Positions 1 to 64,000 of a DNA stretch of 64,000 bases are shown one piece after another; the stretch's first letter is position 1, and each line of letters starts with the position of its first letter. The notes under the pieces were generated by a model that searched no databases, was not told where the DNA came from, and saw only the letters and a program-made list of their open reading frames with translations. The DNA comes from Aurantiacibacter zhengii (GTDB lineage Bacteria; Pseudomonadota; Alphaproteobacteria; Sphingomonadales; Sphingomonadaceae), in NCBI RefSeq assembly GCF_003584125.1, contig NZ_QXFL01000001.1, positions 186,001-250,000 of the forward strand, in the 5' to 3' direction. Position numbers and translations under genes: made by a program.

Positions 1-1392
1 TCGGTATACTTCCCCGACCGCGTGGTTCCCATGCTACCCGAGGTGTTGTCCGCCGATGTCTGCTCACTGGGCGAGGGTAGGGACCGCGCCGCGATGGCCT
101 GCCACCTGACGATCGACGCCGAGGGCCGCGTAACCGACTGGCGCTTCACCCGCGCCTTGGTCCGCATCGAGCAGGTGATCGCTTACGAGGACGCGCAGGC
201 ACAAATCGACGAAGGCAATGCCACCGGCCCGATCAACGCGCTGTGGGCTTGCTGGAAAGCGCTCAACTCCGCCCGCGACGACCGCGATCCGCTGGACCTA
301 GATCTACCCGAACGCCGCGTGGAACTGGGAGAGGATGGCAAGATCAAGGGTATCAAGGTCCGCGAACGGCTGGATGCTCACCGGGTTGTCGAAGACTTCA
401 TGATCGCGGCCAATGTCGCAGCGGCCAAGGCGCTGGAAAGCAAGGCCAGTCCGGTAGTCTATCGTATCCACGAACCGCCCACGCGCGAAAAGCTGATCGC
501 GCTGCGCGAATATTTCGAATCCATCGGCAAGAACCTGGCGCTGGGGCAAGTCATCACGCCCGGCCTGTTCAACCGTATGATCAAAGATGTAGGCGACGAT
601 CCTGGCGAGAAGGCGCTCGTGATGGAAGCCGTGCTGCGCAGCCAGACGCAGGCCTATTATGGCCCGCAGAACGCCGGCCACTTCGGCCTCGCACTCGGCA
701 GCTATGCCCACTTCACCTCGCCCATCCGTCGCTATGCCGACCTGCTGGTCCACCGCGCGCTGGTGGACAGTTTCAAGCTGGAGCAGCCCAAGCCGAAGGG
801 GAACACGATCCCCGCACATTCGGGTCTCGCGGAAAAGGATCGGGCGGACCTTGGCAAGATCACCGACGCCATTTCGATCACCGAACGCCGCGCGATGGAA
901 GCGGAACGCGATACCGTGGACCGCTACGTTGCCGCGTGGCTTTCGGCCCGCGTGGGTGAGGTGTTCCAGACCCGCATCACCGGAGTTCAGAAGTTCGGCT
1001 TCTTCGCGACCATCGTAGGCATGGGCGGGGACGGTCTGGTGCCTGTATCGACGCTGGGCCGCGAATATTTCCACTACGACGAGGGAGCGCACAAGCTGAC
1101 CGGCGAGAACAGCGGCACCACCTACACCGTGGGTGATGTGCTGGATCTGCGGCTGGGCGAGGCTAATCCGCTTACCGGCGCATTGAAGTTCGAGGTTCCC
1201 GATGGCGACGGTGGCCAGAAGGTAGAACCGCGCGGAAGGCGTCCCGAGAAGAAATCGGACAAGGGCGGCCCCCGCAAGGGTGGGTCCCGCCAGAACAAGA
1301 CAGGCAAGGACAAGCAGGGGAAACACGCGGTCGGCAAGCGCGGCAGGCCCGGCAACATCCGTCACCAGGGGCGCGGCAAGAAAAAGAAATAA
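1..1392 (+). CDS. rnr: Ribonuclease R, C-terminal part (5' end outside window)
   Basis: Processive 3'-5' exoribonuclease of the RNase II/RNB superfamily that degrades structured RNA. The frame is open from base 1, so the N-terminal cold-shock domains and part of the RNB domain lie upstream of the window; the first ATG at 22 is internal. The RNB end is recognisable around bases 710-760 (SPIRRYADLLVHR). An S1 RNA-binding domain follows at about 945-1190 (VGEVFQTRITGVQKFGFFAT). The protein ends in a long Lys/Arg/Gly-rich tail (1200-1389), usual for RNase R and thought to help unwind and bind RNA. The family is clear. Rnr rather than RNase II is chosen because of the basic tail. Confidence 0.93.
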   Translation, partial: SVYFPDRVVPMLPEVLSADVCSLGEGRDRAAMACHLTIDAEGRVTDWRFTRALVRIEQVIAYEDAQAQIDEGNATGPINALWACWKALNSARDDRDPLDLDLPERRVELGEDGKIKGIKVRERLDAHRVVEDFMIAANVAAAKALESKASPVVYRIHEPPTREKLIALREYFESIGKNLALGQVITPGLFNRMIKDVGDDPGEKALVMEAVLRSQTQAYYGPQNAGHFGLALGSYAHFTSPIRRYADLLVHRALVDSFKLEQPKPKGNTIPAHSGLAEKDRADLGKITDAISITERRAMEAERDTVDRYVAAWLSARVGEVFQTRITGVQKFGFFATIVGMGGDGLVPVSTLGREYFHYDEGAHKLTGENSGTTYTVGDVLDLRLGEANPLTGALKFEVPDGDGGQKVEPRGRRPEKKSDKGGPRKGGSRQNKTGKDKQGKHAVGKRGRPGNIRHQGRGKKKK

Positions 1393-1440
1393 CGGAACGA
1401 CGCAGGGGGCGCGGTCATTGATCGGGCAAAGGAGACTTTC

Positions 1441-1956
1441 ATGCTCAAGCCCGGTTCTACCGCCCCCGACATCGACCTACCGCTCACCATCGATGCACGC
1501 TTCGTACTGTCGGACCAGACCCCCGACGCCTACACCATGCTGGTGTTCTATCGCGGGAAGCACTGCCCGATCTGCAAGCGATACCTGGAAGAACTGGGCG
1601 GACGCCTGGAGGATTTCACCAGTCGCGGTATCAACGTCTTCGCCATATCGATGGACAGCGAGGATCGCGCGATGGTGGTCGACAGTGAATGGAAAACCGG
1701 CAACCTGCCGCTTGTCCATTCCATGACCGAAGAACAGGCTCGCGAATGGGGCCTCTACATCAGCGAGAAGCGCGAAGGGAGCGAGGAACCGGACGTGTTC
1801 AGCGAGCCCGGCCTTTTCCTGCTCAAGCCCGACCGTTCGGTCTATCTCGCGATTACGCAGAACATGCCGATCACACGCCCGTCATTGGACGAGCTGGTCG
1901 AGGGCATCGATTTCCTGAGCGACAAGCATTATCCGACGCGCGGAACGAAGTCCTGA
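1441..1956 (+). CDS. Peroxiredoxin-like AhpC/TSA family protein
   Basis: 171-residue thioredoxin-fold protein of the redoxin/AhpC-TSA type, probably a thiol peroxidase or disulfide reductase of the cytoplasm. After a short lead (PGSTAPDIDLPL) comes an exposed CPIC motif (Cys42 and Cys45 in HCPICKRY). This CxxC arrangement is more like bacterioferritin-comigratory or thioredoxin-like relatives than a classic 2-Cys Prx with its PxxxTxxC motif. No signal peptide is seen. The ATG at 1441 has a good ribosome site (GGAG at 1431-1434). It stands 48 bases after rnr and converges on the uspA-type gene. The exact substrate cannot be told from sequence. Confidence 0.8.
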   Translation: MLKPGSTAPDIDLPLTIDARFVLSDQTPDAYTMLVFYRGKHCPICKRYLEELGGRLEDFTSRGINVFAISMDSEDRAMVVDSEWKTGNLPLVHSMTEEQAREWGLYISEKREGSEEPDVFSEPGLFLLKPDRSVYLAITQNMPITRPSLDELVEGIDFLSDKHYPTRGTKS

Positions 1957-1979
1957 ACCTTTAGGAAGGTTCTCACACA

Positions 1980-2432
1980 TCAGGATAGCGCGTCGATTTC
2001 CTCGTTCGAAAGGCTGCCCGGCACGATGAAAAGTGGGCAGTGCAGCTTGCCGACGTTGGTGGAAAAATGGGTCACCAGCGGGCCCGGCGCGCCTTCTGCA
2101 GCCGCGCCCAGCACCAAGGCCGCCACTTCCGTATGCTCTTTCAGGTATTCCGCCACCACCGTCTTGGCATCGCCGATGCGCACGGCGATCTGCGGCATCT
2201 TGCCCGATTCAAACATCAGTTCACCCGCAGCCGAATTCGCGAGGACTTCCGCCCGATCGTGCGCCTCCGCCTCGATGGTCGCCTGCACCCCGCCGAAGGC
2301 ATTGAAGGACTGGCGCGGAACCAGCGCCAGCAGGTGGACAACGCCGCCGGTCCTTGCCGCGCGGCGCGCCGCGAAGCGAAGCGCCGTGCGCGCTTCCTCG
2401 GTCTCGTCGACAATGGTGAGATAGACGCGCAT
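1980..2432 (-). CDS. Universal stress protein (UspA family)
   Basis: 150-residue single-domain Usp protein (Rossmann-like alpha/beta fold), cytoplasmic and usually dimeric, linked in other bacteria to stress survival. It begins [19 protein letters not shown] and ends with a glycine-bearing ATP-loop-like stretch ([20 protein letters not shown]) and the strand CPLFIVPG, the normal Usp order. A much longer open frame runs upstream over the complementary strand of pdhC; the ATG at 2432 is chosen because homology begins there. It is divergent from pdhC. The glycine loop is not the perfect GxxGxxxxxxxxxG(S/T) form, so ATP binding is uncertain. Confidence 0.82.
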
Positions 2433-2499
2433 TTTTTGTTCTCCCGCTCGCGCGGTATCACGCGAAAGCGCGATTTCCGCAAGATGCCTTGCCCCGCGC

Positions 2500-2512
2500 G
2501 GCCAAATTGGCC
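2500..2512. repeat. 13-bp palindrome ahead of pdhC
   Basis: GGCCAAATTGGCC is a perfect inverted repeat with 6-bp arms and one central base, in the 127-bp divergent region between the uspA-type gene and pdhC. It could be an operator for either gene; no regulator can be assigned. Confidence 0.3.
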
Positions 2513-2559
2513 AGAGAGCAGGCAAGCAAACCAACGAATTGACGGAGCCTGTCGCCCCT

Positions 2560-3894
2560 ATGCCGATTGCCATCCAGATGCCCGCCCTTTCGCCGACCAT
2601 GGAGGAAGGCACGCTTGCCAAATGGCTCGTGAAAGTGGGTGACAAGGTCTCCTCTGGCGACATCATGGCCGAGATCGAGACCGACAAGGCCACGATGGAA
2701 TTCGAAGCGGTGGACGAGGGTACCATCGCCCATATCCAGGTTGAGGAAGGCACCGAGGGTGTGAAGGTCGGCACCGTCATCGCTACCCTGGCAGAGGAAG
2801 GCGAGGATGTGGGCGAGGTCGAGCCGGTGGATGGCGGCAGCGCTGCCCCCGCTCCAGCGGCGAAGGAAGAAAAACCCGCACCGGAAGCGCCCGCCGAGCC
2901 GGCCAAGGCCAAACCTCGCGAAAATGCCGAGCCCGCCCGCGCTCCGGTGAGCGACGATGTCGAAGCCGGGCCAGCACCCACAAAGGATGGCGAGCGCATT
3001 CTTGCCTCCCCGCTCGCGCGCAGGATTGCCGAGCAGAAGGGCCTCGACCTGACAACCATTAAGGGCTCCGGCCCGAACGGCCGTATCGTGAAGGCTGACG
3101 TGGAAAATGCGAAGCCGGAGGCAGCCGCGCCCGCGTCCACCGCGACAGAGAAGGAAATGGCTCCGGCTGTCGAGCAGAAGCCAGCCAAGGCGCAGGATTA
3201 CGGCATCCCGCACGAGGTCGAGAAGCTTTCCTCGATGCGTAAGACCATCGCGCGCCGCCTGACCGAGAGCAAGCAGCAAGTCCCGCATATCTACCTGACA
3301 GTGGACATCCGCCTCGATGCGTTGCTGAAACTGCGCGGCGAGCTGAACAAGGCGCTGGAGCCGCAGGAGATAAAGCTGTCGGTGAACGACATGCTTATCA
3401 AGGCGCTGGCGAAATCACTGGAGCAGGTGCCAGCCTGCAACGTGCAGTTCGCTGGCGATACCATGCTGAAATTCAGCCGCGCCGATATCTCCGTCGCCGT
3501 GTCGATCCCCAACGGCCTTATCACTCCGATCGTGAAGGATGCAGGGTCCAAGGCGATGAGCAAGATTAGCACCGAAATGAAGGATCTCGCCACACGCGCC
3601 AAGGACGGCAAACTGGCACCGGAAGAGTTTCAGGGTGGCACCGCCAGCCTTTCCAACATGGGCATGTTCGGCATCAAGCAGTTCGAAGCCGTCATCAACC
3701 CGCCCCAGGCCATGATCATGGCTATCGGCGCGGGTGAAAAGCGGCCCTATGTTATCGACGACAGCCTGCAGGTCGCCACGGTAATGAGCGCCACCGGCAG
3801 CTTCGATCACCGCGCGATCGACGGCGCCGATGGCGCGCAGTTGATGAAAGTGTTCAAGGAACTGGTCGAATCGCCACTGGGTCTGGTGGCCTGA
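2560..3894 (+). CDS. pdhC: Pyruvate dehydrogenase complex E2, dihydrolipoyl acetyltransferase
   Basis: 444-residue core enzyme of the pyruvate dehydrogenase complex; transfers the acetyl group from lipoyl-lysine to CoA. Domain order: one lipoyl domain at residues 1-80 with the lipoyl lysine in ETDKATMEF (Lys43); an Ala/Pro/Glu-rich flexible linker at about 85-150; a peripheral-subunit binding domain at about 152-190 ([16 protein letters not shown]); and the catalytic chloramphenicol-acetyltransferase-like domain to the end, with the active-site motif [13 protein letters not shown]. An in-frame TTG at 2539 would add seven residues, but the family begins [13 protein letters not shown], so ATG 2560 is preferred. 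E3 (lpdA) lies downstream at 5111; E1 genes are not in the window, though lipA at 27399 makes the cofactor. Confidence 0.96.
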
Positions 3895-3897
3895 CCG

Positions 3898-4440
3898 TTG
3901 GCAAGGTTGCACGTATCAGCGATCGTCGTCCTGTGCCTCGGCACCATGCTGGCAGCTTGCAGCGCTGCCGAAGAGGATGTGGTCGACAGCGAACCAACAG
4001 AGCCTTCGACCGAAAGCGTTGCAACGGCAGAGCCTTCTCCGCTTCCTCCCGCCGGTGAACCAGTGAGCGCTGCGATCTTCGGGACGTGGAATGCCACGTC
4101 CGCCAGGCTCAGCTATCCGCAAGGCGGCGCGCAGGCCTACGGCGATAAGCAGCTATCCGCGCTGGAACAGCTGTCGCTGACGATCGACCGGGGCGCTGCC
4201 CGCTGGCAAGGCGCCGCGCTGGAAGGCGATTTGTCTGCATATTCCAGTTTCACCGAAACGTGCGAGCAGCCGGAACCTGACGCAGCGCCGTCGGGCGATG
4301 AACTGGTGTTGCTCTGCGAGGGGGGCGAGTCTTTCGGCCCGGGATCAGCCGAGGCGCCCAACATCGAGTTCGACGGCGATGATGCTTTCACCATCCGCTG
4401 GTTCGACGGGGTCGAACTGGATATGCGGCGCGCCCGGTGA
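3898..4440 (+). CDS. Small secreted lipoprotein, unknown function
   Basis: 180 residues beginning with a signal peptide and lipobox (MLAAC, Cys near residue 21), then an acidic Ser/Thr/Pro/Glu-rich linker and a compact domain that starts near AAIFGTWNATSARLSYP. It is therefore a probable outer-membrane or periplasmic lipoprotein. The start is a TTG at 3898, three bases after the pdhC stop; the in-frame TTG at 3907 is also possible, but the first ATG lies inside the signal peptide and would destroy it. It overlaps the next gene at a TGATG junction, so it is co-transcribed with pdhC and the thioesterase. No family is recognised. Confidence 0.72.
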   Translation: MARLHVSAIVVLCLGTMLAACSAAEEDVVDSEPTEPSTESVATAEPSPLPPAGEPVSAAIFGTWNATSARLSYPQGGAQAYGDKQLSALEQLSLTIDRGAARWQGAALEGDLSAYSSFTETCEQPEPDAAPSGDELVLLCEGGESFGPGSAEAPNIEFDGDDAFTIRWFDGVELDMRRAR

Positions 4441-4805
4441 TGGAGCGCAACCCCGCCATGCGCGTCACCGCAATGCCCGCCGATGCCAATGTCTACGGCG
4501 ACATCTTCGGTGGCTGGCTGATGAGCCTGATGGATTCGGGCGCGGGCCTCGTGGCAGCACGGCGGGCGAAGGGCAGGGCGGTCACCATCGCCATGGACGG
4601 GATGGAGTTTCACAAGCCGGTCAAGGTGGGTGACGAAGTTTCTGTCTATGCGGAAATAACCCGGGTTGGCCGCACGAGCATGGCGATAGATACACAGGCA
4701 TGGCGGCGCGACAGGCACTCGGAGGATGAGGAGCTTGTCACCTCTGCCACCTTCACCTTTGTCGCCGTGGATAACCACGGAAAGCCCCGTGCGGTGGGTG
4801 ACTGA
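4440..4805 (+). CDS. Acyl-CoA thioesterase, YciA-like hotdog fold
   Basis: 121-residue hotdog-fold thioesterase that hydrolyses acyl-CoA to the free acid and CoA. The family signature is clear: an N-terminal PADANVYGDIFGGWLMSLMD segment with the catalytic Asp at the start of the hotdog helix, then VTIAMDGMEFHKPVKVGDEV and SMAIDTQAW. The ATG at 4440 overlaps the lipoprotein stop (TGATG); a GTG at 4437 is an equal alternative. The following membrane protein starts in its stop codon. A role in balancing acyl-CoA around pyruvate dehydrogenase is inference from position only. Confidence 0.88.
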   Translation: MERNPAMRVTAMPADANVYGDIFGGWLMSLMDSGAGLVAARRAKGRAVTIAMDGMEFHKPVKVGDEVSVYAEITRVGRTSMAIDTQAWRRDRHSEDEELVTSATFTFVAVDNHGKPRAVGD

Positions 4806-5110
4806 TGTTCGGTCTGTTCGATCAGAGGACCATCGAATACTTCGGTTCGCGGCACGCCGCGCTCGGCCTTGTCCTGTTCTGGCTAGGACTGCCGGCGTTG
4901 ATCGGCGGCACTTTTCTTTTCTTCGACGTGGATGAGATCCCCCGCGCAGCGAGCGCAGCGGTGGCAATATGGGGTGCCATCGCGCTTTCCCTCGGCATCC
5001 CGATGCGGCGCCACGAGCCGCCTGCCGTCCTCTATCGCTTCGCCCAGCTATGGGCCATCGTTCCGTGCGCGCTTGCGACCCTTTCAATCTTTGCCAAGTG
5101 GACAAGTTAA
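4805..5110 (+). CDS. Small integral membrane protein
   Basis: 101 residues with three hydrophobic segments (about 18-42, 50-66 and 78-96), so probably a three-helix inner-membrane protein; no signal peptidase site is seen. It starts inside the stop of the thioesterase (TGATG) and ends directly before the lpdA ATG, which places it in the pdhC-lpdA transcription unit. No domain is recognised and no function is proposed. Confidence 0.72.
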   Translation: MFGLFDQRTIEYFGSRHAALGLVLFWLGLPALIGGTFLFFDVDEIPRAASAAVAIWGAIALSLGIPMRRHEPPAVLYRFAQLWAIVPCALATLSIFAKWTS

Positions 5111-6526
5111 ATGGCTGAAAACTCATACGATGTTATCGTTCTCGGTTCCGGGCCCGGCGGCTATGTCGCGGCGATCCGCTGCGCGCAGCTGGGCCTCAAG
5201 ACCGCTATCGTGGAGCGCGAGAACCTGGGTGGTATCTGCCTCAACTGGGGCTGCATCCCGACCAAGGCGCTGCTGCGCTCGGCTGAGATCCTGCACTACG
5301 CCCAGCATGCCAAGGACTATGGCCTCAAAATCGCAGGCGAGATCGAGGCCGACCTCGAGGCCGTGGTGAAGCGCAGCCGCGGCGTTGCCAAGCAGCTGAA
5401 CCAGGGCGTGACGCACCTGATGAAGAAGAACAAGATCACCGTCCACATGGGGGAGGGCACGCTGACCGGCCCGACTTCGCTCACGGTGAAAGGCGAGAAG
5501 GGCGAAGAGAAGCTCACCGCCAAGCACGTGATCGTCGCCACCGGTGCGCGTGCGCGCGACCTGCCGTTTGCCAAGGCCGATGGAGAGCGCATCTGGACCT
5601 ATCGCCACGCCATGACGCCCAAGGAAATGCCGAAGAAGCTGCTGGTCATCGGTAGCGGCGCGATCGGTATCGAGTTCGCCAGCTTCTACAACGATATGGG
5701 CGCCGATGTTACCGTGGTCGAGATGCTAGACCGGATCGTGCCGGTGGAAGATGCCGAAGTATCCGCGTTCTTGGAAAAGAGCCTCTCCAAGCAGGGAATG
5801 ACGATCATGACCGGCGCTGGTGTCGAGGACATCAAGACCGACGGGAAGGGCGTGAAAGCCAAGATCAAGGGCAAGGACGGCAAGGTTGCCGACCACGAGT
5901 TCTCGCACTGCATCGTCGCCATTGGCATCATGCCGAATACCGAGAATGTCGGGCTCGACAAGCTGGCAGAAATGGATCGCGGCTTCATCCAGATCGACGA
6001 CTATGGCCGCACGAAGTCCAAGGGCCTTTGGGCCATCGGTGACTGCACGCCAGGGCCGTGGCTGGCGCACAAGGCGAGCCATGAGGGCGTGACCACGGCA
6101 GAGGCCATCGCGCAGGAACTGGGCAACAAGGACGTGCACCCGCACCCGCTCAACCGCGATGCCATTCCCGGTTGTACCTACTGTCACCCGCAAATCGCCT
6201 CTGTCGGCCTTACGGAGGCCAAGGCGAAGGAAGCGGGCCACGAGGTGAAAGTCGGCATGTTCCCCTTCATCGGCAACGGCAAGGCCATCGCGCTCGGAGA
6301 AGCGGAGGGGTTCACCAAGACGGTGTTCGATGCCAAGACCGGCGAGCTTCTGGGCGCGCACATGGTAGGCGCGGAAGTGACCGAAATGATCCAGGGTTAC
6401 GTCGTGGGCAAGACGCTGGAAACGACCGAGGCCGAACTAATGCAAACGGTATTCCCGCACCCCACGATCTCTGAGTCGATGCACGAAAGCGTGCTGGCGG
6501 CCTACGGCCGCGCGATCCATATCTAG
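5111..6526 (+). CDS. lpdA: Dihydrolipoyl dehydrogenase (E3)
   Basis: 471-residue FAD/NAD-linked disulfide oxidoreductase that reoxidises dihydrolipoyl groups of 2-oxoacid dehydrogenases. Visible in order: FAD-binding GSGPGGYVAAIR (about 12-23); redox pair GGICLNWGCIPTK (Cys43 and Cys48); NAD-binding GSGAIGIEFASFY at about 180; FAD contact AIGDCTPGPWLAHKA; and the C-terminal dimer-interface motif HPTISESMHE that supplies the catalytic His-Glu to the partner. Length is typical. It closes the pdhC cluster and probably serves pyruvate and 2-oxoglutarate dehydrogenases. Confidence 0.97.
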   Translation: MAENSYDVIVLGSGPGGYVAAIRCAQLGLKTAIVERENLGGICLNWGCIPTKALLRSAEILHYAQHAKDYGLKIAGEIEADLEAVVKRSRGVAKQLNQGVTHLMKKNKITVHMGEGTLTGPTSLTVKGEKGEEKLTAKHVIVATGARARDLPFAKADGERIWTYRHAMTPKEMPKKLLVIGSGAIGIEFASFYNDMGADVTVVEMLDRIVPVEDAEVSAFLEKSLSKQGMTIMTGAGVEDIKTDGKGVKAKIKGKDGKVADHEFSHCIVAIGIMPNTENVGLDKLAEMDRGFIQIDDYGRTKSKGLWAIGDCTPGPWLAHKASHEGVTTAEAIAQELGNKDVHPHPLNRDAIPGCTYCHPQIASVGLTEAKAKEAGHEVKVGMFPFIGNGKAIALGEAEGFTKTVFDAKTGELLGAHMVGAEVTEMIQGYVVGKTLETTEAELMQTVFPHPTISESMHESVLAAYGRAIHI

Positions 6527-6609
6527 GGCGAAAACAGCGACGAACGGTTGGTCGCAAATACCGGAAAACATTCACCTCTTGCGCGTTTTAAGGGCGAGAG
6601 GTGAATGTG

Positions 6610-6729
6610 ATGGAATACGAGATTTCTGATCAACCGCAGGAAGGCTGTCGCCCCGAACGCGTCGCTATCGACGGGGTGTCCCCCGAACGTCGCGACATGC
6701 CGCTGCAAGACGACGAGCAAATGTCCTAG
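6610..6729 (+). CDS. Possible 39-residue protein next to tRNA-Ser
   Basis: A short open frame beginning MEYEISDQPQEG and ending DDEQMS, acidic and without hydrophobic stretch. The ATG at 6610 has a fair ribosome site (GAGAGG at about 6596-6601). Overlapping GTG codons at 6601 and 6607 are alternative starts. It ends nine bases before the 3' end of the tRNA-Ser gene on the opposite strand. No family is recognised. It could be a real small protein, a gene remnant beside a tRNA, or chance. Confidence 0.25.
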   Translation: MEYEISDQPQEGCRPERVAIDGVSPERRDMPLQDDEQMS

Positions 6730-6737
6730 TGCCTCGC

Positions 6738-6827
6738 TGGCGGACAGGGTGGGATTCGAACCCACGAAGGGCTTGCACCCTTGCCGGTTTTCAAGACCGG
6801 TGCATTCAACCGCTCTGCCACCTGTCC
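6738..6827 (-). tRNA. tRNA-Ser (anticodon UGA)
   Basis: Minus-strand cloverleaf with 7-bp acceptor GGACAGG/CCTGTCC, D arm with GGCAGAGCGGTTGAA, anticodon arm whose loop CTTGAAA gives UGA, a long variable arm as in class II tRNAs, T arm GGGTTCGAATCCC, discriminator G, and an encoded CCA at 6738-6740. Length is 90 with CCA. Confidence 0.97.
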
Positions 6828-6997
6828 GCGCGGAGCAGGCGCTGGCTAACGGCAAGTCGCGCCGTTGTCACCCATCAAAATCGCCAGATGCCCCTGGGGG
6901 TGGCTGAGGGTGATAGCGGGCGCGCGCGAGCGGCAATTCGTCGCAAATGGACAAACAGGGATTCACACGGGCAGGTCGGTGGGGTAGGCTGTGTCCC

Positions 6998-8029
6998 ATG
7001 CTCCTGAAATCCCTGCGCCACATCGGCGCTTTCGCCGCCATCCTAGCCGCCTCGACCGCTCCCGCCAGGGCGCAGAGCGAGACTTTTGACCAATATCTCG
7101 ACATCGTGGCCCAGCACGCTCGGGCCGAGGGCGTGCGCCAGTCCACCATCGATGCGGTGTTCACCGGCCTGGAGCCTAACAACAGGGTACTGGCATTGGA
7201 TCGCGAGAACGTATCTTCCAGCGGGTCTGGCACCAGCACCGGCTTTCCCTCCATGGCCGGCTATCTCGCCCGCCATAATACGGCTTCACGGATCAACGGC
7301 GGAGTGCGCAAGCTTTCCGAGGTGCGTTCGCTCGGTAACGAGGTGGAGCGCCAGTATGGCGTCCCGGCCGAAATCGTCGTTTCAATCTGGGGTCATGAGA
7401 CAGCCTATGGTGCCGTGATGGGCAGTTTCGATCTGCCGCGCTCACTCGCAACGCTGGCGTGGGAAGGTCGTCGCCGCGAACTGTTCGAGCGCGAACTGAT
7501 CGATGTTCTCAAAATGGTGGACCAGGGCGTACCGCGCTCTCGCCTTGTCGGAAGCTGGGCCGGAGCATTCGGCAACGGGCAGTTCCTCCCAAGCGTCTAT
7601 CTGCGGCTCGCAAAGGACGGGGATGGTGACGGTGATCGCGATCTGTGGAACTCCGACGCGGACACCATGCATTCGATTGCGAACTATTTCCGCGATGCGG
7701 GGTGGCGCACGGGAGAACCGTGGGCCGTACGCGCCTACGTGCCCAATTCGGCCGACCGCAGCGGTCTCGAGAACCGCGTGAATTCCCCGGTTTGTCCGCG
7801 TGTGCATGAACGCCACAGTCGCTGGCTGACCGTTCGCGAATGGCGCGAAAGGGGCATTGAGCCCCGCGCTCCCATTAGTGATGACGTGATGGCTGCACTC
7901 TTCGAACCGGACGGTCCGGCAGAACCTGGCTACCTCTTAACCCAGAATTATAGGGTTATCCTCGAATATAACTGCTCGAATTACTACGCGATGAGTGTGG
8001 GATTGCTTGCAGATGAGATCAGTAGATAA
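6998..8029 (+). CDS. Lytic murein transglycosylase (MltB-like, SLT_2)
   Basis: 343-residue periplasmic enzyme that cleaves the MurNAc-GlcNAc bond to give 1,6-anhydro ends. ATG 6998 gives a proper signal peptide (MLLKSLRHIGAFAAI...ARAQ); a longer start at 6947 puts 17 polar residues in front of it and is rejected. No lipobox is present, so the product is soluble periplasmic. The catalytic Glu is in SIWGHETAYGAVMGSFD, followed by SWAGAFGNGQFLPS and the MltB-type Asp-rich loop GDGDGDRDLWNSDADT. A C-terminal region with paired cysteines follows. The last 17 bases overlap the next gene, an RlpA/SPOR protein, so the two wall-acting proteins are probably co-made. Confidence 0.92.
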   Translation: MLLKSLRHIGAFAAILAASTAPARAQSETFDQYLDIVAQHARAEGVRQSTIDAVFTGLEPNNRVLALDRENVSSSGSGTSTGFPSMAGYLARHNTASRINGGVRKLSEVRSLGNEVERQYGVPAEIVVSIWGHETAYGAVMGSFDLPRSLATLAWEGRRRELFERELIDVLKMVDQGVPRSRLVGSWAGAFGNGQFLPSVYLRLAKDGDGDGDRDLWNSDADTMHSIANYFRDAGWRTGEPWAVRAYVPNSADRSGLENRVNSPVCPRVHERHSRWLTVREWRERGIEPRAPISDDVMAALFEPDGPAEPGYLLTQNYRVILEYNCSNYYAMSVGLLADEISR

Positions 8030-9074
8030 CCCCAAGACCCGGTTCCACGCGTGTGCGCTGGTAACCATTTTTGTTGCCGCTGGCCTCGCTGGCTGCGGGG
8101 CTTCGTATCAAGAAAACATTGCGCCGGTTTCGGCCCTGCCGGACTATGGTCCGCAGGCGGATTACCCTATCCTGATAGGTGACCCGTACCAGGTGGCAGG
8201 CACGACCTACACGCCGGCGGATGTGCTTAATTATGACGAGGTGGGCTACCTCGCATTGGACGCGGATACGATGGGCTATTCCGGTGCCCACCATACGTTG
8301 CCCGTACCCAGCTATGTCGAGATTACGTCGCTAGAGACTGGTCGTACCGTTCTCGTCCGCCTCGAGCGGCGCGGTCCGATGACGACGAACCACATTGTCG
8401 CGCTTTCTCCCGCTGCCATGGCCCAACTGGGTGGAAACGTGGAAACACCGGTGCGGGTGCGCCGGGTCAACCCGCCGGAGGAGCAACGCGCCATACTTCG
8501 CCGCGGCGACGCCGCGCCCTTGCGCATGGATACGCCGTCTTCCCTGGTCACCGTGCTGCAGCGTCGTTTGCCGGAGAGCGGATCGGTGTCTCTTGCAACA
8601 AGCGCAGAGACACCGCGCGCGCTGGAAACGGTAGATCTGGCTGCGTCCTCCGCAGTACCCGCAGCGGATACGCCGCCGGTCGAGTTTGCCGAGGCAACAC
8701 CGGCGCTTCCGGTTGTGGAACCGCTTGAGCCTAAAGAGGAACAACCAGCCAGCCATCCAGCTCCAGAACCTGACGAACAGACCTTGGCCAGCGTCGAGGC
8801 AATTCAAGAGGAGGTCGAAGCAGAACCGGCTTCGCCGCCCGCAGAGGTTGCCACTCCTGCGATAGAGCAGGGCTTTGTGGTGCAGGCCGCCGCTTTCTCC
8901 AACCCGGACAATGCGCGCCGGGCAGCCAATGTGCTGGGTGGGAATGTCACGCAGTCGGGCGAGTACTACCGCGTCCGTACCGGTCCCTTCGCCACCCGTG
9001 GAGAAGCCGAGGCCTCGCTCGCCAACGTGCGGCGGGCGGGCTATAGCGATGCGCGAATCCTGACCAGCGGCTGA
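8013..9074 (+). CDS. RlpA-like lipoprotein with C-terminal SPOR domain
   Basis: 353 residues: signal peptide with lipobox (GLAGC, Cys near 28), a double-psi beta-barrel RlpA-like region at about 60-165, a long Pro/Glu-rich linker at about 185-280, and a SPOR domain at about 285-353 (FVVQAAAFSNPDNARRAANVL) that binds denuded glycan at division sites. RlpA proteins are septal lytic transglycosylases or glycan-binding proteins. Here the usual ASWYG active-site stretch reads VGYLALDADTMGYSG, so catalytic activity is doubtful. ATG 8013 lies inside the preceding transglycosylase gene; a GTG at 7995 is the alternative start. Confidence 0.85.
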   Translation: MRSVDNPKTRFHACALVTIFVAAGLAGCGASYQENIAPVSALPDYGPQADYPILIGDPYQVAGTTYTPADVLNYDEVGYLALDADTMGYSGAHHTLPVPSYVEITSLETGRTVLVRLERRGPMTTNHIVALSPAAMAQLGGNVETPVRVRRVNPPEEQRAILRRGDAAPLRMDTPSSLVTVLQRRLPESGSVSLATSAETPRALETVDLAASSAVPAADTPPVEFAEATPALPVVEPLEPKEEQPASHPAPEPDEQTLASVEAIQEEVEAEPASPPAEVATPAIEQGFVVQAAAFSNPDNARRAANVLGGNVTQSGEYYRVRTGPFATRGEAEASLANVRRAGYSDARILTSG

Positions 9075-9109
9075 GACCTGTTCCTGCCGCGACAAGCGGT
9101 GGAGAGCGC

Positions 9110-10267
9110 GTGCATCGATTGAAGGCTTTGGCGATGGCAACGGCAGCCCTGTGCCTTGCCGCCAGTCCTGCGACTTCGGCCACTATTCCTGCACCGGTGC
9201 CTGCGGAAATACCCGTGGCTCTCATGGTGGACGTCACCACCGGGCAGACGCTGTTCTCGCGCGAGGAGGGGCGGCGCTTCATGCCCGCGTCGGTCACCAA
9301 GGTGATGACCGCCTACACCGCCTTCAAACTCATCGACGAAGGCGCCCTGCGCCTTGGCATGCGGTTCGAATATTCTCAGGAACTGGAAGATGCATGGTAT
9401 GCCGAAGGCTCCAACATGTTCCTGCGCGCTGGCGACCAGCCCACCATCGGTCAACTGCTGCTGGGCATAACCACGGTTTCCGGCAACGATGCGAGCGTGG
9501 CTCTGGCCGTGGCTGCCACGGGATCGCAGGATAGCTGGCTGGCACTGATGAATGCGAATGCAGCCGAGCTGGGAATGCGCGATACGCATTTCGGATCTCC
9601 CAACGGCTATCCCGATGGCGGGCAGACCTATACGTCCGCGCGCGACCTGGCCCGATTGGGAGAAGCCATGGTCAAGCGGTATCCCGATCTCTATGCCCGC
9701 TATTTCGGCCACCGTTCGCTGCGCTGGGGCGATATCGCCCAGGCCAACCATGACCCCGTCACGGGGCGTGTGAAGGGGGCGGACGGTATGAAGACCGGCT
9801 ATACGCGTGAGGCCGGTTACACCTTTCTTGGCTCGGCACAGCGTCGCGGTCGGCGGCTGGTGATGGTGCTGGCCGGATCGCCCGAAAGCAGGTTGCGCGA
9901 TCAAACCGCGCGCGACTTCCTTGAATGGGGCTTCGACGCTTTCGATACGGAAGTCGTTCTGGCCGCGCAAACAGAGGTGGGGCAGGCGCGGGTGCAGGAC
10001 GGTACCAGTGCCAGCGTCCCCTTGCGCACACCCGAGGCGGTTCTCGCTGCAATCCCGCGCGGGGCGGACGCTGCAAGCTGGTCGATGGAAGTTGTCTATC
10101 GCGGACCGATCCAGGCCCCGATTGCTGCCGGAGACCGCATTGCCCGCTTGCGCCTTAGCGTGAATGGCGAGCAGGTTCTGGAAGCGCCGCTGGAGGCCGC
10201 GCAATCCGTCGGCCAGGCAAACGCTGCCCAGCGGGTCTTCAACGCCTGGAGGAAATGGCTGGCATGA
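9110..10267 (+). CDS. D-alanyl-D-alanine carboxypeptidase (PBP5/6 family)
   Basis: 385-residue serine peptidase that trims the terminal D-Ala of peptidoglycan pentapeptides. Signal peptide at residues 1-23. Catalytic motifs: SVTK (Ser61, Lys64), SGN in TTVSGNDAS, and KTG in GADGMKTGYTREAGY. The C-terminal PBP5_C domain occupies about 285-375, and an amphipathic end (RVFNAWRKWLA) fits peripheral membrane anchoring. The start is GTG 9110 with GGAG eight bases upstream. The stop overlaps tmk by four bases, beginning a long overlapping operon. Confidence 0.94.
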   Translation: MHRLKALAMATAALCLAASPATSATIPAPVPAEIPVALMVDVTTGQTLFSREEGRRFMPASVTKVMTAYTAFKLIDEGALRLGMRFEYSQELEDAWYAEGSNMFLRAGDQPTIGQLLLGITTVSGNDASVALAVAATGSQDSWLALMNANAAELGMRDTHFGSPNGYPDGGQTYTSARDLARLGEAMVKRYPDLYARYFGHRSLRWGDIAQANHDPVTGRVKGADGMKTGYTREAGYTFLGSAQRRGRRLVMVLAGSPESRLRDQTARDFLEWGFDAFDTEVVLAAQTEVGQARVQDGTSASVPLRTPEAVLAAIPRGADAASWSMEVVYRGPIQAPIAAGDRIARLRLSVNGEQVLEAPLEAAQSVGQANAAQRVFNAWRKWLA

Positions 10268-10899
10268 CGAGTGGACGGTTCATCACCTTCGAGGGCGGCG
10301 AAGGCGTGGGCAAGTCCACGCAGGCGCACCTACTTGTCGATGCCCTGCGCGGGCGCGGCCTGGAGGTCGTGCAGACGCGCGAACCGGGAGGCACCCCCGG
10401 TGCAGAAGCTATTCGCGACCTGCTGCTGGACAAGCGTTTCGCCTGGGACACCCGCGCCGAGGCCCTGCTGTTTGCCGCTGCCCGATCCGATCACGTATCG
10501 CACCTCATCGGACCCGCGCTCGACCGTGGCGAGTGGGTGGTATGCGACCGGTTTATCGATTCCTCGCGGGCCTATCAGGCCGGGGGAGGAGAGTGGTCGG
10601 ACGATGCCGTGCTCTCGCTCCATACGCTGGGCTCTCATGCCCTGATGCCCGACATCACCTTCCTGCTTCAGGCACCGACGGACGAGATCGCCCAGCGCTT
10701 GCACGAACGCGACGGTAACGATGCTGACCGTATCGGTGGCAAGCCCGCCGCCTACCATGCGCGGGTGGCCGAACATTTCCGCCAGCTTGCAGTCACGGAT
10801 CCCGAACGGTTCGTGCTGATCGATGCCAGCGGCACTCCTGCCGATGTACACCTGCGCGTGATGCGCGCCATGGCGCCCTCCATCGGGGAAGGCGGTTGA
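10264..10899 (+). CDS. tmk: Thymidylate kinase
   Basis: 211-residue P-loop kinase making dTDP from dTMP. Motifs: P-loop FEGGEGVGKSTQAHLL at about 7-20, the DR(Y/F) motif CDRFIDSSRAYQ near residue 95, and a LID region with ERDGNDADRIGG. ATG 10264 overlaps the carboxypeptidase stop (ATGA) and sits 11 bases after GGAGG; an upstream ATG at 10255 is too close to that site. The holB gene begins in its last codons. Confidence 0.96.
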   Translation: MTSGRFITFEGGEGVGKSTQAHLLVDALRGRGLEVVQTREPGGTPGAEAIRDLLLDKRFAWDTRAEALLFAAARSDHVSHLIGPALDRGEWVVCDRFIDSSRAYQAGGGEWSDDAVLSLHTLGSHALMPDITFLLQAPTDEIAQRLHERDGNDADRIGGKPAAYHARVAEHFRQLAVTDPERFVLIDASGTPADVHLRVMRAMAPSIGEGG

Positions 10900-11858
10900 C
10901 CTATATCGGGCATGAGCAAGCGTGGGATGCGTGGCACCGCGCGCTCTCCGGCGCGCGCATGCATCACGGCTGGATTCTTTCAGGTCGCAAGGGGGTGGGC
11001 AAGTCCGCATTCGCCATGGCCGCCGCGCGTGAACTGGTGGCGGAAGACGGGATACCGCAGCCACCGGGCGAACATCCCGATATCCGCTATCTCAGCCATC
11101 CCCCGCGAAACGATACCGAGGCGAAAAAGCGGGACGAAGGCAAGCCTTATGAACTCGCGCGCAATATCAAGGTGGACCAAATCCGCGAATTGCAGCGCCG
11201 ACTGAATACCCGGCCCACGCTGGGCAGCCGCCGCGCTGTCATCATCGATCCGGCTGACGACATGGAAACGAGCGCGGCCAACGCATTGCTGAAGAGCCTG
11301 GAGGAGCCGCCGGCGGGCACTTATTTCCTGCTTATCGCCCACCGCATCGGGCGATTGCTGCCTACCATCCGCTCGCGCTGCCGGGTGCTGAACTTCCCCC
11401 GCGTGTCCGATCTCGACATGGACGCGGTGCTCGCGCGGGAGAGCCCGCAGGCAAGCAGCGAAGAGCGCACCGCGGCCATCGCCGCTGCCAGCGGTTCGCC
11501 GGGCGCGGCAATCGATTTCGTCGAACTCGACCTCGGCAAGATTCACACGCTGATGCAGCAGGTGGTCGAACGGGGCGATCCGGACTTCGTCCTGCGTGGC
11601 CGCCTGGCGGGTGCCATGGGGCAGCGGCCAAGCCGCGAGAAGCAGCTCGCCGCCATCGAACTTGCCCGCGCCGTGGTGGCGGACCAGATGCGCACCATCC
11701 CCCATGCGCAGATCCCTGCGATGGTGGAAACCCACAGCGAACTGGTGCGCCTCGCCGGGCAGGCACCGACCTACAATTTCGATCCCGGCCTGCTGGTGAT
11801 GGAAATCGGCACCTTGCTTGCAGGTCTGGCGGGTTCTAGGACGCCCGCAAATGGCTGA
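10896..11858 (+). CDS. holB: DNA polymerase III delta' subunit
   Basis: 320-residue clamp-loader subunit (AAA+). The P-loop region reads SGRKGVGKSAFAMAAARELV at about 29-48. The sensor and helix regions follow (AVIIDPADDMETSAANALLKSLEEPPAGTYF), including the family's SRC arginine-finger motif in IRSRCRVLNF. The clear GKS P-loop is typical of alphaproteobacterial copies. It starts with TTG 10896, overlapping tmk by four bases; metG starts inside its end. Confidence 0.94.
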   Translation: MTYIGHEQAWDAWHRALSGARMHHGWILSGRKGVGKSAFAMAAARELVAEDGIPQPPGEHPDIRYLSHPPRNDTEAKKRDEGKPYELARNIKVDQIRELQRRLNTRPTLGSRRAVIIDPADDMETSAANALLKSLEEPPAGTYFLLIAHRIGRLLPTIRSRCRVLNFPRVSDLDMDAVLARESPQASSEERTAAIAAASGSPGAAIDFVELDLGKIHTLMQQVVERGDPDFVLRGRLAGAMGQRPSREKQLAAIELARAVVADQMRTIPHAQIPAMVETHSELVRLAGQAPTYNFDPGLLVMEIGTLLAGLAGSRTPANG

Positions 11859-13407
11859 AACCTTCTATCTGACCACCGCGATTCATTATCCCAACGGCAA
11901 GCCGCATATCGGCCACGCTTACGAGACGATCGCGGCCGATGTCCTCGCCCGATTCCATCGCCAGATGGGACGCGACGTACGTTTCCAGACCGGCACCGAC
12001 GAGCACGGCCTGAAAATGGCGCAGAAGGCGCGTGACTTGGGCATGACCCCGCGTGAACTGGCAGATGAAATGTCCGGACATTTCAAGTCATTGTTCGAGA
12101 CCCTTGATATCTCCTATGATCGCTTCATCCGAACCACGGATGAAGATCACTACCGCGCCAGCCAGGCAATCTGGAAAGCCATGGAAGCCAACGGCGACCT
12201 TTACCTTGATCGCTACGAGGGATGGTATTCGGTTCGCGACGAAGCCTACTATGACGAAAGCGAGCTGGAAGAAGGCGAGGGCGGCGAGAAGCTGTCACCG
12301 CAAGGCACACCGGTTGAATGGACCGCGGAGGAAACCTGGTTCTTCCGGCTCTCTGCCTACGGTGACAAGCTGCTGGCGCTCTACAACGACAATCCGGACT
12401 TCATCAGACCCGAAAGCCGCCGCAACGAAGTGATGCGGTTCGTGGAGGGCGGCCTGCGCGACCTTTCCGTCAGCCGCACCAGTTTCGACTGGGGTGTGCC
12501 GGTGCCCGGCAGCGAAGGCCATGTGATGTACGTGTGGGTCGACGCTCTAACCAACTACCTCACCGGCCTCGGCTTTCCCGACGATACCGAAAACATGGCA
12601 AGGTTCTGGCCGGCAGATCTCCACCTGGTCGGCAAGGATATAACCCGTTTCCACACGGTGTACTGGCCCGCCTTCCTCATGAGCGCGAACATTGCTCTGC
12701 CCAAACAAGTCTACGCGCACGGTTTCCTCCTCAGCCGCGATGGCAAGAAGGAAAGCAAGTCCGCTGGGAACGTCACGGATCCCGCAGCCCTCGTGGAGGC
12801 CTATGGGGTGGACGTATTGCGCTATTTCCTGCTGCGCGAGTTTTCCTTCGGTCAGGATGGCAGCTATTCGGCAGAGGCCATTGTAAACAGGGCGAATTCA
12901 GAACTGGCCAACAGTTTTGGCAACCTGGCCCAGCGCGTGATGAGTTTCATCGCCAAGAACTGCGACGGCACTGTCGCGGCAGAAGCTCCGGTAGAAGCGG
13001 TGGACGAAGCCCTGCGGGCCCGTGTGCGCCAGGCCTGCGCTGTAGAACTTCCCGCACAGTTCGAGCAACTGGCATTCGCCGCCGGGCTGGAGGCATGGAT
13101 GCAGGCTGTCTATGCCTGCAATGCCTACGTCGACGAGCAGGCCCCTTGGGCCTTGCGCAAGACCGATCCGGAGCGAATGAAGCGCGTGCTCGCCACGCTT
13201 TGCGGCTGTATCCGCGATCTCGCCGTCGCTGTTATGCCAGTCATTCCAACAGCTTCGTTAAAGATCCTCGACGCGCTCTCGATCCCCGCCAATGAGCGCG
13301 ATTATGCCGCGCTCAGCTCAACCGACCCGAGTATGGGGACGATCATCATCGATAGCCCGAAGCCCGTTTTCCCTAGGCTTGATGTGCCCGCGGTGGAGAG
13401 CGCCTGA
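11851..13407 (+). CDS. metG: Methionyl-tRNA synthetase
   Basis: 518-residue class Ia synthetase charging tRNA-Met. The HIGH motif appears as PHIGHAYET near residue 20 and TDEHG near 50. The KMSKS loop reads KESKS (GKKESKSAGNVTDP), with Met replaced by Glu. The short form lacks the C-terminal tRNA-binding extension and an obvious four-cysteine zinc knuckle. The anticodon-binding helical domain fills the end. ATG 11851 (MAETFYLTTAI) overlaps holB by eight bases; an open frame with TTG 11818 is not needed. Confidence 0.95.
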   Translation: MAETFYLTTAIHYPNGKPHIGHAYETIAADVLARFHRQMGRDVRFQTGTDEHGLKMAQKARDLGMTPRELADEMSGHFKSLFETLDISYDRFIRTTDEDHYRASQAIWKAMEANGDLYLDRYEGWYSVRDEAYYDESELEEGEGGEKLSPQGTPVEWTAEETWFFRLSAYGDKLLALYNDNPDFIRPESRRNEVMRFVEGGLRDLSVSRTSFDWGVPVPGSEGHVMYVWVDALTNYLTGLGFPDDTENMARFWPADLHLVGKDITRFHTVYWPAFLMSANIALPKQVYAHGFLLSRDGKKESKSAGNVTDPAALVEAYGVDVLRYFLLREFSFGQDGSYSAEAIVNRANSELANSFGNLAQRVMSFIAKNCDGTVAAEAPVEAVDEALRARVRQACAVELPAQFEQLAFAAGLEAWMQAVYACNAYVDEQAPWALRKTDPERMKRVLATLCGCIRDLAVAVMPVIPTASLKILDALSIPANERDYAALSSTDPSMGTIIIDSPKPVFPRLDVPAVESA

Positions 13408-14204
13408 TGACGCTCGCCGCCCCGCTGATCGACAGCCATTGCCACCTGAATTACGAAGGGCTCGCCGAACGGCAGGATGAGGTTCTCGCCAATGCCCGTG
13501 CGGCAGGCGTGACCGGGTTCCTCAACATTTCCACTCGAGAGCGGGAATGGCGTGATGTCGTCGCCACGGCAGAGCGCGAGAGCGACGTATGGGCGACCGT
13601 GGGCATCCACCCGCATGAGGCGGACCAACATGCCGACCTTGGCAGGCAGGTCCTGCGCCGCGCTACCGATCACCCGCGCGTAATCGGCATCGGCGAAAGC
13701 GGGCTCGACTACTATTACGACAAGTCCGACCGCGCGGTGCAGCGCGATCTGTTCCGCATGCACATCTATGTGGCCCGCGAAACCGGCCTTCCGCTGGTCA
13801 TTCACACCCGCGACGCGGAGGACGACACGGCCGATATCCTGACCGAAGAAATGGGGAAGGGGGCCTTTCCCGCGCTGATTCACTGTTTCACCGCCAGCGC
13901 CGATTTCGGGCGCAGGGTGCTGGACCTCGGCCTCACGGTTTCGCTTTCGGGTATCGTCACGTTCAAGAACGCCAGGGAATTGCAGGAGTTCGCCAGGGAA
14001 ATTCCGGAGGATAGACTGTTGGTTGAAACCGACAGCCCGTTCCTGGCACCCGTGCCGCATCGCGGAAAGACCTGTGAACCCGCCTTCGTCCGCCATACGG
14101 CTGCATTCGTGGCGGAACTGCGTGGCGAGAATGTCGAAGATCTTGCTGCAACCACGTCGCGCAACTTCTTCAATTTGTTCACGAAAGCAAAGGCCACTTC
14201 GTGA
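13407..14204 (+). CDS. TatD family metal-dependent hydrolase
   Basis: 265-residue TIM-barrel metallohydrolase; relatives are 3'-5' DNA exonucleases or D-aminoacyl-tRNA-related quality-control enzymes. Metal-ligand motifs are DSHCHLNYEG at the start, GESGLDYYY near residue 95, HTRDAED, IHCFTAS and the late ETDSPFLAP, all in family order. It starts in the metG stop (TGATG), a linkage to metG common in bacteria, and overlaps the next gene by four bases. Confidence 0.93.
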   Translation: MTLAAPLIDSHCHLNYEGLAERQDEVLANARAAGVTGFLNISTREREWRDVVATAERESDVWATVGIHPHEADQHADLGRQVLRRATDHPRVIGIGESGLDYYYDKSDRAVQRDLFRMHIYVARETGLPLVIHTRDAEDDTADILTEEMGKGAFPALIHCFTASADFGRRVLDLGLTVSLSGIVTFKNARELQEFAREIPEDRLLVETDSPFLAPVPHRGKTCEPAFVRHTAAFVAELRGENVEDLAATTSRNFFNLFTKAKATS

Positions 14205-14968
14205 AGCTGCTGGTTCTTGGGAGTGGTACGTCCACCGGTGTACCACGCATCGGTAACGACTGGGGCGATTGCGACCCGAACGAGCCGAAGAACCGTCGTA
14301 GCCGCGTATCCATCATCGTGGAGAGCAATGAGGGCAAGCGGATCCTCGTGGACACGTCCACCGATCTGCGTCAGCAACTGTTGACGAACAACATAGACAA
14401 GCTGGACGGAGTGTTCTGGACCCACGACCACGCGGACCATTGCCACGGCATCGATGATTTGCGCCCCATGCGTTATGGCCGCGGCGGACCGATCGCCGGA
14501 TTTGCCTCGACCGAATGCTGCCGCCGGCTGCGGAACCGGTTTGGTTACGTTTTCTCCGGCCAGTACGGCTATCACACTATTGTGGAACTCAGTTCGCTGG
14601 ACACACTGCGTATCCACGCGGGGTTCGGCGTAGAGAGCGTGGAGATGCCGCACGGACCGATCACCACCACGGCCTATCGCTTTGAAGCTGACGGTAAATC
14701 AATTGGTTACGCAACGGACTTCAGCGAAATTACCAATGACATGATCGACCTGTTCGACGGCGTCGATATTCTCGTTACCGATTGCCTGCGCCGTGAACCG
14801 CATCCCACCCATGCGCATCTGGGAATGGCGCTGGAATTTGCTGAACGCTGCGACGCGCGCCGGGCTGTCTTGTCGCATCTCGACAAGAGCATGGATTACG
14901 CAACGCTCAGCGCCGAGGTGCCAGACAATGTGCTCGTCGGATACGACGGGATGGAGCTGGTCGCATGA
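14201..14968 (+). CDS. MBL-fold metal-dependent hydrolase (PhnP-like)
   Basis: 255-residue metallo-beta-lactamase-fold protein, probably a phosphodiesterase. It shows SGTSTGVPRIGNDWGDC at the N-terminus, the metal motif THDHADHCHGID near residue 75, and a C-terminal ligand region SHLDKSMDY. The lead GSG(T/S)STGVP and cysteine-bearing loop match the PhnP/cyclic-phosphate group. The GTG start at 14201 overlaps tatD by four bases; it is the sixth gene of an overlapping operon. The natural substrate is unknown. Confidence 0.88.
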   Translation: MKLLVLGSGTSTGVPRIGNDWGDCDPNEPKNRRSRVSIIVESNEGKRILVDTSTDLRQQLLTNNIDKLDGVFWTHDHADHCHGIDDLRPMRYGRGGPIAGFASTECCRRLRNRFGYVFSGQYGYHTIVELSSLDTLRIHAGFGVESVEMPHGPITTTAYRFEADGKSIGYATDFSEITNDMIDLFDGVDILVTDCLRREPHPTHAHLGMALEFAERCDARRAVLSHLDKSMDYATLSAEVPDNVLVGYDGMELVA

Positions 14969-15132
14969 ACGAAACGTCGCTCGTTTCCATCCTGGCGCTG
15001 CTCGGCTGGCTGGTCCTGGCGATCGGTACGTACCGGTCTCATCAGGTAAACATGTCGAAGACGATACGCATGGCGCTGATCTGGGGATGCATCTTTGCAG
15101 GCCTTACGTTCTTTTTCACGCTGGTAATCTGA
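14965..15132 (+). CDS. Small two-helix membrane protein
   Basis: 55 residues beginning MNETSLVSILALLGW, with two hydrophobic helices (about 6-24 and 34-55) joined by a basic loop (YRSHQVNMSKTIRM). It begins four bases inside the MBL hydrolase gene (ATGA), which strongly supports translation. It has the look of small proteins that follow the TatD/MBL pair in sphingomonads. Function unknown. Confidence 0.7.
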   Translation: MNETSLVSILALLGWLVLAIGTYRSHQVNMSKTIRMALIWGCIFAGLTFFFTLVI

Positions 15133-15178
15133 GGGCACGACCGAAATCAAACCCCGATGAGCCGCCCTCGCATTTAAC

Positions 15179-15192
15179 ATAATATATATTAT
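15179..15192. repeat. AT-only palindrome ahead of mazG
   Basis: ATAATATATATTAT is a perfect 14-bp palindrome of A and T only, in a GC-rich chromosome, 34 bases before the mazG start. It may hold the mazG promoter -10 or an operator. Confidence 0.35.
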
Positions 15193-15225
15193 CATCCTTT
15201 AGTTGGTCCTGTGCCGGAGCCGCCG

Positions 15226-15984
15226 ATGTCCGAACAACTAGCCCGCCTCCTTTCGATCATGGCCCGCCTTCGCGATCCGCAGCGCGGTTGCGAATGGGAC
15301 GTTGCGCAAACGTTCGAAACCATTGCACCGTACACGATCGAGGAAGCCTACGAGGTTGCCGACGCTATCGAACGCGCCGACATGGCCGACCTGCGTGGTG
15401 AACTTGGCGACTTGCTTTTGCAGGTAGTTTTTCACGCCCGCATGGCCGAGGAAGCCGGTTGCTTCGATTTCGACGATGTCGCGCGTTCCATTGCGGACAA
15501 GATGGAGGCCCGGCACCCGCATATCTTCGGCGACGAAGGCGGCGTAATGGACGGCAAGCGCTGGGAGGATATCAAGGCAGCGGAACGCGCCGTGCAAGGT
15601 TCGACCAGCACTATGGACGGCGTGGCGCGCGCCTTGCCAGCCCTGATGCGCGCAGAAAAGTTGCAGAAACGCGCCGCACGAGACGGCTTTGACTGGCCTG
15701 ACCACGATGGCCCGACGGAGAAACTGGCGGAGGAAATTCGCGAGCTGCACGAGGCAGACGATGCAACCCGCCAGGAAGAAGCCGGAGACCTGCTGTTTGC
15801 GGCAGTCAATCTGGTGCGATCATACGGGATCGGGGCAGAGGATGCCCTTAAGGCCGCCAACGCGAAGTTCGAGCGTCGCTATCGCGCGATGGAAGAGTTG
15901 GCTGATGGCAACTTTGCAAGCCGCGATCTGCATGGTCAGGAAGAGCTGTGGCAGGAAGTAAAACGCCAGGAACGCGAAGGTTAG
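15226..15984 (+). CDS. mazG: Nucleoside triphosphate pyrophosphohydrolase MazG
   Basis: 252-residue all-alpha NTP pyrophosphatase that removes aberrant or excess NTPs. Two MazG domains are seen: residues about 15-115, with the metal-binding helices EEAYEVADAI and LRGELGDLLLQVVFHA, and about 150-245, with EEIRELHEADD and EEAGDLLFAAVNLVR. ATG 15226 has GGAG seven bases upstream; a GTG at 15211 is an alternative. It converges on hflX, with the two stops overlapping. Confidence 0.94.
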   Translation: MSEQLARLLSIMARLRDPQRGCEWDVAQTFETIAPYTIEEAYEVADAIERADMADLRGELGDLLLQVVFHARMAEEAGCFDFDDVARSIADKMEARHPHIFGDEGGVMDGKRWEDIKAAERAVQGSTSTMDGVARALPALMRAEKLQKRAARDGFDWPDHDGPTEKLAEEIRELHEADDATRQEEAGDLLFAAVNLVRSYGIGAEDALKAANAKFERRYRAMEELADGNFASRDLHGQEELWQEVKRQEREG

Positions 15985-17303
15985 AGCGTCTCGAAGCGGC
16001 CCCATTCCTTTTCCGTCAGGCGGACCTCGATATGGCGCATCGGGCCGTCGGAACCCTCTCCGCCATCATTGTCCGACAAAACTTCACCGTGGGCGTGCAG
16101 CCAGGCGATACGCGCGCCGTCCCTGGCCGGCAACATGAGCGAATGGCGCCGGGCGCCTTCTGTCAATTTCGCTCCCAGCTTTTCGCGTAGCGCGTCCACG
16201 CCCTCACCCGTTATGGCCGAGATTGGCATGACCGTGTCGTCGTTTTCCGCAATGCCCGCCAGTTCCTCGCGCATTTCAGGGTCGAGAAGGTCCCACTTGT
16301 TCCAGACTTCGAGGATTGTGGTCGGCTCCCCTTCCCCCTCTTCATCGGTCACTCCCAGATCCGCCAGCACCTGTAACACCTGCTTTTTCTGGGATGCCGT
16401 GTCTGGATTGGCGATGTCACGCACGTGCAGGACGATGTCGGCTGCCGTGACCTCTTCCAGGGTCGCTCGAAACGCTGCGACAAGCTGTGTCGGCAGGTCC
16501 GAGATAAAGCCCACCGTATCGGACAGGATCGCTTTCTCTATGCCCGGCAGAGTTACAGCGCGCATGGTCGGGTCGAGCGTTGCGAACAGCAGGTCTTCCG
16601 CCATCACATCCGCACCGGTCATGCGATTGAAAAGCGTGGATTTTCCGGCATTCGTGTATCCGACCAGTGCGATGACGGGCCACGGTGCCCTGCCCCGCCG
16701 CTTGCGGTGGAGTTCGCGGGTTTTGCGGACCTGTTCCAGCTCGCGGCGCAGCTTGGCCATGCGGTCGCGGATCAGGCGACGGTCGGCCTCGATCTGGGTT
16801 TCGCCCGGACCGCCGAGGAAGCCGAAGCCGCCACGCTGACGCTCAAGGTGGGTCCAGCTGCGCACGAGGCGGCTTGCCTGATAATCCAGGTGAGCGAGTT
16901 CTACCTGCAGCCGGCCTTCGGCAGTGGCTGCACGTTCTCCGAAAATTTCCAGGATCAGGCCGGTGCGATCGATGACCTTGCGGCCGATCTTCTCTTCCAG
17001 ATTGCGTTGCTGGATGGGCGATAGCGCACCGTCGACAATGACGAGTTCCGCCTCGTGCAGTTCGCAGTCGGAGGCGATGCGTTGCACCTGCCCTTCCCCG
17101 AACAGGGTATTGGGACGCACTTCGCGCACAGGAATGATGAAAGCCTCGGCCACGACGATGCCGATCGCTAGCGCGAGCCCCTTTGCCTCTTCCAGACGTG
17201 CTTCGGGATCATCCTCGCGGCGCTGTGCGCGGATGTCCGGGCAGACGACAAGCGCCCGCGCCCCGCGGGTGACTTCACCTTCAATATCGTCGTCGACAAT
17301 CAG
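15981..17303 (-). CDS. hflX: GTPase HflX (start uncertain)
   Basis: Ribosome-associated GTPase that splits stalled or heat-damaged ribosomes. After the N-terminal domain and a helical linker comes the G domain: P-loop [25 protein letters not shown], and NKWDL. The first standard start codon is GTG 17153, but the frame stays open to 17319 and its upstream part ([18 protein letters not shown]...[13 protein letters not shown]) is the expected HflX N-terminal strand-helix, so the longer protein is preferred. No ATG/GTG/TTG exists there. A CTG at 17303-17301 overlaps the hfq stop (CTGA) and has GAAGG about nine bases upstream; ATT 17300 is next. If neither is used the protein has 390 residues. It follows hfq, as in many proteobacteria. 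Confidence 0.88.
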
Positions 17304-17869
17304 TCGCTTTCGCCTTCGTCATCTTCCAGATCGTCGTCGGTCAGGTCGACCGGCCGATCGGGCTGGATCGTGGATACAGCATGCTTGTATGCAAGCTGCA
17401 CATAGCCATCACGTTCCAACAACATGCAGAAAAGGTCGAAACTGGCGATCCGTCCCTGCAGCATCACACCGTTCACCAGGAACATCGTCACCTGCACGTC
17501 CGCATCGCGAACGCGGGTGAGGAAGATGTCCTGCAACAGGCGAAGCTTGCGGTTACCGTCGGGCCCGCTGCCGAACTGTTCGGCATCGACGGGCTGCCCG
17601 GGCATGATGGTGGAAATCGCGTGCTTGTAGACAAGCTGCGATTGCCCGTCCCGCCGCAGCAGGATCGAAAAATTGTCGAACCAAGTCACGATACCCTGCA
17701 GCTTCACTCCTTTCACGAGAAACATCGTGACGGGAATCTTTTCGCGGCGGACGTGATTCAGGAAAATATCCTGCAAATTGGCATTCTTGCCATTCCCGGC
17801 AGGTTTCGCGGCGCGCGATTCGGGTTCTGCCACCGGTCGTGGCCGTGCCGAAAGGGTGCCCTTGGCCAT
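17300..17869 (-). CDS. hfq: Tandem RNA chaperone Hfq (two Sm domains)
   Basis: 189-residue protein made of two Hfq/Sm domains, at about 31-90 and 111-170, exactly 80 residues apart and joined by a Gly/Asp-rich linker. Each keeps LQDIFL near its start and the Sm2 motif YKHA(I/V)STI. Domain 1 has rim basics RREK and the distal-face Lys in VKGVKLQG. Domain 2 has RDAD at the rim and VNGVMLQG, so it has lost both. An N-terminal basic/Pro tail and an acidic C-terminal tail ([13 protein letters not shown]) flank them. Three such chains would build the usual six-domain ring. Hfq pairs small RNAs with mRNAs. ATG 17869 has GGAG 12 bases upstream. It lies between ntrX and hflX. Confidence 0.95.
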
Positions 17870-17981
17870 TCTTCTGACTCCATCGTTTTTGGCAGGTGTA
17901 AGCCCGCAATCTGGCAAATCCGTGAAACAGTTTCAGGATCCCCCGGCCGCACTTTTGTGCAATGCAGCGTATAATACAAAA

Positions 17982-18005
17982 AACTTTCCGGCAGCAATTG
18001 GTTCC
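17982..18005 (-). promoter_or_regulatory. Candidate promoter(s) of hfq, EcfG-type and -10 TATTAT
   Basis: Read on the minus strand, GGAAC (18005-18001), 16 bases, then GTT (17984-17982) fits the alphaproteobacterial general-stress sigma consensus GGAAC-N16/17-GTT. Seven bases further on is TATTAT, a vegetative-like -10. Transcripts would carry a leader of about 100 bases before the hfq ATG. Such a pattern occurs by chance about once or twice per strand in a window this size. Confidence 0.4.
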
Positions 18006-18035
18006 TTGCCTGACCAAAAGTTCCGGCTGAGGAGC

Positions 18036-19421
18036 CTAGTCTTCGTCGCCGTTGCTGTTGCGTTCGTTCATCCCCAGCAGCTTCAACTTGCGATGCAGCG
18101 CCGACCGCTCCATCCCGATGAAGCCTGCAGTCTTGGAGATATTTCCCGAAAAGCGTCGGATCTGGATGCGCAGGTACTCGCGCTCGAAACTTTCCCGTGC
18201 CTCGCGCAAGGGCACGCCCATCAGCGACGATATGCCCCCACCACCCTCGTCGGAGCTGCCGGTGATTTCAGGAGGCAACATATCGGGCGTAATGGCGCTG
18301 AAATCCTCGCGCGGGGCAAGAATCACCGTGCGTTCGATCACGTTGCGCAACTGGCGGACATTCCCCGGCCAGTCATAGGCCTGCATCGCCGCCAGTGCCT
18401 CCGGTGCGACCGTGGGCGGCTCCAGCCCCTGCTCGCGCGCGTAGCGGGTGAAGAAATGATCGGCCAGGGCCGGTATGTCGTCCCGGCGCTCCGACAGGGC
18501 CGGAATTTCAATGGGCACCACATTGAGGCGGTAGAACAGGTCTTCGCGGAAACGTTTCTCCTCGATTTCGCCCAACAGGTCCCGCGCAGTGGAGGATACG
18601 ACCCGAACGTCCACGCCCACCTGCCGGCTGCCGCCTACACGCACGAAGCTCTGGTCGGTCAGCACGCGCAGTATGCGCGCTTGCGTGCTCTCTGGCATAT
18701 CGGCCACTTCGTCGAGATACAGCGTGCCGCCGTCGGCCATTTCCAGCAGTCCGGGGCGGACGAGCTTGCCATCGGCCTCCTCCCCGAACAGCTCGTGCTC
18801 GAACCGCTCCGGCGTGATGCGGGCGGAATTGACCGTGACGAAAGCCTTGTCCGCACGCGGGCTCCATGCGTGAAGAAGCCTTGCAGCCACTTCCTTGCCC
18901 GCCCCTGCCGGGCCGCTCACCAGCACGCGGCTGCCGGTATTTGCCACGCGCTTCAAAGTGGCGCGCACGGCGTTGATGGCGCTGGAGTTGCCGGTAAACT
19001 CGTCGGTGCTTGCCATCCCTTCACGCAGACGCTCGTTTTCGCGGCGCAGCCGCTCGGTTTCCGTTGCACGCGCGACGAGGTGCAGCAGTTTTTCCGCCTC
19101 GAACGGCTTTTCGATGAAGTCCATCGCCCCGCGGCTGACCGCGGATACGGCGGTATCGACATTGCCGTGGCCGGAGAAGATGATGACCGGCAGGTTGGGC
19201 TCGCGCTGCTTGACGGCATCCAGCACTTCCAATCCGTCCATCGGGCTGCCGTGAAGCCATACGTCGAGCAGGACGAGGCTGGGCCGACGTTCATCGATCA
19301 TGGCCAGCGCGCTGGCGCTATCACCCGCGGTGCGGCAGTCATAGCCTTCGTCGCTGAGGACGCCGGCAACGAGATCGCGAATGTCGCGTTCGTCATCGAC
19401 GACCAGGATATCGAGTGCCAT
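18036..19421 (-). CDS. ntrX: Nitrogen/redox response regulator NtrX
   Basis: 461-residue regulator paired with NtrY. Receiver domain at 1-120 (VVDDERDIRDL, phospho-Asp in LLDVWLHG, IEKPF), AAA+ domain at about 140-370 (P-loop GPAGAGKEVAARLLH, Walker B GTLYLDEVADMPE), and a Fis-type HTH at the C-terminus (NISKTAGFIGMERSALHRKL). The GAFTGA loop that contacts sigma-54 is missing: after ELFGEE comes ADGKLVRPG. That is a known trait of alphaproteobacterial NtrX and argues against classic sigma-54 activation. It lies 20 bases after ntrY. Confidence 0.94.
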   Translation of the reverse strand: MALDILVVDDERDIRDLVAGVLSDEGYDCRTAGDSASALAMIDERRPSLVLLDVWLHGSPMDGLEVLDAVKQREPNLPVIIFSGHGNVDTAVSAVSRGAMDFIEKPFEAEKLLHLVARATETERLRRENERLREGMASTDEFTGNSSAINAVRATLKRVANTGSRVLVSGPAGAGKEVAARLLHAWSPRADKAFVTVNSARITPERFEHELFGEEADGKLVRPGLLEMADGGTLYLDEVADMPESTQARILRVLTDQSFVRVGGSRQVGVDVRVVSSTARDLLGEIEEKRFREDLFYRLNVVPIEIPALSERRDDIPALADHFFTRYAREQGLEPPTVAPEALAAMQAYDWPGNVRQLRNVIERTVILAPREDFSAITPDMLPPEITGSSDEGGGGISSLMGVPLREARESFEREYLRIQIRRFSGNISKTAGFIGMERSALHRKLKLLGMNERNSNGDED

Positions 19422-19441
19422 TCAGTGCTCTCCTGCAAAAA

Positions 19442-21670
19442 TCATTCGGCCGCTTCGCTGTTCTCATCCAGGTCACCCGGATGCACTGCGAAGCGCAGTG
19501 TTGCCTTGGTGCCGCCCTCTGGAAGGGCAGCGAATTCGAGATCGCCGGCGTGTTCTTCGACGATCTTCTTCACGATGGCGAGGCCGAGCCCGGTGCCCTT
19601 CTCGCGCGTGGTGACGTATGGCTCGATCACGTTTTCGCCGCCCTGTGGCAGCCCGATGCCGTTGTCGGTAACGGCGATCTCGATATGGTCACCGTCGCGT
19701 TCCATCGTCACGGTAATGCGCCCGCGCCAGTCGACTGGCGCATCGGGACCGCGTGCATCCACCGCCTCGGCAGCGTTTTTCAGCACGTTGGTCATTGCCT
19801 GGCCAACCTGGTGCCGATCGCATTCTATCGGCGGAATGTCGCTTCCGGCGGAAAAGCCGTAGGTGATCTCGGGGTGCGCGACTTCCTGCAGGAACAGCGC
19901 CTGGCGCACCAGGTCGACGGCGTCCTCGCTGCGGAAGACGGGTTTGGGCAAGCGGGCGAAGCTGGAGAACTCGTCCACCATCTTGCGCAGGTCACCCACC
20001 TGCCGGATAATCGTGCCGGTCAGCTCGTCGAAGAGTTCGACATCCTTGTCGATCTGCTTGGAATAGCGCCGCTTCAATCTCTCGGTCGCCAGCTGGATCG
20101 GCGTGAGGGGGTTCTTGATCTCGTGCGCGATGCGGCGCGCCACGTCGGACCAGGCCGCCTGTCGCTGGTCGAGCAACTGGCGGGTGATATCCTCGAAAGT
20201 GATCACATATCCACCGGCGTCAGGGGCCAGCTGTACCGCCAGCGTAAGCAATTCCCCGCGACGGCTGAACTGGATGATCTCGCCCATCGAGCCTTCGCTG
20301 ACCAGTTTGGCGAGCGGCGGGGCAACCTCCTCCAGCGGCACGTTGACCGGGACGGGGCCTTCGCGATCGAGCAGGAGGCGCTGCGCAGAATTGTTCATCA
20401 GCTGAATGCGCCCTTCCCCGTTGATGGAGACGATGCCGGCCGTGATCGATTGCAGAACCGCCTCGATAAATGCGCGCCGCTCGTCGAGCTGCCTGTTGGC
20501 GCCCAGCAGTGCATCGGTCTGGCGCTCGATCTGCGCGCTCATCCGGTTGAACGCACGGTTGAGCAGACCGATCTCGTCCTGCCCTGTGCGCCCGGATACG
20601 CGCATGGCATAGTTGCCCGCGCCGATTTCCTGCGCCACCTCGGCCAGTTCCGCGAGTGGTTTCACCTGGCGGTCGGCAAAGCGCAAAGCGGCCCAGACTG
20701 CCAGAGCGACCAGCGCCAGGGACACGCCAAACAGGGCGAAGTTGAACTGCAACTGCAGCACCCGGGCGCGCTCTGTCAGGTCGTCATAGGCACCCGCGAC
20801 GTTCTGCGCCTGGCGGTAGAGCCGCGCCGCCTCGGGCCGCGCGTCGCGGGCGACGTAGACATACAGGTCCAGCTCGCGGTCCAGCATGGCCGTGGCTTCG
20901 GTCCGTTCGGGAGAGGACGACACGGTGAACGGCTGACCTTCGCGCAAAGGCTCCACCACGGAGTTGTTGATGCGCTGGCGTTCGCGGTCGTCCTCCGGGT
21001 CAGCAAGGGCGATCAGCCGGTATTCGCCGTCGCCGGTCAGGCGTATGATCGCCGCCTCGCTCAGCTCGCGCGAGTACGCCTGATTATAGAGCTGGTCGAT
21101 AAATTCCACGCTGGCGACCGGCACGTTCTGCATCACGAACCGCATGTCGCCTGCCATGGCGACGGCATTGTTGCCCACGCCGCGCAGGTTCTCGTCGTAG
21201 TAACCTTCCGCAAGGTTGTTCGCATTCTCCAGGATGCCGCGCGAATCGTCACTGAACCAGAACTGCACCCCAGACTGGAAAAGGATCGATGCGAACACGG
21301 CCACGATCAGCGTGGGAATTGCGGCGAGGAGAGAGAAAAAGAACACCAGGTTCACATGCAGGCGGGCAGTGGTGCTGCCGGCCCTGCGGATCGCAATGCG
21401 GCGGCCCCACAGCACAATCAGGCCAAGGGCTGGCAGCAAGGTGCCCACCAGCAGCGTCGCCGCCTGCCAGGATGGGATCGGCTCGCCATCGCTTGGCCGC
21501 CCTGCCAGCGTGAACCACACGGTCAGGACCATCAGCGCCAGCGCCACGTAGCAAAGCACTTCGAGCCAGAAAAATAGGTTCAGCTTGCGTGAAGCCACAG
21601 CCGCGCGGCGCAGGAAGCGCGAGCGTTTGGAGGCAGTTTCCGCCGCTTCGGAGTGTGGCGCTTCTGTCAC
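19442..21670 (-). CDS. ntrY: Sensor histidine kinase NtrY
   Basis: 742-residue inner-membrane kinase. Three N-terminal hydrophobic helices (about 30-110), a periplasmic sensing region at about 130-290, another helix (ALFGVSLALVALAVWAAL), a HAMP domain at about 325-380, a PAS domain at about 390-495, then the HisKA H-box [18 protein letters not shown] and the ATPase boxes NVLKNAAEA, DNGIGLP and GTGLGLAIVKKI. It phosphorylates NtrX in nitrogen, redox and envelope control. The start is GTG 21670. The 57-base gap to ntrC holds a CAACAGCGTTG near-palindrome that could mark a separate ntrYX promoter. Confidence 0.95.
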   Translation of the reverse strand: MTEAPHSEAAETASKRSRFLRRAAVASRKLNLFFWLEVLCYVALALMVLTVWFTLAGRPSDGEPIPSWQAATLLVGTLLPALGLIVLWGRRIAIRRAGSTTARLHVNLVFFFSLLAAIPTLIVAVFASILFQSGVQFWFSDDSRGILENANNLAEGYYDENLRGVGNNAVAMAGDMRFVMQNVPVASVEFIDQLYNQAYSRELSEAAIIRLTGDGEYRLIALADPEDDRERQRINNSVVEPLREGQPFTVSSSPERTEATAMLDRELDLYVYVARDARPEAARLYRQAQNVAGAYDDLTERARVLQLQFNFALFGVSLALVALAVWAALRFADRQVKPLAELAEVAQEIGAGNYAMRVSGRTGQDEIGLLNRAFNRMSAQIERQTDALLGANRQLDERRAFIEAVLQSITAGIVSINGEGRIQLMNNSAQRLLLDREGPVPVNVPLEEVAPPLAKLVSEGSMGEIIQFSRRGELLTLAVQLAPDAGGYVITFEDITRQLLDQRQAAWSDVARRIAHEIKNPLTPIQLATERLKRRYSKQIDKDVELFDELTGTIIRQVGDLRKMVDEFSSFARLPKPVFRSEDAVDLVRQALFLQEVAHPEITYGFSAGSDIPPIECDRHQVGQAMTNVLKNAAEAVDARGPDAPVDWRGRITVTMERDGDHIEIAVTDNGIGLPQGGENVIEPYVTTREKGTGLGLAIVKKIVEEHAGDLEFAALPEGGTKATLRFAVHPGDLDENSEAAE

Positions 21671-21727
21671 GTTGCAGGCTTACAACAACGCTGTTGCAGC
21701 TTTGCAAGTTAAAAGCGCTGTAATCCC

Positions 21728-23137
21728 CTAATTGCGAGAGAAACTGTCCGGGTCGATCTCCAGTTCGGACAGCCGTTTGCGCAGGGTATTGCGGTTAATG
21801 CCCAGCAACTGGGCAGCCTTCAGCTGGTTGCCTCCGGTGCGCGAAAGGGCATGGCGGAATATCGGCCGTTCCAGTTCTGCCAGGGCTTCATGATAGAGAT
21901 TCCCCGGCGAGAATTGGATCTCATCCAGCCAGCTGTCGACGGCAGACCCGATATCTTGCTGCGACGCCTGGCCGCCGCTCGCAGGAGCCGTATCGAGCAA
22001 AGAGCGCACCGTTGCCGCGTCGATCACATCCTCTCGCGATAGCAGTGCCGCGCGATAGACGAGGTTCTGCAGTTCGCGCACGTTCCCTCGCCACGGTTGC
22101 TGCGCCAGCAACTGCGCCGCATCCTCTGCCAGCGATCGCCGCGGCAGCCCCTCGTTGGCCGCGCGGGACAGGAAGTGCAGTGCAAGCGGAGCGATGTCGG
22201 TGGTACGGTCGCGCAGCGGCGGGAGTTTGATCGGCACCACGTTGAGCCGGTAATAGAGATCCTCGCGAAAATCGCCTGCTGCTATGAGAGGCAACAGATC
22301 GCGGTTGGTCGCCGCGACGATACGGACGTTCACCGCGATCTCCTCGCTGCCGCCCACCCTGCGGATGCGACCCGATTGCAGCGCACGAAGCAGACGGGTC
22401 TGCGCTTCTGCCGGCATGTCGCCGATTTCGTCCAGGAACAGCGTGCCGCCATGCGCCTGCTCGAACTTGCCGATATGGCGGGCGGTGGCCCCTGTGAAAG
22501 CGCCCTTCTCGTGCCCGAACAACTCGCTCTCTATCAGTTCGCGCGGAATTGCGGCGGTATTGACCGCGACGAAGGGGCCTTGCTTGCGGGCACCGAGTTC
22601 GTGGATGGCTTCGGCCACCAGTTCCTTGCCCGTTCCGCTCTCACCCAGCACCAGCACGGTAAGGTCGTTGCCAAGAACGCGGGTGATCAGACGATAGACC
22701 TCCTGCATGGCCTGACTGCGCCCGATCAGCGGCAGCCCCTGGGCCCCAGCCTCCTCGCCTATCATGCCGGTCTTGCGGCTATCGACGGCCTGGCGCGTCG
22801 CCCGCACCAGTTCGTTGAGGTCGAAAGGCTTGGGAAAATATTCGAAAGCACCGCGTTCCGTGGCGCGCACCGCGGTATCGAGCGTATTCTGCGCGGACAG
22901 GATGATCACCGGCATTTCCGGATACCGCTCGCGCACGGCGCCCAGCGTCTCGATACCGTCTCCGTCCAGCAGCATGACATCGGTCAGCATGACCCCGTAA
23001 TCGCGCTGCTCGAGAGAGGCATCTCGACCAGCCACGGTGTCGCAGGTATCGACTTCGAACCCCTCGTCCTCCAGCGCTACGCGAATGACCGTGGCGATTG
23101 CGTTGTCGTCTTCTACCAGCAAGGCGTGGTGAGCCAT
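21728..23137 (-). CDS. ntrC: Nitrogen regulator NtrC (sigma-54 activator)
   Basis: 469-residue transcription activator of nitrogen-limitation genes. Receiver domain at 1-120 (phospho-Asp in MLTDVMLLDGDG), AAA+ domain at about 145-375 with P-loop GESGTGKELVAEAIHE, an intact GAFTGA loop (GHEKGAFTGATARH) and Walker B GTLFLDEIGDMP, and a Fis-type HTH at the end (GNQLKAAQLLGINRNTLRKRL). ATG 23137 has a strong ribosome site (GGAGGGGAAAGGC); an upstream in-frame start at 23194 is rejected. It lies 17 bases after ntrB. Confidence 0.96.
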   Translation of the reverse strand: MAHHALLVEDDNAIATVIRVALEDEGFEVDTCDTVAGRDASLEQRDYGVMLTDVMLLDGDGIETLGAVRERYPEMPVIILSAQNTLDTAVRATERGAFEYFPKPFDLNELVRATRQAVDSRKTGMIGEEAGAQGLPLIGRSQAMQEVYRLITRVLGNDLTVLVLGESGTGKELVAEAIHELGARKQGPFVAVNTAAIPRELIESELFGHEKGAFTGATARHIGKFEQAHGGTLFLDEIGDMPAEAQTRLLRALQSGRIRRVGGSEEIAVNVRIVAATNRDLLPLIAAGDFREDLYYRLNVVPIKLPPLRDRTTDIAPLALHFLSRAANEGLPRRSLAEDAAQLLAQQPWRGNVRELQNLVYRAALLSREDVIDAATVRSLLDTAPASGGQASQQDIGSAVDSWLDEIQFSPGNLYHEALAELERPIFRHALSRTGGNQLKAAQLLGINRNTLRKRLSELEIDPDSFSRN

Positions 23138-23154
23138 GCCTTTCCCCTCCTGAA

Positions 23155-24219
23155 TCAGCGCGCCACGGGCAGGTGAATACGGAAATGCGTCCACCCCCGG
23201 GCATCGTCGCGTTCGTGGCTTACACGGCCGTCCATGTCGCGCACCAGTTTCTGCACCAGGGCCAGCCCCAGCCCCTGCCCGTTCGTCTTGCTGGAGACGA
23301 AGGGCTCGAAAATGTCATCGCGGATCGCTGGGTCAACGCCGGGTCCGTTGTCGCTGATGGTAATCTCGATCGGTAATTTGACCGGTCTGCCCAGGCGGAT
23401 GACGTTCATCACCATGCCGCTGACGAACCGCGTGCGGACCGTCACCTGCGGGGCTACGCTGTCGCCGCAGGCATCGCAGGCGTTGGCCATCAGGTTCACC
23501 AGCACCTGCACCAGCGCGCCTTCGTTGGCGAGGACTGGCGGGAGCGACGGATCAAATTCCTCGCGCCAGGCGACCGTCGATGCGCTGGAGATCCGTACGG
23601 TTTCGTAAGCCCGCCGGATCGCCTGATGAAGGATAACAGGCCCCACCGGTTCCGCGCGTTCGCGGCCTAGTCGCTGCATGCGATCTATCAGTTGGGCAAT
23701 GCGATCGACCTCGTCGGCAATCAGGTTCGTCAGCGCCTTTTCCGTGTCGCCAACCTTTCGTGCCAGCAGCTGGGATGCCCCACGAATGGCTGCCAGCGGG
23801 TTCTTGATTTCGTGCGCCAGAACGGCGGGGCCGCGCAACTGTCCGCGCCGCTCGTGCTCCTCGAACCGCTCGCCCTGGCTCGCATCGGACAAGGTTGCCA
23901 TGCGCCATCCCGGATGATCGGAAAGGGTTGAAACGGTGATATTCAGGCGCAGGTCGCGATTGCCGATACGGGCATCCACGCCCCGGGCGACCAGTTGACG
24001 CTCCACATCGCGCAGTCGGTCGACGATGCCGGGCTGATCGAAGGCGAGTACTTCGAGGAACGACTTGCCCTTCATCCGCTTCAGGCTAAGCCCCAGCAGG
24101 CTTTCGGCAGCGGGATTGGCCTCCCGGATAACCTGTGCGGGATCGAGCAACAGCAATCCGAATGACAGGCCGTGAAGCTGCTCGCGCGCGGCGGGCAGCG
24201 CGGTATCCTCCTCGCTCAC
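23155..24219 (-). CDS. ntrB: Nitrogen sensor kinase NtrB
   Basis: 354-residue soluble histidine kinase that sets NtrC phosphorylation in response to PII. PAS domain at about 10-125 ([21 protein letters not shown]), H-box [16 protein letters not shown] near residue 140, then [17 protein letters not shown] and [13 protein letters not shown] of the ATPase domain. No membrane segment. The GTG start at 24219 overlaps the dusB stop by four bases, giving the common alphaproteobacterial nifR3-ntrBC order. Confidence 0.95.
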
Positions 24220-25238
24220 GCAGCCCGGCGCCTGAGGAAAGGTGCGTAGAACCGCTCGAGCTCGCCCTTCACCTGTGCCGGGTCCTCGATGAAGTTCACC
24301 TTGTTGCGGAAGTCGGCGCTGCCGTGCATCCCCTTGGTGTACCAGCCAAGGTGCTTGCGGGCGATCTTCACGCCAACGTCCTCGCCGTAATGTTCCAGCA
24401 TGGCGTCGTAATGTTCGGCGACGGTTTCGTACTGTTCGTCGAAACTGGGGCTCTCAAGCATTTCGCCGGTGTGCCACCAATGCATGACCTGCCCCAACAG
24501 CCAAGGCCTGCCGTAGGCGCCGCGCCCGATCATCAGGCCGTCGGCACCCGACTGCTCCAGCGCCTGCGCGGCATCGGGGATGGAGCAGATGTCGCCGTTG
24601 ACGATGACGGGGATCGAAACCGCATCCTTTACCTTGCGTATAAACGACCAGTCGGCGCTGCCCTTGTACATCTGGTTGCGCGTGCGGCCGTGGACTGTGA
24701 TCATCTTCACACCAAGGTCCTCGGCAATCCGGCTGAGTTCGGGTGCGTTGAGGCTGGCATGATCCCAGCCCATGCGCATCTTCACCGTAACCGGGACGGA
24801 CACGGCCTTTACCGTCGCTTCCATCAGCTTGGTCGCCAAGCCGACTTCGCGCATCAGCGCGCTGCCGGCTAGCTGGCCCACCACTTTGCGCACGGGGCAA
24901 CCGAAGTTGATGTCGATCACCGCAGCGCCGTTGTCTTCCTGCAGCTTGGCCGCCTCGCCCATGGAAACGGGGTCGCAGCCCACCAGCTGCATGGACACCG
25001 GTTCCTCGGTCGGATGCCACTCCGCCTTCTGGATGGACTGGCGCGTTTCGCGGATGGCTGCCTCGCTGGCAATCATTTCGGTCACGTTGAGGCCCGAGCC
25101 ATAGCGGCGCACCAGCGTGCGGAACGGCAGGTCCGTCACCCCAGTCATCGGCGCGAGCACGACCGGGCAATCGATCCGCACGGGGCCGATATCGACAGGC
25201 GTAATCGCCGGGGGAGAAGGGATTGCGTTTGCGCTCAT
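24216..25238 (-). CDS. dusB: tRNA-dihydrouridine synthase B (NifR3 type)
   Basis: 340-residue FMN-dependent TIM-barrel enzyme that reduces uridine to dihydrouridine in tRNA D loops. Motifs: [13 protein letters not shown] near residue 30, TEMIASEA, the catalytic-cysteine region [20 protein letters not shown], and [13 protein letters not shown]. It is the first gene of the ntr operon. A TGC-N11-GCA palindrome lies nine bases upstream of the start codon. Confidence 0.95.
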
Positions 25239-25246
25239 GAATCTGA

Positions 25247-25263
25247 TGCCTAAAATATAGGCA
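25247..25263. promoter_or_regulatory. NtrC-box-like palindrome in the dusB/ispDF divergent region
   Basis: TGCCTAAAATATAGGCA has perfect 6-bp arms around AAATA and fits the NtrC pattern TGC-N11-GCA. It lies just upstream of dusB, at a place where binding would cover a -10-like TATATT read toward dusB, so autorepression of dusB-ntrBC is the natural reading. ispDF on the other side starts 57 bases away. Confidence 0.5.
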
Positions 25264-25319
25264 GGCGCATAGTGGATTGCGAGGACAGTCTCAAGCGGCT
25301 AGCTCGCTGCCCTGTGTCG

Positions 25320-26483
25320 ATGACCCAATCCAATTCGCCCGAACCGCCTTTCGCAGCGATCGTCGTCGCAGCTGGAAAAGGTACGCGGTCGGGACAGACG
25401 CTGCCAAAACAGTTCGCACCGTGGCGCGGGAAGCCGGTCCTGCGCCATTCGATAGACGCCCTGCGCAAGGCGGGTTGCGCCCACATCGTTATTGTTGCTC
25501 CTGCCGGAATGCACCAGATGGCGCGCGATGCGGCAGGTGTTACCAAAGGCCTGAGTGTGATCGACGGCGGGGCTACACGCCAGCAATCGGTTGCCGCGGG
25601 GCTGGAAGCGCTTGCCGACATCGGTTTCGAGCGCGTGCTGATCCACGATGCGGCGCGTCCAGACGTGCCCGGCGAGGTAATCCGGCGCTTGCTGTCCGCC
25701 CTCGAAATCCGCGCGGGCGCAATTCCCGTCCTTCCGGTAGTGGATTCGATTGTCGTCGCCGATGGCGAGCTGATGGCCGCAGACGCCAAACGCGACACCC
25801 TGCGGCGCGTGCAGACCCCGCAGGCCTTCCGCTATGCCGAGATACTTGCGGCCCACCGCACCTGGCCGGGTGAACCTGTGGCGGGCGACGATGCCCAGGT
25901 CTTGCGCGCAGCAGGAGGCGAGGTAGCAATGGTCGACGGCGACGAGCGACTGAAGAAACTCACCTTTGCGGAGGATTTCGTGTCCCAGACTGCCCCTGCC
26001 CTGCCCGTGCGTGTCGGCATGGGATACGATGTCCACCGGCTGGCAGCAGGCGAGGAACTGTGGCTGTGCGGGCTGCAAATCCCGCATGACAAGGGGCTCG
26101 CAGGCCATTCCGACGCGGATGTTGGCCTTCATGCCGTGGTGGATGCCATTCTGGGCGCGATGGCGATGGGGGATATCGGCCAGCATTTTCCGCCCAGCGA
26201 TCCACAGTGGAAGGGCGCGCGTTCGGCGCAGTTCGTCGAACATGCGGTGAAACTTGCGGGCGATGCGGGCTATGTCGTCGGCAATGTGGACCTGACGCTG
26301 ATCTGCGAAGCGCCCAAGATCGGCCCTCACCGCGATGCAATGCAGGCAAGGCTGGCGGAACTGCTGGGCACTGCCGCCGGTTCGGTTAGCGTGAAGGCTA
26401 CCACAACAGAGAAACTGGGCTTTACCGGCCGCGGCGAGGGCATCGCGGCCCAGGCCGTGGCAACCATGGTGGCGAAAACATGA
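25320..26483 (+). CDS. ispDF: Bifunctional IspD/IspF, MEP isoprenoid pathway
   Basis: 387-residue fusion enzyme. The N-terminal half (residues 1-225) is the MEP cytidylyltransferase, with the CTP loop VVAAGKGTRSGQTLPKQF and VLIHDAARPDVP. The C-terminal half (about 230-387) is MECDP synthase, with the zinc motif GYDVHRL, LCGLQIPHDKGLAGHSDADVG and TTTEKLGFTGRGEGI. The fusion is typical of many alphaproteobacteria. ATG 25320 is chosen; the frame extends upstream to 25272 but without homology. Its end overlaps pncC by four bases. Confidence 0.96.
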   Translation: MTQSNSPEPPFAAIVVAAGKGTRSGQTLPKQFAPWRGKPVLRHSIDALRKAGCAHIVIVAPAGMHQMARDAAGVTKGLSVIDGGATRQQSVAAGLEALADIGFERVLIHDAARPDVPGEVIRRLLSALEIRAGAIPVLPVVDSIVVADGELMAADAKRDTLRRVQTPQAFRYAEILAAHRTWPGEPVAGDDAQVLRAAGGEVAMVDGDERLKKLTFAEDFVSQTAPALPVRVGMGYDVHRLAAGEELWLCGLQIPHDKGLAGHSDADVGLHAVVDAILGAMAMGDIGQHFPPSDPQWKGARSAQFVEHAVKLAGDAGYVVGNVDLTLICEAPKIGPHRDAMQARLAELLGTAAGSVSVKATTTEKLGFTGRGEGIAAQAVATMVAKT

Positions 26484-26977
26484 GCGATTTCCTGCTTCCC
26501 GACGACATCGTGACCCTCGCCCGCCGCGTGGTGGAAGAGAACGCTGCGGCCGGGCGCAAGATCGTTCTGGCGGAAAGCTGCACCGGCGGACTGGTCGCCG
26601 CTGCCCTCACCGAGATCCCCGGCAGCTCTGCCGTGCTGGACAGGTCCTTCGTCACCTATTCGAACGAGGCCAAGCAGGGCGAACTTGGCGTGGCTAGCGA
26701 CATCATCGAAGCGTTCGGCGCGGTGTCGATCGCCTGCGTCTACGCCATGGCCCGCGGCGCGCTGGAGAACAGCGACGCCGACGTTGCAGTTGCAATCAGC
26801 GGTGTAGCGGGGCCAGGAGGCGGCAGCGACACAAAGCCGGTTGGCACCGTCGTGTTCGCGCGGCTGGAGAAGGGACAGGAAGAGCCCGAGGCAGAAGATC
26901 GGCTATTCGAGAATACCGGTCGTTCCGGCGTGCGCCGTCAGGCCACGCTTTGTGCGCTGGAGCTGCTGCTGCCGTAA
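26480..26977 (+). CDS. pncC: CinA-type nicotinamide-nucleotide amidase
   Basis: 165-residue CinA C-terminal-domain protein, which deamidates NMN to NaMN in NAD recycling. Diagnostic stretches are AESCTGGLVAAALTEIPGSS near residue 30, FVTYSNEAKQGELGV, ISGVAGPGGGSDTKPVGTV and GVRRQATLCALELL. Single-domain length. It overlaps ispDF by four bases at its start and the convergent ratA gene by 40 bases at its end. Confidence 0.92.
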   Translation: MSDFLLPDDIVTLARRVVEENAAAGRKIVLAESCTGGLVAAALTEIPGSSAVLDRSFVTYSNEAKQGELGVASDIIEAFGAVSIACVYAMARGALENSDADVAVAISGVAGPGGGSDTKPVGTVVFARLEKGQEEPEAEDRLFENTGRSGVRRQATLCALELLLP

Positions 26978-27399
26978 AGTTCCGCCGCGCGGGCCTCGAA
27001 CGCAGTCACCATCTTGCGGAAGGCGCGGTCGATGTACTGCCCGGCCAGCGTTTCGAACATGATGTTCTTGAAACTGAAGTCCACGCAGAAGTCGATCTCG
27101 CAACCACCGTCGGGCAGGTCGCGGAAAGTCCAGTTGTTGTCGAGGTCGCGCAGGGGTCCGTCGACGTAGTGAACATGGATGCTGCTGGGGCGCTCCTTCA
27201 CCACTTTCGAAGTGAACTTCTCGCGCAGCGCCTTGAACCCGACCAGCATGTCTGCGGTCATTTCCGTCTCGCTATCCTGCCGCACGCGGGTGGCGACCAC
27301 CCATGGCAGGAACTCGGGATACCTGTCGACGTCGGCGACAAGGTCGAACATCTGCTCTGCCGTGTAGGGCAGGCGGTGGGTTTCGCGGATGGAGGGCAT
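26938..27399 (-). CDS. RatA/Coq10-type START-domain protein
   Basis: 153-residue SRPBCC-fold protein of the polyketide cyclase/RatA/COQ10 family, beginning [33 protein letters not shown], followed by FRDLPDGGCEIDFCVDFSFKN. Relatives bind ubiquinone and aid respiration (Coq10); the E. coli RatA toxin label comes from ribosome binding. In sphingomonads this gene stands beside lipA, as here, where the start codon shares one base with the lipA stop. The respiratory chaperone role is favoured. Confidence 0.85.
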   Translation of the reverse strand: MPSIRETHRLPYTAEQMFDLVADVDRYPEFLPWVVATRVRQDSETEMTADMLVGFKALREKFTSKVVKERPSSIHVHYVDGPLRDLDNNWTFRDLPDGGCEIDFCVDFSFKNIMFETLAGQYIDRAFRKMVTAFEARAAELYGSSSSSAQSVA

Positions 27400-28358
27400 C
27401 AGGCGCCCTTCCCTTCCTTCGCCCTCTGCTTTTCCAGCCGGGCTTCCCGTGCGGCGCGCATTTCGGCGAAATCATCGCCGGCGTGGTAGCTGGAACGGGT
27501 CAGCGGCGTGGCGGCCACCTGAAGGAAACCTTTCGCACGGGCGATGGAGCCGAACGCGTCGAACGCCTTTGGCGTCACGAAATCTTCGACCTTGGCGTGT
27601 TTTGGCGTGGGCTGAAGGTACTGGCCCATGGTGATGAAATCGACATCCGCGCTGCGCATGTCGTCCATTACCTGGTGCACTTCCAGACGCTGTTCGCCTA
27701 GGCCCAGCATGATACCGGACTTGGTGAAGATCAGCGGGTTGTGGCTCTTCACCTCTTCCAGCAGCCGTAGCGAAGCATAATAGCGCGCCCCGGGCCGGAT
27801 GGTGGGATAGAGACGCGGCACCGTTTCGAGGTTGTGGTTGTAAACATCTGGCCCGGCTTCACAAATCGCTTCGACCGCCGCACGCATCTTGCCCCGGAAA
27901 TCGGGCGTGAGGATCTCGATGGTCGTGTCGGGTGTCTCGCGTCGCAGCGCCTTGATCACTTTCACAAACTGGTTCGCGCCGCCATCGGGCAGGTCGTCGC
28001 GGTCGACGCTGGTGATGACGATGTGTTCGAGGCCCATCTTGGCCGCGGCGATGGCGGTGTTCTCCGGCTCCATCGGATCGACCATGCGGGGCATGCCCGT
28101 TTTCACGTTGCAGAACGCGCAGGCCCTAGTGCAGACATCGCCAAGGATCATCACCGTGGCGTGCTTTTTCTCCCAGCATTCCCCGATATTCGGACATGCC
28201 GCCTCTTCGCAGACGGTGTTCAGGTTGAGGTCGCGCATCAGCTTGCGCGTTTCCTGAAAACCCTTGCTGGTCGGCGCTTTCACGCGAATCCAGTCCGGCT
28301 TGCGCTGACGGGCCGGGCGTTCTTCTTCCGGGGCGGGTGCAGATGAGAGGTCGTTCAT
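27399..28358 (-). CDS. lipA: Lipoyl synthase
   Basis: 319-residue radical-SAM enzyme inserting two sulfurs into octanoyl-lysine to form lipoyl groups. The auxiliary cluster motif is [12 protein letters not shown]; the radical-SAM motif is [13 protein letters not shown]. Later family marks include [38 protein letters not shown] and [17 protein letters not shown]. It supplies the cofactor for PdhC (2560) and LpdA. One-base overlap with ratA suggests a two-gene operon. Confidence 0.97.
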
Positions 28359-28452
28359 TGGCTGCCCACTTAGTGCCCTACCCTCGACTGGGCAACCCGC
28401 ATGACCTTCAGCCCACTTGCCGAATCTGGAAAATCACGGCAGCGATAGTCGC

Positions 28453-29088
28453 ATGAAGACATTTGACCAAATGATCGGCGGCTACAGCCGCTTTCGCGAG
28501 ACCGATTGGGAACAGCAGCGTGAGCGCTGGGAGGAGCTGAAGGAAGGCCAGTCGCCGCAGGTTATGGTGATATCCTGTTCCGATAGCCGGGTGGACCCTG
28601 CACAGATTTTCGACGTAGCTCCCGGTGAGCTGTTCGTCGTGCGCAATGTCGCTGCCCTCGTGCCCCCGTTCGAAACCACGCCAGGCCGCCACGGTGTGTC
28701 CGCGGCGCTTGAATTTGCGGTGCAGTTCCTGAAGGTGAAGGAAGTCGTGGTCATGGGCCACGGCATGTGCGGCGGCTGCCAGGCCGCGCTGACGCAAGAC
28801 TTGCACGGCAATGAACTTGGTGCCGGGGGGTTCGTTGCTCACTGGATCGACATGCTGGACGAAACGCGTGGGCCCATTGCTGAAAAGCTCGGCACCACCG
28901 GCCGCGAGGCGGAACGCGCCATGGAACTGGCAGCCGTGAAAGTCAGCCTTGCCAACCTGCGCACTTTCCCGTGCGTGCAGGAAAAGGAAGCCGCTGGAGA
29001 ACTGGGCCTGCGCGGTGCTTACTTCGCCATTTCCGATGGCATCCTGCATTTGCTGGACGAGGAAAGCGGAGAATTCCGACCGGCATAA
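28453..29088 (+). CDS. Beta-class carbonic anhydrase
   Basis: 211-residue zinc enzyme interconverting CO2 and bicarbonate. Zinc ligands and the Asp-Arg dyad are in VISCSDSRVDPAQIF, with His and the second Cys in MGHGMCGGCQAAL. ATG 28453 (MKTFDQMIGGYSRF) is used; a TTG at 28417 would add twelve residues. No signal peptide, so cytoplasmic. It is followed by a clear terminator. Confidence 0.94.
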   Translation: MKTFDQMIGGYSRFRETDWEQQRERWEELKEGQSPQVMVISCSDSRVDPAQIFDVAPGELFVVRNVAALVPPFETTPGRHGVSAALEFAVQFLKVKEVVVMGHGMCGGCQAALTQDLHGNELGAGGFVAHWIDMLDETRGPIAEKLGTTGREAERAMELAAVKVSLANLRTFPCVQEKEAAGELGLRGAYFAISDGILHLLDEESGEFRPA

Positions 29089-29093
29089 GAAAT

Positions 29094-29126
29094 CCCCCGC
29101 GCCATTGCTGACGCGGGGGCTTTTTT
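29094..29126. terminator. Rho-independent terminator between carbonic anhydrase and ompA-like gene
   Basis: Perfect 8-bp GC stem (CCCCCGCG 29094-29101 with CGCGGGGG 29112-29119), 10-base loop, then C and six T. It terminates the carbonic anhydrase transcript. The convergent OmpA-like gene ends 19 bases beyond it, but on that side there is no U tract. Confidence 0.9.
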
Positions 29127-29144
29127 CTCAGCCAGCCAGTTGGC

Positions 29145-30062
29145 TTACATGTTGTCGACAGCCTTGCTGACGAGGATGTTCACTGAAACGCGGCGGTTCT
29201 GTGCCCGCCCGGCCGGCGTGGTGTTGTCGGCCAGCGGATCTGCCTCGGCCATGCCGGTCGGCGTCAGCATGCGCCACGGCTGCCAGTCACACTGCTGCTG
29301 GAGATAGTTGACCACACGGCCCGCGCGGCGTTCGCTCAGCGTCTGGTTGTAGTCATAGTCCCCGACATCGTCGGTATAGCCGACCACGAGCAGCAGGGCA
29401 TTATCCATGCCGCCAGCTTCACGCGCGGTGTCGCACAGCTCGCGCTGCGAAGCGGGAGTGAGGTTCCATTTGCCGGTGTCGAAATAGACATTGGCCGTTC
29501 CGCGAACGTTATACTGGTCGATATTGGCAACGCGGCCGCGCAGCGCTTCGGTAGCAACCGCGTTTTCCTCGATCGCCATCTCGTTCTCGGTGAAACGCTG
29601 GTTCGTCGCGCCGCGGATCATGGCTGCGGTCTCGAGGTCATCGTCCTTGAAGCGGACACGGCTGGCCACCAGCCCGCCTTCCCATTGCACGGTCTCGACA
29701 GTCACCGGCAGGCCGTTGAGCAGCGAGTCACGGCCCAGTTCGGTCCGGCCAAGGCCCAGGAAGCCACCGCGCGCACGAATGTCGGTCGTGTCGGCAACGA
29801 AGACCGTGGTGCTCTGCCCGTTCTCTGCCGTCACCTGCATTTCACGGCCGCGACGCTGCGAGATGAAACCGTCGATCTCCGGCCCATCTTCCAGCCCGGA
29901 AAGATCGCTTGGCAGCGTACCGTAGACATCGATCCGGTCGGTCTGGACGTTCGCCTGGGCGCTGGCGGGACGAAGCTCCTGCGCGGAAAGCGAGCCGGAA
30001 GCGGGGAGCGCCATGGCGGCGACAAGGGCAAGGCCCAGAGGCTTGTGGGAATTGATCTTCAT
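29145..30062 (-). CDS. OmpA-family protein with periplasmic DUF5666-like part
   Basis: 305 residues: signal peptide (1-27, cut after LSAQ), an N-terminal beta-rich region that speaks of small barrels (DVYGTLPSDLSGLEDGPEIDGFISQ ... VRFKDDDLETA), and a C-terminal OmpA peptidoglycan-binding domain at about 190-300 (ANVYFDTGKWNLTP, VVGYTDDVGDYDYNQTLSERRA, AQNRRVSVNI). No long membrane barrel is evident, so it is probably a periplasmic wall-bound protein. ATG 30062 has a strong AAGGAG. It converges on the carbonic anhydrase gene. Confidence 0.85.
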   Translation of the reverse strand: MKINSHKPLGLALVAAMALPASGSLSAQELRPASAQANVQTDRIDVYGTLPSDLSGLEDGPEIDGFISQRRGREMQVTAENGQSTTVFVADTTDIRARGGFLGLGRTELGRDSLLNGLPVTVETVQWEGGLVASRVRFKDDDLETAAMIRGATNQRFTENEMAIEENAVATEALRGRVANIDQYNVRGTANVYFDTGKWNLTPASQRELCDTAREAGGMDNALLLVVGYTDDVGDYDYNQTLSERRAGRVVNYLQQQCDWQPWRMLTPTGMAEADPLADNTTPAGRAQNRRVSVNILVSKAVDNM

Positions 30063-30408
30063 CTTGAAACTCCTTCGAAACGATCAGGCCGGCACGGCGC
30101 GTGATGCACTGCTGCTGGCCCGCAAGAACTTGTGCGGTCTCCATATATTCACGTTGATGCGCATCAGGGCTTTCGACCGGACCGCGCTTCAAACGTGGCT
30201 CCTGTTAAGATTTCCCTGTCGCGAAAATGAACGCGGGTGAAAGACTGGCAAATCGAGGGACCGCAAGAGCGCCCCTTGCGATAGACCGAGTGCCTGCAAC
30301 CTAGGGCGCGACACTTTTCTGCCGCAATCTGTGACATGAAAATCCCGCGAAGGATTGCGGCCTTGCCCGCACTTGCTTTCCGCGAGCGGTGCCGCCATTT
30401 CATCGCCC
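30063..30408. other. 346-base divergent intergenic region
   Basis: Separates the OmpA-like gene (minus) from the NYN gene (plus) and must hold both promoters. Visible structure is limited to a 6-bp hairpin (CGCAAG 30262-30267 with CTTGCG 30275-30280). No GGAAC-type or clear TTGACA/TATAAT pair is found, and no convincing open frame. Confidence 0.5.
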
Positions 30409-31119
30409 ATGCCTGAAGCCAATCTAAAGAACATCGCCCTGCTCATCGATGCAGACAATGCCAGCCATCACGGTATCGACCCGGTGCTGACCGTTCTGGC
30501 AGAGCTGGGGCAGGTTAATATCCGCAGGGCCTATGGCAACTGGGCCAAGCCCGCCCTCTCCAACTGGAATCAGATTTCGCACCGCTACGGCCTCCAGCCG
30601 GTGCAGCAGTTCGACCTGACCAAGGGCAAGAACGCCACCGATATTGCCATGACCATCGATGCCATCGACCTGCTGAATGCAGGCAAGGTGGACGGTTTCG
30701 GTATCATGAGCAGCGACAGCGACTTCACGCCGCTGGTTACCCGTCTGCGGCAGGACGGCCTTATTGTCTATGGCTTCGGCAGCGAGAAGGCGCCCAACGC
30801 TTTCAAGACGGCCTGTACCCGCTACATCGATGTTGACCAGCTTATCCGCACCTCTTCGGATGACACCAAGCCCGGTAGCGGCGGCGCGATCGACTCCGAA
30901 TTGATCGAGCTGCTCGGTGCCGCGTGGAAAGCTGCCAGCCGCGATGACGAAGGGTTCGCCCGCCTGCACGAGGTGGGCCAGATCGCCGGTAACCGTTCCA
31001 GCTTCGACGTGCGTAACCATGGGTTCAAGCGGCTGTCGGACCTGATGCAAGCGGCGGGTGAGAACTTCAAGATGGAACGTCGCGACGACAAGCAGCTTTA
31101 CGTGAAGCGACTGCGCTGA
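30409..31119 (+). CDS. NYN-domain nuclease with OST-HTH/LOTUS domain
   Basis: 236 residues. The NYN (PIN-like) ribonuclease domain covers about 5-150: acidic residues in LLIDADNASHHG, KGKNATDIAMTIDAIDLL and MSSDSDFTPLV are the expected metal ligands. A C-terminal OST-HTH/LOTUS domain at about 165-236 (LIELLGAAWKAASRDDEGFARLHEVG...NHGFKRLSDLMQAAG) probably binds RNA. This is the LabA/DUF88 architecture; an RNA-processing or degradation role is likely. ATG 30409 is preferred to an upstream alternative frame start at 30355. Confidence 0.9.
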   Translation: MPEANLKNIALLIDADNASHHGIDPVLTVLAELGQVNIRRAYGNWAKPALSNWNQISHRYGLQPVQQFDLTKGKNATDIAMTIDAIDLLNAGKVDGFGIMSSDSDFTPLVTRLRQDGLIVYGFGSEKAPNAFKTACTRYIDVDQLIRTSSDDTKPGSGGAIDSELIELLGAAWKAASRDDEGFARLHEVGQIAGNRSSFDVRNHGFKRLSDLMQAAGENFKMERRDDKQLYVKRLR

Positions 31120-31274
31120 CAGCGCCTTCCGCGCGCTTTCCTACAAGTCTGGCTATCAGGTCATGTGGCGGGCGATGGTCTTGCCCTGCCCCACCCACCT
31201 CGAACTGCGCCGATCGCCAGGCAAGCCAATGGTTTGCTGGCGTAAACGCCCGGCGGCGACATTCTCCCCTGAAC

Positions 31275-31292
31275 GGTGTTCCAGGTGTTCCA
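31275..31292 (+). repeat. Tandem 9-bp direct repeat GGTGTTCCA
   Basis: Two head-to-tail copies of GGTGTTCCA, 83 bases before the DUF1206 gene, in a 255-base gene-free stretch. Could be paired half-sites of a regulator; nothing else is seen there. Confidence 0.3.
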
Positions 31293-31374
31293 GATTAACT
31301 GCCTGCCTGCGCATCTCGGCACAAACATGCGCTTCGCCCGTTGCTGGGGAAACGGTTCAGAGGAGTAACCCCGC

Positions 31375-32193
31375 ATGGTCGACAAGTCCGAGAAGTTCAA
31401 TTGGTTGGTACGGGTGGGCTACTTCAGCCGCGCCATCCTCTATTCGGTCGTCGGCCTCATCGCCCTCACCAGCGCTGGCAAGATTGCAAACGGGACGAAC
31501 GGCGTATTCCTCGCCATCGAGGACTTCCCCGCCGGCACCGCGATCCTGTGGATCATGGTAGTCGGCCTCACCGCGTATGGCCTCTTCCGCCTGTGTTCGC
31601 CTCTTTTCGACATCGAAAACGAAGGCTCCGACGCGAAGGGCTGGGGTAAGCGCCTCGGCCACCTCGGCAGTGCCATCGGCCACTTTGCGCTGGCATTCTC
31701 GGCCTACAAGTTCGCCAGCAGCGAAGGCAGTGGATCGGGTGATGGCGGCTCCGGCGGTGGCGGCGCGCAGGAAGCGGCTTCCGGCGTACTGTCCATGGAA
31801 TTTGGCGGCATCATCCTCGGCCTGCTTGGGATTGCCTTCTTTATCGCCGCATTTGCCCAAGGCAAAAAGGCAGTCACTGGTGAATTCATGAACCGCATTT
31901 CCGCACAGGCACCAGATCATACCCGCACGATCGGAGCGATTGGCTACGCGGCCCGCGCCGTTGTGTTCGTGGTGATCGGCTGGTCGCTGTTCCAGGCTGG
32001 CTTCATGTCGGCCGGCGGCGAACAGGTTAAGACGCTTGGCGACGCTGTCGCGAGCCTTGCCGATGATGGCTTCATCTTCACTCTGGTCGCTATCGGCCTG
32101 ATCGCCTTTGGCATCCTGTCGCTGATACTCGCCCGCTACCGGATCATTCCGGAAATGGGCCCCGATGGAAAGGTCCCCCATTTCCGCGCATGA
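31375..32193 (+). CDS. DUF1206 membrane protein
   Basis: 272 residues with six hydrophobic helices arranged as three copies of a two-helix unit, each beginning with a G-Y-xx-(R/K)-A-like turn (VGYFSRAILYSVVGLIAL, LGHLGSAIGHFALAF, IGYAARAVVFVVIGW). This triple repeat defines DUF1206. A Gly/Ser-rich loop lies between units 2 and 3 (GSGSGDGGSGGGG). ATG 31375 follows AGAGGAG. It overlaps the glutaredoxin-MauE gene by four bases, so the two are probably one unit. Function unknown. Confidence 0.9.
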   Translation: MVDKSEKFNWLVRVGYFSRAILYSVVGLIALTSAGKIANGTNGVFLAIEDFPAGTAILWIMVVGLTAYGLFRLCSPLFDIENEGSDAKGWGKRLGHLGSAIGHFALAFSAYKFASSEGSGSGDGGSGGGGAQEAASGVLSMEFGGIILGLLGIAFFIAAFAQGKKAVTGEFMNRISAQAPDHTRTIGAIGYAARAVVFVVIGWSLFQAGFMSAGGEQVKTLGDAVASLADDGFIFTLVAIGLIAFGILSLILARYRIIPEMGPDGKVPHFRA

Positions 32194-32984
32194 GCGACAT
32201 GAGCAACACACCCGATACCCAGGCCAGTTCAGGGGCGCGCGGTCAAAAGACCGCGCGCCTCCATCGCATGGTGATGGAAAAGCACGTCTGTCCCTATGGC
32301 CTGAAGGCAAAATGGCTGCTGGAGCGTAAAGGTTACACAGTCGAAGACCACTACCTCACCAATCGCGAGGAAACCGACGCGTTCAAGGAAAAGCATGGCG
32401 TGAAGACTACCCCGCAGGTTTTCATCGACGATGAACGGATCGGGGGATACGATGCGCTGCGCAAGCACTTCGGCAATCCGCCAAAGGACGATAGCGAGAC
32501 CAGCTACACCCCGGTCATCGCGGTATTCGCAGTGGGTCTTGGACTGGCGCTGGCGCTCAGCTGGTGGAGCTTTGGCACGCCGCTGACGATCCGCGCGGGC
32601 GAATGGTTCGTCGCTTTCTCGATGGCGATGCTCGCCATGCTGAAGCTGCAGGATGTGGAGCAGTTCTCCACCATGTTCCTCGGCTACGACCTGCTGGCGA
32701 AGCGATGGGTGCCCTATGCCTACCTCTACCCGTTCCTGGAAGCGGGAGCCGCCATCCTGATGGCAGGCCGGGTGCTGCCGTGGATATCCATACCCGTCGC
32801 ACTGGTTATCGGTACGATCGGCGCGGTCAGCGTATTCTACGCCGTCTATATCCAGAAGCGCGAGATTAAGTGCGCCTGCGTGGGGGGTAGCGCAAATGTC
32901 CCGCTTGGCTTCGTCTCGCTGACGGAAAACCTTGCCATGATCGGCATGGGCATCTGGATGCTGGTGCGCCCCGCCCTGATATAG
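32190..32984 (+). CDS. Glutaredoxin-MauE membrane fusion protein
   Basis: 264 residues with two parts. Residues about 22-92 form a glutaredoxin domain with a monothiol active site (CPYGLKAKWLLERKG) and the cis-Pro loop TTPQVFIDDERIGGYD. Residues about 105-262 form a four-helix MauE/DoxX-like membrane domain with a CAC motif (IKCACVGGS) near the last helix. MauE-type proteins pass electrons or metals across the membrane for disulfide maturation. The fusion suggests a thiol-relay coupling cytoplasmic glutathione to the membrane; that is inference. It follows the DUF1206 gene with a four-base overlap. Confidence 0.85.
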   Translation: MSDMSNTPDTQASSGARGQKTARLHRMVMEKHVCPYGLKAKWLLERKGYTVEDHYLTNREETDAFKEKHGVKTTPQVFIDDERIGGYDALRKHFGNPPKDDSETSYTPVIAVFAVGLGLALALSWWSFGTPLTIRAGEWFVAFSMAMLAMLKLQDVEQFSTMFLGYDLLAKRWVPYAYLYPFLEAGAAILMAGRVLPWISIPVALVIGTIGAVSVFYAVYIQKREIKCACVGGSANVPLGFVSLTENLAMIGMGIWMLVRPALI

Positions 32985-32987
32985 GCA

Positions 32988-33488
32988 TCACGCGCCGCAG
33001 GATACGGTGCCAGCCCCCTGGTATATGACCCGGTCCCACCGGTCCCGCAGCCAGACAGTCCCTTCGTAAAAGGCACTCCCGTTTGTGTCGTCTGTCCGCT
33101 TGCCGTCAATTTGCAGTCGCAGCGAATATTCGCGGCCGTTGTAAAGCGATCGGCTGTTGGCAGGCAGTTCGCGCGAGCCGGGATCGGCGGCAAACCGGAT
33201 AACATCTCCGTCTATCTTCACGAACGCATCGGCCTCACGCGCAATCACGCGGGCACCCATGCTGGTGCCGGGAGCGTACGAACAGGCAAGGCCGAACAGG
33301 TCGTTGGCTTCCATGTCAGGATAGAGCAGCGGTTCGGGCACGACTTCAATCAGCGGAGGTGCCTGGTCATTCGCCTCGCGCACGCGTTCCGCCAGTTCGC
33401 GATCCTGCTCCGCGCGCTCGGCATCGGTCAATTCATCGCCGCACGACGCAAGCGCAGCACCCAGGCAAAGGATTACAGCCCAGCGCAT
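32988..33488 (-). CDS. Small lipoprotein, unknown function
   Basis: 166 residues with signal peptide and lipobox (AALASC, Cys near 16), a charged coil (DELTDAERAEQDRELAERVREAND), then a small beta domain with cysteines in LFGLACSY and at the end (GTVSCGA), which may pair. It starts within the mutL stop (TGATG), so it is read through from mutL. No family is recognised. Confidence 0.72.
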   Translation of the reverse strand: MRWAVILCLGAALASCGDELTDAERAEQDRELAERVREANDQAPPLIEVVPEPLLYPDMEANDLFGLACSYAPGTSMGARVIAREADAFVKIDGDVIRFAADPGSRELPANSRSLYNGREYSLRLQIDGKRTDDTNGSAFYEGTVWLRDRWDRVIYQGAGTVSCGA

Positions 33489-35308
33489 CAATGCCTCCCG
33501 AACAGTTTTTCTACATCATCCATGGACAGTTTCACCCATGTCGGGCGACCATGGTTGCACTGCCCTGAACGCGGCGTGGCTTCCATCTCGCGCAGGAGTG
33601 CATTCATCTCGGCAACGTTCAACGTACGGCCGGCGCGAACCGATCCGTGACAGGCCATGGTCGCGAGGACATGCTCGATCTTCTCGCCCAGCAGCAGCGA
33701 AGCGCCGTGCTTGGCCAGATCGTCTGCCAGATCGACAAGCAATTTCGCCGGATCGGCTTTCTTAAGCGTTCCGGGTAAGGCGCGCACTAGCATCGCGTTG
33801 GGACCGAAGCGCTCGATCACCAGTCCAAGCGTCGCGAAATGATCGATCTGCTCTTCCAGGCGGTCGCAGGCGGGCTCGTCCATCTCGACAACCTCGGGCA
33901 TCAGCAGCGCCTGGCTGGCAGCTACCCGGTCGCCAGCACCCGCGGCGCGCAACCGTTCCAGCACGATGCGTTCATGCGCGGCGTGCTGGTCCACCAGCAC
34001 CAGCCCGTCGGATGCCTCCGCCACGATGTAGGTCTTGGCAACCTGCCCCCGGGCAATGCCAAGCGGATATTGCTCGGCGTTTTCCGGCAGCACCTCTGCG
34101 GTTTCCGCCCTCCCCTGCGGCGCGGCGAGGACATCTGCCTCGCTCGCCCAGTCCATCCGCGGCTCGGCAACGTGCGAAGTCGATGACCGCGAGGCGGACC
34201 AGTCGCGCCCGGCAAAGATCGATCGCAACGCAGCAGCCGGCTCGTCGCGCACCGGCTCCTGCTGCCAGCGACTCATCGCGCCGGAGTCGGGTGACTGTGC
34301 GGAACGGCGATCTCCGGTCGAAAGGGCCTGCCGCAAGCCGGAAACGATGAAACCGCGCACTGCCGCAGAATCGCGGAAACGAACCTCTGTCTTGGCGGGA
34401 TGGACGTTGACGTCGACATCGGCGTAAGGAATTTCGAGAAACAAGGCCAGCACCGCATGGCGATCGCGTGCCAGCATGTCGGCATAGGCACCGCGCACCG
34501 CGCCGGTGAGCAGGCGATCCTTCACCGGGCGACCGTTCACGAACAGGTACTGGTGATCGGCAATGCCGCGATTGTAGGTCGGCAGGCCGGCGATGCCGGT
34601 CAGTCGCATCGTGCCTTCACCGGAAGGCCGCTCAAGGTCCAGCGAGACCGCGTTATCCGCCAGTTCCCGCGCCACGATCTGCGCGACACGCGACTCGGTC
34701 CCCTCCCCGCCCTGCACCTGGAAGATGCGGCGTCTACCATGCTCGAACGTAAAGCCGATGTCGGGCCGCGCCATTGCAAGGCGCTTCACCACATCCTGGC
34801 AGGCGGCGTATTCACTGCGCGAAGTCCGCAGGAACTTGCGCCGTGCCGGTACCTTGCCGAACAGGTTCTCCACCCGCACCCGGGTGCCGGGGGGCAAGGC
34901 GGCAGGGCCTTCCTCTACCAGGGCCCCATGGTCGACGACCCGCCTCCACCCCTGATCGGCCCCGCGCACCCGGCTTTCCAGGGTTAGCCGGGACACGCTG
35001 CCAATCGAAGGCAAGGCCTCCCCGCGAAAGCCAAGTGTGCCGACCTGTTCGATCGCTTCATCGGGCAGTTTGGACGTGGCGTGCCGTTCGAGCGCCAGCG
35101 CCATCTCGTCGCTGGACATGCCGCAGCCATCGTCGGTAATCTCGATAGAACCCAGGCCGCCCTCGACAATCGAGACAGCAATGCGCGAGGCGCCAGCGTC
35201 GATGGCGTTCTCCACCAGTTCCTTCAATGCAGACGCCGGACGCTCCACCACCTCGCCAGCGGCGATGCGGTTGACGAGCGTTTCCGGAAGGCGACGAATT
35301 TGCGGCAT
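33488..35308 (-). CDS. mutL: DNA mismatch repair protein MutL
   Basis: 606-residue GHKL ATPase. N-terminal ATP motifs: LVENAIDAGASRIAV, ITDDGCGM and GTLGFRGEALPSI. A variable linker runs about 320-410. The C-terminal dimer domain carries the endonuclease motif DQHAAHERIVLE plus ACHGSVRAG and CNHGRPTWVKL, so this is a nicking MutL as expected in organisms without MutH. It is divergent from mreB. Confidence 0.96.
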   Translation of the reverse strand: MPQIRRLPETLVNRIAAGEVVERPASALKELVENAIDAGASRIAVSIVEGGLGSIEITDDGCGMSSDEMALALERHATSKLPDEAIEQVGTLGFRGEALPSIGSVSRLTLESRVRGADQGWRRVVDHGALVEEGPAALPPGTRVRVENLFGKVPARRKFLRTSRSEYAACQDVVKRLAMARPDIGFTFEHGRRRIFQVQGGEGTESRVAQIVARELADNAVSLDLERPSGEGTMRLTGIAGLPTYNRGIADHQYLFVNGRPVKDRLLTGAVRGAYADMLARDRHAVLALFLEIPYADVDVNVHPAKTEVRFRDSAAVRGFIVSGLRQALSTGDRRSAQSPDSGAMSRWQQEPVRDEPAAALRSIFAGRDWSASRSSTSHVAEPRMDWASEADVLAAPQGRAETAEVLPENAEQYPLGIARGQVAKTYIVAEASDGLVLVDQHAAHERIVLERLRAAGAGDRVAASQALLMPEVVEMDEPACDRLEEQIDHFATLGLVIERFGPNAMLVRALPGTLKKADPAKLLVDLADDLAKHGASLLLGEKIEHVLATMACHGSVRAGRTLNVAEMNALLREMEATPRSGQCNHGRPTWVKLSMDDVEKLFGRH

Positions 35309-35476
35309 CCAGCCATCCTATCGGCCACTCGCCGCATTTTCGAGGCGAACCGCGACAAAACTGCATGTTTGTCGACAAATTTTTTGGCCTTTACCGCAAT
35401 CAGGCGTTAAAGACCCGCCAATTCCTGAACACCTGCGGCGGATGCACGGAGTCTCTCCGTGACGAAGCTCACCTAA

Positions 35477-36538
<1,062 letters not shown>

Positions 36539-36569
36539 GCAGTGGAAGTTTCTGGAGGTACCGGCGGTT

Positions 36570-37493
36570 ATGGCGCCGCCATCGGCTAAGCGATCAGGTT
36601 CAAACAAGAAGGCGCAGCTAGGGCTGTTCGCCGGATATCTTGCTGCGGGTCTCGGGGCGACCCTTGGCTTGCTCCTGCTGGCAATCTCCCTCTGGCGTCC
36701 GGAAACCTTCAACGGGCTTCGCTCCATGGCCAGCGATGCTGCAGCACCTGTCGGTGAGGTAGGCGCCGCCGGCCGCGTGGGATCGCGCAATTTCTTCGAG
36801 GCGATTGCAGGCTATTACAACGCCGGAAGCAAGAATGCCGAGCTGGAGGAAGAAATCCGCATCGCCCGCGTTCGGCTGGCCGAGGCCCGGGCGCTGGAGC
36901 AAGAGAACGAACGGCTGCGCGCCGTTCTGCAACTTGTCGAAGGCGACGTGGAGCCGGTTACCACCGCCCGCCTGATCGGATCGACTTCCAGCAGCGCGCG
37001 GCGCTTTGCCTTCCTTTCCGCAGGAAGGCGTGACGGCGTGGCACCCGGCATGCCGGTCACATCGCCTCTTGGCCTGGTGGGCCGCGTTCTCGAAGTCGGC
37101 GCCAATACGTCTCGCGTCCTGTTGCTGACCGATACCGATAGCGTGGTTCCCGTTCGGCGTGCGACGGACAACACGGTCGCCTTCGCCGAAGGGCGCGCCG
37201 ACGGTTCGCTCCGCATCAGGCTGATAAACCTTGGCATCAACCCACTGAAGGAAGGCGACATTTTCGTGACGTCGGGTGCAGGGGGACTGTTCCATCCCGG
37301 CACGGCGGTGGCCATGGTGACAGAGGTGACAGACGACGGCGCGATCGGGCAACTGCTCAGCAATCCAGCCGCAACCGACGTCGTGATCGTCAAACCGATC
37401 TGGCAAGGCAATGTCGTGACAGACATGGACGCTCCGCTCGGTTCCGTCGATTCCGAAGGTGATGAGTCAAGCTCGTCGCAGGACGAAGAGTAA
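36570..37493 (+). CDS. mreC: Rod-shape determining protein MreC
   Basis: 307 residues: one N-terminal membrane helix (about 15-40), a coiled coil at about 85-125 (NAELEEEIRIARVRLAEARALEQENERL), then the double beta-barrel periplasmic domain (SARRFAFLSAGRRDGVAPGMPV, GLVGRVLEVGANTSRVLLLTD) and an acidic Ser-rich tail. It bridges MreB, PBP2 and RodA in the periplasm. The stop overlaps the mreD start. Confidence 0.95.
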   Translation: MAPPSAKRSGSNKKAQLGLFAGYLAAGLGATLGLLLLAISLWRPETFNGLRSMASDAAAPVGEVGAAGRVGSRNFFEAIAGYYNAGSKNAELEEEIRIARVRLAEARALEQENERLRAVLQLVEGDVEPVTTARLIGSTSSSARRFAFLSAGRRDGVAPGMPVTSPLGLVGRVLEVGANTSRVLLLTDTDSVVPVRRATDNTVAFAEGRADGSLRIRLINLGINPLKEGDIFVTSGAGGLFHPGTAVAMVTEVTDDGAIGQLLSNPAATDVVIVKPIWQGNVVTDMDAPLGSVDSEGDESSSSQDEE

Positions 37494-38047
37494 TGGAACG
37501 GCTGGCCACCCGCGCCCGGCGTGACGCTTATGGCAGCAAGATCAACCGCGACCACTCGCCGGTGCTCGCCTACGGCGTTCCGTGGATCACGATCATGCTC
37601 GGCTCGCTTACGCCATTGCTGCCGGTAATCGCGCCTGCGCCTATTCTTCCTCCGATGGGATACCTGCTGCTGCTCGCATGGCGACTGCTGCGCCCGGGTC
37701 TCCTGCCGATGTGGGCTGGCCTGCCGCTGGGCTTTTTCAACGATCTCTATTCCGGCCAGCCTATCGGCAGTGGCATATTCCTTTTTTCCATAACGATGAT
37801 CGCGCTGGAGCTTCTCGAGCTCCGCTTTCCCTGGCGCAGTTTCTGGCAGGACTGGCTGGTCGCAGCCCTGTTCATTCCGGTCTTCCTTCTGGCAAGCGCA
37901 CTGTTTTCAGGCACTTCGCTGGGAATTGCCAACCTGCCGCTGCTCATCCCCCAACTCTTGCTATCGGTGGTGGTGTTTCCCATTGTTGCAAAGATGGTTG
38001 CACTTCTCGACAGGTTTAGGCTGACGCGCGTGAGGCGGATCGGCTAG
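37493..38047 (+). CDS. mreD: Rod-shape determining protein MreD
   Basis: 184-residue polytopic inner-membrane protein with about five hydrophobic helices and the family stretch LGFFNDLYSGQPIGSGIFLFS. Starts in the mreC stop (TAATG) and ends three bases before mrdA, which fixes the identity despite weak sequence conservation in the family. Confidence 0.93.
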   Translation: MERLATRARRDAYGSKINRDHSPVLAYGVPWITIMLGSLTPLLPVIAPAPILPPMGYLLLLAWRLLRPGLLPMWAGLPLGFFNDLYSGQPIGSGIFLFSITMIALELLELRFPWRSFWQDWLVAALFIPVFLLASALFSGTSLGIANLPLLIPQLLLSVVVFPIVAKMVALLDRFRLTRVRRIG

Positions 38048-38050
38048 GCC

Positions 38051-40072
38051 ATGGATCGCAAGCTTACGTCGAATTCCCTCAAGCAGACTTTTGACAGGCG
38101 CAGTTTCGTTGTCGGCTCTATCCAGGGCGGCATCGGCCTGCTGCTGGCGGCGCGCATGGGCTACATCGCGGTTGCCGAGAACGAGAAGTACGAGATGGAG
38201 GCGGAGAGCAACCGGGTGAACCTCACCCTGATCCCGCCGCGCCGTGGCTGGATTCTCGATCGCAACGGCTCCCCGCTCGCCTCCAACCGGGCGGATTTCC
38301 GCGTCGACATCATCCCCGAGCGGCTGGAGAATGCTGACGCGACGGTGGAACTGCTGGGCGACCTGCTCGAATTCAGCGAGCCGGAAAAGGCCGACCTGCG
38401 TGACCGGCTGGAAGAATCGCGCGGGTTTGCAGCCGTGCCCGTCGCCAATGGTCTCGATTACGAGAAATTCGCCGCAGTCAGCGTGCGCATTCCGGAATTG
38501 CCCGGCGTAATACCTCAGCGCGGTTATTCGCGGTTCTACCCCACGGGGGCCTCGGTCGGGCACCTTATCGGCTATGTCGGCACACCCAGTCGCGAGGAAT
38601 ACGACGAGGATCCCAAACCGCTGCTGCTGACGCCCGGTTTCAAACTGGGCAAGGACGGGATCGAGAAGCAGTTCGAGCAGCAGTTGCGCGGGGAGCCGGG
38701 CGCACGCCGGGTGGAAGTGACCGCATCGGGACGGATCGTGCGAGACCTCGAAACGCGCGAGGACGTTCAGGGTAACGCGGTGCAATTGACCATCGACGGT
38801 CCCCTGCAGGATTACGCTGCCCGTCGCATCGGACTGGAATCGGGCTCCGTCGTGGTCATGGATTGCGAAACGGGCGAACTCCTGTGCATGGCCTCCATGC
38901 CCAGCTTCGATCCCAACAGCTTCTCAGACGGTATTGGCCGCGTGGAATTCGCAATGCTGCGCGACAACGATCGTGTGCCATTGCGCAACAAGACATTGAA
39001 GGGTCTTTACCCGCCGGGCTCCACGGTAAAGCCGATGCACGCAATGGCTTTCATGCACGAAGGGGTTTCGCCCGACGAAGCAATCATGTGCAATGGCGGC
39101 AGGCGCATTGGCAACCGGTTCTTCAATTGCTGGAGCAATCATGGCCGGGTCGATATGGCCAAGGCCGTCTACCAGAGCTGCGACAGCTATTTCTATCACT
39201 TCGCCCAGCAGGTCGGCTTCGACAAGGTGGCCCGCTTCGCTCACCAGTTCGGACTGGGCGAGGAATTCGATCTTCCTGTTGCCAGCCAATTCTACGGGAC
39301 TGTTCCGGATCCCGAATGGAAGCTGGAAAAGTACGGCTCGGAATGGCAGCCATACGACACGGTGAACGCATCGATTGGCCAAGGCTATTATCTCGCCAGC
39401 CCCTTGCAGCTTGCCGTCATGAGCGCGCGCATCGCCACCGGCTTTGCCGTGACGCCCTCGCTGATCAAGCCTGACACGGCCCCGAAATTTGCCTCCATGA
39501 ACTACCGTCCCGACGAGATCGCCTACATCCGGCAGGCGATGAGTGACGTTGTCAACGGCCCCGGCACCGCCGGGCGCGCCCGCTTGCCGCTCGAGGACGT
39601 TCTTCTGGCAGGCAAGACCGGCACGGCGCAGGTCGTCAGCCTCAGCGTTTCGGATGGCCGCTCCGGCCCCTGGCGCTACCGCGATCACGGCCTGTTCGTG
39701 TTCTTCGCCCCGTTCGACAAGCCCCGCTATGCCGGTGCCGTGGTCATCGAGCACGGCGGCGGTTCGGGCGCCGCCTACCCGGTTGCCCGCGATGTCATGA
39801 CCTTCCTGCTCGATCCGCAAAAAGGGCTGGAAGCCCTGCACGCGCTGGAGGAGCAGTGGGGCGGCACCGCCCAGGAGAGACTGGATCGCCAGTACCAGGC
39901 CTATGCTTCAGCAGCCGGTGTGGACTTGCCCCCCGCCCCCCCGCCGGTCACGCTATCGGAGCAGGTAGATGCAGAGGCGCGCGCCGCCTATTCGGGACCG
40001 GAACAGGCCGACAGCACCGTGTTCAGCCCACGTGACGAAGCAAACCCGCGGGCCGAGGATACGACGACATGA
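38051..40072 (+). CDS. mrdA: Penicillin-binding protein 2 (elongasome transpeptidase)
   Basis: 673-residue class B PBP. One membrane anchor at about 18-40, pedestal domain with PRRGWILDRNGSPLASNRADF, and the transpeptidase domain with SxxK in PPGSTVKPMHAM, SxD-like SCDSYFYHFA, and KTGTAQV. The C-terminal tail (about 610-673) is Pro/Ala-rich and acidic. It cross-links side-wall peptidoglycan together with RodA, whose gene overlaps it by four bases. Confidence 0.96.
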   Translation: MDRKLTSNSLKQTFDRRSFVVGSIQGGIGLLLAARMGYIAVAENEKYEMEAESNRVNLTLIPPRRGWILDRNGSPLASNRADFRVDIIPERLENADATVELLGDLLEFSEPEKADLRDRLEESRGFAAVPVANGLDYEKFAAVSVRIPELPGVIPQRGYSRFYPTGASVGHLIGYVGTPSREEYDEDPKPLLLTPGFKLGKDGIEKQFEQQLRGEPGARRVEVTASGRIVRDLETREDVQGNAVQLTIDGPLQDYAARRIGLESGSVVVMDCETGELLCMASMPSFDPNSFSDGIGRVEFAMLRDNDRVPLRNKTLKGLYPPGSTVKPMHAMAFMHEGVSPDEAIMCNGGRRIGNRFFNCWSNHGRVDMAKAVYQSCDSYFYHFAQQVGFDKVARFAHQFGLGEEFDLPVASQFYGTVPDPEWKLEKYGSEWQPYDTVNASIGQGYYLASPLQLAVMSARIATGFAVTPSLIKPDTAPKFASMNYRPDEIAYIRQAMSDVVNGPGTAGRARLPLEDVLLAGKTGTAQVVSLSVSDGRSGPWRYRDHGLFVFFAPFDKPRYAGAVVIEHGGGSGAAYPVARDVMTFLLDPQKGLEALHALEEQWGGTAQERLDRQYQAYASAAGVDLPPAPPPVTLSEQVDAEARAAYSGPEQADSTVFSPRDEANPRAEDTTT

Positions 40073-41187
40073 GGGGCGCGGTAAGCCTTCCTGCCCCGAT
40101 CGCACAGTTCCCGTGGCGGGTGGTTATTCCCCTCACCATGCTTGTCGCCTTTGGCGCTGCGGTGTTGCACTCTGCTGCGGGCGGCTCCTTCAGTCCCTAC
40201 GCTGGATCACACCTGCTGCGTTTCGGTGTGTTCCTGATCGTGGCCCTGGTGATGTCCTACTTTCCAGAGGACTGGGCGCGGTTCGTTGCGATCCCCGGTT
40301 ATATCGCGATCCTGCTGCTGCTCATGGCGGTCGAAGCGGTCGGACAACTGGGTGGCGGCAGCCAGCGCTGGCTGGAGCTTGGCTTCATTCGCCTGCAACC
40401 CTCGGAATTGATGAAACCCGGTATCGTCCTCATTCTTGCGGCGTTCTATCACTCCCTGCCGGTGGGCATGATCGGCAGCTGGCGGGCTCTGCTCGTTCCG
40501 GCAGGGCTGCTCGCCGTGCCCATGGGGCTGGTGTTGCTGCAACCCGACCTCGGTACGTCGCTCGCCATAGCCTTCGGCGGCGTTGTGGTGATGTTCCTCG
40601 CCGGCATTCCGCAGAAATGGTTCATAGGTGGCGGCCTGGCCGCCGTGTGTGCAGCGCCGCTTGCGTACTTCTTCGGGCTTCAACCCTATCAGCAGCAGCG
40701 TGTGCTCACCTTCCTGGATCCGGCTAGCGACCCGCAGGGAAGCGGCTACCATATCATCCAGTCCAAGATCGCGATCGGGTCCGGCGGGCTGTCCGGCAAA
40801 GGCTTTGGCGAGGGGTCGCAAAGCCAGCTGAACTACCTGCCGGAGCCTCATACCGACTTCGTGTTTGCCACTATGGCCGAAGAATGGGGGTTGATCGGTG
40901 GTCTCTTCGTCCTGCTCGTCTTCGGAATCGTGCTGCGCTGGGGCCTGCTGACCGCTCGCGATGCCAAGACCCGCTTTTCGCGGCTACTGGCAGGTGGCAT
41001 GACCGCGACGATTTTCTTCTATGTCGCCGTGAACCTCATGATGGTGATGGGGCTGGCACCGGTTGTCGGCATTCCGCTGCCTTTCATGAGCCATGGCGGG
41101 TCCTCGATGATGACGAACATGCTGTGTGTGGGCGCCCTCATGATGGTCGAACGCTGGAACCGCCAGTCGACTTCGGCAGGTTTGTGA
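40069..41187 (+). CDS. rodA: Peptidoglycan polymerase RodA (SEDS)
   Basis: 372-residue SEDS glycosyltransferase with about ten membrane helices. Family marks: GGGSQRWLELGFIRLQPSEL, LLQPDLGTSLAIAF, the catalytic-loop region GLSGKGFGEGSQSQLNYLPEPHTDFVFA with its key Asp, and GIPLPFMSHGGSSMM near the end. Last gene of the mre operon. Confidence 0.97.
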   Translation: MRGAVSLPAPIAQFPWRVVIPLTMLVAFGAAVLHSAAGGSFSPYAGSHLLRFGVFLIVALVMSYFPEDWARFVAIPGYIAILLLLMAVEAVGQLGGGSQRWLELGFIRLQPSELMKPGIVLILAAFYHSLPVGMIGSWRALLVPAGLLAVPMGLVLLQPDLGTSLAIAFGGVVVMFLAGIPQKWFIGGGLAAVCAAPLAYFFGLQPYQQQRVLTFLDPASDPQGSGYHIIQSKIAIGSGGLSGKGFGEGSQSQLNYLPEPHTDFVFATMAEEWGLIGGLFVLLVFGIVLRWGLLTARDAKTRFSRLLAGGMTATIFFYVAVNLMMVMGLAPVVGIPLPFMSHGGSSMMTNMLCVGALMMVERWNRQSTSAGL

Positions 41188-41232
41188 CGCAACCTCTTTA
41201 CACGCCTGCAACAATCGCTATTTGAACGCCTC

Positions 41233-41280
41233 CCGGCGGATCGCACTGGCGAATCACCGGCCACCAGCGATCACCGCCGG
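41233..41280. repeat. Imperfect inverted repeat between rodA and tRNA-Lys
   Basis: CCGGCGGATCGC (41233-41244) pairs with GCGATC-AC-CGCCGG (41267-41280), with a 2-base bulge and an inner CTGG/CCAG stem. It ends three bases before the tRNA. There is no T tract, so it is not a standard terminator; it may be a transcript-end or processing hairpin. Confidence 0.4.
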
Positions 41281-41283
41281 TAT

Positions 41284-41359
<76 letters not shown>

Positions 41360-41387
41360 CCTCTCCGAACACTTCCTTCCAGATAAG

Positions 41388-42275
41388 TTAGCTTGCCGCA
41401 TCGTCCGCGAGAAGCAAGGCGCCTGTAATGCCCGCGTCGTCGCCAAGAAACGGCGATACAACCGTCTGCTGGTCGCGCCCCGGAAGATAATTCGCACCGA
41501 CCTCGCCGGTTGCGCTCATAATCCGTTCGAGCAGTCCTGATGATTTCATAACTCCGCCGCCGAGCACCACGCGCTCGATCGCGCAACATGCGAACAAGGT
41601 ATGACAGGCTTGCGCCAGATACCCCGCAACCAGCTCGTGCGCTTCATGATCTTGCGGCAGGTCCGACAGCGTTTTGCCCCAGCGCGCAAGGATTGCAGGA
41701 CCGCTCGCCAACCCTTCCAGACAATCGCCGTGAAACGGGCAATTCCCGTTAAAATCTCGGTCCTGTGGGGACCTGCGCGGATAATGGTGCCCCATCTCCG
41801 GATGCCCCGCGCCGCGAGCAAGTTTGCCGTTTACGATCAGTCCACCGCCAATTCCGGTACCCACGGTGATGTAAGCCATTCCGCTCAGGCCGCGCCCGGC
41901 GCCATGGCGGAATTCACCCAGCGCCGCAGCGTTCACATCGGTATCAAAGCCGATGGGCACGTTCAGCTCGCGCGCGAAGTATCCGGCGAGATCGCAATCG
42001 CTCCACCCGGCCTTTGGAGTTTCGGTAATGTGCCCCCATCGCGGCGACCCGCGCTCTAGTTCGACCGGGCCGAAAGAAGCGATCCCCAGGGCCGAAATCC
42101 TGGGCTGGTTGGCGAACCAGTCGCGGGCTTCGGTCAAGGTCGCCTCGGGGCTGGAGGTCGCGATGCTGTGTCGGCTTAGGATCGTGCCGTCAGCCGTACC
42201 TGTTGCGAGCACGAACTTCGTGCCGCCCGCTTCTATTGCACCCAGCAGCGTGTGGGCATCCACGCCAGCAGCCAT
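41388..42275 (-). CDS. ROK-family sugar kinase (fructokinase-like)
   Basis: 295-residue ASKHA kinase. N-terminal phosphate loop GAIEAGGTKFVLATG, catalytic region FDTDVNAAALGEFRHGAG, then YITVGTGIGGGLIVNGKL and a zinc motif GHHYPR...NGNCPFHGDCLEGLASG, which in this form marks fructokinase/mannokinase-like ROK enzymes rather than repressors; there is no HTH. It is the last gene of the minus-strand regulator group, 71 bases after the GntR gene, so it probably phosphorylates a sugar released by the cluster. Confidence 0.87.
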   Translation of the reverse strand: MAAGVDAHTLLGAIEAGGTKFVLATGTADGTILSRHSIATSSPEATLTEARDWFANQPRISALGIASFGPVELERGSPRWGHITETPKAGWSDCDLAGYFARELNVPIGFDTDVNAAALGEFRHGAGRGLSGMAYITVGTGIGGGLIVNGKLARGAGHPEMGHHYPRRSPQDRDFNGNCPFHGDCLEGLASGPAILARWGKTLSDLPQDHEAHELVAGYLAQACHTLFACCAIERVVLGGGVMKSSGLLERIMSATGEVGANYLPGRDQQTVVSPFLGDDAGITGALLLADDAAS

Positions 42276-42346
42276 TAATCGCGCACCAAACTGTGGCGGG
42301 CGTGCTTTGCTGATTTGCGAGCCGGTTCGTCCAAGGTCATGGCACC

Positions 42347-43054
42347 CTACCCGTCCCTGGAAAACACATCGCCGATCGAGCGCGCGAAGTGCGCCTCCAT
42401 CGCGTGTCTCGCTGTTTCAGGCTTCTGATCCGCTATCGCTTCGGCAACTGCCATGTGGAGCCTCAACGTCTCGGCGTGTTCCTCTTCGGTCTTGCGGCCC
42501 GCCCAGGCTTTCGGGATCGCCACTTCCATCATCTGCTCGAACGAGCGCACGATCTGGTAAAAAAGCTGGTTGCCGCTCGCCAACGCGATTGTCTGGTGGA
42601 ACTGAGTGTCCGAGGCGGTGCGCGATTGGTCGTCCCTGCTGAGCGAGAGAGCATGCGCCGAGGACAGGATGAGATCGGCCTGTTCCTCGCTCCGGCGCTT
42701 GGCCGCAAGCTCGGCGGTGCGCAATTCCAACGTGCGGCGCACTTCCCATACATCGGAGAGTGTAACTTGCGACGTGCTGACCGCGTGGCTGATGGACGAC
42801 CCCATCACCGAACCGTCGATCGCCGCCACGCGTGCGCGGCGCCCATTGCCAACGTCGATTACCTTCAGTGCCGACAGCGCATGGAACGCCTCTCGCATCA
42901 CAGGTCTGCTAACGCCGAACTCGCTCGCGAAACTGCCTTCGCTGGGCAGGTTATCGCCGACCTTCAAACCATGTTCGCTAATATAGTCCCGCACGGCAGC
43001 GGTGGCAGATGCGACCAGGCCGCCTTTTTCGGCGCGTATCTGCGGATTGTTCAT
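42347..43054 (-). CDS. FadR-type (GntR/FCD) transcription regulator
   Basis: 235 residues. Winged HTH at about 10-75 (VRDYISEHGLKVGDNLPSEGSFASEFGVSRPVMREAFHALSAL) and an FCD ligand domain at about 95-225 (VWEVRRTLELRTAELA, DTQFHQTIALASGN, HMAVAEAIADQKPETARHAMEAHF) with the usual metal-binding Asp/His set. Such proteins usually repress catabolic genes and release DNA on binding an organic or sugar acid. It overlaps the AraC gene by four bases; a good candidate to bind the 13-bp palindromes at 43839 and 48837. Confidence 0.92.
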   Translation of the reverse strand: MNNPQIRAEKGGLVASATAAVRDYISEHGLKVGDNLPSEGSFASEFGVSRPVMREAFHALSALKVIDVGNGRRARVAAIDGSVMGSSISHAVSTSQVTLSDVWEVRRTLELRTAELAAKRRSEEQADLILSSAHALSLSRDDQSRTASDTQFHQTIALASGNQLFYQIVRSFEQMMEVAIPKAWAGRKTEEEHAETLRLHMAVAEAIADQKPETARHAMEAHFARSIGDVFSRDG

Positions 43055-43806
43055 GCCGCGATCACCCTATGGCGCAAAGCTGTGGGCGCGAGTCCGAATC
43101 GGCGGCTGAAGGCGCGGGTGAAGCTGGCGTTGCTCATGTAAGAGCATCGGTGCGCCACGCTGGATACAGGCAGGTCGCTCGACAGAAGCAAGGTCCGCGC
43201 TTCATCCAGGCGTCTTTCGCTGAGCGCAGCGTGGATCGTCTCTCCATAAAGTTCACGGAAACGGCGGACCAGCTTGTCACGGTTCACGCCCACTTCCCTG
43301 GCCAACAGGGGAATGGTCAGCTTTTCGCGCCAGCGCTGATCGATGATCTGCCGGGCGCGCACGATGCTTTCGATCTCGCGCGCCGTGATATCGGTATCGT
43401 AATCGATAGCCACCAGATCGTCCGCGTCCAGGTGCGCATGAAGTTGGCACAGCAATTCGATGCTGCGTGCAAGGCGAAGCGTCTTTCTCGCTTCGCCCTG
43501 CCCCTCGCACTCTGTGATCGACAGCGCGACTCGGTGCAAGGCTTCGGGAAGGTGCCAGTTCGCGGACGGGCCGCGCGAACGGGCGAAAACCCGCTGGCAT
43601 GCTTCAGCGCGCACCAGAAAGACGAGCTGGCTGTCTTCGAGACCATCCAGTTCTGGCGCATCGCGATAGGCCACCCATGGCAACCCCTGCTGCCCGGTCA
43701 CGAAGAAAGCGAATAAGACGGCGTCCTTCGGGGCTTGAGTGTGAGGAAAGGCCCCTTCGCCGATGTAGCTGACCATATCCTCCGACACGCGAATCTCGAT
43801 CTTCAT
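43051..43806 (-). CDS. AraC-family transcription regulator
   Basis: 251 residues. The C-terminal AraC HTH pair lies at about 150-248: LTIPLLAREVGVNRDKLVRRFRELYGETIH, then SDLPVSSVAHRCSYMSNASFTRAFSRRFGLAPTALR. The N-terminal effector domain is not assigned and includes RLARSIELLCQLHAHLD. ATG 43806 has GGAGGAG; an upstream TTG is not needed. It is followed at once by the GntR-type gene, giving two regulators in one unit. Confidence 0.9.
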   Translation of the reverse strand: MKIEIRVSEDMVSYIGEGAFPHTQAPKDAVLFAFFVTGQQGLPWVAYRDAPELDGLEDSQLVFLVRAEACQRVFARSRGPSANWHLPEALHRVALSITECEGQGEARKTLRLARSIELLCQLHAHLDADDLVAIDYDTDITAREIESIVRARQIIDQRWREKLTIPLLAREVGVNRDKLVRRFRELYGETIHAALSERRLDEARTLLLSSDLPVSSVAHRCSYMSNASFTRAFSRRFGLAPTALRHRVIAA

Positions 43807-43838
43807 TGCCGATCTCTCCTCCGAACGGAGAAATATCA

Positions 43839-43873
43839 CCTATAAGATAGGTCGGCAATACCTATCTTATAGG
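43839..43873. promoter_or_regulatory. Paired 13-bp operator palindrome, regulator side
   Basis: CCTATAAGATAGG (43839-43851) and CCTATCTTATAGG (43861-43873) are exact reverse complements 22 bp apart, each itself nearly symmetric (CCTAT-N3-ATAGG). The pair fills the 55-bp gap between the MFS and AraC genes and overlaps the MFS stop. Close variants recur at 48837-48869. Confidence 0.65.
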
Positions 43874-45175
43874 ATGCGGTGCCGTGCGATGGGCGATGAT
43901 AAAGCCGACGCATCCCAGGGTGCTAACGACACCGCCCACCAGCGCGAGTGCCATGGGAAGCTGGTCTTCTCCGCCAAGCCATCCGCTGACCAGAGTCACC
44001 AGCGTCGGAGCCAATCCAAAAGCTATCAGTCCGCCCACGGCAAGGAAGGTGCCGATCGAAAGGCCACGAAGCTCGTTCGGTAACAGCACCGCCAGCGCGG
44101 TTGCCGTAACAAGCCCGGTAACCGTGCCGCCCGCCAGCAACACGAACAGCGCTATTCCGAACAGGGTTGTGTCGGGTGCGAGCGGGAACAGCACGGCTGG
44201 TAGCGCGATGATCGACCCGATGATCGCCGCGATGAGAATTCCCCCGCGCTTACCCGTTCGATGCCCGGCGTCTGCCGCAATACCACCGATTATCGCTCCC
44301 AGAATGCCAGCACCGAATATAACCGCTCCCATCCATCCGGCGAATTCCTGCGGCGTGACGCCATAAGACCGCGCCAGAACGGGGGCTGCCCACACCGTTG
44401 CCGCGGCGTCCGCCATCAACACCCCGATCTGCCCCATGAACAGCGGCACCAGGAAGCGCCAATAGCTGAGCAATTCGCGGAATACCTCGCCCAGCGGTGC
44501 CTGCGGCCCGACGCGAGTCTCCATGCGCGCGGGCTCTCGCAGGAACGCCAGCACCGCCACGATCAACAAGCTCGCCAGCCCGAGCACGAGATGGATGCTG
44601 CGCCACGGTGCCAGTCCAATCAGACCGCCGCTATCGATGAAGTATCCCAGCAGCCAACCACCGAGCGCGAAGGCGAGGCCAGCGCCTGCATATTTCCCGA
44701 TTGTCAGCAACAGTAGTGACCGGCCACGCTTTTCGGGCAGGCACAGGTCTGCGGCGAGCGAGATGGCAATCGTCGTGGAAATATTCGCGCCGACACCGCC
44801 CAGCATACGGGCTACGAAAAGCAGCGGCATGCTGTATGCAAAGGCGGTCAGCAGCGTGCCGATGGTCCAGGCGACTGCAGTCCAGAACAGCAGACGCACG
44901 CGTACGCTGCGATCGACAAGCAGTCCGACTGGAATGGCAAACGAAGCCAGGGGAATGGACACCGCCAAACCATTCAGCAGGCTCATCTGGAAATCGCTGA
45001 AGCCGAGTTCTGCCTTCGCCTGCTCCTGTACCGCGCTGAAAACGCCGAGCAGGATATTACCTGCTGCCATCGCAACGGCGAGTATGATCAGGACTACCCA
45101 TGCCTTCCACGGCGCCGGAAGTGTCTCCCCGCCTGGCTCCGGCTGTCGCGTATGCACCGCCTGAACGCTGGTCAT
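43862..45175 (-). CDS. MFS transporter
   Basis: 437-residue major facilitator with twelve predicted helices. The MFS loop 2-3 motif appears as GLLVDRSVRVRLLFWTAV and there is a conserved RMLGGVGANISTTIAISLAADL stretch in helices 4-5. N- and C-termini are short and cytoplasmic. It overlaps the oxidase gene by four bases. Together with the TonB receptor it would complete uptake of the cluster's substrate through both membranes. The substrate class is not evident. Confidence 0.9.
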   Translation of the reverse strand: MTSVQAVHTRQPEPGGETLPAPWKAWVVLIILAVAMAAGNILLGVFSAVQEQAKAELGFSDFQMSLLNGLAVSIPLASFAIPVGLLVDRSVRVRLLFWTAVAWTIGTLLTAFAYSMPLLFVARMLGGVGANISTTIAISLAADLCLPEKRGRSLLLLTIGKYAGAGLAFALGGWLLGYFIDSGGLIGLAPWRSIHLVLGLASLLIVAVLAFLREPARMETRVGPQAPLGEVFRELLSYWRFLVPLFMGQIGVLMADAAATVWAAPVLARSYGVTPQEFAGWMGAVIFGAGILGAIIGGIAADAGHRTGKRGGILIAAIIGSIIALPAVLFPLAPDTTLFGIALFVLLAGGTVTGLVTATALAVLLPNELRGLSIGTFLAVGGLIAFGLAPTLVTLVSGWLGGEDQLPMALALVGGVVSTLGCVGFIIAHRTAPHPIR

Positions 45176-46587
45176 AGCGCGAAGATCTTTCCCGGGTTGA
45201 GGATGTTCTGCGGATCGAACACCCGCTTGATCATCCGCATCTGTTCGACCGCGTCGCCCAGTTCGGCGACCAGCGAGTTCTGTTTGCCCAGCCCCACGCC
45301 GTGCTCGCCGGTGCAGGTGCCGTCCATTGCCAGCGCACGTTCGACCATCTTCTGGTTGATCGCGGCAACCTCTTCCATCTCTTCCGGCGCGTCGGGGTCG
45401 ATGGAGAAAACGACGTGAAAATTTCCATCACCCACATGCCCCAGGATCGTCGCGGGTATTGCGCTCTGCTCCAGATCTGCATGCGTTTCGCGGATGCACT
45501 CGGCGAGCCGGCTCATCGGGACGCAGACATCGGTGGCCCATCCAATCGCGCCCTTGCGCAGGTTGACCGCCGCGTAATAGGCCTCGTGCCGCGCGCGCCA
45601 GAGCCTGTTGCGCTCTTCTGGCAGGTTCGACCATGCGAATTCACCGCCGCCGTTGTCCTGCGCCAGGGCTTTCACCGTCTCGACCTGCTCTGCGACGAAG
45701 CTTTCGCTACCATGGAATTCGAAGAACAAGGTCGGCGCTTCGCGGTAGTACATCTTGGACCAGGCGTTAACCGCCTTCATCTGCAACGCGTCGAGGATTT
45801 CGACCCGCGCCAAGGGAACCCCGCACTGTATCGACTGCACGACGGTATCCACCGCGCCATCGAGCGTCTCGAAGCTGCACACGGCAGAGGAAATCGCTTC
45901 GGGAATGGGATGCAGGCGCAGCGTGATCTCGACGATGATACCGAGTGTGCCTTCCGATCCGACGTAAAGCCGTGTCAGATCATAGCCTGCGGCCGATTTG
46001 CGCGCCCTTCGCGCCGTGCGGATGACCTTACCCTGCGGTGTCACCACCTTGAGGCTAAGCACCGCATCGCGCATCGTCCCGTAACGCACGGCATTGGTCC
46101 CGCTGGCCCGCGTCGATGCCATTCCGCCGATGGTGGCATTTGCGCCCGGATCAATCGGGAAGAACAGGCCCTGGTCGCGCAGGTGCTGGTTCAGTTCCTC
46201 GCGCCGCACGCCCGGCTGCACTACGCAATCGAAATCCTCCGCATGCACGGCGACGATTTTATCCATCCGCGTCATGTTGAGCGACACGCCGCCACGGACC
46301 GCTGCGGCATTGCCTTCGATCGAAGTGCCTGCGCCGAAAGGTATCAGTGGCACGCCGTGTTCGACGCACAGCTGCATAAGCTTCACGACATCGTCGGTGT
46401 CCTCGGCAAAGACGACGGCATCCGGCAACATCGACTTGTAATGCGCCTCGCTCGATCCATGCTCTTCGCGGATCGCCTGCCCGCTCTCCACCTTGTTGCC
46501 GAACTGGCTGTGCAAGGTGTCCAGAAAGCCGTCGGGTAACGGCGGCGGACCGGCCCCGGTGTGATCTTTTGCATTGTCCTGCGACAT
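45172..46587 (-). CDS. FAD-linked 2-hydroxyacid oxidase (GlcD/D-lactate dehydrogenase type)
   Basis: 471 residues. The FAD-binding PCMH domain covers about 50-225 (LIPFGAGTSIEGNAAAVRGGVSLNMTRMD; IDPGANATIGGMASTRASGTNAVRYG) and the FAD-oxidase C-terminal domain about 230-470, with HVGDGNFHVVFSID, GTCTGEHGVGLGKQ and the end DPQNILNPGKIF. The enzyme oxidises D-lactate, glycolate or a related 2-hydroxyacid and passes electrons to quinone or cytochrome. The ATG at 46587 lies four bases after the TonB receptor stop; upstream in-frame codons run inside that gene. Confidence 0.92.
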   Translation of the reverse strand: MSQDNAKDHTGAGPPPLPDGFLDTLHSQFGNKVESGQAIREEHGSSEAHYKSMLPDAVVFAEDTDDVVKLMQLCVEHGVPLIPFGAGTSIEGNAAAVRGGVSLNMTRMDKIVAVHAEDFDCVVQPGVRREELNQHLRDQGLFFPIDPGANATIGGMASTRASGTNAVRYGTMRDAVLSLKVVTPQGKVIRTARRARKSAAGYDLTRLYVGSEGTLGIIVEITLRLHPIPEAISSAVCSFETLDGAVDTVVQSIQCGVPLARVEILDALQMKAVNAWSKMYYREAPTLFFEFHGSESFVAEQVETVKALAQDNGGGEFAWSNLPEERNRLWRARHEAYYAAVNLRKGAIGWATDVCVPMSRLAECIRETHADLEQSAIPATILGHVGDGNFHVVFSIDPDAPEEMEEVAAINQKMVERALAMDGTCTGEHGVGLGKQNSLVAELGDAVEQMRMIKRVFDPQNILNPGKIFAL

Positions 46588-46591
46588 GGGA

Positions 46592-48799
46592 TCAGTACCG
46601 GAAACTGGCGCGAATACCGTAGCGGCGGCCATCGCCCATGATGCCAAGATCGGTCCCCGGAAGTCCGGCGAGAAGCAGCGTGGTCTTCTCGATATAGCTT
46701 TCCCAGTAGTCTTCCTGGAACGCATTACGCACGAAGGCGGCTATTTCGAACGGCCCGTTGCGATAGGTGGCGGACGCGCCGACGAGCCAGTAGCTGTCGA
46801 GGAACGTCGGCGTGGTCTCGTTAAGCGTGGCGGCCAGGCGCCTGCCCTTGCCGGTCACATTCGCGCTCAGCACGAACTCGCTGTCACCCGAAAGTTCGAA
46901 GACATAATCGGTCGCGAGATTGGCCATCCAGTCGGGCTGGAACGTCAGCCGGTCGGAAGAGAGCGTGCGCCCGGTCGTCTGCGTATAGGCGTCCGAATTG
47001 GTGAGGCGTGCATGCAGCAGGGTCAGCCCGCCGGAAATCGACCATGCCGGGGTGGGTCGAAACAGGCCTTCCAACTCCAGGCCGTATGATTCGACATCGC
47101 CGCTATTCAGATCGACCGTCACCAGCCCGCCACCAGCAGCAGGGGCAATCGAGTTCAGGCCGATATAGTCGGAATAGTCGTTGTAGAAGATGGCCGCCGC
47201 CAGGTTGAAATCATTGGAGGGGGACGCGACTTTGGCGCCGACCTCGTATGTCCACGCGCTGTCGCCTTGATAAGTGCGGAAAGGCGCCGTGGGTGCGTTG
47301 AAACCACCTCCGCGATAACCGCGCGCGACCGAGGCGTAAGTCATGACGTCGGGCGACCAGTTGCGCGTGATAGTCAGTTTAGGCTGGAATTCGTCGGACT
47401 TGATTTGCGCCTCAGGCAAGGGGCCACCCGACGCGCCGAGCGGACCCAGAACCGTGATCACCGTTCCGTTGGCGGTGCGATCCTCGTGATCATAACGAAG
47501 ACCCAGCGCCACTTCCAGATCGGGCGTGGGCTCCCAAAAGATCGTGCCGAACACCGCGTAGGTGTTGGCGCGGGTTTCGCTCGTGGAGGTGCGCTCGATG
47601 TCGAACGGCAGACCGGAAAAAGCGCCCTTGATCAGCGAGACGTCGCGCGCCGAAACCTTCTCGTTGCTGTAGAACAGACCCAGCAGCGTGGAGATGTTGT
47701 CGGTGATCTGGCTGTCGAGCCGCAATTCGGCAGTGCGCGTTCGTAGATCGTCCCCGCCGGTAGAGCGGACGAAATCGCCAGATCCGAAGTCGGCATCGGC
47801 ATCCGGGCTATCACTGTCGCGCGCATCGAGCGCACCGATCAGTGTCAGCGTGCTGTCGATGCCATCAAGTGGTGCCTCCAGCTTGGCATTGATGCCGCGA
47901 TATTCGTATTCGACGCGGCCGGGCGCATTGAACCTGATTTCGCGGGAGTAATCGTCCGGGTTGGCCACGGACGAATAGGGCGTATTCACCGTGTCGATCC
48001 AGTCGTAATATCCGTTGACCGTCAGCGTGAACGGCTCCGGCGTGAAGCGGATCGATGCATTGACGGAATCGGAATTGAGCGGATTACCGTCGATGTCGAG
48101 CAGCGTGTTACGGATGAAACCATCCTGCTGCAGATGGGATGCGGCGACGCGAACCGCGAGAAGATCGTCCACCAGGGGCGCAGAAACCGAACCGGCGAGG
48201 ACAAATTGATCGTCGGGCCCAGCGTAGCTGGCGCTCGCACGCGCTTCGAAGTCGTTGCCTGGCTGGCGCGTGATGACGTTGATCGCGCCGCCAAGGGTGT
48301 TCTTGCCGTACAGCGTCCCCTGCGGCCCGCGCAGAACCTCGATGCGCTCGACGTCCAGCAGCGGGTTGTTGAGATAGCCGGTGTTGGGCCGGTAAATGCC
48401 ATCGACAAACAGCCCGACGCCCGGCTGGACCGATTGGACCAGCGTGACCCCCACGCCGCGGATGGCCACGAACGCGCGCCCACCGCCGTCGCTGTTTATG
48501 TTGAGGCCGGGCGCCAATGAAGCTGCCTCGCGCACCGAATTGATGCCACGCGCCGACAATACGTCGCCATCGATTGCGGTGGCCGCAATCGGTACGTCCT
48601 GCAGCGTCTCCTCACGTTTGCGGGCGGTTACCACGATGGTGTTGCCGCCGGTATCCTGCGCTGTCACGGGATTATCGGTCACCTCGCCCGAAGAGGCAGC
48701 AGCATCGTCACCGAGCGATGTTTGCGCAACCGCGTAAACGGGTGAAATGGCAAGCACGGCTGCGCTGGCGAACAGCATGTGGCAGGGGGTCAGTTTCAT
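46592..48799 (-). CDS. TonB-dependent outer-membrane receptor
   Basis: 735 residues: signal peptide (1-27), TonB box region NTIVVTARKREETLQDVPIA, plug domain at about 60-180 (INSVREAASLAPGLNI, VERIEVLRGPQGTLYGKNTLGGAINVIT), then a 22-strand barrel ending in an aromatic residue (RYGIRASFRY), as required for outer-membrane insertion. The plug type is that of sphingomonad receptors for organic substrates rather than siderophores, though that is inference. ATG 48799 has GGAGAGG. It leads the receptor-oxidase-MFS transcript, with paired operator-like repeats upstream. Confidence 0.94.
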   Translation of the reverse strand: MKLTPCHMLFASAAVLAISPVYAVAQTSLGDDAAASSGEVTDNPVTAQDTGGNTIVVTARKREETLQDVPIAATAIDGDVLSARGINSVREAASLAPGLNINSDGGGRAFVAIRGVGVTLVQSVQPGVGLFVDGIYRPNTGYLNNPLLDVERIEVLRGPQGTLYGKNTLGGAINVITRQPGNDFEARASASYAGPDDQFVLAGSVSAPLVDDLLAVRVAASHLQQDGFIRNTLLDIDGNPLNSDSVNASIRFTPEPFTLTVNGYYDWIDTVNTPYSSVANPDDYSREIRFNAPGRVEYEYRGINAKLEAPLDGIDSTLTLIGALDARDSDSPDADADFGSGDFVRSTGGDDLRTRTAELRLDSQITDNISTLLGLFYSNEKVSARDVSLIKGAFSGLPFDIERTSTSETRANTYAVFGTIFWEPTPDLEVALGLRYDHEDRTANGTVITVLGPLGASGGPLPEAQIKSDEFQPKLTITRNWSPDVMTYASVARGYRGGGFNAPTAPFRTYQGDSAWTYEVGAKVASPSNDFNLAAAIFYNDYSDYIGLNSIAPAAGGGLVTVDLNSGDVESYGLELEGLFRPTPAWSISGGLTLLHARLTNSDAYTQTTGRTLSSDRLTFQPDWMANLATDYVFELSGDSEFVLSANVTGKGRRLAATLNETTPTFLDSYWLVGASATYRNGPFEIAAFVRNAFQEDYWESYIEKTTLLLAGLPGTDLGIMGDGRRYGIRASFRY

Positions 48800-48836
48800 T
48801 GGCCTCTCCAAAGGTCATTTTATAATTCTTGGATGA

Positions 48837-48869
48837 CCTGTCTTATAGCTTCTTGACCTATCTGAAAGG
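48837..48869. promoter_or_regulatory. Paired 13-bp operator-like repeats, receptor side
   Basis: CCTGTCTTATAGC (48837-48849) and CCTATCTGAAAGG (48857-48869) each match CCTATCTTATAGG at 11 of 13 positions and stand 20 bp apart, two helical turns, 38 bases before the TonB receptor ATG. The arrangement copies the pair at 43839-43873. Confidence 0.6.
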
Positions 48870-48911
48870 TTGGAGGCTTTGCCGAATGTCAGGAATTTTG
48901 TGCCGAACGGC

Positions 48912-49685
48912 TTACCAGCAGGTATATCCGCCGTCTGCGAGGACAATGCTGCCCGTCATCAGTGATGCCATGTCAGATGCGAGGAAAAGCGCGATCGACG
49001 CAACTTCTTCCGGCTCGCCCAGTCGGCCCTGCGGCGTTCCGTCGATCCAGCGCCGATACATTTCACCCTCCTGGTCGGCAAAAGCATTGAGAGGCGTAGC
49101 GATATAGGTCGGGGCGACAGCGTTGACGCGCACGCCGCGATCCGCCCATTCGGCGGCGAGGCTCTTCGTCAACTGGTGCACCGCCGCCTTTGATGCGTTG
49201 TAATAACTCTGGGCCTGCGGCCGGTTGACGATAAAACCGCTCATCGATCCGATGTTCACGATGGCACCTTGCCGTGCGGCCAACATGTGTTTGCCGAACG
49301 CGCGGGCGCACCAGAAACTGCCGTTGAGATTGACATCGAGAACGTTGAGCCACAGTTCGTCGTCCACATCCTCAGCAGCGGTTTCGCTACGCGCGATCCC
49401 GGCATTGTTGACGAGAATGTCGATGCGGCCTTCTTCCCTCATCATGGCGCCGGCAGCTTCGGTGACAGCAGCGGAGTCGGTAACGTCGAGCAGCTGGCCG
49501 CGGCAGGACATATCCTTGCCGCGCAGCCGGGCGATGCCTTTCTCGAGTCCATCAATATCCCGATCTGCGATGACGACATGCGCGCCCGCTTCTCCCAACG
49601 CTTCCGCACAGGCAAGGCCAATGCCCTGAGCTCCACCAGTCACGAACGCCGTCCGCCCATCGAGGCGCAACTTTTCCAGGTACAT
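48912..49685 (-). CDS. Short-chain dehydrogenase, galactitol/polyol dehydrogenase-like
   Basis: 257-residue classical SDR. NAD(P) loop TGGAQGIGLACAEAL near residue 16, acidic IADRD after beta-2 (NAD preference), NNAG in ILVNNAGIARSE, catalytic Ser in NIGSMSGFIVNRP, and YNASK. The GSMSGxIVNRPQ stretch and the WxDxTP region near the end resemble polyol (galactitol/D-threitol type) dehydrogenases. ATG 49685 has GAAGGATC upstream. It lies ten bases after the esterase and is probably co-transcribed with it. Confidence 0.88.
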   Translation of the reverse strand: MYLEKLRLDGRTAFVTGGAQGIGLACAEALGEAGAHVVIADRDIDGLEKGIARLRGKDMSCRGQLLDVTDSAAVTEAAGAMMREEGRIDILVNNAGIARSETAAEDVDDELWLNVLDVNLNGSFWCARAFGKHMLAARQGAIVNIGSMSGFIVNRPQAQSYYNASKAAVHQLTKSLAAEWADRGVRVNAVAPTYIATPLNAFADQEGEMYRRWIDGTPQGRLGEPEEVASIALFLASDMASLMTGSIVLADGGYTCW

Positions 49686-49695
49686 GTCTGATCCT

Positions 49696-51180
49696 TCAGT
49701 GCGGGAGGAATGCCGCGGCAGGCATCGTCGGTTCGACAATCGCCTTGCCGGCTTCCAGTTGGTAAACCAGCTTCTCGCCATTCCACTCGGGCCAGGGGAG
49801 CGTGCCATCGCGCCCGAACCCTGCCCATAATTCGTGGACGCGCCTCGCCAACGCCTTCGGCGGGTCCTCACCCGCCAGACCGCGCGGCCCGGTTACCGTG
49901 TGAAGCGTATCGAATACGAACGGCATCTCGATCCCGTGACACGCGCCGAGTCCGCCGTCGCAAGCGGGTGACTGCCATTCCATTTCATACATCCAGGTGT
50001 TGCCCTGATGCGCCTCGGCAAACTGCCGGGCTGGAAAGCGGAAGACCAGATCGGTCGTCGCCTCGGTAAAGGCTTCGCCCGCGCGCTTTCCCTTCTTTCC
50101 CAAGCCGTATGCCTTGAGTGCCTTGCGCGATTTGGGGAGCGAGCGGGAAAGCAGCCACCATGCCATCAGGCCTGGCAGTTTCGATCGCACGCCCGTGGGC
50201 ACGAAATAGAGGTTCATCTCGTCCGCATTGGTGCCGATCAGGAGGTCGATTTCGGCACCGGCCCCCTGCCGCAGGGCATCGACGGGCTTTACCGGAAGCA
50301 CGTCGTCGCCATAGACGGGGATGAACCGACTGATGCCGAACACCGGTTCGAAGCCATCGGCATCGCGAAGGTCGATTGCATTGGGCTTCGACAACGCGTC
50401 GATAGCGTCTGCCGCGGCATCATGGCTTACCGCTCGGAATCCCTCCACGTCCGGCGTCACCTTCAGTTTTGCCGCGAGAATCTTGACGAGTCTTTGCGCG
50501 ACACCGATGTCGCGCACCATTGCTCCATGCCCGCTTTGCACGATGGCCCTGCGGAAAAGCCCTGTGGCCATGGGAGAGGTGATCAGGTCGGCAATCGCCA
50601 TCGCCCCTGCGCTCTCTCCGAACAGGGTAACGTTGCTGGGATCGCCGCCGAAGGCTGCGACATTGTCCTGCACCCATCGCAGTGCGAAAAGGATATCTCG
50701 TAGCCCCAGATTGGTCGGCGCACCCGGCACGGGGAGAAAACCGTCGATCCCCATGCGGTAATTGATCGCGATGCAGATTACGCCGCTTTCGGCGAAGGCG
50801 CTGCCATCGCTGATCGCGGCGTCCTTGCTGCCCACCACGAAACCGCCGCCGTGCACCCAGACCATGACCGGCGCATTTTCGGCTTCGCGAGGAGCCCAGA
50901 TATTCAGCCTGAGATAATCACCGTCACTGCCATCGCTTCCCGTCCCGACAAGCGGCTCAACGTCGATGGCCGGAAACGACCTGATCCGGTGCGGCGCGCT
51001 GGGGCCGGGATCGGTTGCGTCGAGCACGCCCTGCCATGGCGTTCGGGCTTCTGGAAGTTCGAACCGTCGTGGCGGATTGGCATAAGGCACGCCGAGAAAG
51101 GTCCTGATGGTTTCGGAGCACCGTCCCCGCACCATTCCCCCGGAAATCGCGACCGTATCGGCAGGCAAATCTGTATCCAT
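49696..51180 (-). CDS. Type-B carboxylesterase
   Basis: 494-residue alpha/beta hydrolase of the carboxylesterase/lipase type B family. Marks in order: FLGVPYANPP, the oxyanion region VMVWVHGGGFVVGS, the nucleophile elbow FGESAGAMA, the acid residue in IGTNADEMNLYF, and the catalytic His in CHGIEMPFVFD. No signal peptide is seen, so it should act in the cytoplasm on an imported ester. The SDR follows at once. An inverted repeat lies 39-68 bases before its ATG. Confidence 0.92.
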   Translation of the reverse strand: MDTDLPADTVAISGGMVRGRCSETIRTFLGVPYANPPRRFELPEARTPWQGVLDATDPGPSAPHRIRSFPAIDVEPLVGTGSDGSDGDYLRLNIWAPREAENAPVMVWVHGGGFVVGSKDAAISDGSAFAESGVICIAINYRMGIDGFLPVPGAPTNLGLRDILFALRWVQDNVAAFGGDPSNVTLFGESAGAMAIADLITSPMATGLFRRAIVQSGHGAMVRDIGVAQRLVKILAAKLKVTPDVEGFRAVSHDAAADAIDALSKPNAIDLRDADGFEPVFGISRFIPVYGDDVLPVKPVDALRQGAGAEIDLLIGTNADEMNLYFVPTGVRSKLPGLMAWWLLSRSLPKSRKALKAYGLGKKGKRAGEAFTEATTDLVFRFPARQFAEAHQGNTWMYEMEWQSPACDGGLGACHGIEMPFVFDTLHTVTGPRGLAGEDPPKALARRVHELWAGFGRDGTLPWPEWNGEKLVYQLEAGKAIVEPTMPAAAFLPH

Positions 51181-51480
51181 GCCCTGTTATGGCGCACCGA
51201 GCGCAGTAACGCAGTATGAAAGCCTATGCCAAACCGCATAAAGGCTTTGCCGATCGTACAGTGCGTTCGAATTCGAGGGCGGCCTGCGATGTCTGACGAT
51301 GATGTTGATGGGGAGCTCGATGGCGAATTAAACAGGCTCGATCGATGTCAGTTCTGGACTTCTGGCTTGCCAATGACGGACATATTGCAAACGGCCCGGT
51401 TTCTGTTTTTCCGTCGTTTGTACGCCGAATGGCGGCTTGAGGATTGATAAATTTCGGCGCCAATGACGGAGACCGGGTGG
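51181..51480. other. 300-base gene-free region upstream of the esterase
   Basis: Contains an inverted repeat, AAAGCCTATGC (51219-51229) with GCATAAAGGCTTT (51236-51248), 39 bases before the esterase ATG and so a candidate operator. It also holds two copies of GCCAATGACGGA (about 51368-51379 and 51460-51471). A 73-codon frame at 51226-51447 begins inside the repeat and has no ribosome site; it is not accepted as a gene. Confidence 0.45.
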
Positions 51481-51891
51481 TTAGCTGCCATGACCATGAT
51501 AGTTAAATTCCACCCGCTCGCATGTCGCTAGCAAGTCTGCACCGATTGCTGGTACCATCTCAACTACGGTGAGTTCGCCCGCTTCAATTGCTCGATGTTT
51601 CCTAGCTAGAAAAGCCTCGGACTTCTCGTGATATTGTTTTGCGGCGGAGGGATGAGGCGATCCGTAAAGCCGCTCCAAACCCACTGTCTTCCTCGGAGGT
51701 TCACCAGTCGTGGTCTCGAAGAGAACGACAATATTACCTTGCTGAAAGTCGTCCATATGCAACGCGTCGATCCCGGATAGCCGGGCTTCGCATCCTCGCC
51801 CGTCAGTCGCACGGAAATAAAGCGTGGCAACTTTCTCCATGATGACAATTCCATCAAAGGTGGCGTCATGCAGTGGAAATTCTTCTCTCAC
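51481..51891 (-). CDS. Hypothetical protein, orphan
   Basis: 136 residues, soluble, no signal peptide, no recognised domain; begins MREEFPLHDATFDGIVIMEK and ends VEFNYHGHGS. Its bases are visibly richer in A/T than the neighbours. The GTG start at 51891 has a poor ribosome site; ATG at 51840 (MEKVATLYFRATDG) is an alternative giving 119 residues. It lies alone between two gene-free stretches, which fits a transferred or lineage-specific gene. Confidence 0.6.
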   Translation of the reverse strand: MREEFPLHDATFDGIVIMEKVATLYFRATDGRGCEARLSGIDALHMDDFQQGNIVVLFETTTGEPPRKTVGLERLYGSPHPSAAKQYHEKSEAFLARKHRAIEAGELTVVEMVPAIGADLLATCERVEFNYHGHGS

Positions 51892-52154
51892 TCCCTGCGG
51901 TTATACGCACTTCTCTCACGTCCGCAATCGGGTCGTTAACTGACATGTCGGTTTCAGCTTAACTGCCAGCAAAGCTGCCAGCCCGGTTTCAGGTTATGGC
52001 GGGCTAGGCGTGAATGCCCCTTCAGTGAGCGAAATGCGAACGTTGAGCTTCAGCCGCTAGAGCGGGCAGTGACGCGCGAGACCCGGATTAGCGCAAACTA
52101 GCACCCTCTACTCGGGCAATTAAGAAGACGCGCCCCTTACCCTAGCCCTTGTCA
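51892..52154. other. 263-base intergenic stretch
   Basis: No open frame, no tRNA-like fold and no clear terminator is seen between the orphan gene and the TPR gene. The text around 52020-52110 has mixed composition and could be a decayed gene, but no reading frame can be followed. Confidence 0.4.
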
Positions 52155-53546
52155 CTAACCGTGGCCGAACCAAAGCCTTCCCATGACCGGATCGAAGATA
52201 CGCGGGTTGAGATCGCGTGCCTTCTCGGCCGCTTCGTCCGCTGCATCCTCGTTGCCAAGTAGGGCTTCAGCTTCTGACAGACGAGCATAGAGCGGGGCGC
52301 TTCGCCATCCTTGTGCTTCAGCCTCGAGCAGGTGGGAACGTGCTTCGCCCGGTCGGTCCGTTGCCAACAGAGCCTCGGCCACCAGGATATGCGCATCGCC
52401 GTAAGGGCGGTGCGAAAGGTTCTCCAGCGCCAGGGTCAGCGCGCGTTGCGGGTCACCGAAGGCCAGTTCGTTCTCGAAGGTATGGGCTGTATACGCCAGC
52501 GGCATTCTTTCGGCTCGTTCTCGCCAGATCGCGGCCGAACGGCTGGTAAGCGCGAGCGCCTCCGCTTCCTCGCTCTGCGCAAGATAAAGGGACGCGGCCG
52601 CATCCAGTGCCTGCGGCTCGCTGATCGAGAACCCGATCCTTTTCTGCGTGGCAATGGCGGGCGCGAAATCGCCCATCACGCCCTGCATTTCGGCGATATA
52701 AAGCTGCGTTAGCCAGTGGCCGGGAAACAGTTCATCGGCTTGGGCGTAACGCTCGGCGGCTTTCTCGAAATTGCCGCGGGCGCTTTCAATCATCCCGATC
52801 TGGAGGGCGTAGGACGCCATTCCGCGCGGCGTGCGCAGGCTGTCGCGCCGAGCCGCTTCGTTCACCAGTTCGATGGCATCGTCGAAACGGCCCTGCGACC
52901 GCGCGAGCAAGGCGCGCCTGATGGCTGTACCGGAAGTCGGCACGATAGCCTCTGACCGGGCGTAGTCTTGTTCTGCTGCAACCATGTCACCGCGATAGAA
53001 GGCGATGTCGCCGCGCAGTGCGGCAGCCTCTGCCCGCATGGTGGGAGTCGGCGCCACGGCAATCCCATCGAGCGCATCGAGATAGCGTTCCGCTGTTTCG
53101 AGGTCGTGGCCTGCCATGGCGATCTCGGCGGTGGAAAGGAGTGGACCGGAACCTTCCGGGGCCAGCGCCTGTGACCGCTGCAGGCTTTCCAAGGCGCCCG
53201 CCAGCTCTGCTGGATCTGCGGTCAGCTTGAAGCGGGCCAGGCTGGCCCGCGCCAATCCATCATGGGGCAGCCATTGGTTCGGTGCATTCTCCACGCGCTC
53301 GCGCGCCAGCGACAGCTGGCGGTCGGCGGCGGCCAGCTCTTCCTGGAACGTGCCGGGACCGAATCCAGCGGGTGGAAGGGATGTGGCGGCGGTGGCAGTT
53401 TCACCCCCGCCCCACATGTACTCCACTCCGGCAACCGTTAGAACGGCAGCCGACGAAAGCGCCAGGATACGCAGCATCCTTCGCTTGCGCCGGTTACCTT
53501 TCTGGTCGGCGGCGGATTGCTCCCTTGTCACAACGCCGCCGGGCAT
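52155..53546 (-). CDS. Membrane-anchored TPR protein
   Basis: 463 residues: a basic N-terminus followed by one membrane helix (about 23-42, MLRILALSSAAVLTVAGVEY), then a periplasmic array of helical repeats with the A-x-x-x-Y/G-A spacing of TPRs (for example AEIAMAGHDLETAERYLDAL, GDIAFYRGDMVAAEQDYARSE, ARGNFEKAAERYAQADEL), six or more units to the end. TPRs scaffold protein complexes. It starts in the stop of the preceding secreted-protein gene (TGATG), so three genes form one unit. Confidence 0.85.
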   Translation of the reverse strand: MPGGVVTREQSAADQKGNRRKRRMLRILALSSAAVLTVAGVEYMWGGGETATAATSLPPAGFGPGTFQEELAAADRQLSLARERVENAPNQWLPHDGLARASLARFKLTADPAELAGALESLQRSQALAPEGSGPLLSTAEIAMAGHDLETAERYLDALDGIAVAPTPTMRAEAAALRGDIAFYRGDMVAAEQDYARSEAIVPTSGTAIRRALLARSQGRFDDAIELVNEAARRDSLRTPRGMASYALQIGMIESARGNFEKAAERYAQADELFPGHWLTQLYIAEMQGVMGDFAPAIATQKRIGFSISEPQALDAAASLYLAQSEEAEALALTSRSAAIWRERAERMPLAYTAHTFENELAFGDPQRALTLALENLSHRPYGDAHILVAEALLATDRPGEARSHLLEAEAQGWRSAPLYARLSEAEALLGNEDAADEAAEKARDLNPRIFDPVMGRLWFGHG

Positions 53547-54274
53547 CAGCTCGGCATCGCGCAGGGTGTAAGACCAGCGTTGGTCAAGTCATCGGCGAGC
53601 GCCTGCGTCAGTCCCGTGAGCTGTTCGGTCAGTTCGGGCACGAACTCGCCAGTGACGTCATCCTGCGGCCGCGCGTCGTTGTACGGGATTTTCTGGTCCG
53701 AACCGATAAGCACGGTCGCCACTGCCGGCATGCCCATGCGATCCACGCGGACATAGCTGCCCGGCGGATCGGAGCGGAACGAGAAGTTCGATCCTCCTGA
53801 TGAGGCGATTGGCGGTGAACCCTGCGGCGGTGCCAGGAAGGGGAAGCCACTTTGGAAAGCCACGTCGTTTTCCGGCGGGTTGAGCGGGATATTCGCAAAG
53901 GTAAACGGGCTGTGCTGGGTGAGATCGAGGAAGATCACCGCAAGCGTCGCATCGATTACCGGGTCGGGCAGCAAACGGCCATTGGGGAAGCCCGCATCGG
54001 CGGCAAGATTGAGGGTCAACGTATCGGGCACCACGGCATCGGCCACGGTGAACCCTCCTGTTCCGGGGATTTCCTGCGTCAGGCAGGGCGTCACGTCGAA
54101 TGACGCCTGGCTTGGCGTCGGCGTCGGTGTAGGGGTCGGCGTGGGTGTGGGCGCGGGTGCCGCGATTATGTCGCCATCATCGTCGTCGTCGAAACACGCC
54201 GGGAGCAGAGTAAGAGCCATCAATGCGGGAGCCACGCTCAGGAGGCGGATGGCCTTTCGGTTGCGATAGGTCAT
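53546..54274 (-). CDS. Secreted DUF4331-related lipoprotein
   Basis: 242 residues with signal peptide and lipobox (LLPAC), an Asp run (FDDDDDGD), a Pro-Thr repeat linker (seven PT units at about 42-55), and a domain resembling the latter half of DUF4331 proteins (DTLTLNLAADAGFPNGRLLPDPVID, then RVDRMGMPAVATVLIG). It starts within the stop of the upstream DUF4331 gene. The two together look like a split DUF4331 protein. Function unknown. Confidence 0.75.
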   Translation of the reverse strand: MTYRNRKAIRLLSVAPALMALTLLPACFDDDDDGDIIAAPAPTPTPTPTPTPTPSQASFDVTPCLTQEIPGTGGFTVADAVVPDTLTLNLAADAGFPNGRLLPDPVIDATLAVIFLDLTQHSPFTFANIPLNPPENDVAFQSGFPFLAPPQGSPPIASSGGSNFSFRSDPPGSYVRVDRMGMPAVATVLIGSDQKIPYNDARPQDDVTGEFVPELTEQLTGLTQALADDLTNAGLTPCAMPS

Positions 54275-54939
54275 TAGAGTTGTCCTCCGAAGCGTGCAGT
54301 GCTGGCCCAGACATCGATCAGGTTGTCGCCGTTTTCGATGCGATCCCGCGGGATCGAGATGACGATGGCGGTAAGATTCTGCCCGGCGAAGAAATCGCGA
54401 TCGGCCATGAAGCTGAGGTCGCCGGTATCAGTGGTTTCCATGAACCCCTGAAGGTCGAAGAAGAACGGGTCGTCAAACAGGCCCGCATGCACCATGACGC
54501 CATCTTTCGTGATGTCGGTTTCCACCGGCCCGACCAAAGCGTCGCTGACGCCTGGCAGATTCGTCACCTGCACGCCGAACTCGTCGGTCATCGAGCCCCT
54601 GCCGAAGCGGACACGAATGGGAATTTCGGTGCTGGCGCGGTTGCCTGCATTGGATATGTTGATCTCGTAAAGGACGTCGGGATCGTAATTTGCCGGTTGG
54701 TCCGTTGCCTGCGGGCCGGAGAATGTCAGGATGACGTTGAACTTGTCGTCGGTATGCCAGGCATAGAGGTCGGCAATATCGGCCGCGCGATCGGGCGTGC
54801 TGTCGACGCTGGGATCCGTCCGGCCCGGCGGATCGAGGTGATCGGCTGCATTCAGGCCAAGACCCGGCAGTACCTGGGTGGCGCCGACGGCCAGAACCAG
54901 CCCGGCTGCCCCCGCCATCAGTTTGGCATTCCTTCTCAT
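54274..54939 (-). CDS. DUF4331 family secreted protein
   Basis: 221 residues: signal peptide, then AADHLDPPGRTDPSVDSTPDRAADIADLYAW, the classic DUF4331 opening (a D-H-x-D-x-P metal-like motif followed by DI.DLYA), and DKFNVILTFSG, FFFDLQGF and NLTAIVISIPR. ATG 54939 has GGGGAG; an upstream start at 55011 is rejected because it hides the signal peptide. First gene of the DUF4331-DUF4331-TPR unit, divergent from the ECF sigma gene 172 bases away. Biochemical function unknown. Confidence 0.85.
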   Translation of the reverse strand: MRRNAKLMAGAAGLVLAVGATQVLPGLGLNAADHLDPPGRTDPSVDSTPDRAADIADLYAWHTDDKFNVILTFSGPQATDQPANYDPDVLYEINISNAGNRASTEIPIRVRFGRGSMTDEFGVQVTNLPGVSDALVGPVETDITKDGVMVHAGLFDDPFFFDLQGFMETTDTGDLSFMADRDFFAGQNLTAIVISIPRDRIENGDNLIDVWASTARFGGQL

Positions 54940-55079
54940 TAATGAACTCCCCTTATCAGTGCGCGCATTCGCGCCTGGGGGGCGGAAACGATCGTTGCCG
55001 CCCTCTGACAAATACGAGGTGTTCGGGCATTTGGATTTCGAGCAGGCACTTTTTTTTTAGAAAAAACAGGTTGAGCCAG

Positions 55080-55104
55080 GGAACCCTGCCGATGAAAGAG
55101 GGTT
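55080..55104 (+). promoter_or_regulatory. Candidate EcfG/ECF-type promoter of the sigma gene
   Basis: GGAAC (55080-55084), 17 bases, GTT (55102-55104) fits the ECF/EcfG pattern. Transcription would start close to 55111, at or just before the GTG start of the sigma gene, implying a leaderless message if that start is right. Confidence 0.35.
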
Positions 55105-55111
55105 GAAGGTC

Positions 55112-55672
55112 GTGGCCGAAAACACGTCAGAAAGCCTTGTTGCAGGGCATCTGGAGCGCATTGCCCGCCGTGATCTGTCGGTATTCCCGCAATTTTATGA
55201 AGCGACCTCCGGGAAACTTTACGCGATAATTCTTGGCATCGTGAAGAACCGCGAAGCTGCGGAAGACGTATTACAGGAACTCTACATCAAGGTTCTGAAC
55301 CGAGCGGAGGGTTTCGATCGTGAGCGCGGCAAGGCCATTCCCTGGCTGATGATGATGGCGCGCCACACCGCCATTGATCGGGTCCGGGCTCGCGGTCGGC
55401 GAGATAACCTTGATGGAGAGAAGTATCTTATCGCAATCGAGGAGGACGAAGATGACCTTCTGGACGACGCGGTGGCTACACAAGTAGAGGGCGAGCGCGC
55501 CATGGAGGAAGTAGGCCAGTACGACAGTGCCTGCACCCAATGCATCCGCGCTGCATTCTACGAAGGACTTACGTATTCGGAGATCGCCAAGCGGGAAAAT
55601 CTTCCCCTCGGCACGGTCAAGAGCCGGATCCGGCGCGGCATCCGGCATTTGAAGTCGAAGATGCAATCATGA
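55112..55672 (+). CDS. ECF RNA polymerase sigma factor
   Basis: 186 residues. Sigma region 2 at about 25-95 (FYEATSGKLYAIILGIVKNREAAEDVLQELYIKVL, PWLMMMARHTAIDRVRAR) and region 4 at about 130-182 (CIRAAFYEGLTYSEIAKRENLPLGTVKSRIRRGIRHL), without regions 1 and 3 as in all ECF sigmas. GTG 55112 has AGAGGG nine bases upstream; TTG 55103 is an alternative. The anti-sigma gene overlaps its end by four bases. It probably drives its own unit and the divergent DUF4331 genes. Confidence 0.92.
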   Translation: MAENTSESLVAGHLERIARRDLSVFPQFYEATSGKLYAIILGIVKNREAAEDVLQELYIKVLNRAEGFDRERGKAIPWLMMMARHTAIDRVRARGRRDNLDGEKYLIAIEEDEDDLLDDAVATQVEGERAMEEVGQYDSACTQCIRAAFYEGLTYSEIAKRENLPLGTVKSRIRRGIRHLKSKMQS

Positions 55673-56436
55673 GCAGCAACCCTCTCACGGAAGCGGAACG
55701 CAATCTGATTGCAGCCGAGTATGCCCTCGGTCTGCTTGAAGGGCCCGACCATGTCGCCGCAGAGCGGCTTTACATGATCGACCCCGCCTTCACGCGTGAA
55801 GTGGAGCGTTGGTTGTTTGAAAGCTCCGGCTGGACCGATGAAGATGCTACTGAGGGACCATCTCCAGAAGCCTACGAGCGCATTTCTCGCGGATTGGGAT
55901 TGCAGCGATCGGCAGCATTGGATGTATCGGCGAAGAGGGATCTTTCCCCGCCCGCTCCCGCGTCCCGCTTCTGGCAATACTCCGCGCTGGCGGCTTCCTT
56001 TGCTGCCATCGTATTCGCCGGTCTATGGCTGTTCGACCGGCCTTCCTCGCCCACCAACGCACCCGCAATCGCCGAAGCGCCCGTTCTACCCAATGAGCGA
56101 GATAGTCTCAGCATAGCTCAGATCAGTTCCGGCAATGCGACATCCCTGGTCTCTGCCCTTTACGACAACGACACCGGGACGCTCTATGTAAAGCTATCCG
56201 ATATCCCTGATCCCCAGCGCGTCCCCCAGCTCTGGTTGCTCGATTCGACGGGGAATCCGCGCTCACTTGGTTTTGCTACTCGCGGATCAAGCTCTGAGAT
56301 CGTCCTATCTGCCGAACAACGTCAGATCGCGATAGCAGGCGGCACCTTGGCGATCTCGCTAGAGCAGCCTGCGGCAGCGCCCCATGCGTTACCCAGTGAC
56401 GTTATTGGTGCGGCGCAATTGGCGCGCCTCGATTAG
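55669..56436 (+). CDS. Membrane anti-sigma factor (RskA-like)
   Basis: 255 residues: a cytoplasmic N-terminal zinc-free anti-sigma domain (about 1-75, LTEAERNLIAAEYALGLLEGPDHVAAERL), one membrane helix at about 102-122 (WQYSALAASFAAIVFAGLWLF), and a periplasmic anti-sigma-K C-terminal domain at about 145-255 (ALYDNDTGTLYVKLSDIPDP, LWLLDSTGNPRSLG). It holds the co-encoded ECF sigma inactive until an envelope signal. ATG 55669 overlaps the sigma stop (ATGA). Confidence 0.9.
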   Translation: MSSNPLTEAERNLIAAEYALGLLEGPDHVAAERLYMIDPAFTREVERWLFESSGWTDEDATEGPSPEAYERISRGLGLQRSAALDVSAKRDLSPPAPASRFWQYSALAASFAAIVFAGLWLFDRPSSPTNAPAIAEAPVLPNERDSLSIAQISSGNATSLVSALYDNDTGTLYVKLSDIPDPQRVPQLWLLDSTGNPRSLGFATRGSSSEIVLSAEQRQIAIAGGTLAISLEQPAAAPHALPSDVIGAAQLARLD

Positions 56437-56524
56437 CGGCGTCAGCCCTACTCGTGTCGGGATGATCCCCGCGTAGGCCAATTCCCGGGTCGAAGCGTTG
56501 GCCAAAGCTGCTAGAACTCTTCGC

Positions 56525-57496
56525 ATGAAACCTTGGCTTTACTCCGTCCTCGGGCTTGTCTCGCTGGCCCTGCCCGCCACTCTTCGCGCACAGACTTCCG
56601 AAGAGCTGACCGCGCAGGACCTGCGGCTTGCGGCCATTTCCGATGCCATGCTTGAGGCCAATGCGCCCCTGTGCCGCGACACCATGCCGGTGACGGGAAT
56701 GATCCTCCACAGCGCGGACCAGTATGGCGCGGAAGCGCAGTCTCTGTTCGAGAGCGGTCCTCTCGCGATATCTGCGGTGGTTCCCGGGTCTCCCGCCGCG
56801 CGAGCAGGCCTAGTCGGTGGCGAGGTCATTACCGTCATCAATGAAACACCGGTCGATGCGCTCGTTCCAGAGGGGGACAATCACCTGCGCGAGACGGCTT
56901 TCTTCGTGCTTGCAGAGCAGCCTGCGGGCGAACCGATTGCGCTTCAGATTGCGCGCGCAGGACAGTCGCAGACGGTCTCATTCAGCGCACCGCGCGGATG
57001 TCGCTCGCTCGTCGAGATTAGGGTCGCGGATGGTCCGGACGCGCAATCGAACGGGCGTATCATTCAGTTGCAGTATGATTTCGCCGCCAGCCTCAGCGAT
57101 CAGCAAATAGCCGTCGCGCTGGCCCATGAGCTTGCCCACTCGGTATTGGAGCACCGTCGCCGCAAGGAGGCCGAGGGAATCGATAACGGCAGTATCATGC
57201 GCCATGTTGGCCGGAACCAGCAGGTCAATCGCAAGGCCGAAGTGGAAGCGGACAGGCTTTCGGTCCATCTGATGGCCAATGCCGGTTTCGATCCCGCGAT
57301 AATCGCACAGTTCTGGCGTTCGCCGGAAGGCATCAGGGCTGGCGGAGGCTCGATGCCGAGCTGGGTCTATCCCTCGCAAAGCGCGCGGGCCGATATCGTT
57401 TCGCGCGAAATCGCGATGTATCTGCCTCGGCGCCAGGGACCCACGTGGCCCGGACACCTGATCGAGCAGCGCGACCGACCACTGTCGGGGGACTAG
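56525..57496 (+). CDS. Periplasmic M48-like protease with PDZ domain
   Basis: 323 residues: signal peptide (1-22), PDZ domain at about 70-155 (AISAVVPGSPAARAGLVGGEVITVINETPVDAL), then the zinc-protease motif ALAHELAHSVLEH near residue 200, with the third ligand in EVEADRLSVHLMANAG, typical of M48 peptidases. It may handle damaged envelope proteins. ATG 56525 restores the signal peptide. It stands after the ECF/anti-sigma pair in the same direction and may belong to the same stress response. Confidence 0.87.
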   Translation: MKPWLYSVLGLVSLALPATLRAQTSEELTAQDLRLAAISDAMLEANAPLCRDTMPVTGMILHSADQYGAEAQSLFESGPLAISAVVPGSPAARAGLVGGEVITVINETPVDALVPEGDNHLRETAFFVLAEQPAGEPIALQIARAGQSQTVSFSAPRGCRSLVEIRVADGPDAQSNGRIIQLQYDFAASLSDQQIAVALAHELAHSVLEHRRRKEAEGIDNGSIMRHVGRNQQVNRKAEVEADRLSVHLMANAGFDPAIIAQFWRSPEGIRAGGGSMPSWVYPSQSARADIVSREIAMYLPRRQGPTWPGHLIEQRDRPLSGD

Positions 57497-58014
57497 TCGC
57501 CCTGCCCCGATCGAGAAGGCGCTTCGCTGATATCGATGTAATTACGGTCGAAATAGGTCAGCGGGGTTGCATCGTTCCGATGCTTTGCAGCTAAAAGCTC
57601 CCCGATGAAAACTGTGTGTGTCCCAAACAGGTGGCGATGCACGGTCCGGCACACCAGGCTCGACTGCGCGGTGCTGAGGACAGGAACGCCATTGTCATCG
57701 ACCCAGTCACCGACTGCGAACCGATCGACATGGGGCAGCATGAAATGTTCTGCGACGTCGCGATTGCCCAGACCCAGCACGTTCACGCAAAATCGCTCGG
57801 CACGTTCAAGCGGGTCGTGCAAGGAGGCGGAGCGGTTGACGCAAACCAGCAAGGATGGCGGTTCGAAACTCAGCGAGCTTACCGCTGTCGCGAGAATTCC
57901 GTAACGATTTGAATTATCCAGCGTTGTGACTGCATAAACCGTGGCGGCCACGTGGCGCATGGAATTGCGAAAGGCGTCGACCAGTTCGGCGTGGGTCTGT
58001 CCTACATCGCTCAT
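57493..58014 (-). CDS. Flavin reductase domain protein
   Basis: 173-residue FMN-binding split-barrel of the HpaC/flavin reductase family: MRHVAATVYAVTT, GILATAVSSLSFEPPSLLVCVNRSAS, ERFCVNVLG and FIGELLAAKHRNDATPLTYFDRNY. It supplies reduced flavin to a partner monooxygenase or acts as a general NAD(P)H:flavin reductase; no monooxygenase is near. It is divergent from the riboflavin genes, which suggests flavin-linked control. Stops overlap with the M48 gene. Confidence 0.9.
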   Translation of the reverse strand: MSDVGQTHAELVDAFRNSMRHVAATVYAVTTLDNSNRYGILATAVSSLSFEPPSLLVCVNRSASLHDPLERAERFCVNVLGLGNRDVAEHFMLPHVDRFAVGDWVDDNGVPVLSTAQSSLVCRTVHRHLFGTHTVFIGELLAAKHRNDATPLTYFDRNYIDISEAPSRSGQGD

Positions 58015-58044
58015 GGTCGCTCTTTGCGGATTAGCGTGTCGCAG

Positions 58045-58099
58045 CGCAAGTCATTCATGAATGTGATGCACAAGACTTGCGATCACATTGCAGTGTGAT
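58045..58099. promoter_or_regulatory. Structured divergent control region of ribBX, with 16-bp palindrome
   Basis: TCACATTGCAGTGTGA (58083-58098; 18 bp with flanking A/T) lies 12 bases before the ribBX ATG. Just upstream, CGCAAGT (58045-58051) pairs with ACTTGCG (58075-58081) around a perfect CATTCATGAATG palindrome (58052-58063). No FMN riboswitch core is seen. A 15/16 match to the first palindrome lies at 60918-60933. Confidence 0.55.
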
Positions 58100-58110
58100 A
58101 GAGGCCCGGA

Positions 58111-59406
58111 ATGAGCGACATTATTATTGCCCGAGTCCGCGAGATCATTGCGGGCGGAAAAATGACCCGCGCCGGGCTCGCCCGCGCCGCCGGTCTGCAT
58201 GCCAACACCCTGCGCGATTGCAACGAGGATGGGTGGAACCCGACCTCCGATACGCTGAACAAGCTCGATCGCTTCCTGACCGAGAACGATGACTCGCCCG
58301 TCTTGGTCGGCATCGAGGAGATCATCGAGGAAGCGCGCAACGGACGCATGTACATTCTGGTGGATGACGAGGACCGCGAGAACGAGGGCGACCTTATCAT
58401 TCCGGCGCAAATGGCCACGCCCGACGCGGTGAACTTCATGGCGACCTATGGCCGGGGCCTGATCTGCCTCGCCATGACGCGCCAGCGGGTCGATGCGCTG
58501 GGCCTTGAATTGATGAGCCGCAAGAATCGCACGCGGCACGAGACCGCCTTCACCGTTTCCATCGAGGCACGTGAGGGTGTGACCACCGGCATCAGCGCGG
58601 GCGACCGGGCGCGCACCGTTTCCGTCGCCATCGACGCGAGCAAGAGCGCCGATGACATCGTCACCCCCGGCCACGTGTTTCCGCTTGTCGCCCGCGAAGG
58701 CGGAGTGCTGGTCCGCGCCGGCCATACGGAGGCTGCAGTCGACATTTCACGCCTTGCCGGACTCAACCCCAGCGGCGTGATTTGCGAAATCATGAATGAC
58801 GACGGTTCGATGGCTCGGCTGGAAGACCTGGTCGGCTTCGCCCGGAAACATGGCCTGAAGATCGGCACCATCCGCGACCTGATCGCCTATCGCCGCCAGA
58901 ACGACCATCTCGTGGAGAAGCGCGCGGAAGAGCGTTTCACCAGCGAATGGGGTGGCGACTGGCGCGCCATCAGCTTCTACAACAAGGCGACACAGGGGGA
59001 GACCCTGACCCTGGTGAAAGGGCATATCGACAGCGAGAAGCCTACGCTCGTGAGGATGCACGCACTATCCATTTTTGACGACGTTTTTGCCAACAAGTCT
59101 GAACGCCGCGACCTGCTGGAAGGGGCGATGCGGCTGATCGCGGATGAAGGGTCGGGCGTGGTGGTCCTTATCAATCGTCCGGTTACCGATTATGCCACGC
59201 GCGCTGTCCACAGGCTCTCTGCCAAGGCGGAACCTTATGTGGCAGAAGAACAGCGCGACTACGGCGTGGGCGCGCAGATCCTGACCGAGCTTGGCGTGCG
59301 CGACATGATCCTGCTCACCAACACCAGTCACTCGCTTGTCGGGCTGGACGGCTATGGCCTCTCCATCGTAGGCGAGCGCCCGATTACCCTTGAGGAGACC
59401 GCCTGA
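58111..59406 (+). CDS. ribB: HTH-fused 3,4-dihydroxy-2-butanone-4-phosphate synthase with degenerate GTP cyclohydrolase II (RibBX type)
   Basis: 431 residues in three parts. Residues 1-58 form a small helix-turn-helix ([29 protein letters not shown]). Residues about 66-270 are Rib[41 protein letters not shown] and [13 protein letters not shown] carry the catalytic acid and His residues, making the four-carbon precursor of riboflavin. Residues about 275-431 resemble GTP cyclohydrolase II, but the zinc cysteines of the HSxCxTGD / RCDCG motif are gone ([25 protein letters not shown]), so this part should not work as RibA. Overlaps ribH at TGATG. Confidence 0.93.
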
Positions 59407-59825
59407 TGGCCCGCTTTTTGATCGTCGAAGCTCGGTTTTACGAGCATCTCAATGACATGCTTATCGAAGGTGCAAAGGGCGCGCTGAAGGATGCCGGTCA
59501 CGAGGTGGACGTGATTACCGTGCCCGGCGCCCTCGAACTGCCCGGAGCGATCGCCATGGCAGCCGAGAGCGGCCAGTACGACGGCTTCGTCGCCATAGGC
59601 GTGGTGATCCGGGGCGAGACCTACCATTTCGAGATCGTCGCCGGGGAAAGCGCCCGCGCAATCATGGCGCTTACGATGGACGGCATTGCCATCGGGAACG
59701 GCATCCTAACTACCGAGAACGAACAGCAGGCGCTGGTGCGGGCCGATCCTGCGCAGAAGAACAAGGGCGGCGAAGCGGCGCAGGCTGCCATCCGTCTGCT
59801 TGAGCTGCGCGAGAAGTTCGCATGA
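59406..59825 (+). CDS. ribH: 6,7-dimethyl-8-ribityllumazine synthase
   Basis: 139-residue enzyme joining the RibB product with the ribityl-pyrimidine to make the lumazine precursor of riboflavin. Marks: [43 protein letters not shown] and [12 protein letters not shown]. The catalytic His is in ETYHFE. Starts in the ribBX stop codon. Confidence 0.96.
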
Positions 59826-60796
59826 GTGCGCACGGCTTCCTCGCCGGGCTGCCCCTCGTGCTTGGCGGAAATGTCTTCGGCTGGACGGCGAAGGGAGACC
59901 AGGGCCTTGCCGTGCTCGACGCGTTCTACGAAGCCGGGGGCCGCATGATCGATACTGCCGATGTCTATTCGGCCTGGATCGACGGGCACGAAGGCGGCGA
60001 GTCCGAGAAGTTCCTGGGCCAATGGCTGTCCTCGCGCGGGGTTCGCAAGGACATGCGCATCCACACCAAGACAGGCATGCTGAGCAGCAAGCCGCCGTCC
60101 GATCCCGGGTCGATGGGCGATCCCGATCTCTACCGGCCGGAAGAAGTCCTCGCTCACCTCGATGCATCGCTCGAGCGGCTGCAAACCGATTACGTGGACC
60201 TTTATTACGCCCACCGCGATTTCGAGGAGATGGAAGTCGGCCAGATCGTCGACGCTTTCGAGGGCGCGGTGGCTACGGGTAAGGTCCGCGCACTGGGCGC
60301 TTCCAATTTCGATGCAGAGCGCCTCGGCGCCGCCCTCGCCTACGCAGAAACGAACGGAAAGACGCCGTTTACCGCCTTGCAAAACCAGTACAATCTTGTT
60401 TCGCGCGGTTCCTATGGCGATGACCTGCAAGAACTCTGCACGTCGCGCGGGATCGCCATGCTGCCGTTCTACGGCCTGGCCGCGGGCTACCTGACCGGCA
60501 AGTATCGCAAGCCGGAGGATTTCGAAGACGGCGCGCGTGTCTACCGGACGAAGGACTATGCCGAAAGCGGGCCGCCGGTGCTTTCCGTCATGGATGCCAT
60601 TTCCGCCGAGACCGGCGCGAGCCTTGCCGCCATCGCGCTGGCCTGGCTGGTACGCCAGCCCGGCATTCCCGCCCCGATCGCCAGCGCCCGCAACGCGGAA
60701 CAGCTGGATCAGCTGCTTGAATTCACCAGTCTTGAGCTGTCTGACGAACAGGTTTCGCGGCTTACACAGTCGCTGGACGATACGAGCGGCAAGTGA
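59822..60796 (+). CDS. Aldo/keto reductase
   Basis: 324-residue NADPH-dependent (alpha/beta)8 reductase. Catalytic tetrad: Asp and Tyr in [10 protein letters not shown], Lys in IHTKTGML, His in [10 protein letters not shown]. Cofactor region: [20 protein letters not shown] and [15 protein letters not shown], like the YajO/AKR11-12 groups. Overlaps ribH by four bases, so it is made with the riboflavin enzymes; its substrate is unknown. Confidence 0.92.
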
Positions 60797-60905
60797 ACCC
60801 ATGCGCGCTGCGGGTGAACCGGCGGCGCACCCTTCATGGCATGAGGCTAACAGCCTGCACCGCTAATGCGGCTGGTCGCTGCATACACTTGGCGCGATGC
60901 CGATG

Positions 60906-60933
60906 GATCACATTCGATCACACCGCAATGTGA
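60906..60933. promoter_or_regulatory. Second copy of the ribBX-type palindrome with extra half-site
   Basis: TCACACCGCAATGTGA (60918-60933) is the reverse complement of the 58083-58098 palindrome with one base changed. A GATCACA direct repeat (60906-60912 and 60916-60922) precedes it by one helical turn. It lies about 100 bases before a small membrane-protein gene. Confidence 0.55.
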
Positions 60934-61031
60934 CCATGTTGGATTTGCAGCGGTCTTTTCATCGTCACGATATGTAGGAAAATCAGCGGCATGCGGAACC
61001 CACCAGAGTTCTGGCGATTGTGCATGCTGAT

Positions 61032-61280
61032 ATGAACGGACCACTCGAATGGATTGCCGCAATCGGCACGATGCTGGCGGCGTCCCTGATCGCTTTCGAT
61101 CTGGGCCGCCGCGCTACCGCATGGGGCTTCGTCCTGTTTTGCCTCGTTTCGGTAACGTGGATCGTTTCCGGGCTGACCGGCGGATCGATGCCGATTGCTG
61201 CGATGAATTTCGTGCTGCTGCTGATCAATGCCTGGGGCGTCTGGCAATACTGGCTCCACCCGAAGAACAGCGACAGCTAG
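61032..61280 (+). CDS. Small three-helix membrane protein
   Basis: 82 residues, mostly hydrophobic: helices at about 5-24, 28-47 and 53-75, ending in a polar tail (YWLHPKNSDS). ATG 61032 (MNGPLEWIAAIGTML) is used; GTG 61020 is possible. No family is named. The palindrome shared with ribBX lies upstream, so it may be co-regulated with the flavin genes. Confidence 0.68.
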   Translation: MNGPLEWIAAIGTMLAASLIAFDLGRRATAWGFVLFCLVSVTWIVSGLTGGSMPIAAMNFVLLLINAWGVWQYWLHPKNSDS

Positions 61281-61289
61281 GGACGCGGC

Positions 61290-63006
<1,717 letters not shown>

Positions 63007-63086
63007 AATGCCTTGAACCGGGGTGTCTTAGCCCCATAACACGATACAGGGCCACAAACCCCGAGATCTCAGGAAGGGAACAGACA

Positions 63087-63638
63087 ATGGCTGCCAAGAA
63101 ACCCGCCACCGCCACGACGACGCCCGTCGTAGAAACCACCACGACCGATACAGTGGGTACAACCACCGCGGATACCACCAAGACAGCTTCGCCGCACACC
63201 ACCGAAGCCAAGTCGCGCTTCAACGCTGCGCTTGACGAAGCGAAGGCCGGTGCCGCCGCTCTTGGCGACGAAGCCAAGCTGCGCGCGAGCGAGTATCGCA
63301 ACAAGGCCAAGACCAGCGGTGACAACTGGTCGTCCGACGCGAAGGTGAAGTCGCGCGATCTTGCCAACGACGGCAAGCGTAAGGCCAGCGAAGCGCTGAC
63401 CGGCCTGTCCCGCGTGATCGACGAAAACGCCGCCACGCTGGATGAAAAGGTTGGCCCGAAATATGGCGACTATGCGCGCTCGGCATCGAAGTCGCTGCAG
63501 GACAACGCCCGCAAGCTGGACGAGAAGAGCCTGGACGAACTGGCGGACGAATCGCGTGAAGCGATCCGCCGCAGCCCGGCGACCGCCGTGGGCCTTGCCG
63601 CCCTCGTCGGCTTCTTCTTTGCCCGCCTGTTCCGCTAA
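63087..63638 (+). CDS. YqjD/ElaB-like (DUF883-type) membrane-anchored protein
   Basis: 183 residues: a Thr/Ala-rich low-complexity N-terminus (about 1-40), a long amphipathic, charged helical region (about 42-150, KSRFNAALDEAKAGAAALGDEAKL...), and a C-terminal membrane helix with the family ending RRSPATAVGLAALVGFFFARLFR. Proteins like this dimerise on the inner membrane and can bind ribosomes in stationary phase. It has an EcfG-type promoter candidate and is followed six bases later by a holin-like gene, the usual yqjD-yqjE pairing. Confidence 0.83.
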   Translation: MAAKKPATATTTPVVETTTTDTVGTTTADTTKTASPHTTEAKSRFNAALDEAKAGAAALGDEAKLRASEYRNKAKTSGDNWSSDAKVKSRDLANDGKRKASEALTGLSRVIDENAATLDEKVGPKYGDYARSASKSLQDNARKLDEKSLDELADESREAIRRSPATAVGLAALVGFFFARLFR

Positions 63639-63644
63639 GTCGCG

Positions 63645-64000
63645 GTGCAAGCCAGGGACGAAAACATCGGCGCTGAGCCGCTGCATGCCAGTGGCGAACC
63701 GCTGAGCCACGAATACCCGCAGGATGACCCGGCGCCAGGCGCAGGGCAGACTGCGGGTACACGCTCACTTGCAGACGATCTGGAAGCGCTCGTCGAAGAT
63801 GCGCGCATCTATGTCGATGCGGAGCTGTCCTACCAGAAGACCCGCGCCGGTTTCGTAGCCGACAGGCTGAAAAAGACCGTCGCGTTCGGCGCGGTTGCGG
63901 CTTTCCTCGCCGTGCTGGCGCTGATCGGCCTCACAGTGGGCCTCATCATTGCCCTCACCCCGCTGATAACCGCATGGGGCGCTACAGCCGTAGTGGTCCT
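63645..64000 (+). CDS. Phage-holin-family (YqjE-like) membrane protein, 3' end outside window
   Basis: The frame opens at GTG 63645 (MQARDENIGAEPLHASGEPL), six bases after the YqjD-like stop, and is still open at base 64000. An acidic N-terminus is followed by ARIYVDAELSYQKTRAGFVADRLKKTV and a first membrane helix (FGAVAAFLAVLALIGLTVGLIIAL). This is the layout of Actinobacterial-holin-X/YqjE proteins that accompany YqjD. The distal part is not visible. Confidence 0.75.
   Translation, partial: MQARDENIGAEPLHASGEPLSHEYPQDDPAPGAGQTAGTRSLADDLEALVEDARIYVDAELSYQKTRAGFVADRLKKTVAFGAVAAFLAVLALIGLTVGLIIALTPLITAWGATAVVV

Follow-up and report, generated by a model that had tools for sequence, protein, structure and literature searches.

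A tandem Hfq in Sphingomonadales whose two halves have diverged at the distal face and the rim

The window, a stretch of 64,000 nucleotides of Aurantiacibacter zhengii DNA, carries one gene for two kinds of Hfq domain, fused in a single chain. Comparison with relatives indicates that a distal-face lysine has moved from domain 2 (D2) to domain 1 (D1) and that the rim of D2 has become less basic. We think it probable that three such chains form one pseudo-hexamer with alternating roles, three working rims and three tails. The model builds on the divergence seen in the sequences, on an RpoB tree with one origin of the tandem form, on selective constraint in D1 and D2 alike and on a confident packing of D1 against D2 in two AlphaFold models.

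The gene, hfq (17300..17869, minus strand), was identified from the open reading frame list, Pfam and NCBIfam matches and a genome search. It runs from an ATG to a stop codon at 17300-17302 and encodes 189 residues; the first possible start in its frame is a TTG 16 codons upstream of the ATG. Pfam family PF17209 (Hfq) matches the protein in two stretches (E = 2.2e-57), and NCBIfam NF010691/PRK14091, a tandem-length Hfq model of 176 positions, matches it with 298.5 bits against a cut-off of 270, over profile positions 13-175. Two Hfq domains at such scores are not a chance result. The Sm fold with the Hfq signature is present, as judged from PF17209 and from comparison of the AlphaFold model with Hfq chains in the PDB. 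A search of the same genome returned two Hfq domain matches in one open frame (17588-17776 and 17348-17536) and no further match elsewhere, and a second, ordinary Hfq in this genome was therefore rejected.

Residues are given here what we take to be their E. coli Hfq numbers. These numbers are consistent with the rim residues named in PMC5379935 (N13, R16, R17, R19, S38, F39 and K47). D1 (17588..17776, minus strand) has a basic rim (N13, R16, R17, K19 and R47), K28 and K31 on the distal face, and F42, K56 and H57 on the proximal face. A linker (17537..17587, minus strand) joins it to D2 (17348..17536, minus strand), which has a rim that is not basic (T13, R16, D17, D19 and E47), distal N28 and M31, and proximal L41, F42, K56 and H57. 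The open reading frame translation ends in an acidic C-terminal tail of 15 residues (17303..17347, minus strand). By arithmetic, the codon of K28 in D1 (chain residue 53) lies at 17711..17713 and that of M31 in D2 (chain residue 136) at 17462..17464, both on the minus strand. Both D1 and D2 of the window protein have the proximal pocket (Q8, F42, Y55, K56 and H57), which is also conserved in the two halves of its relatives. A preliminary description of this DNA had proposed two fused, diverged Sm domains 80 residues apart (L32 and L112), each with LQD-FL and YKHA-ST, with RREK in D1 against RDAD in D2 and VKLQG against VMLQG; the translation bears out each of these readings, the matches to both databases agree with the fused domains, and the face-specific change that it saw in the second half is also supported. 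It missed the reciprocal N28K change in D1 (VKGVKLQG) and the differences of D2 at 37, 38, 41, 47 and 63 (A37, S38, L41, E47 and Q63 in the window).

The tandem architecture is not new: it is in print and is modelled by NCBIfam. As the preliminary description had suggested for sphingomonads, the Hfq of Zymomonas mobilis (ZMO0347) and those of six other Sphingomonadales species have two Sm-like domains, and a three-chain ring was posed as a question in the same paper (Yang et al. 2010, PMC2877685). The divergence pattern between the halves is, on the sequences compared here, the new part. The open-licence papers that we searched, as far as their text was accessible, yielded no published account of how the halves differ, which is weak evidence of absence.

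In a sample of the order, 265 of 396 genomes scored above the tandem cut-off, all of them in the window genome's family (f1), to which 313 of the 396 belong by a count from the search table. Re-searching the forty lowest-scoring f1 genomes revealed 13 with one Hfq domain and 27 with two diverged domains, the latter all in a single genus (code g12). The tandem form is thus found in 300 of the 313 sampled f1 genomes, a count that includes as tandem eight genomes just below the cut-off, four of which were re-searched and gave 260-269 bits over nearly the whole model. The 83 genomes from other families of the order comprised 77 with single-domain-level matches and 6 with no match; Hfq was found in 29 of the 31 that were re-searched, one match being partial. 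One genome of another family (G001; loci L168 and L172) has a full Hfq and, on another contig, a partial match in a 51-amino-acid open frame, which may be a paralogue, a fragment or contamination. Above the tandem cut-off, a class sample of 240 genomes contained only the 3 in f1 and a phylum sample of 200 only the 6 in f1. A tandem Hfq outside the family was rejected, as none exceeded the cut-off among 237 class genomes (193 with any match) or 194 phylum genomes (122 with any match), in samples that overlap in some genomes and in which diverged tandems like those of g12 would score below the cut-off. In g12 (L173-L182) both halves are strongly diverged, D2 the most, with Pfam matches down to 45 bits; K28 is nonetheless kept in D1 of all ten. 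This genus offers a natural setting in which to learn which features D2 has to retain.

Gene neighbours, both named by resemblance, place the single-domain and tandem forms of the family at one locus. An ntrX-like response regulator gene (18036..19421, minus strand), which marks the orthologous locus, lies upstream of hfq, and an hflX-like GTPase gene (15981..17153, minus strand; its N terminus extends upstream of 17153) lies downstream. All 13 single-domain loci of f1, all 17 loci of g12 and all 80 named tandem loci have the ntrX-like gene upstream in the same orientation, and 12, 17 and 79 of them, respectively, have the hflX-like gene downstream. In the order's other families, all 29 loci compared have hflX downstream, but ntrX was found at one of them. 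On an RpoB tree of 69 genomes, built by a quick method from one marker without bootstrap (G002 had no RpoB match), a single change separates the single-domain and tandem states: the 52 tandem genomes are monophyletic (SH-aLRT 100), and nine single-domain f1 genomes, whose mutual order is partly unresolved, fall outside their clade. The simplest reading is one in-frame tandem duplication within the family, in place, with no loss seen. We rejected the alternative that the single-domain f1 genes arose by loss of a second domain; because the nine in the tree lie outside the tandem clade and all single-domain rows have N28, they look ancestral rather than reverted.

The boundary between hfq and hflX has a feature of its own. 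The conserved HflX N terminus lies upstream of the first ATG, GTG or TTG of its frame (the GTG at 17153), and the hfq stop overlaps an in-frame CTG as CTGA (at about 17296-17306, minus strand), so hflX may start at this CTG, possibly coupled to the hfq stop. The same overlap is found in five of nine relatives compared (L033, L034, L035, L036 and L059), and some relatives have a GTG or ATG soon after the CTG of the hflX frame.

To compare the halves we aligned 191 distinct tandem and 50 single-domain sequences, collapsed from 217 and 52 rows after removal of four duplicate loci (L001, L002, L263 and L229); the single-domain set includes two partial rows (L171 and L172). Position 28 is Asn in all 50 single-domain sequences, Lys in D1 of all 191 tandems and Asn in D2 of 189, and position 31 is Lys in all 50, Lys or Arg in D1 of 190 and Met in D2 of 183. 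As the single-domain sequences are uniform at both sites, N28/K31 is the ancestral state, from which D1 departed by gaining Lys28 and D2 by losing Lys31. Positive charges at the two positions number two per chain in 189 of 191 tandems (188 counted directly, plus L055), the same as in two single-domain subunits. The preliminary description had reported loss of the distal lysine from the second half; that change is nearly fixed, but it is not a plain loss, given the lysine gained in D1 and the unchanged charge. The distal lysine thus appears to have moved between the halves, in an arrangement that is nearly fixed. Q31 in D1 occurs in a single distinct tandem, L055 (3076-3576), whose D1 reads K28/Q31 and whose D2 reads K28/M31, so that two charges are kept in another arrangement; L174 and L179 have three per chain.

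Simulations of Pseudomonas Hfq show residues 28, 30 and 31 touching distal-face RNA, 28 and 31 via backbone atoms (PMC8121710), so the side-chain effect of the swap is uncertain and it could matter little. Residue states were mapped on the RpoB tree for 50 of the 52 tandem genomes (no Hfq locus was fetched for G123 and G189). K28 is found in both branches of the deepest split among the tandems, M31 in 48 of the 50 genomes, and rim states vary in both branches, which suggests that the swap was early and that much of the rim loss came later and repeatedly. A codon pattern for K28, which misses Hfq genes with other residues at 29-34, matched 9 of the 240 class genomes, three of them in f1. The other hits were rejected as K28 in a single-domain Hfq: four (G409, G431, G599 and G402) lie on a contig other than that of the genome's Hfq match, one is in a genome with no Hfq match (G471) and one was not Hfq on inspection of its sequence (G435).

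At the rim, D1 keeps N13 and R16 in 191 of 191 sequences. D2 has N13 in only 34, Arg or Lys at 16 in 138 and at 17 in 66, an acidic residue at 17 in 85, and Glu (149) or Gln (23) at 47. Mean net charge over positions 16-19, 47 and 48 is +4.75 in D1, +0.45 in D2 and +4.82 in single-domain Hfq, and D1 exceeds D2 in 190 of 191 chains, the two being equal in L018. Among the 50 mapped genomes, D2 changed six times at N13, thirteen times at basic 16, eight times at basic 17 and twice at basic 47, with Arg47 kept in four (G343, G290, G239 and G272); D1 changed once each at 19 and 47 and not at all at 13, 16, 17 or 28. Aligning both halves, the check suggested in the preliminary description for a conserved rim loss in the second half, upheld the lower charge of that half but found lineage-specific residues and no single fixed change. 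Because different residues were lost in different lineages, the loss is better described as a repeated trend. With Arg or Lys still at 16 in 138 chains and halves of equal charge in L018, the D2 rim may remain functional in certain lineages.

Further changes are confined to D2: Trp38 is replaced by Ala (149 of 191), Ser (20) or Gly (17), and T37A (156), N41L (154) and M63Q (184) are widespread. Position 41 adjoins the pocket residue F42, and its change to Leu means that the six proximal pockets may be unequal. D2 nevertheless is under purifying selection, looser than in D1 but not free. It keeps Q52, K56 and H57 in 191 of 191 sequences and Q8 (two gaps) and F25 in 189 each, and the pairwise dN/dS ratio, taken over 263 non-independent pairs with synonymous differences of 0.05-0.4 among 431 of the 434 domains, is 0.138 in D1 and 0.221 in D2. 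Outside g12, sites have a mean entropy of 0.30 bits in D1, 0.66 in D2 and 0.38 in single-domain Hfq.

The segment between the domains is also conserved. Counted between D1 residue 64 and D2 residue 8, it spans 16-24 residues in 207 of 217 chains; lengths below 16 occur in 10, and that of L181 is an artefact of extrapolated domain ends. In 190 linkers (the set leaves out the 27 of g12), D69 is present in 166 and residue 73 is hydrophobic in 184 and Phe in 116; the window linker has both D69 and F73 (chain residues 95 and 99). Only D2 carries the acidic tail, which has a mean net charge of -5.9 from residue 69 on and L70 in all 207 rows long enough to include it; single-domain tails average -3.9, with over-long open frames left out. 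In Caulobacter Hfq, crystal and models show the acidic tip of the tail contacting the rim of the adjacent chain, and in the crystal the tails are also packed against other hexamers nearby (PMC6561178). A short acidic tail of the kind associated with autoinhibition there is found here, and the basic surface on which it would dock (R18, K19, K21 and R49 in Caulobacter, equivalent to 16, 17, 19 and 47) is present in D1 and not in the window D2, which has R16 but D17, D19 and E47.

AlphaFold2 gave the window protein a pTM of 0.75 and a mean pLDDT of 84.2 (81-row alignment; one of five models was poor, at 52.6), and the Sphingomonas palmae protein 0.85 and 90.2 (35 rows). As two domains free to take any orientation would, by our estimate, score a pTM of about 0.45, the relative placement of D1 and D2 is predicted with confidence, in monomer models that cannot separate neighbours within one ring from domains of two stacked rings. 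The start of the linker (residues 91-100) has a mean pLDDT of 90 and a predicted helical turn at 96-99, corresponding to positions 70-73. A fold search, one chain at a time, returned Caulobacter crescentus Hfq (PDB 6gwk) as the closest solved chain, with 78% identity over 65 columns.

From these observations we infer a trimer, a path for the linker, docking of the tail and every effect on RNA. Within the family, an ancestral hfq lying between ntrX and hflX would have undergone one in-frame tandem duplication, and three chains would close into a ring ordered D1-D2-D1-D2-D1-D2. All six units would keep a usable proximal pocket for the U-rich 3' ends of RNA, whereas annealing catalysed by the basic rim would fall to the three D1 units only. 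The preliminary description had also envisaged three chains in a ring, possibly with altered sRNA pairing. The former tail of D1, now the linker, would pass over the rim of D2 and make that rim dispensable, and by analogy with Caulobacter the acidic tail of D2 may shield the rim of D1 in the following chain. With the linker beside D2 and the D2 tail facing the next D1 rim, the model would account for the side on which the rim decays and for the equal numbers of tails and rims. On the distal face, all six positive charges would be kept, on D1 (K28 and K31). A more detailed version, which we put forward tentatively, has the linker permanently occupying the D2 rim through its anchor residue, in the space freed by loss of W38; the ring would then have three annealing sites, each gated by the tail of the preceding chain, and an mRNA-binding face whose repeat is two sites (six nucleotides) long in place of one (three), altering the mRNAs recognised.

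Under neutral entrenchment the same three-chain ring would exist, its distal swap and rim decay being compensated and nearly neutral, and would work like ordinary Hfq minus some surplus rim sites. The charge at 28 and 31, constant per chain in 189 of 191, the D2 rim that alters differently by lineage (six changes at N13 and thirteen at basic 16 over 50 genomes) and the greater variability of D2 speak for this; K28 in 191 and M31 in 183 of 191, however, show strong upkeep, Glu47 in 149 is a charge reversal and not simple decay, and D2 has a dN/dS of 0.221, so we find this account rather doubtful. It is unlikely that six chains instead form a stacked double ring, a D1 hexamer for annealing and a D2 hexamer with another role joined by six linkers. 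Stacked Hfq dodecamers occur in crystals of other species (PMC5379935) and the sequence by itself is compatible with them, and a tight stack would fit the fixed D1-D2 relation in both AlphaFold models, although that relation disfavours a flexible link; one ring would hold all the distal lysines and the other none, yet the total is two per chain in 189 of 191.

Two further accounts give D2 less of a part in a shared ring or none. That it is a decaying spacer, needed only to fill the ring and with no role in RNA binding, would agree with its entropy (0.66 against 0.30 bits) and its strong divergence in g12, but its retention of Q52, K56 and H57 in every sequence and of Q8 and F25 in 189, with the dN/dS of 0.221, makes this very improbable. 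We give almost no credence to two separate Hfq proteins made from the gene by internal translation or cleavage, an outcome that the preliminary description had named as contrary to its reading: Met is present in 80 of 214 linkers but absent from 134, its position varies among the 40 linkers inspected, and linker length and anchor residue are conserved (the scan covered ATG starts). The alternating three-chain ring therefore remains our preferred model.

Hfq is normally a homohexamer, in which a point mutation alters all six subunits together, so the number of rims, tails and distal sites that is needed has been hard to test. If the alternating ring is correct, rim, distal and tail functions could be told apart by mutating one half at a time, which would allow the number of sites to be tested against annealing and RNA exchange. 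The protein would also represent a bacterial step from a homomeric ring towards a hetero-ring of the kind seen in eukaryotic Sm/Lsm proteins.

The window protein shares with the tandem Hfq of Z. mobilis and the NF010691 model two Hfq/Sm-like domains in one chain, within Sphingomonadales; the accessible part of Yang et al. (PMC2877685) contains no half-to-half comparison of rim, distal face, linker and tail, no dating of the duplication and no structure. With Caulobacter Hfq (6gwk; PMC6561178) it has in common a short acidic tail and a basic rim, here in D1, whereas that protein has one domain per chain and forms a homohexamer with six rims and six tails. Single-domain Hfq from the same family (13 f1 genomes) and from the order has the locus with hflX downstream and a near-identical D1 core, and differs in having N28/K31 (50 of 50), a basic rim, and a tail with L70 and F71 in place of the linker. 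Eukaryotic Sm/Lsm hetero-rings are assembled from the products of separate genes, with seven subunits in fixed order. Such rings (Lsm1-7 and Lsm2-8 are mentioned in PMC2877685) would, if the model is correct, share with the tandem Hfq a set arrangement of unlike Sm subunits around the ring, built here from two alternating domains of one gene over six positions.
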